Part shown: piece after piece, positions 1 through 20,093 of the stretch
Layout of the letters: the number at the start of each line of letters is the position of its first letter
Numbering within the stretch: position 1 is the first letter of the stretch
Source: a virus
Virus record (IMG/VR): IMGVR_UViG_3300017744_000212
Coordinates: 1-20,093 of that record
Length of the DNA: 20,093 nucleotides
Direction: 5' to 3' (one strand)
Notes under the pieces: generated by a model
Seen by the model: only the letters and a program-made list of their open reading frames with translations
Told to the model about the DNA's origin: nothing
Database searches by the model: none
Translations under genes and position numbers: made by a program

Positions 1-17
1 GACGTGGAGGAGTATGG

Positions 18-245
18 ATGCGTAGGCTTATTACAGTAAGCGTCCTGATGGCTACTATAGCCCTCCCTGCGGTCTTTGCATTTACTGACATAAGTGTTAC
101 CCTTCAAGAAGAATCAAAAGGCTTTCTAGGGCTATTTAAGGGCTCTAAGTTTGTGCATACGCAGGGTTATCTTATACTGCCTGAAGTCAGACAAACCGCT
201 CTCGCCATTGTAGGTTTCTACTTTGGCTCATCTCAAGTTAAATAA
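18..245 (+). CDS. Small secreted or membrane-anchored protein, unknown function
   Basis: A 75-residue protein with a typical Sec signal peptide: two arginines after Met, a hydrophobic stretch over residues 5-20, and a possible signal peptidase I site after AVFA (about residue 21). The mature part of about 54 residues has no cysteine, so it is not a lipoprotein, and contains a Gly/Phe-rich patch (FLGLFKGSKF). The start is supported by GGAGG at 6-10, seven bases before the ATG. I do not recognise the family. In a phage, a short exported protein beside structural genes could act in lysis or at the cell envelope, but nothing here proves that. The frame stays open upstream to the window edge, so a longer form cannot be excluded, although the signal peptide and ribosome site favour this start. 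Confidence 0.65.
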   Translation: MRRLITVSVLMATIALPAVFAFTDISVTLQEESKGFLGLFKGSKFVHTQGYLILPEVRQTALAIVGFYFGSSQVK

Positions 246-255
246 AGGATATATT

Positions 256-363
256 ATGCCACAAGGAAAAGGAACATACGGAAGTAAACGAGGTCGCCCA
301 CCAATGAAGCCAAAAGCTGGCGGAATGAAACGTGGAATGGGCAAAAAACGAGGTAAGTGCTAA
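256..363 (+). CDS. Tiny basic Gly/Lys/Arg-rich protein (35 aa)
   Basis: A 35-residue ORF starting MPQGKGTYGSKRGRPP and ending KKRGKC. About a third of the residues are Lys or Arg and another quarter are Gly. AAAGGA at 244-249 lies six bases before the start. Its stop TAA overlaps the next start (TAATG at 361-365), which supports translation as part of a coupled series. Peptides of this G-K-R type, often starting MPxGKGTYG, recur beside structural genes in marine phages as far as I recall; their function is unknown. Binding to nucleic acid is plausible from charge alone. It is easily missed because it is so short. Confidence 0.7.
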   Translation: MPQGKGTYGSKRGRPPMKPKAGGMKRGMGKKRGKC

Positions 364-512
364 TGGCTGAAAAAAGCAAAAAAGACGCTTGCTACCACAA
401 GGTAAAGCGCAGGTATAAGGTTTTTCCTTCTGCCTATGCTTCTGGCGCAATAGCTAAATGCAGAAAAGTGGGGGCAAAAAATTGGGGCAACAGCAAACGG
501 AAAAAGGTATAA
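363..512 (+). CDS. Tiny conserved basic protein with FPSAYASGAIAKCR motif (49 aa)
   Basis: A 49-residue ORF whose start overlaps the previous stop (TAATG) and has GAGGT at 350-354 ahead of it. The core, KKDACYHKVKRRYKVFPSAY followed by ASGAIAKCRKVGAKNWG, matches from memory a short motif seen in many phage and large-virus proteins, with two cysteines (10 and 33) about 23 residues apart. It ends in a basic tail (SKRKKV). The next gene begins at the base after its stop. Role unknown. A virion-associated or DNA-binding role is possible from its position among structural genes and its charge, but is only inference. Confidence 0.8.
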   Translation: MAEKSKKDACYHKVKRRYKVFPSAYASGAIAKCRKVGAKNWGNSKRKKV

Positions 513-791
513 ATGTCAAAACCAAGAAAAACACAAGCAGGATTGAACTTGAAAAGATGGTTCAAGGAGGAGTGGAAGGATGTCCGATCAGGAAAGCCTT
601 GCGGACGACAAGCGGGAGAAAAGCGAGGTACGCCTTATTGCAGACCGTCAAAGCGTGTAAGTTCAAAAACTCCTGCAACTGCTAGTGAAATTACTTCTTC
701 GGAGAAACGCTCAAGAATATCTCAGAAAAAAAGTCTAGGTCAGCCAGCAGGTAAACCCAAACGAGTAAAACCTATAAAAAGAAAAAAATAA
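513..791 (+). CDS. Basic Cys-containing protein, DUF5872-like (92 aa)
   Basis: A 92-residue protein. Residues about 13-60 contain the ordered pattern LKRWFKEEWKDV, PCGRQ, YCRPSKRVSSKTP and then TASEIT. I associate this pattern with the small family called DUF5872; the name is from memory and unchecked. Cysteines 30 and 43 are the conserved pair. The last 30 residues are a Lys/Arg/Pro tail (KPKRVKPIKRKK). The start follows the previous stop directly (TAAATG), and its own stop overlaps the next ATG. A second frame of 75 residues over the same DNA (458-685) is a shadow. Function unknown. Confidence 0.8.
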   Translation: MSKPRKTQAGLNLKRWFKEEWKDVRSGKPCGRQAGEKRGTPYCRPSKRVSSKTPATASEITSSEKRSRISQKKSLGQPAGKPKRVKPIKRKK

Positions 792-1042
792 TGGCTAAGA
801 TAGATAAAAGCAAAATGAAGTGCAACGTGCCTCGTAGACAAGAGTCTGGAGGCAAGAAGTCAGTCGTGAAAGCTTGTCAGGGCGGAAAAGAAAAAATAAT
901 CCGTTTTGGAGATGCTAACATGAGCATCAAGAAAAACAACCCAGCACGCAAAAAAAGTTACTGCGCTCGTAGCGGTGGCATCAAAGGTAAATCAAATAAA
1001 CTATCTGCGAACTATTGGAGTCGCAGAGCTTGGAACTGCTAA
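791..1042 (+). CDS. Small basic protein with YWSRRAW C-terminus (83 aa)
   Basis: An 83-residue, very basic protein coupled to its neighbours by TAATG overlaps at both ends (789-793 and 1040-1044). The C-terminal half carries RFGDANMSIKKNNPARKKSY, then CARSGGI and SANYWSRRAWNC, which resembles a family of tiny phage proteins whose ends read like F/YxARx...YWSxxAW. Four cysteines are present (12, 29, 58 and 83). It is the last of four tiny basic genes in a row and leads directly into the large tail gene. The biochemical role is unknown; packaging-associated DNA or RNA binding is one possibility. Confidence 0.8.
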   Translation: MAKIDKSKMKCNVPRRQESGGKKSVVKACQGGKEKIIRFGDANMSIKKNNPARKKSYCARSGGIKGKSNKLSANYWSRRAWNC

Positions 1043-3282
1043 TGTCAAGATTCTCAACATACGGACAACGTGACTCCAGAATTATAGAAGAACTTGATTC
1101 TGGATTTGTTGGATTTAATAACAGGCTTTCATCAGACCAATTAAAGTCTGGAATGCTTGTTGATAGTCAAAATGGTCGTATGGATCTTGACGGATCTTGG
1201 CAGGTTCGCAAGGGGATAGACAATGTTAGTTCGGTAGTTGTCCTTAACACCAGCGGAATAACATTGCCCTTTACCCTAAATGATAGCTCTGCTCCTACCA
1301 TCGTAGATACTGCACAGCCCAACATTTGGGCTTCTTGTGCCTTTTCTGATCCATCTCAAGAAAACAGCCAATACATTGTTATCGCTACAAATGACAAAGC
1401 GTCCGCTACGGATGTTAGCTCAGGAACTGCTACAACAATTAACTATCCGCCTAGCTACGTGTTAGGATCTAATTCTTTCCTGCTACAAGCTTTTAACAAA
1501 GTTATATTGTTTACTGATGGAGTAACAGCATTAGAATGGGATGGATTTTTTAGTGATGTAGATGCTGGTGACTTTATTATAGGATTAACTTACACTATTA
1601 CAACTGTAGGTAGCACGGACTTTACAGCAATTGGTGCTGCTAGTAACGCAGTAGGTGTTGTATTTACTGCTACTGGTGTAGGTTCAGGAAACGGCAAGGC
1701 TGTATCTGGATTTACTAAAGTAGAAAGCGGTTCTTACACACAGCCAGTTCTTTTGACATCAACTAACTCAACTGTTGTTTCTAATGGATTAGTGACTGTT
1801 ACGTTAAGTAATACGTTATCAGTTGGAGATAAGGTTGTTGTTGTGGACAAGGGAGGAACTGAATTAGTAAACGGTGATATATACGAAATAGCAACAGCTT
1901 CATCTTCTGCCTTTGCGTTTTACGCACCTATATCGGACGGTACTGGTTTAGCATTAAAAGTTATCAAGGAAGTATCTGTTGGTGGTGGGTACAGCCATAT
2001 GCCAGCTCCATCGTTTGGTACTTACCATAATGGTCGTCTAGCAGTACCTTATAATTATACAGTAAATGCATCTGACAACTCGTTCACAGCAAGGGATGCA
2101 TCGGATGAAATACTTATATCAAACGGTTTCGACACAGATACTTACGATACAGCATTTAATCAATTTACTTTAAATGCAGGAAAAGCTGACTTTGTTGTTG
2201 GAATGAAATCCTTTTCTGAAGACAAACTAATAGTCTTTAACAGAAATAGCATCTATGCTATTACAGGCACAACTAATCTATCTAACTCTACACAATCCCT
2301 AATTACAGAAGAAATAGGATGCGTAGCGCGAGACAGCATAGTCCAAGTGGGCGATGTAATAATGTTCCTTTCCGACAACGGAGTATATGGTGCTAATTTC
2401 CAAGATCTGTATAACCTAAGAGGTAATGATGTCCCGTTAAGCGAAGCGATAGACGCAACTATACAAGGCATAAACAAAGACAATGCTAGTAAGGCAGTTG
2501 CAGTTTACTTTGACAACAAGTATTATATTGCTGTACCAGTAGGTGTTAATGCTACAAAAAACAATACTATATTGATTTTTAACTTTTTGAATAAACAATG
2601 GGAAAGCATTGATACCTGCGATAATGCAAATTGGGATATTGAGAATTTAATTGTATCTGGAGAAGGTTCTAATAGATCTTTATACGCAGTAAACTCACTA
2701 GGCGGTGTTCATAAGGTTGATTCAAGGACTGACGGAAACGATGTTCTTTCTGTTGGAGATTATCAAACACTAGGTTCAGTAAACGCTGGAAGCTTTGTTA
2801 CTGGAGAATATTACCAAATCGAAGCAGCAGGCAACACTAACTTTACATCAGTAGGGGCAGCCAATAGCGTTGTCGGTACTGTATTTATTGCTACTGGTGC
2901 TGGCTCTGGTACTGGAACAGCTCAATTATTATCAACTATAACAACAGTTCCGTACAGCGGAGATATTACCACAAGGCAATACATTGCTGGAACAATAGAT
3001 CGCAAAAAATGGAATAACTACGAGATGTTTATTGAATCATCCGAAGAAAACATTGCTGACTTTGATGTAACTGCTATTACGGAAAACTTTGACACAACCA
3101 CAAATTTGGGTAGCATATCTACATTGACAGGTTCTACCTTGGCTGCTAATTCAGAGCTATCCCTACGTGGTAGAATAGGTAATAAACGAGGCTACGGATT
3201 TCAATTTAAAATAAACAACACAACGGGGCGACCTAAAATCAAAACTATTAAAGTTGCTGGAACTCAGCAATACAACACATAA
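1042..3282 (+). CDS. Large virion protein, probable tail nozzle/stem (beta-propeller-like)
   Basis: A 746-residue protein. I take the ATG at 1042, which overlaps the upstream stop as TAATG, rather than the in-frame ATG at 1015 inside the previous gene. The N-terminus (SRIIEELDSGFVGFNNRL, then QNGRMDLDGSWQVRKGI) is a pattern I know from marine phage structural proteins. Residues about 395-530 (KLIVFNRNSIYAITG, CVARDSIVQVGDVIMFLSDN, GVYGA, FDNKYYIAVP, FNFLNKQWESID) read like repeated propeller blades, as in P22 gp10 or T7 gp12 nozzle proteins. Two copies of a short Gly-rich module (residues about 174-220 and 582-628) are inserted. A beta-rich stretch at about 221-330 follows the first copy. There is no signal peptide or membrane segment. 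The likely role is in the tail channel or adhesion complex; the exact position in the virion is inferred. Confidence 0.75.
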   Translation: MSRFSTYGQRDSRIIEELDSGFVGFNNRLSSDQLKSGMLVDSQNGRMDLDGSWQVRKGIDNVSSVVVLNTSGITLPFTLNDSSAPTIVDTAQPNIWASCAFSDPSQENSQYIVIATNDKASATDVSSGTATTINYPPSYVLGSNSFLLQAFNKVILFTDGVTALEWDGFFSDVDAGDFIIGLTYTITTVGSTDFTAIGAASNAVGVVFTATGVGSGNGKAVSGFTKVESGSYTQPVLLTSTNSTVVSNGLVTVTLSNTLSVGDKVVVVDKGGTELVNGDIYEIATASSSAFAFYAPISDGTGLALKVIKEVSVGGGYSHMPAPSFGTYHNGRLAVPYNYTVNASDNSFTARDASDEILISNGFDTDTYDTAFNQFTLNAGKADFVVGMKSFSEDKLIVFNRNSIYAITGTTNLSNSTQSLITEEIGCVARDSIVQVGDVIMFLSDNGVYGANFQDLYNLRGNDVPLSEAIDATIQGINKDNASKAVAVYFDNKYYIAVPVGVNATKNNTILIFNFLNKQWESIDTCDNANWDIENLIVSGEGSNRSLYAVNSLGGVHKVDSRTDGNDVLSVGDYQTLGSVNAGSFVTGEYYQIEAAGNTNFTSVGAANSVVGTVFIATGAGSGTGTAQLLSTITTVPYSGDITTRQYIAGTIDRKKWNNYEMFIESSEENIADFDVTAITENFDTTTNLGSISTLTGSTLAANSELSLRGRIGNKRGYGFQFKINNTTGRPKIKTIKVAGTQQYNT
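1561..1701 (+). repeat. GxxYTITTVGSTDFTAIG module, copy 1
   Basis: This encodes residues about 174-220 of the tail protein. The order is D-A-G-D-F, then YTITTVGSTDFTAIGAA, AVGVVFTATG and GSGNGKA. A second copy lies at 2785-2925. The two are clearly related in protein but strongly diverged in DNA, so this is an old duplication or repeated acquisition, not a recent one. From memory, modules of this type occur in many marine phage virion proteins. Confidence 0.85.
2785..2925 (+). repeat. GxxYxIxxxGNTNFTSVG module, copy 2
   Basis: This encodes residues about 582-628 of the tail protein: AGSFVTGEYYQIEAAGNTNF, then TSVGAANSVVGTVFIATGAG and SGTGTA. It aligns with copy 1 almost without gaps (AG-F..G..Y.I...G.T-FT.+GAA..VVG.VF.ATG.GSG.G.A). 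Copy 2 falls after the propeller-like region, whereas copy 1 falls before it. Confidence 0.85.
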
Positions 3283-3287
3283 ATACT

Positions 3288-4037
3288 ATGGCTGTATTAT
3301 CAAAAGGAACTACTTACTCTGACGGCGGAACAGTTACGTCAAGCAATCTAAATGCATTAGTGGATAGTGCTACATTCGTAGCAGGTGCTACGGACAGTTC
3401 ATCTACGACATTATCTGGCGGTGCTATTATCGTAAAAGACTTAGGTATTAGTACAGCTAAGTTAGCAAACACTTCTGTTACGACAGCAAAACTAGCGGCA
3501 AATTCTGTTACTTTGGCAAAGCTTGCTACTCAAGCGGATCAGACTGTACTGGCTAATGTATCTGGCGGCACAGCAGTACCAACAGCAGCCACTATTGTTG
3601 GAGACATACTACTAGATGAAAGTTCATTTAGCTCTAATTCTGCAACCAAAGGTGCTACGCAGCAGTCAATTAAGTCATATATAGCTAATTATGCGCTTAC
3701 TCATAGCGGTGCTACGGGTACTTTTAGTTCTAGTACAAGTTATGCTGATTTAAACTTATCATCAGTCGTTGGAACTAATCGCGCTATGGTTATCATGGAA
3801 GTATATGATGCCAATGGTGCTTCTGCTATTTCATTCCGAACAAACGGATCTACCCTTTCCGTAGCAAACGCTGATGGTAGCACGGCAAACGGAAGCTCTA
3901 CAGTAAAACTAGATACTAGCGACAACGGCGGAACTATTGTTGTTGTAACGGATACTGGAGGGATTGTTGAGCATAAAGCTGACGCTTCTATTTCTGGAGT
4001 TAAATATACTATTCAGGCGTATCAAAGACTTCTCTAA
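3288..4037 (+). CDS. Tail fibre / appendage-like virion protein
   Basis: A 249-residue protein. Residues about 55-85 hold tandem AKLA units (ISTAKLANTSVTTAKLAANS, then VTLAKLA), a feature of phage fibres in which short helical or beta repeats build a trimeric shaft. The middle is Ser/Thr/Gly-rich. The C-terminal 100 residues (MVIMEVYDANGASAISFRT through VKYTIQAYQRLL) look like a compact beta-sandwich tip domain. It is Ser/Thr/Ala-rich throughout with no cysteine. The start lies five bases after the preceding stop, and the following gene starts three bases after this one ends, so it is part of the structural operon. Receptor binding is likely but not shown. A neck-attached decoration protein is the main alternative. 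Confidence 0.7.
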   Translation: MAVLSKGTTYSDGGTVTSSNLNALVDSATFVAGATDSSSTTLSGGAIIVKDLGISTAKLANTSVTTAKLAANSVTLAKLATQADQTVLANVSGGTAVPTAATIVGDILLDESSFSSNSATKGATQQSIKSYIANYALTHSGATGTFSSSTSYADLNLSSVVGTNRAMVIMEVYDANGASAISFRTNGSTLSVANADGSTANGSSTVKLDTSDNGGTIVVVTDTGGIVEHKADASISGVKYTIQAYQRLL

Positions 4038-4040
4038 TTA

Positions 4041-7000
4041 ATGGCGATTACATCAAGTCAATTTGAGGTTATTGCGGAAGAAGCAGGTCTAAGTGTAGAA
4101 GAGCTTCAAGAAGCAATTGACAACAATGAGTTAGTTTTAGACGAAGATAATCTTTCTTTGTCTTTACCTGATGGAACGCCATACCTAGATGATATCCCTG
4201 TTGAGCCAAGCACTCCGTATGAAGCCAGATTTGACCCAGAAAACGAAGCTTACGATCCTACTGATTACCAAGAGTTAATAAGGCAACATAAAAGAGCATC
4301 AAATGCCAAGAGAAGGCATTTGCAAGCCCTTGATAAGGGAGACTATGATCTCGCTGAATCCCAAAGATTAAAGTACGAGGAGGCTCGTTTAGCCTACGAT
4401 GCAGCAGACAAAAGACCTGATTCTGACTCGTTTGACGATGAGCCTAGACCTTGGCAACCAATCGAAAAGGTAGAAGCTCCTTCAAGAGAAGACGAAAGAG
4501 TCGTATATAGTCGTGGATCTTTTGAAACAGATGAAGACTTTGCTTTTAATGATGCAGTAAATAATCACATAGATGGTCTATATGATGAAATAGCAAACAT
4601 TGAAGACGAAGATGAATACAATGATGCTGCCGACAGATTAGAAGATTACTTAGATTCAAACGCTTTTGATAATGAAATGCAGAGTCTATATGGTGATGAC
4701 TCTGATGACAATGACCTTTTGTCTGGCTCTTACAATGATTACATAGATTCATTGAATCAAGAGGATACAACAGGTGTGGTAACAGAAGAAGAAACGGTTA
4801 CGGAAGAACCTGAGGAAGAAGAAACGGTAGAGGAGGACTTAGTATTAACAGAAGAAGACGATGAGGTACTAAGTGAAATTGAAGATGAAGTACAAGAGGA
4901 TGATGACGTTTTTGTGCTTCCTGACTTTGAAGTAACTGCGGACAGGTTGACTGACGAAGAAAGAGAGCTTGAAGAGCTTGGAGAAAAATTATCAGAAACC
5001 TCAACAGATGTACCATTAACTCCTATTGACATGGGTGATCCCCTTGTTGATGCTTTTCCTGAAAATGCATTTACGGATGTTTTGCAAGAAAAGCCTTTTG
5101 ACCAATCAAAGATTGATGAGATTTCAAATAGATTTAAAGGTACTAGGTTTGATTTTAATCGATGGTTAGCTTCAAATCCACAAACACAAGAAGGTTTATC
5201 AAGTCTTGTTAGAGAATTTATTACTCCAGAGGGAATAATTGATATAACCAAGAAGGATTTATTTTTTGATAAGTTAGCTAATTATCTTACAGAAGGCGGA
5301 CTAAATGATTTAAATGCCTTTCAGGGTTCGGTTGCATTTTTAGAAGGATTAACAAACAGTAATCTTATTGATGTTCCATTTGCTGGTACAGCAATCAGCA
5401 ACCTTTACGACAAAATCATTACTCCAGAAACTCAAGCTAAGGTTCAAGATTTTTTGCCTAGCGATAAAACTAAAGCAGCTCTTGGATTAGCAAGCGCACT
5501 TACTGGTGTCGGAGGAGAAGCCATGCTTGGTCTTAGTTTGATAGACACTCTTACTAGCGATGACCCAGCTTTTGCTACAACGGCAGGAACTATTGCGGAT
5601 ACTTTATTTTCTGACCCAACACTATCTAGAGCAGTACAAGAAGGATTGCCTCCTGCTCAACAGCAACAAAGAGAACAATTAGCTGATTTTTATGAGGCTT
5701 TTGGATTTGAAAGAGGAGGAGATTTAATCACAACCACTCTTTCGGATGAATACAACCCATTGACTGGACAGTATGAATCTCCAGCAGACCCTAGCGTTCT
5801 TAATTCACTAAAAGAAATAGCATCAAGGACTGGTCAAACAATAGAAGGAGTTCTAGATACTATTGGTTTTGAAGGCTCTAAGCTGTTCGGATCAAAGCTT
5901 AATCAAGCAATACTAAGCTCACTTACTGGTAATCCAGCTTCAGGCATAATAGCGGGTGGAATTACAGATATATTGACACCAACTGGTCAAGACTTATCTG
6001 ATTACTTGTACGGCAGAGGTATAGACCCAACTCAACTTTCCCCTAGCGACATAAGCTATTTCAGGGGAGATGGTGGTTTTGACGAAAATCTAGCATCTCA
6101 GTATTACAATCCAGTAACAAACACATACGATTTACCTGAAGACTTTTATAGCAGTCAAGACCCAATACTTAATAGAATAATAAGTGGAGAACTTTCTTTT
6201 ACTGATGCTCTCGGCGAGATTGGATCAAATACTCTTGGAGGTCTTGGATTAGATACAGGCAGTAATACTGGCGAATCATATATTGATAGTGACGGAACAC
6301 TTGTTCTGCCTGATTTCGAGGTGACAACACAGTTGGACAATCCAGCACCACCCGTAGCACCAGTAACGCCAGTAACACCCGTAGCACCGCCAGTAGCACC
6401 GCCCGTAGCACCAGTAACAAATACAAGCACAGACACGATTGATATTTTTGATGTCAATATAGACGACAACATTTTTGATTTAGGCGAGTTTTCCGTTACG
6501 ACTACTGGTTTTGAACCACGAGAACCAGAATCTCCACTTCCTAACCTTGGGATATTTCCTGCTTATGAAAACGAAGGCGGTACTGGTATTTTTACTGGTA
6601 CAGAAACTTTTATAGGAGATCCATCAGATGATGTAGTTATTTTTACACCTGAAATCCCAACAACCGAAACAAATCAAGACATTACAACCCAGCCCGTTGA
6701 CGGATCTGGTACAATTAATACTAATACTATGGCAACACCCGCACAAGAAGGAGCTGGATATGATCCAGCTTATGAATTAGCTAAATTACTGGTCGGCGCA
6801 GAGGCGGCTGAAACATTTAGAGGTAAAGGACTAGCATCAGGAGATTTGCAGTCCCTTGTAAATCAATATCAATCGAATGTTGAGCAAGCATCTTTTGACA
6901 GAAGCGCAGCCTTAATAGGTAGCGATCAAGATTTGCGAAACAGATTACGTAGCGGTCAACGCGCAAGCGATGTAGCCCTACTAGGAGATCAAGGACAAGC

Positions 7001-8063
7001 GTTTGCTGAAGGCGTACGTGGTCTTGATCCGACATCTCAGGCATTACTAGGTCGTCAGACCGAACTAGCTAATCGTTTATACGATGAGGCTGCTGGTGGT
7101 TTGTCACCTGAGCGTAGCATGGATGCTGCGGAAGCCGCATTTGCTTCCCGTGCAGCGCAAGGTCGCTCTCGCGATGAAAGTTACGGAGCTGCTAATATCT
7201 TAAACCGAGAAGGATTTAGGCAACAAGCAGAGCAACGAGCGCAACAAGCTGGTGCTAGAGGCTTTGATATGAGCCGTGCTATGAGCCAAAACATACCTTC
7301 TATGCTATTAGGTCAATCCAGCTCAGGAGTTGGTGCTATTAGTCCAGTATTTAGTGCTGCGGATGCTGCTAATCTTTCGTTCCAGAACTATACACAGCAA
7401 CAGAATTTTGCCGCCCAAGAACGTGCTAGAGAAGTTTATACTCAACAGTTCAATCGAGCTGCGGAACAAAATGATCTAAGCGGGATGGAGCAAGCTGCAA
7501 ATGTTCTTAATCAAATAAATCAAGGATTCGGTGTAGCAGAACAAGGAGTTGACTTTCTAAAAAATCTTCCTAGTAATGTAGAAACAATAATTGATGCTGG
7601 AAAAGATGCTGTTGGTTCTATATTCGGAGGAGACGATACTGATGCTACGCCAGTAGGAGATTTATCATTCAATGACTTTAATGCAAATACTGGAGGTCTT
7701 AACCTAAATCAACCTTCTACGCCATTGACTACTGGCTTTGAAACGGTTCAGAGCGGTGCATCAGGAGGAGGATTTGGTCAATACGGAGGTGGTTCTTTTG
7801 GTCAAGAAGTATTAGGGAGCGGTTCAAGCACGCAACTAACTACTGGCTTTGAAGGATTAGATAACTTGCAGAACATCAATGAGGTTTTATCACTTCTTAA
7901 TCCAACAATAACTGGTGCTGAGGGATACATTAATCCTTATGATAGCTATGGTGCAGATGATGTATTTAACAACTCTGGTAGTGCTAATCTTACTGGATTC
8001 TTAGGTCAACCAGTATCAAGCCAAGGTAGTTACTTTGGAAGTAATTCTTTATCACTATTTTAA
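4041..8063 (+). CDS. Giant internal virion / ejection-like protein (1340 aa)
   Basis: Residues 1-310 are very acidic and probably disordered (long Glu/Asp runs, for example around 235-290). About 340-730 is a mixed helical region. Residues 768-793 are a Pro-Val-Ala/Thr repeat. About 910-1170 is helical and rich in Ala, Gln and Arg (AAFASRAAQGRSRDESYGAA, then NILNREGFRQQAEQRAQQAG), and the C-terminus is Gly/Ser-rich. No enzymatic motif was found. Size, composition and position after the tail genes suggest a DNA-ejection or internal core protein, analogous to T7 gp14-16 or P22 gp7/16/20. A short motif, VLPDFEVT, occurs at 292-299 and 755-762, with a weaker form near 814-820. LTTGFE occurs at 1229-1234 and 1266-1271, with TTGFE at 821-825. 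Three bases separate its ATG from the previous stop. The functional assignment is inferred from context. Confidence 0.65.
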   Translation: MAITSSQFEVIAEEAGLSVEELQEAIDNNELVLDEDNLSLSLPDGTPYLDDIPVEPSTPYEARFDPENEAYDPTDYQELIRQHKRASNAKRRHLQALDKGDYDLAESQRLKYEEARLAYDAADKRPDSDSFDDEPRPWQPIEKVEAPSREDERVVYSRGSFETDEDFAFNDAVNNHIDGLYDEIANIEDEDEYNDAADRLEDYLDSNAFDNEMQSLYGDDSDDNDLLSGSYNDYIDSLNQEDTTGVVTEEETVTEEPEEEETVEEDLVLTEEDDEVLSEIEDEVQEDDDVFVLPDFEVTADRLTDEERELEELGEKLSETSTDVPLTPIDMGDPLVDAFPENAFTDVLQEKPFDQSKIDEISNRFKGTRFDFNRWLASNPQTQEGLSSLVREFITPEGIIDITKKDLFFDKLANYLTEGGLNDLNAFQGSVAFLEGLTNSNLIDVPFAGTAISNLYDKIITPETQAKVQDFLPSDKTKAALGLASALTGVGGEAMLGLSLIDTLTSDDPAFATTAGTIADTLFSDPTLSRAVQEGLPPAQQQQREQLADFYEAFGFERGGDLITTTLSDEYNPLTGQYESPADPSVLNSLKEIASRTGQTIEGVLDTIGFEGSKLFGSKLNQAILSSLTGNPASGIIAGGITDILTPTGQDLSDYLYGRGIDPTQLSPSDISYFRGDGGFDENLASQYYNPVTNTYDLPEDFYSSQDPILNRIISGELSFTDALGEIGSNTLGGLGLDTGSNTGESYIDSDGTLVLPDFEVTTQLDNPAPPVAPVTPVTPVAPPVAPPVAPVTNTSTDTIDIFDVNIDDNIFDLGEFSVTTTGFEPREPESPLPNLGIFPAYENEGGTGIFTGTETFIGDPSDDVVIFTPEIPTTETNQDITTQPVDGSGTINTNTMATPAQEGAGYDPAYELAKLLVGAEAAETFRGKGLASGDLQSLVNQYQSNVEQASFDRSAALIGSDQDLRNRLRSGQRASDVALLGDQGQAFAEGVRGLDPTSQALLGRQTELANRLYDEAAGGLSPERSMDAAEAAFASRAAQGRSRDESYGAANILNREGFRQQAEQRAQQAGARGFDMSRAMSQNIPSMLLGQSSSGVGAISPVFSAADAANLSFQNYTQQQNFAAQERAREVYTQQFNRAAEQNDLSGMEQAANVLNQINQGFGVAEQGVDFLKNLPSNVETIIDAGKDAVGSIFGGDDTDATPVGDLSFNDFNANTGGLNLNQPSTPLTTGFETVQSGASGGGFGQYGGGSFGQEVLGSGSSTQLTTGFEGLDNLQNINEVLSLLNPTITGAEGYINPYDSYGADDVFNNSGSANLTGFLGQPVSSQGSYFGSNSLSLF
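4914..4937 (+). repeat. VLPDFEVT linear motif, copy 1
   Basis: Residues 292-299 of the 1340-residue protein, at the end of the acidic region. A second, amino-acid-identical copy is at 6303-6326. Seven of the eight codons differ between copies, all at synonymous positions, which points to selection on the peptide and not recent DNA duplication. Confidence 0.85.
6303..6326 (+). repeat. VLPDFEVT linear motif, copy 2
   Basis: Residues 755-762 of the 1340-residue protein, just before the proline-rich repeat. Identical in protein to the copy at 4914-4937. A looser third version, DLGEFSVTT, follows at residues 813-821, on the far side of the proline-rich linker. Confidence 0.85.
6342..6419 (+). repeat. 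Pro-Val-Ala/Thr tandem repeat
   Basis: Degenerate CCxGTAxCx tandem units encode residues 768-793 of the 1340-residue protein (P-V-A-P, V-T-P, V-A-P-P). It is probably an extended flexible linker between two parts of the protein. The near-repetitive DNA could change length by slippage. Confidence 0.8.
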
Positions 8064-8073
8064 TTAAAAAGGT

Positions 8074-9945
8074 ATGGTACAAATAAATCAAGCAATGTTG
8101 AATCCTTCCAGTATTGGAAGTATAAATTATTCTCCTGCTACGACTGCAACAGTAGTTGGACTTCAGGCTGTAAATCAAGCTAAATCTCAAAAGAATGCAC
8201 GAATACGGCAAAGCCTAAAAGAAGCAGAAGCCAATAGGAATCTTTCTAATCAAGCACAAGCCTCTTGGACAGCCGCCGTAAATGAAAACCCAGAACTAGG
8301 TGCTACGATTGAACTTGCTCCAGAAGCAGTAAAAAAGGCTTTTAAAAAAGTACAAAGCGGTAACGGTGGAGTTGCTGACAATACTTTGATTGCTGGATAT
8401 TTTGGTGCAGTAGACGCAGAAGCGAAACAAGCAGCAGCTAGAAGCAATGCTATACGTCTTAATCAACTGGACTTAGCAACCAAAGAAGCTCAAGCAGTAA
8501 GCGCGCAAGCTCAAGCACGTGTCGACCAAGTTGGTGCTACGCCAGAAGCTATAATAGCCCAAACACAGGCTGACAGGGCATTGAAACAAGCTCAAACTGA
8601 TCAAGCTCAAGCTGAAGCACTTTTAGCTATGTCTAAGATACAAGGCGGAGGATCACAACAGGCAATGATAAATGCTATTGCTAATCCGCAGGCGGCTATG
8701 AATACACCGCCAAAGGGAGTAGCAAGCGTTCTTCCAGAGAATATTCCTACACCTGCACCAACACCTACGCCTGCACCTACACCTGCACCTGAAACATTAT
8801 CTGAAGTTGAGACAATACGATTACTTGAAGAAACTCCTCTTTCTCCAACTACTGTTACTGATACTGAAACTGGAAAACAGTTTCTTCAATCAGCGGACGG
8901 AACTCAAAGAGCTGCTGTTCCTCAAATAAAAGATCCATCTGGAAAAATTGTTAGTGACAGTTCTAATCAGATTGCAGTAACGCCACAAATAGTAAATAAA
9001 GTAGCAGTTGAGTCTGGAGAGGACACGGCTACTGTTGAACAAACATTTACAGCTCTAAATGATTACAATAAACTAAAAGATGATTATGTAGAAAGAGGTA
9101 TAAATACTAATAAACCCACATTATCCCAACGTATAGCACAACTTGTAGCTGTTGGCGTAGATTTCAAGGAAGCAAGACAGACTGCTGAAGAAGAAGTAAA
9201 ATCTGGAATATTGGCGCAAGATCTTAGCGTAGAAGATAAACAAAAAAGAGAGGATAAGTTTGTTCAAGACTTTGATGGTGTACAAAGCGGATTGCGTAAC
9301 GCATTAGCACTAAATGCACAATTAACTGGCATAAGTGATCAACTAAAAGACGAAATAGGCTACAGTACGGTTAAACTTGCTGCCGCAATACAGAATACTG
9401 TTAGACTAGATTTTATTAAGATTCCTTTTCTTCCAAATAAAGATCCAAGAGAAGTTGAAATAAAATTGCAAAGACTTATAGCTGATGCTACGCTAGGTAA
9501 AATTGATCAAATGAAAAAGACAGCATCCGAAATGGGTGGTTCTGGAACTGGTCTAGGTCAAGTGTCTATTGTTGAAATTGATTTGTTAAAAAATGCTCAA
9601 TCCAGTCTTTCTATTAATTCATCCCCTGATGTATTAAAACAAAATATTGATCAGTATATGTATTACAAAAATACATCCGTTTACTCCTTGTACCAGCAGG
9701 CTGTATCAAAATATGGAGAAGCATTAGCCCTAAGCATGATGGGTAACAACAAGGATCAACTAAATAGAATAGCCGAAAGAATAGAGTATTATGAAACAAA
9801 TACAGATTTTGGTAAACAAATGGTAGCACAAAGCGGAAGCTACGCGGACAGAAGTAAAGCTCCGTTATCTAGGAACATTAGATCAAATAACCCATTACCG
9901 CAAACAAGTACATTACCGATAAATCCTAGTAATATAGGAATGTAA
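8074..9945 (+). CDS. Helical internal virion / ejection-like protein (623 aa)
   Basis: A 623-residue protein. Residues about 35-80 and 110-210 are Ala/Gln-rich and predicted helical or coiled coil (for example ALKQAQTDQAQAEALLAMSK). Residues 225-239 are a Pro-Thr-Ala repeat. About 300-620 is a second mixed helical region (LSQRIAQLVAVGVDFKEARQ and similar). No catalytic motif, signal peptide or cysteine stands out. It is the middle gene of three large low-complexity genes after the tail genes and starts ten bases after the previous stop, with only a weak AAAGGT before the ATG. By position and composition I infer an internal virion protein that leaves the particle with DNA. A scaffold or tail-tube adaptor is less likely. 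Confidence 0.6.
   Translation: MVQINQAMLNPSSIGSINYSPATTATVVGLQAVNQAKSQKNARIRQSLKEAEANRNLSNQAQASWTAAVNENPELGATIELAPEAVKKAFKKVQSGNGGVADNTLIAGYFGAVDAEAKQAAARSNAIRLNQLDLATKEAQAVSAQAQARVDQVGATPEAIIAQTQADRALKQAQTDQAQAEALLAMSKIQGGGSQQAMINAIANPQAAMNTPPKGVASVLPENIPTPAPTPTPAPTPAPETLSEVETIRLLEETPLSPTTVTDTETGKQFLQSADGTQRAAVPQIKDPSGKIVSDSSNQIAVTPQIVNKVAVESGEDTATVEQTFTALNDYNKLKDDYVERGINTNKPTLSQRIAQLVAVGVDFKEARQTAEEEVKSGILAQDLSVEDKQKREDKFVQDFDGVQSGLRNALALNAQLTGISDQLKDEIGYSTVKLAAAIQNTVRLDFIKIPFLPNKDPREVEIKLQRLIADATLGKIDQMKKTASEMGGSGTGLGQVSIVEIDLLKNAQSSLSINSSPDVLKQNIDQYMYYKNTSVYSLYQQAVSKYGEALALSMMGNNKDQLNRIAERIEYYETNTDFGKQMVAQSGSYADRSKAPLSRNIRSNNPLPQTSTLPINPSNIGM
8746..8790 (+). repeat. Pro-Thr-Ala tandem repeat
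   Basis: Hexamer-like CCTACA/CCTGCA units encode PTPAPTPTPAPTPAP (residues 225-239 of the 623-residue protein). It separates the N-terminal coiled-coil half from the C-terminal half and is probably a stiff extended linker. Confidence 0.85.
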
Positions 9946-9947
9946 TT

Positions 9948-12926
9948 ATGGCTCTAACCAACACCTACACAGTAGTTGATCCAGCATCTAACTACGAGTT
10001 TAAATACTCATCCGATGCTAAACCTACCCTGCAACAGTCATTTGAGATTGTTGAGGCTGGTAAAATAAAAGCTCAAGATTTATTACAAAGCGGTAGATTT
10101 ACCGAAGATCCTTTGGGTAATGAGCTAACAACGGACGAGGCATCTAGGAAATTATCTGACCTAACAGCCCTGTTAATTGGAGTTGATAAAAGTTTAGTAA
10201 GCACAAATTCAGCATTAAGTAAACTAGACAGAATGGAGCTAGGTATGCGACCTACTGCTGACATGAAGTTTAAGTTCCTGAAAGAAAGGTTCGGAGAAAA
10301 TAACCTACAAGCAGTCAACGCTGGGGGAACTTACAGGTTCTTGATTAACAAAGGCGATGGTTATGCGTTTGCTAACGAATATGGTTTTGACGCAGGTGAT
10401 TTGACTTCTTTTCTAGGAGCATCCGCCATACCCGTTTTAGGCTCTGTTGCTGCTATTGCCGCTGCACCATCTTTGCCAGTAGTTGGTACTGCTATGGCTG
10501 CTGGAGGAACTACTTCGGCTGCTACAACCGCTGCGGTATCTGGTCTTGGTTACTTTGGTTCTGCCGTAGCACAGGATTCCGTCATATCAATGATGGATAA
10601 ATCAGAAGTTAATTTTAACGAAATACTATCAAGACGAGGAAAAGAAGCATTAATTGCTGCTCCGCTTGAGTTTGGATTTCTTAGAGCCGCTCAGGGTATA
10701 AGAGGGCTTGCAGCTCAGGGTGGAGACGATGTTACTAGAGCATTGAATAGTTCCGTAAACTCTCTTAACAAAGAATTTAGAACTAAAATACAAGTAGCAA
10801 CTGGCGGTAGAAACAACTTAGACGGCATAGCAGCAGACCAAGCTGCTACACAAAATAGCCCTGCTATGATAAAAATGATGCAGCGCAATGCCGAAGAGCT
10901 TGAAAAAATAAATAACGCTATGATTTCTGGTTCTACCAGACCGATAGAAGAAGTCCTAGAACAGTCATCCTCATTCTTAAAAAGTAAAATTGATAAGCTA
11001 AGGGCTAGTGCGGATCAAGCAGACAGGTTGTTTGCCCAAAGCCTTGAGAATGTATATCAGACTCAACTAAAAAGAATAGGTGGAGTCAGAGAAAGTTTAC
11101 TGCGAGAGCCTATTGGAAAAAACATTCAGTCATCTGCTCAGGCAGGATTCAATGCCGCACGTACTCAAAAAAGAAAACTTTACGAAAGAGCTAATGCATT
11201 AGCCGATGAAGAAGCTTTAGTTTACTCAATCCCTGAAGTTCTTCGTGCTATGCGATCTGCTATCAGAGAAGGAGGAATAGGGTTAAAAGATATAGACGAA
11301 GGTGCTATGGCGGCATTTATGTCTTCGGTTGAAAAGGCTGGAATTACTGACGCTAAAGTTCTGGAGTTCCTGAGAGGAACAGGTAAATTTGAAAAAGATT
11401 TCTTTACTAGCGGAAAGTTTGGCGAAAGAAAATTGCTAGAAAGCATGACTTATCGACAGCTTGACGATATTATAAAAAAATATACTGACAGGGCTGATTT
11501 CTCAAGGGGCATTGCCGCTGGAGATATAGATAAAGATTTTGCAAAACTAATGCGTAAAAAACTAGCAAGAGTTAGGGATAAGCGTTTATTTGAAGGCGGA
11601 ACAGGCAAACCATTGAATGAAACTGGTAAGGCTGTTCGCGATGCCAATAAGTTTTACAACGACAAGTACGGATTATACCTTCGACCTGAAGTCAGACCAT
11701 TAATACAACCAACATTTGGTTCTTCTTTTGGAAACTCATCTGGAGTAAAATATTATCAAGCCACACCGAAAGAGTCCCTAGCAAAAGTATTAGCGGACGA
11801 GACAAACCTAAAAGAGTACCTGAAGGTATTTCCAGATACTCCAGCAGGTAATGCCGCTAAGGAGCAATCATTAAAACAAATAAGAACAGCTTACTTAGAT
11901 GACATAGGTTTTAACGGAGTAGTAAAAGTTGGTCAATCGTTTGGTTCACCGAAACCAAGCCCAGATATGCTCAAGGCATTATACGGAAAGAACTTTAGGC
12001 TGAAAGAACAAGCATTGGAAAGTCTTTACACTTATGCCAAGATGACTGGCAAGCAAGTTCTAGAGGTAGACGATGCTGCGTTTAAGGCTATACTAAAAGG
12101 CGGAACACCAGCACAAATAAAGAAAGCAAAGGAAGCTGCTGAAGCAGCAATTGATAGAGCCAAAGAACTAGATGATATTGTTTCCAATAAATTAATAGAC
12201 GATATTATCAATGGCGGTAAAACAGGTTCTTATTCAACCGAAGATGCTCTTGCTGCTATTGGTTCTTTGTTTAATGTTAAATCAACTGAGAAGTTAAAAC
12301 AATTTATAGTCTCAGTAGAAAAAACTAGCGGGAAGGCTGGTCTTAACAGTCTTCGTAGAAAATTAAACAATGAGTTATTAGAAATGGCTCGCCCAAAAGG
12401 TGGAAAATTTCCTAACGTAGGAGGTAGACCTTTGTTTGACGGAAAGGAACTACTAAGAGTTCTTGAAAAACCAAACGTAGTCAGGGTAGTAAAAGAAGTC
12501 ATGGGCAAAGAATACCTTGAAAACATGAAAAATTTAGCACGCGTAGTAGAATATAGCACGCCCAAGTTTAGACAAGCTGGCATTCCAGGACTTCGACCCG
12601 TCATTAGCTTAGGTGGAGATAGAATTAATATGACTAATGTTATTACTGATTTACCTGCGGCTATTGCAAGACTTGCTTACGGAAAAATGGCTACCACAAA
12701 AGGCATACAGAATCTATTAATAAAACGAGGCAAGGATCAAGCATCCAAAGAAGCCGCAGCATTACATTTTAAAGAAATGATTCCGTACCTTACTCTTACA
12801 AAGGACGGAATCAAGTCAATGCTGGAATACGGCGACTATGATCCTTCTGCTACAATCGAGCTAGAAAGAAGTGCTGCTATAATCGGAGACGAAAATAAAA
12901 AACGTCAAGGATTAGGGATTCGTTAA
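9948..12926 (+). CDS. Large internal virion protein with hydrophobic segment (992 aa)
   Basis: The N-terminal 150 residues end in a conserved-looking stretch (DMKFKFLKERFGENNLQAVN, then GGTYRFLINKGDGYAFANEY). Residues about 155-206 are hydrophobic and Ala/Gly-rich (FLGASAIPVLGSVAAIAAAP), long enough to cross or insert into a membrane. The remainder is charged and helical, with coiled-coil-like stretches around 295-420 and 735-780. No lysozyme or transglycosylase motif was recognised. This is the last rightward gene; its stop overlaps the stop of the opposing gene by 4 bp. A membrane-inserting ejection protein that helps form the trans-envelope channel is the best reading, by analogy with T7 gp15/gp16, but it rests on composition and position. 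Confidence 0.65.
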   Translation: MALTNTYTVVDPASNYEFKYSSDAKPTLQQSFEIVEAGKIKAQDLLQSGRFTEDPLGNELTTDEASRKLSDLTALLIGVDKSLVSTNSALSKLDRMELGMRPTADMKFKFLKERFGENNLQAVNAGGTYRFLINKGDGYAFANEYGFDAGDLTSFLGASAIPVLGSVAAIAAAPSLPVVGTAMAAGGTTSAATTAAVSGLGYFGSAVAQDSVISMMDKSEVNFNEILSRRGKEALIAAPLEFGFLRAAQGIRGLAAQGGDDVTRALNSSVNSLNKEFRTKIQVATGGRNNLDGIAADQAATQNSPAMIKMMQRNAEELEKINNAMISGSTRPIEEVLEQSSSFLKSKIDKLRASADQADRLFAQSLENVYQTQLKRIGGVRESLLREPIGKNIQSSAQAGFNAARTQKRKLYERANALADEEALVYSIPEVLRAMRSAIREGGIGLKDIDEGAMAAFMSSVEKAGITDAKVLEFLRGTGKFEKDFFTSGKFGERKLLESMTYRQLDDIIKKYTDRADFSRGIAAGDIDKDFAKLMRKKLARVRDKRLFEGGTGKPLNETGKAVRDANKFYNDKYGLYLRPEVRPLIQPTFGSSFGNSSGVKYYQATPKESLAKVLADETNLKEYLKVFPDTPAGNAAKEQSLKQIRTAYLDDIGFNGVVKVGQSFGSPKPSPDMLKALYGKNFRLKEQALESLYTYAKMTGKQVLEVDDAAFKAILKGGTPAQIKKAKEAAEAAIDRAKELDDIVSNKLIDDIINGGKTGSYSTEDALAAIGSLFNVKSTEKLKQFIVSVEKTSGKAGLNSLRRKLNNELLEMARPKGGKFPNVGGRPLFDGKELLRVLEKPNVVRVVKEVMGKEYLENMKNLARVVEYSTPKFRQAGIPGLRPVISLGGDRINMTNVITDLPAAIARLAYGKMATTKGIQNLLIKRGKDQASKEAAALHFKEMIPYLTLTKDGIKSMLEYGDYDPSATIELERSAAIIGDENKKRQGLGIR

Positions 12927-13288
12927 AGTTCTTCCTGATCCATGATGTATTCAATCCCTTCTCTTAGGGAGTTCCGTTTCTCGTCATACGGATAGCGAAC
13001 CAAGGTGGTCAAGTTATCACCTATATCTACTGATACAGAACCGTCCGATCTTTCGGTAAAGTTAATGTTTAACTTTTTTCTTCCGATAAAATCCAGCAAC
13101 TTATCTGCTGGTCTAGGCGGAAGAGTGTGCTGGTATCGTTCGCAATACTCATCACCTTCTATTAGTTCTCCTGCATACGTGTCTTCAAAAGATCCACTTG
13201 CTGTTACACGCAAGACGATCTCGTCCTTATTCATACTGACGGCTGTGCCATCTGGGTATATATATTTTTTTAGTTTTATGTCTTCCAT
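12923..13288 (-). CDS. Hypothetical protein (121 aa)
   Basis: A 121-residue acidic protein (MEDIKLKKYIYPDGTAVSMN...) with alternating beta-like stretches and a charged C-terminal helix (LREGIEYIMDQEEL). I do not recognise it. It is the last gene of the leftward block and its stop overlaps the stop of the convergent 992-residue gene (TTAA at 12923-12926). There is no Shine-Dalgarno sequence before the start; instead a structured element ends 12 bases upstream (13301-13362). The opposite-strand ORF at 13005-13298 is a shadow. Confidence 0.7.
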   Translation of the reverse strand: MEDIKLKKYIYPDGTAVSMNKDEIVLRVTASGSFEDTYAGELIEGDEYCERYQHTLPPRPADKLLDFIGRKKLNINFTERSDGSVSVDIGDNLTTLVRYPYDEKRNSLREGIEYIMDQEEL

Positions 13289-13300
13289 AATAAAGTAAGA

Positions 13301-13362
13301 AGGGAGTCCATAAGCGAGACAATGACGAACCCGTTGGGGGCGTTACCGCTACCCCACTCCCT
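13301..13362 (-). ncRNA. Structured leader or small RNA element (branched, tRNA-sized)
   Basis: The 78-bp gap between the helicase and the 121-residue gene contains, on the minus strand, a closed structure of 62 nt. AGGGAGT pairs perfectly with ACTCCCT across the whole element (7 bp). Inside is GGGG-(UA bulge)-GCG-GUAA-CGC-CCC, a hairpin with a GNRA tetraloop, and a weaker 5-bp stem (CAACG/CAUUG with one mismatch) may form a third arm. The outer 7-bp stem resembles a tRNA acceptor, but no usable anticodon or T arm follows, so it is not called a tRNA. It lies 12 bases from the next start codon, so a translational control element or processing site is plausible. Confidence 0.45.
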
Positions 13363-13366
13363 AAGT

Positions 13367-14689
13367 TTAAAATATTCTGCCAGTTGAGTTGTCAAATATA
13401 AAAGTTCCTAGCTCGTCTCGTTCTCCTTCTCTGTTTTTTACTAAACTATACGTTAGTTCTATATATGGTTTTCCAGATTTGTCAATACGTCTACTCTTGG
13501 CAATATCGTGATTAGATGGGTACATCATCAAAATAATGTCAGCGTCATTCTCCACATCGCCAGAATCCTTGAGGTCAAACACCGATAGTTTACCACGTTT
13601 AGCACCCTCACGATTAACCTGCGCTAGTAATATAACTGGAACGTCAAGCTCCATAGCCATTTGCTTGATGCTATGACTGACTTCTGCTACACCATCGCAC
13701 TTCTGCAACTTGCTGTTCCAAGGTATAAGCTGTAAATAGTCTATAACTATCATGGATATGTTGTGCTTACGCTTTAGATTCCTGCACTTACTACGTAGGT
13801 CTGATATATCACGTACGGTATTATACACATATACTGGAGACTCAGCAATTTTCTTTGTTGCGGCTCTGATAGGAGCAAATGCTTTCTTCTTATCGTCACT
13901 CTGATTAGCTTCTTCTATGTTAGCGCAAGCAGAGATTTGCGTCATACGCTTGTATATTTGCTCTGACGGCATCTCTAAAGAGAATATAGCTACACCCTTT
14001 TTATCACGTATGGCTGATCGTAGTGCTATGTTTAATGCTAACTGCGACTTGCCACAACTGGTAGGTGCTGAGATAACCATGACTTCGCCCTTGCCTATGC
14101 CGCCTTCGTTGAGCTTTCTGTCGAGGTGGTCAATGCCAGTCTTAATATTCTCTGGCTTATACGTTCCGTTCTCCATCTGCTCAAGACGGTCAACAAAAGA
14201 AGAACCCACGTTACCCAGCGATACATCTTCGGAGTCTACTCCATTGATCTTGTTTATCTCTGACTCAATAAAAGACTTTGCGTCCTGTGCATCAGCACCA
14301 CGCTCAATGCGCTCGATAGCAAGCTTTGAAGATCTTAGTAAACTCCTAGCATCGCTACGCTCACGGACAATCTTTGCGGCACTTATAGCCTGTAAAGATG
14401 TAGCACAAGCATCCATGATGCCATATATAAACGGCATACCGCCAATGCAATCAAGCCGATCTTTCTTGCGAAGATGCTCACTTATGTTAAGCTCGTTGAT
14501 TTCATCGCCCTTATCCGATACTGCTTGAATAGCACCGTATAAACAAGAGTTCTTCTCATCGTGAAAATCATTCTGGCGAACGACTTGGCTTACTAGATCA
14601 AATGTCTCTGCACCATCTGGTAAAAGACATGAGCATAATACTATACGTTCGGCTTCTTCATTACTCTGTGTTTTTATCGTTTTCGTCAT
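13367..14689 (-). CDS. dnaB: Replicative DNA helicase, DnaB-type
   Basis: A 440-residue protein with the two-domain DnaB plan. Residues about 8-100 match the N-terminal helical domain (EEAERIVLCSCLL...). About 180-440 is the RecA-like motor: Walker A APTSCGKSQ (208-216, K214), SLEM (237-240), Walker B MIVIDYLQL (313-321, D317), LAQVNR (355-360) and DLKDSGDVENDAD (372-384), the last equivalent to the DnaB DLRESG..E.DAD motif. It would unwind duplex DNA at the phage fork and interact with a primase, which is not in this window. The length is normal for the family. Its start at 14689 lies inside a small upstream ORF (14661-14840), suggesting translational coupling. Confidence 0.95.
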   Translation of the reverse strand: MTKTIKTQSNEEAERIVLCSCLLPDGAETFDLVSQVVRQNDFHDEKNSCLYGAIQAVSDKGDEINELNISEHLRKKDRLDCIGGMPFIYGIMDACATSLQAISAAKIVRERSDARSLLRSSKLAIERIERGADAQDAKSFIESEINKINGVDSEDVSLGNVGSSFVDRLEQMENGTYKPENIKTGIDHLDRKLNEGGIGKGEVMVISAPTSCGKSQLALNIALRSAIRDKKGVAIFSLEMPSEQIYKRMTQISACANIEEANQSDDKKKAFAPIRAATKKIAESPVYVYNTVRDISDLRSKCRNLKRKHNISMIVIDYLQLIPWNSKLQKCDGVAEVSHSIKQMAMELDVPVILLAQVNREGAKRGKLSVFDLKDSGDVENDADIILMMYPSNHDIAKSRRIDKSGKPYIELTYSLVKNREGERDELGTFIFDNSTGRIF

Positions 14690-14840
14690 TGTTTGTTTTT
14701 CCCAGTATGTTTTTTATAACTTGCTGAACACCATCTACGATGATCAATGCAGGTTTTTTGCAGTCCCTACGATTTATGGAATCGAGGAGAGTTTCTATGG
14801 ATTCAATTTTATGGAGTATTTCTTTAGTTGTGTCAACCAT
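14661..14840 (-). CDS. Small overlapping ORF between exonuclease and helicase (59 aa)
   Basis: On the minus strand the exonuclease stop and this start form TAATG (14842-14838). The ORF runs 59 codons to a TAA at 14661-14663 and overlaps the first 29 bases of the helicase gene in another frame. The protein begins MVDTTKEILHKIESIETLLD, an amphipathic heptad-like helix, then has a hydrophobic strand (ALIIVDGVQQVI) and a polar tail (NNDENDKNTE). Without it there would be a 150-base gap in an otherwise tightly packed operon. No family was recognised. A small helicase accessory factor is only a guess from position. Confidence 0.65.
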   Translation of the reverse strand: MVDTTKEILHKIESIETLLDSINRRDCKKPALIIVDGVQQVIKNILGKTNNDENDKNTE

Positions 14841-15604
14841 TATTTATTTTTTTCTTCTAAATATTTTTTTGCGTTAGTCTGTGATATTTTATATACACAT
14901 CCGCACGATTTGCATTTCATTCTAGAGCTTTTTATTCCTTTTCCAGAGATATAATTACCGTATTTTTGTACTTCTTCGCTACCACACCTTGGGCAACTCC
15001 AAGGATCTTTTCCGTTTAGAACGCCAACATGGGTTTTGGGATCTTGTGACTTAGATAGTTCTTCATAAACTTGTTGCAATATCTTTACATCATTAGCGCA
15101 ATAAGTAACCATTTTTTTCATGGATTTACTGCACTTGTGTAGCACGATATTCTTCCATAGGTCATAACCAGTTGCTATCTTGCCAGTTCCCAAAAGAAAC
15201 TTAGCTATATAATCAAGCCTGTTGGAATTAAAATTAAATTTAGAACGAGCCATTTTCAAAGTATCAACTGTCTTTACGTCAATTGGTACTTCGTATCCAT
15301 GCTTTAAGCAACGAGTTCTGAACCATTTCATGTCAAACTTGTCACCATTGTGTGCTACAAGTTCATCCACATTACTCAGGACATCCAGAAATTCTTTTAT
15401 AAGTTTTTTGTCGCATCCATTTTTCCAAGACAGACTATGTACTTTCTTTTCGTTTTCCCATTTGTAGCATATACAGATAATAGCACGTTCCTGTATAATG
15501 TTTTCATGCCCTATGTTTAGTTTGTAGCCAGATCGCCAAAAGAAACCAATGTTTGGACTTGTTTCTATATCCCAGAATAATCTATTTATTTTTGGTTTTG
15601 GCAT
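14840..15604 (-). CDS. DnaQ/YprB-like 3'-5' exonuclease with C-terminal zinc ribbon
   Basis: A 254-residue protein with an RNase H-fold exonuclease domain. Exo I is FWDIETSP (D12, E14), Exo II is AHNGDKFDMKWF (H85, N86, D91), VDTL is at 113-116, and Exo III is YCANDVKIL (Y168, D172). These acidic residues would bind two metal ions. Residues 204-234 form a four-cysteine zinc ribbon (CPRC ... CKSC, with 23 residues between pairs), followed by a basic tail. It is a free-standing exonuclease in a replication operon, so it may proofread for a separate polymerase or process DNA ends. The start has no Shine-Dalgarno sequence and follows a strong hairpin (15621-15650). Confidence 0.85.
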   Translation of the reverse strand: MPKPKINRLFWDIETSPNIGFFWRSGYKLNIGHENIIQERAIICICYKWENEKKVHSLSWKNGCDKKLIKEFLDVLSNVDELVAHNGDKFDMKWFRTRCLKHGYEVPIDVKTVDTLKMARSKFNFNSNRLDYIAKFLLGTGKIATGYDLWKNIVLHKCSKSMKKMVTYCANDVKILQQVYEELSKSQDPKTHVGVLNGKDPWSCPRCGSEEVQKYGNYISGKGIKSSRMKCKSCGCVYKISQTNAKKYLEEKNK

Positions 15605-15620
15605 AATTTTTAAAAGGTTG

Positions 15621-15650
15621 CCTCACCCCTATTACGTTATAGGGGCGAGG
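15621..15650 (-). promoter_or_regulatory. Intergenic hairpin upstream of the exonuclease gene
   Basis: In minus-strand RNA, CCUCGCCCCUAU pairs with AUAGGGGUGAGG across a 6-nt loop, giving 12 bp including one G-U pair. In plus-strand RNA the same position is an A-C mismatch, so the element fits leftward transcription. It lies in the 80-bp gap between the SSB-like and exonuclease genes, ending 16 bases before the ATG. No immediate U-run follows, so a classical terminator is unlikely. RNA processing, mRNA protection or control of the start codon fit better. A weaker stem (AGCAG/CTGCT, 15668-15686) lies just upstream, overlapping the SSB-like stop. Confidence 0.6.
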
Positions 15651-15684
15651 ACTTTAGGGCAGGGCGTAGCAGTATTAATGTCTG

Positions 15685-15966
15685 CTAAAATGGTTCGGAA
15701 GCAATCTCTACATCTGACTGCTTGGTGCTAGATGAAGATTCTCCCCATCCAAACATTTTCTTACCGTTTCCAACATAGGTTTTTTTGACACCATTCTCTC
15801 GATCTTCCTTACTCAGGGATTGATTGACAGAGGCATCGTTGCCGTACTGGTCTGGTTCATCATTTACCCAAACGTCAAGACTAGCGTAAGTTCCTTTTTT
15901 ACCTTCGTAAAACTTACTCTTATCTAGCTTCTTTACGTCTACATTTAATGTAATTAGTCTGCTCAT
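15685..15966 (-). CDS. Small SSB-like single-stranded DNA-binding protein
   Basis: A 93-residue protein with the pattern LITLNVDVKKLDKSKFYEGK, then KGTYASLDVWVNDEPDQYGN, DASVNQSLSKEDRE and VGNGKKMFGWG. I recognise this layout from small phage proteins annotated as single-stranded DNA-binding. The beta-strand-rich body would form a compact OB-like fold with aromatic residues for base stacking. The Ser-rich linker and end in ...EIASEPF recall the flexible acidic tail of SSB that ends in a Pro-Phe and recruits partners. It lies directly downstream of the Erf gene (4-base gap), consistent with a joint role on single strands during replication and recombination. Confidence 0.7.
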   Translation of the reverse strand: MSRLITLNVDVKKLDKSKFYEGKKGTYASLDVWVNDEPDQYGNDASVNQSLSKEDRENGVKKTYVGNGKKMFGWGESSSSTKQSDVEIASEPF

Positions 15967-15970
15967 TATT

Positions 15971-16549
15971 TTAACTTAGTTTTATTTTTTGGTTATTCTT
16001 AGCTTCAATGACGTTGTTCATTTTAGCGGTTGATGATGGAATCTTCTTCCAAAGTGTAGCAAGCTCTTCCATGCTATTGCATTTATCAATTGCCTCGATA
16101 GCTTGTTGAGCGGGCATAGCCGCTTCTTTAGGTCTTTCAGCCTTACCATGAGTGTTGATAGCATCAGCATCTTTCTCATTGTCGATAGCAAATAAGTTAC
16201 CCAATGCTCGCTTGAGGCTGTAAGATGCGGTAGATCCAGAGATCTGAGCTGAATCCATTCCTTTCTTGGACTCACTATGCATAGCCCAATGTTCTGCGCT
16301 GATAGCATCATCTGACTCGCAATCAAGTAATTGCGCGGTGGTCACGTTAAACATGAAAGTTCCACGCATTTCAATACGATCAGTACATACAAGTGTTACT
16401 GACTGCTCCAGCATGATAGGCTTTAACGCCTCTAGTATATCTTCGGCACTACGATAGTTGTATTTTCCGAACGAGTTCCTTTGTCCCTTTGGAGCTTTTA
16501 GCTCGCTCTGGATAAAAAGAAGTTTTTGTTTTATATTAATTTGTGTCAT
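15971..16549 (-). CDS. erf: Erf-family single-strand annealing recombination protein
   Basis: A 192-residue protein with the two conserved Erf blocks: FGKYNYRSAEDILEALKP (27-44) and AQISGSTASYSLKRALGNLF with AIDNEKDAD (101-129). Erf proteins bind single-stranded DNA and promote annealing of complementary strands, helping genome circularisation and recombination-dependent replication. The C-terminal part (about 135-192) is variable and basic. The gene overlaps the endonuclease VII gene by 14 bases and is followed by the SSB-like gene, so an annealing protein, a strand binder and a junction resolvase would be made from one mRNA. The N-terminal Met lies close to the usual family start. Confidence 0.92.
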   Translation of the reverse strand: MTQINIKQKLLFIQSELKAPKGQRNSFGKYNYRSAEDILEALKPIMLEQSVTLVCTDRIEMRGTFMFNVTTAQLLDCESDDAISAEHWAMHSESKKGMDSAQISGSTASYSLKRALGNLFAIDNEKDADAINTHGKAERPKEAAMPAQQAIEAIDKCNSMEELATLWKKIPSSTAKMNNVIEAKNNQKIKLS

Positions 16550-16985
16550 TTTTTATGGATTGTTTATATAGTTCAGTTCTATCTTTTGCATTGTCACATC
16601 GCATAATACAGTCCATATCGAAACCAATGTCAAGTAAAATCTTTATTTGTTCTGATTTTTTTTTGACTGCAAATCGTTTGTACAATTGCCTGAATCCAAC
16701 TGGGTGTAGTACGTCTAGGTTTTCTCTTTCAAGATACAATGCCATAGCACGGAGAATAGAAGGATATTTATCTGGACTGGTGCTACATCTTGTCTTGAGA
16801 AAGTTCTCTAGTTTACCCAGCAAACTGTTGCCGACTCTAGATATTACGCCACGTACCATTCCAGTCTGGTGGTCGTGGTCAAGTACCCAATCGTTAGTCT
16901 TTTGTTTAGTAATCGGACAAACGCCAGTCTTGGGTTTGTTCCTTTCTCTAAACTGTTTTATTAAACTCTGCGGCAAGTAAGTCAT
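16536..16985 (-). CDS. Endonuclease VII-like Holliday junction resolvase
   Basis: A 149-residue protein. The active-site block is LDHDHQTGMVRGVISRVGNS (residues 35-54; D36, H37, D38, H39 and N53), matching the His-Me finger core of T4 endonuclease VII (gp49). This family cleaves branched DNA before and during packaging. The zinc-binding cysteines usually flanking the core are mostly missing: only C23 remains of the first pair (CPIT) and the second pair is replaced (ISRV). The C-terminal half (about 70-149) is basic and helical. Start and stop overlap its neighbours (ATGA at 16982-16985). Confidence 0.85.
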   Translation of the reverse strand: MTYLPQSLIKQFRERNKPKTGVCPITKQKTNDWVLDHDHQTGMVRGVISRVGNSLLGKLENFLKTRCSTSPDKYPSILRAMALYLERENLDVLHPVGFRQLYKRFAVKKKSEQIKILLDIGFDMDCIMRCDNAKDRTELYKQSIKNDTN

Positions 16986-17176
16986 TTTATTTTTTCTATG
17001 TTTAGTATTTGTCCAGATCCACCACGTTTAAAGCGACATCTACCGTCCTTCTCTGGTGCTACTTTTAGCAAAAGACGAATAGCATCCTTTTCATTATGCG
17101 CCCATTTTATGGCGGCACTTGTGTTGCTTTCTGGCGGCAAATCATCGTGCCGAAAGGTTATGTAGTATTGATTCAT
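16982..17176 (-). CDS. Conserved-looking small protein (64 aa)
   Basis: A 64-residue protein (MNQYYITFRHDDLPPESNTS, then AAIKWAHNEKDAIRLLL). It looks like a small alpha/beta fold with a central helix (SAAIKWAHNEKDAIRLLL) and a C-terminal RGG-containing loop. It is joined to both neighbours by ATGA overlaps (16982-16985 and 17173-17176), which supports it as a real gene. Function unknown. Confidence 0.7.
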   Translation of the reverse strand: MNQYYITFRHDDLPPESNTSAAIKWAHNEKDAIRLLLKVAPEKDGRCRFKRGGSGQILNIEKIK

Positions 17177-17418
17177 TGGTATATAACTGTGAAGCCCTCG
17201 CCACCCATGACTGGTATGACATTGAAATCAATCCACTCATAGGCTTCATCGGCAGTCATGCCTTGCTTCTCGAATGCCTCAATCATTTTATTGTGGTCAT
17301 AAAGCAAAAAACCCCTGTGGTCAACGCCAACTACCGCATCATCCAGTCCGTCAAAGCGGATAGCTTCAGGGTCAGCCCATTCTAGGTAATCATCAAGTTT
17401 TGGGTTATTTAAGTACAT
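17173..17418 (-). CDS. Conserved phage protein of unknown function (81 aa)
   Basis: An 81-residue acidic protein with a strongly patterned body: DYLEWADPEAIRFDGLDDAV, then VGVDHRGFLLYDHNKMIEAF, GMTADEAYEWIDFNV and GGEGFTVIYQ. From memory, proteins with GVDHxGxLxY...GMTxxEAxEWIDxNV occur in many phages without known function. It begins 24 bases after the 100-residue gene and overlaps the next by ATGA. The high conservation of such a small acidic protein suggests an interaction partner, host or phage, but none can be named. Confidence 0.75.
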   Translation of the reverse strand: MYLNNPKLDDYLEWADPEAIRFDGLDDAVVGVDHRGFLLYDHNKMIEAFEKQGMTADEAYEWIDFNVIPVMGGEGFTVIYQ

Positions 17419-17442
17419 AATTACATTATTAATATTATTGAT

Positions 17443-17745
17443 TCATTTACCTTTTTCTAAATGTTTTTTAACCTTTTTAACTCGATCAATAAGTGTGCTT
17501 TTAGAAATATCATAGTCAACTGCTATGTCATCCCAGCACTCACCTCTACGTTTTCTTGCCATAGCATCCAAGGTAATACCTATGTGCTGATCCAGTCTTA
17601 AAGGAGTTCTTCCACTTACTTTTCTTTTCTCCTCGTTTGCATTGTCAACGGCTTCAATAGCTTCTGCCTCTGCCATGATTTTTTTCATCTTGGACTGCAA
17701 GCCGTTAAAATAATTTACTGCGTCTGAATACATATTGTTACTCAT
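17443..17745 (-). CDS. Helix-turn-helix protein (100 aa)
   Basis: A 100-residue protein. Residues about 55-97 form a helix-turn-helix-like segment (MARKRRGECWDDIAVDYDIS, then KSTLIDRVKKVKKHL) resembling sigma-4 or resolvase-type HTH units (WxxIAxxYxISxxTxxxRVK). The N-terminal half is a charged helix (MKKIMAEAEAIEAVDNANEE). It is probably a small DNA-binding regulator, or a terminase-small-subunit-like DNA binder; the sequence does not decide. A clear GGAGG lies seven bases before the ATG, and the gene overlaps the upstream stop by 4 bases. Confidence 0.65.
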   Translation of the reverse strand: MSNNMYSDAVNYFNGLQSKMKKIMAEAEAIEAVDNANEEKRKVSGRTPLRLDQHIGITLDAMARKRRGECWDDIAVDYDISKSTLIDRVKKVKKHLEKGK

Positions 17746-17987
17746 AATGATACCTCCATTTCTTCGTCTAATGATTTTTCTTCTGCTATTTTTAATTTAA
17801 CTTCTTGGTGAATAAGATCCACCTTTATGCGTGCTAGATCATTTAACACTTGTACCCAATCATCCGAAGTTTTACCACTTGCGGTATTACTATCTGACTG
17901 TTCTGCTTTTACTAAGCATGATGAAACTGCTAACATTGCCGATTCAGCAAGATCAATAGTTAATATTTTTTTAATTACTTTGTTCAT
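17742..17987 (-). CDS. Hypothetical protein (81 aa)
   Basis: An 81-residue protein, mostly helical (IKKILTIDLAESAMLAVSSC, and DLARIKVDLIHQEVKLKIAE) with an acidic end. The C-terminal helix has a heptad-like pattern, so it may form a coiled coil and bind a partner. There is no recognised family, signal peptide or catalytic motif. It is coupled to the HTH gene by a 4-base overlap and follows the nuclease gene by one base, which supports a real gene in the operon. Confidence 0.55.
   Translation of the reverse strand: MNKVIKKILTIDLAESAMLAVSSCLVKAEQSDSNTASGKTSDDWVQVLNDLARIKVDLIHQEVKLKIAEEKSLDEEMEVSL
17753..17757 (-). promoter_or_regulatory. Strong Shine-Dalgarno site (GGAGG)
   Basis: GGAGG on the minus strand lies seven bases before the ATG at 17745. 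It falls inside the last codons of the upstream 81-residue gene. It is one of few clear ribosome sites in the leftward block, so this gene may be translated strongly. Confidence 0.75.
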
Positions 17988-17988
17988 T

Positions 17989-18807
17989 TTATATATGTTT
18001 GTTTAATAGGTTGTATTGAAAATAAAAATCCCTTGCGGCTTTTGCCATAGAGATGCCTCGATCTTTCATCATGTTAGACCATTTCTTTGGATAAACATTA
18101 CCAGTAACATTACAAACACATACTGAGTAAATGTCTGGAATAAAACCAAGATCTTCTATATTGTTTAGCATATCTGCTTCGATAGCAAGCTGATAACAAT
18201 CGCTGTCATAAAACTTTCCTCTGTTCTTTGCCGAACAATCACGAAACTTGTAATCAAACAATGCTATTCTGGAATCAACAACAGCTATGAGGTCAAGCCT
18301 GCCTGCTATTTTCATTTTGTCACAAGCAATTAATCGCTCTGTTTCTATTGGCTTTATGTTATTGTCCATAAAGTAATCCAATATGGGATAAGCAAAAGTG
18401 TCGTAAGGACTTTCATCAAGTTCTTCATCATTGATTTTCTTATCAAACAAATCGTATATGTCGCCCTTGAAGCTAGGAATTAATTCCTTAATCCAGATGT
18501 TAGCCAGATCCTCTATACGTCCATGCGCCCTAGTTCCGAAATCCCTACTAGGAATAGCATCGCCTGTCTCTGGACATTTAGGTAAGCCCCACATGAGTTC
18601 ATTTATTTCTTCATACGTAGCATCTGGATTATTACCCTTAAGTTCAATAGCTTTTTTAACACGCCATGTTTCAATAAATGGATTAGGTATGGCTTTTAAG
18701 ATTGTTGTAACGCTTGGATACATCCAAGGCATTTCTCTAATCTTTGTTACAGTTTCTATTTCTGACAACTTGGGGTTATCTTTGTCTGAATAATCATATA
18801 TATGCAT
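17989..18807 (-). CDS. PD-(D/E)XK nuclease (RecB/Cas4-like phage exonuclease)
   Basis: A 272-residue protein. The N-terminus contains MYPSVTTILKAIP (29-41), common in phage exonucleases of this kind. GTRAHGRIEDL (91-101) supplies the helix before the core; IETERLI (154-160), GRLDLIAVVD (169-178, D172) and FDYKFRD (184-190, D185 and K187) are the metal-binding motifs, and YQLAIEA (205-211) is the trailing Gln helix. These residues fit the RecB-like branch. It would resect DNA ends to give single strands for the Erf protein, as lambda Exo does for Beta. The start overlaps the previous stop (TAATG) and has a strong AGGAGG seven bases upstream. Confidence 0.88.
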   Translation of the reverse strand: MHIYDYSDKDNPKLSEIETVTKIREMPWMYPSVTTILKAIPNPFIETWRVKKAIELKGNNPDATYEEINELMWGLPKCPETGDAIPSRDFGTRAHGRIEDLANIWIKELIPSFKGDIYDLFDKKINDEELDESPYDTFAYPILDYFMDNNIKPIETERLIACDKMKIAGRLDLIAVVDSRIALFDYKFRDCSAKNRGKFYDSDCYQLAIEADMLNNIEDLGFIPDIYSVCVCNVTGNVYPKKWSNMMKDRGISMAKAARDFYFQYNLLNKHI

Positions 18808-19085
18808 TATAATTCCTCCTCGTCTTCCTTTATTTGTACTAAACGGACTGTTTTACCAGTAAAATCGCATTTTGTTTTTCCTACTTCTTCAAGTAAACCT
18901 GCTTTTATAAGTTCAGTTATTCTAGGTCGCACTTGGTTCATCTCAAAATACTCAAGTTTGTTTAAAACCTGTCTATCCGTCCAAGGTCTTGAACACATTG
19001 AAAACAATATGAATATGTGTTTTGCCCTTTTGGACAATTTAAGTTTATCTTCCTTGTAAGCCTTTATAGAGTTTTCGTGTATCAT
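18807..19085 (-). CDS. Winged-helix DNA-binding protein (92 aa)
   Basis: A 92-residue protein whose centre fits a winged helix: AKHIFILFSMCSRPWTDRQV (helix), LNKLEYFEMNQVRPRITELI (recognition helix with RPRITEL), then KAGLLEEVGKTKCDFTGKTV RLVQI (beta wing). This pattern, wHTH followed by GLLEEVGK..D..TGK, is familiar from small phage regulators. The Glu-rich C-terminus (KEDEEEL) carries the ribosome site of the next gene in its codons. It may act on early promoters such as the repeats at 19755-19931, which is inference. Confidence 0.7.
   Translation of the reverse strand: MIHENSIKAYKEDKLKLSKRAKHIFILFSMCSRPWTDRQVLNKLEYFEMNQVRPRITELIKAGLLEEVGKTKCDFTGKTVRLVQIKEDEEEL
18815..18820 (-). promoter_or_regulatory. 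Strong Shine-Dalgarno site (AGGAGG)
   Basis: AGGAGG on the minus strand, seven bases before the ATG at 18807 of the PD-(D/E)XK nuclease. It lies within the Glu codons at the end of the winged-helix gene. It fixes the nuclease start at the TAATG overlap. Confidence 0.8.
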
Positions 19086-19093
19086 AATATTAT

Positions 19094-19285
19094 TTAATTA
19101 GGGGTTATTTCGTCTTCGATAGCCCATTCAATGGTATCCCATGAGATCCCATAATTAGCATCGTGTTTTCTTTCAACATGATCGAGTACATTTTTAACCT
19201 GTTCATCGGTTAATGTAACACCCATAGCTTCGGCTTGATGACGGACATCTTCGTGATTCCATACAATTGCGATTTCGTATTTCAT
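19094..19285 (-). CDS. Conserved-looking small protein (63 aa)
   Basis: A 63-residue acidic protein, with VWNHEDVRHQAEAMGVTLTD, then EQVKNVLDHVERKHDANYGI and SWDTIEWAIED. Small phage proteins with this W/H...DV..QA...LT...VL..ER+HDA..GI.WDTI layout are common from memory; their role is unknown. It fits tightly between the initiator-like gene (12-base gap) and the winged-helix gene (8-base gap). Confidence 0.7.
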   Translation of the reverse strand: MKYEIAIVWNHEDVRHQAEAMGVTLTDEQVKNVLDHVERKHDANYGISWDTIEWAIEDEITPN

Positions 19286-19297
19286 ATTATTTATTTG

Positions 19298-19741
19298 TTA
19301 GTGGTTAGTATGATTAGAATTACTGTCTCTCAAATCGTTTATGTCAACAGTTAAATTTTGTTTATTATTATATTTATTTATTTTATTATTATTATTAACT
19401 GGTATTGGTTTTCCCATCTTGGAAAATCGGTAGATGATTTCGTCACACGGTCTGTACCACTTTGTTCGGTCATAATTTTTCTTGTTATAACTCCCAACAA
19501 CGATAGCACCTTGCTTCTCCAATGACTTCATTGTGATCCATACCTGCTTGCCTGTAATGAATGGTAAAGCTTTTGATATAACAGAGGCAGATCCATACGT
19601 CCAGTAATGCCCATCCTTCTTGTTTTTATCATTCTCCCTATTCTTTAGCCACCAAAATATAATGTACTCAAGTAATATAGCTTCTCTGATGCCGTATTTG
19701 ATAGCGTACCGCTCGCCAAAATGTATCTTTCTGTTGCTCAT
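19298..19741 (-). CDS. Winged-helix replication initiator-like protein (147 aa)
   Basis: A 147-residue protein. Residues about 15-95 resemble the N-terminal winged helix of phage replication proteins (EAILLEYIIFWWLKNRENDK, YGSASVISKALPFITGKQVW, SLEKQGAIVVGS, TKWYRPCDEIIYRFS): a helix with Trp-Trp, a recognition helix that starts ITGKQVW and a wing. An Asn/Lys/Tyr-rich low-complexity linker follows (about 114-128), then a short polar tail. A lambda O or DnaD-like initiator or helicase loader is the best guess; a repressor is an alternative. It is the first full gene of the leftward block. Its ATG lies only 13 bases downstream of a 24-bp repeat, leaving little room for a leader. Confidence 0.6.
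   Translation of the reverse strand: MSNRKIHFGERYAIKYGIREAILLEYIIFWWLKNRENDKNKKDGHYWTYGSASVISKALPFITGKQVWITMKSLEKQGAIVVGSYNKKNYDRTKWYRPCDEIIYRFSKMGKPIPVNNNNKINKYNNKQNLTVDINDLRDSNSNHTNH
19352..19397. other. Very AT-rich tract in the initiator-like gene (candidate DNA-unwinding element)
   Basis: About 46 bp made almost only of A and T, in short TTA/TTTA repeats. It encodes the Asn-rich linker of the initiator-like protein. Phage initiators such as lambda O often carry their own origin in their coding sequence, with an AT-rich melting region nearby. No clear set of iterons was found here, so origin function is only a candidate. Confidence 0.35.
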
Positions 19742-19754
19742 TGTTAAATATCGC

Positions 19755-19778
19755 TACTGGTAAACTGCCAGTTGTCAA
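19755..19778 (-). promoter_or_regulatory. 24-bp repeat, gene-proximal copy (promoter/operator-like)
   Basis: Identical to 19908-19931. On the minus strand it begins TTGACA, a perfect -35 hexamer, followed directly by the 17-bp dyad ACTGG-N7-CCAGT. A TATTTA lies 22 bases after TTGACA. With normal 16-17 base spacing the -10 would be weak (TAGCGA or AGCGAT), and transcription would begin at or just before the ATG at 19741. This copy may therefore be an operator, or give a leaderless mRNA. Confidence 0.6.
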
Positions 19779-19805
19779 TGTATTTATTTTATAAAATGAA
19801 TACAT
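19778..19805. promoter_or_regulatory. 28-bp near-perfect AT-rich palindrome
   Basis: ATGTATT, one mismatched position, then the self-complementary ATTTTATAAAAT, one position, and AATACAT when read on the minus strand: 13 of 14 base pairs match about a centre between 19791 and 19792. It abuts the gene-proximal 24-bp repeat. A dimeric repressor site, an AT-rich upstream element or a cruciform would fit. Confidence 0.7.
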
Positions 19806-19809
19806 AGAT

Positions 19810-19843
19810 AAAAAAAGAGCCACCCCGTACGAGATGACTCTTT
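19810..19843 (-). terminator. Rho-independent terminator, leftward
   Basis: In minus-strand RNA, AAAGAGUCAUCUC pairs with GGGGUGGCUCUUU over a GUAC tetraloop: 13 uninterrupted pairs, three of them G-U, followed by a run of seven U (19816-19810). In plus-strand RNA the three wobble positions would be A-C mismatches, so leftward function is favoured. It lies between the two 24-bp repeats. Confidence 0.85.
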
Positions 19844-19897
19844 AATATGAACAATAATATAACGATAACAATTAGAATACTTACGAGAAGCAATCTA
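19810..19897 (-). ncRNA. Candidate short RNA or attenuated leader
   Basis: If the distal repeat at 19908-19931 acts as a leftward promoter, transcripts starting at about 19890-19897 would reach the strong terminator after about 80-90 nt. No ORF of useful length lies within. UCUCGUA at 19888-19882 duplicates the terminator's left arm and loop and could pair with UACGGGG of the terminator, a possible antiterminator pairing. No expression evidence is available. Confidence 0.35.
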
Positions 19898-19907
19898 TTT
19901 ATAACCG

Positions 19908-19931
19908 TACTGGTAAACTGCCAGTTGTCAA
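19908..19931 (-). promoter_or_regulatory. 24-bp repeat, distal copy (promoter/operator-like)
   Basis: Second identical copy, 153 bp from the first. On the minus strand it begins TTGACA, then has the dyad ACTGG-N7-CCAGT. TATAAA lies 22 bases after TTGACA, the same offset as TATTTA in the other copy; with 16-base spacing the -10 would be TACGGT. It starts four bases after the stop of the upstream gene and faces the terminator at 19810-19843. Confidence 0.65.
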
Positions 19932-19934
19932 GAC

Positions 19935-20093
19935 CTATAACAAATAAAATTCAAGATTATTTTCTGGTAAATCATTGAGCTTTGGATCGAGATAGCCACC
20001 CTTGATCAAATCGTTAGTCTCTGAAAGACACATAGCATTCCAGATGACAGCACCCAGATGATCCTCCGAAGTATCATTAGACATATAAGCCCA
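19935..20093 (-). CDS. C-terminal fragment, possible dATP/dGTP diphosphohydrolase-like (DUF5664-type)
   Basis: An open minus-strand frame runs from the window edge for 52 codons to a TAG at 19937-19935. It reads WAYMSNDTSEDHLGAVIWNA, then MCLSETNDLIKGG and YLDPKLNDLPENN. The order of an acidic segment, then HLGAVIWNAMCLSE, then a D...LND end recalls the C-terminal part of phage dATP/dGTP pyrophosphohydrolases (H-x3-A-x-W/C-N...L.E). These alter nucleotide pools in favour of phage synthesis. The N-terminal catalytic part lies outside the window, so the family call is tentative; an all-alpha MazG-like protein is an alternative. Confidence 0.5.
   Translation of the reverse strand, partial: WAYMSNDTSEDHLGAVIWNAMCLSETNDLIKGGYLDPKLNDLPENNLEFYLL

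Follow-up and report, generated by a model that had tools for sequence, protein, structure and literature searches.

Twin 24-bp repeats of an uncultured phage are probably part of an iteron-like array at a replication initiator locus

The stretch of DNA analysed here (the window) is a virus contig of 20,093 bases, with its end falling within the next leftward gene. The gene rep (19298-19741, minus strand) encodes a replication initiation/DnaD-like winged-helix protein of 147 aa, which we propose as the binder of the repeats described below. Its ATG (19741-19739) is backed by N-terminal alignment with relatives. It is the first gene of an operon containing replication initiation, exonuclease, endonuclease VII, Erf-like, polymerase-exonuclease, and DnaB-like genes, and the replication initiator, exonuclease, Erf-like, and DnaB-like genes fit the label "early-type" that a first-pass annotation had given to this leftward operon. 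Upstream of rep is the 3' part of a dATP/dGTP diphosphohydrolase-N-like gene (19935-20093, minus strand), which is complete in L003 (3573-3962). L003 is a second IMG/VR contig that is 97.9% identical to window positions 16369-20093 and extends 6.2 kb beyond them.

Two 24-bp copies with the plus-strand sequence TACTGGTAAACTGCCAGTTGTCAA lie in this region, both on the minus strand. Copy 1 (19755-19778), at the rep promoter, consists of TTGACA (19773-19778) and a 16-bp iteron-like repeat, CTGGCAGTTTACCAGT (19756-19771). Copy 2 (19908-19931) has TTGACA at 19926-19931 and the 16-bp repeat at 19909-19924, and lies 3 bp past the stop codon of the diphosphohydrolase-like gene. As had been described, both copies are exact and are 153 bp apart from start to start. 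With up to three mismatches allowed, TTGACA plus the dyad is expected by chance 0.11 times per window; both copies have 0 mismatches. The leftward intrinsic terminator that the copies were said to bracket was confirmed at 19814-19843 (minus strand, 13-bp stem and T run). A near-perfect, AT-rich palindrome of 26 bp, TGTATTYATTTTATAAAATGAATACA (19779-19804, no strand assigned), abuts the TTGACA of copy 1, and a palindrome like it is found between the repeats in three related contigs (L019, L026, and L028). The DNA between copy 2 and the terminator was tested as a small RNA, and its fold z of -5.9 came largely from the terminator hairpin; this candidate had no match in Rfam. Downstream of copy 2 on the minus strand (approximately 19795-19893), a frame that starts with TTG and encodes about 33 hydrophobic residues runs through the terminator; its start is about 38 bp from TTGACA. 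This frame may be due to chance in T-rich DNA. Most genes of the window are without a Shine-Dalgarno sequence and have A-rich leaders.

Results from L003 showed that the window pair belongs to a larger set. The 16-bp core, ACTGGTAAACTGCCAG, has five exact copies in this contig in a single orientation. Those at 3394 and 3547 are the window pair, and those at 3972, 4001, and 4034 are past the window's end, upstream of the diphosphohydrolase-like gene. Besides these five, no copy with up to three mismatches was found in L003. At least five identical sites, all oriented as rep, are thus in the control region between rep and a divergent moxR-like/VWA operon. At the three outer copies, TTGACA is not attached to the core as it is in the window pair. 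The minimal repeat is the 16-bp core and not the 24-bp unit. Copies 1 and 2 have the repeat 4 bp closer to TTGACA than it is at the TTGACA of the diphosphohydrolase-like gene (L003:3993-3998), which shows that the two elements can be separated. A search of IMG/VR with a 23-bp motif matched L003 only. The 16-bp core has one exact copy in each of six other IMG/VR contigs, in unrelated contexts, and we take these matches as chance. A DNA-level search of phage records with window positions 17500-20093 gave no match.

The roughly 50-bp stretch surrounding copies 1 and 2 is 76% alike, so segmental duplication is likely for this pair. The same likeness might suggest that no protein binds the repeats and that they are selfish elements or duplication debris, with a promoter segment having been copied when the diphosphohydrolase-like gene arrived. 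We consider this very improbable because 16-24 bp stayed identical while the flanks diverged, because three further copies have different flanks, and because repeats occur at this position in relatives too, with spacing that is unrelated. The diphosphohydrolase-like gene is located elsewhere among the replication genes in two related loci (L020 and L029) and in phage C75C1, so in the phage studied here it has apparently been inserted between the repeats and rep.

The position of TTGACA relative to the genes is informative about promoter structure. In all 10 loci of the related phage group, TTGAC is 34-38 bp 5' of the rep ATG. Among 142 control ORFs (other ORFs of at least 80 aa from these loci), a single one has TTGAC at that distance, and this is the diphosphohydrolase-like gene of L003. 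The TTGACA elements at copies 1 and 3 are 36-37 bp ahead of start codons (36 bp for the diphosphohydrolase-like gene). TTGACA is thus a promoter element distinct from the repeat. The conserved distance from TTGAC to ATG fits an ordinary spacer of 16-18 bp, a weak -10 element, and almost no leader, from which we infer nearly leaderless transcripts. The TTGACA copies were not among the hits of a sigma-70 scan, their -10 being poor. Ahead of terS (L003:7873-7911), TTGACT is 36 bp from an in-frame TTG at 7909, and terS may share this layout.

The first-pass annotation had read the locus as a promoter with a 22-bp spacer, the hexamers being realigned by a protein bound in the spacer, and had put forward a 92-aa winged-helix protein as a possible binder. 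TATWWA boxes are indeed present 22 nt after TTGACA in both window copies (TATTTA and TATAAA). However, with the -10 of copy 1 at 19745-19750, RNA would start at approximately 19738, which is beyond the rep ATG, so an over-long -35/-10 spacer of the MerR-like kind with its RNA start before the gene is not what is found here. The offset is kept neither at the third TTGACA copy, before the diphosphohydrolase-like gene, nor in relatives, and the 92-aa protein was not found in relatives. We give this model next to no credence. What stands from the earlier reading is that repeats of a protein-binding type are at an early promoter; the 22-nt spacer and the proposed binder do not.

We compared the locus with those of relatives, obtained from two overlapping scans with Rep alignments (80 loci each), from which ten distinct loci were retained by layout. 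In these, VWA and moxR-like genes are divergent from rep, and exonuclease follows rep where the contig reaches. Upstream of rep, all ten have 2-5 direct repeats, which without exception are on the rep strand, and the repeat sequence differs from lineage to lineage. The repeats are of the TAGGCGGTTCGTTGAG type in L019 (three copies), CTACGGCAGATTCAACCGAAA in L020 (three copies), of the GGCGGTTTACCGGGTAA type in L026, AGGCTGATTCAACCGA in L029 (two copies), of the AGGCGGTATAATATTG type in L031, of the TCGGCAGTCGAACCTAA type in L035 and L036 (three copies), and of the ACGGCAGTTCAACTCAAAA type in L112 (two copies). L027 has two copies of TCGGCAGTTCGATGGGTA upstream of rep and another on the same strand within rep at +119; this last copy matches at 17/18 bases and is remote from any promoter. 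Copies are often 23-24 bp apart, close to two helical turns, with such pairs in L019, L020, L026, L027, and L112, and distances in the phage studied here are 29, 33, 425, and 153 bp, which is irregular for iterons. The rep gene in L019 (4078-4440), and also in L026 and L028, ends with ...SDKKLVP and the conserved MG[KR]PIP tail resumes in another frame, which is a truncation or frameshift common to the three contigs.

The repeat score was above that of all 200 dinucleotide shuffles in nine of the ten loci, the exception being L031, and the minimum score of the clade (14) was reached by 1 of 119 other, non-clade rep-type upstream regions. Distinct repeat copies differ by 20% within genomes versus 48% between them. 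Several near-identical direct repeats in one orientation thus lie beside the initiator gene. A shared core, GGC[AG]G[TA]T, is visible across lineages, although it was derived after the fact. When a leave-one-out profile built from the other lineages was run on L003, the window's copies were not among its top 7 sites, so the window repeat is tied to the others by position, orientation, and gene context more than by sequence. The equivalent gene of relatives has comparable repeats upstream of it, but not the identical motif. The dyad emphasised by the earlier annotation (CTGG-N7-CCAG) is present in the window's repeat but is a trait of this lineage and not of the group. As for a possible AT-rich unwinding region, in 5 of the 10 loci no 100-bp stretch is less stable than one located in the 700 bp upstream of rep; the least stable stretch there ranks within the lowest 1-2% in three loci, including L003, and at 5-6% in L019 and L026. 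Phage C75C1 has a rep relative, and repeats were not found within 900 bp upstream of it. A literature search for this phage by name found no relevant paper.

The moxR-like and VWA-type gene pair beyond the repeats (L003:4380-7221) has a differing base composition and is flanked on either side by dyads of the TTGCATNAAATTGCA type (L003:4120-4180 and 7671-7721). The pair had no Pfam match, and a host search with the moxR-like protein among one genome each from 84,980 species found no relative. The end of the L003 contig (9898-9963) resembles an Illumina TruSeq adapter and would thus be an assembly artefact.

Among PHROG families, Rep has matches to those for replication initiation and DnaD-like proteins. 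AF2 models it as a winged helix (mean pLDDT 78.8, core >90), and the top VIA matches to this model were the RepA initiators 4PQL (Z 9.6) and 4PT7 (Z 9.5), on a level with generic winged-helix proteins at Z 9.3 and below. A profile search of PDB sequences with Rep returned nothing. By family matches and predicted fold, the gene neighbouring the repeats codes for a replication initiator that carries a DNA-binding winged helix. Rep is also the sole DNA-binding candidate common to all relatives. For the 92-aa protein (18807-19085) and the 100-aa protein (17443-17745), both suggested earlier, no relatives were detected in phages with analogous repeats, among which L026 and L027 extend too little downstream of rep to be fully informative. 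We think that the direct repeats are most likely bound by Rep. A partial Mantel test of Rep against the repeats detected no co-variation specific to Rep once general divergence was accounted for (r = -0.02). In the recognition helix, the column of Rep residue 72 separates CGGC from WGGC repeats; we set it aside because four other columns separate them just as well.

The absence of Rep-specific co-variation would also suit a different arrangement, in which the repeats are operators of a separate early-gene repressor or activator, coordinate the rep and diphosphohydrolase-like promoters, and have no role at an origin. Dyads such as CTGG-N7-CCAG are typical of dimeric regulators, and the repeat of the phage studied here contains this one. 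The repeats of L019, L026, and L027 are just upstream of TTGAC, a position at which activators bind, and copies 1 and 3 overlap promoters. Yet no other shared DNA-binding gene was found near the locus, the 92-aa and 100-aa proteins having been found in no relative. Operators would less naturally include a copy within rep, as in L027, or a cluster of three copies, and the repeats of most other lineages have no clear dyad. We therefore regard a separate regulator as a possible but clearly less probable explanation than binding by Rep.

On balance, we lean toward the idea that the twin copies are part of an iteron-like array of the rep locus that is probably bound by Rep and would serve autoregulation, origin function, or both. 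In this proposal, the winged-helix Rep would bind the 16-bp direct repeats upstream of rep, with copy 1 as the site at the rep promoter and copy 3 as the site at the promoter of the diphosphohydrolase-like gene. Rep on these two copies would cover the stretch from TTGACA to the start codon and thus would shut off transcription. Simple occlusion is not general because the nearest repeat is upstream of TTGAC in L019, L026, and L027. The clustered copies would act as a loading platform that seeds replication.

The 3' end of rep contains a second conserved element (window 19375-19434). It consists of a TTTTCC-N6-GGAAAA dyad (19409-19426), CCWATACC, and AT-rich DNA, with GGTATTGGT at 19401-19409, and a second copy precedes terS (L003:7893-7918). 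The rep 3' element is conserved throughout the clade and in phage C75C1, most members also have the terS copy, and within a genome the two copies tend to agree in sequence. This raises the alternative that the origin is the rep 3' element, as with oriL in gene 38 of SPP1, and that the upstream repeats are only for autoregulation of rep; the AT-rich DNA after the element and the second copy before terS, which recalls the origin pair of SPP1 (PMC6316719), are in keeping with this. We consider it unlikely since the element also encodes a conserved KPIP tail, so that its conservation is partly at the protein level, and since the overlap of the terS copy with a promoter points to transcription control. 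These placements of the origin are not exclusive, and both keep the repeats as an array of the initiator locus. It is also conceivable, though again unlikely, that there are two linked recognition systems, with lineage-specific iterons at the nearly leaderless rep promoter and a dyad pair linking the 3' end of rep with the terminase (late) promoter, which together would make up a switch from replication to packaging. If this is true, the initiator or a partner would govern both replication and late transcription.

Arrangements of this kind are already known; the present one occurs throughout a group of uncultured phages and does not constitute a new promoter class. It offers a concrete origin/operator candidate and a likely initiator for this group, as well as a set of naturally occurring initiator-repeat pairs that could be used to work out the recognition code of small winged-helix phage initiators. 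As a comparison, RepA_N plasmid initiators of Staphylococcus aureus bind iterons. The predicted fold of Rep resembles the N-terminal winged helix of those of pSK41 and pTZ2162 (4PT7, 4PQL, 4PTA, and 5KBJ; Z 8.4-9.6), a likeness that is tied with unrelated winged helices; unlike them, Rep is short, has no recognised RepA_N C-terminal domain, and has no PDB profile match. In the Vibrio cholerae PLE, binding of a DnaD-like RepA to semi-palindromic direct-repeat iterons (three repeats of about 30 bp) is established, and both binding and replication have been demonstrated (PMC7145576; PMC8263062). By contrast, the cores here are 16 bp and irregularly spaced, and their binding and role in replication are putative. 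What is common to both is a DnaD-like winged-helix initiator and a phage or phage-related element, and in both the repeats are direct, semi-palindromic, and sited in non-coding control DNA. SPP1 has one origin within its initiator gene (oriL in gene 38) and another elsewhere (oriR) (PMC6316719). The oriL repeats are inside gene 38, whereas the array described here precedes rep, and the element within rep has a different sequence. As with gp38 and oriL/oriR of SPP1, the locus combines a putative phage origin-binding protein with direct repeats and AT-rich DNA, one site being in the gene and one elsewhere (PMC6316719).
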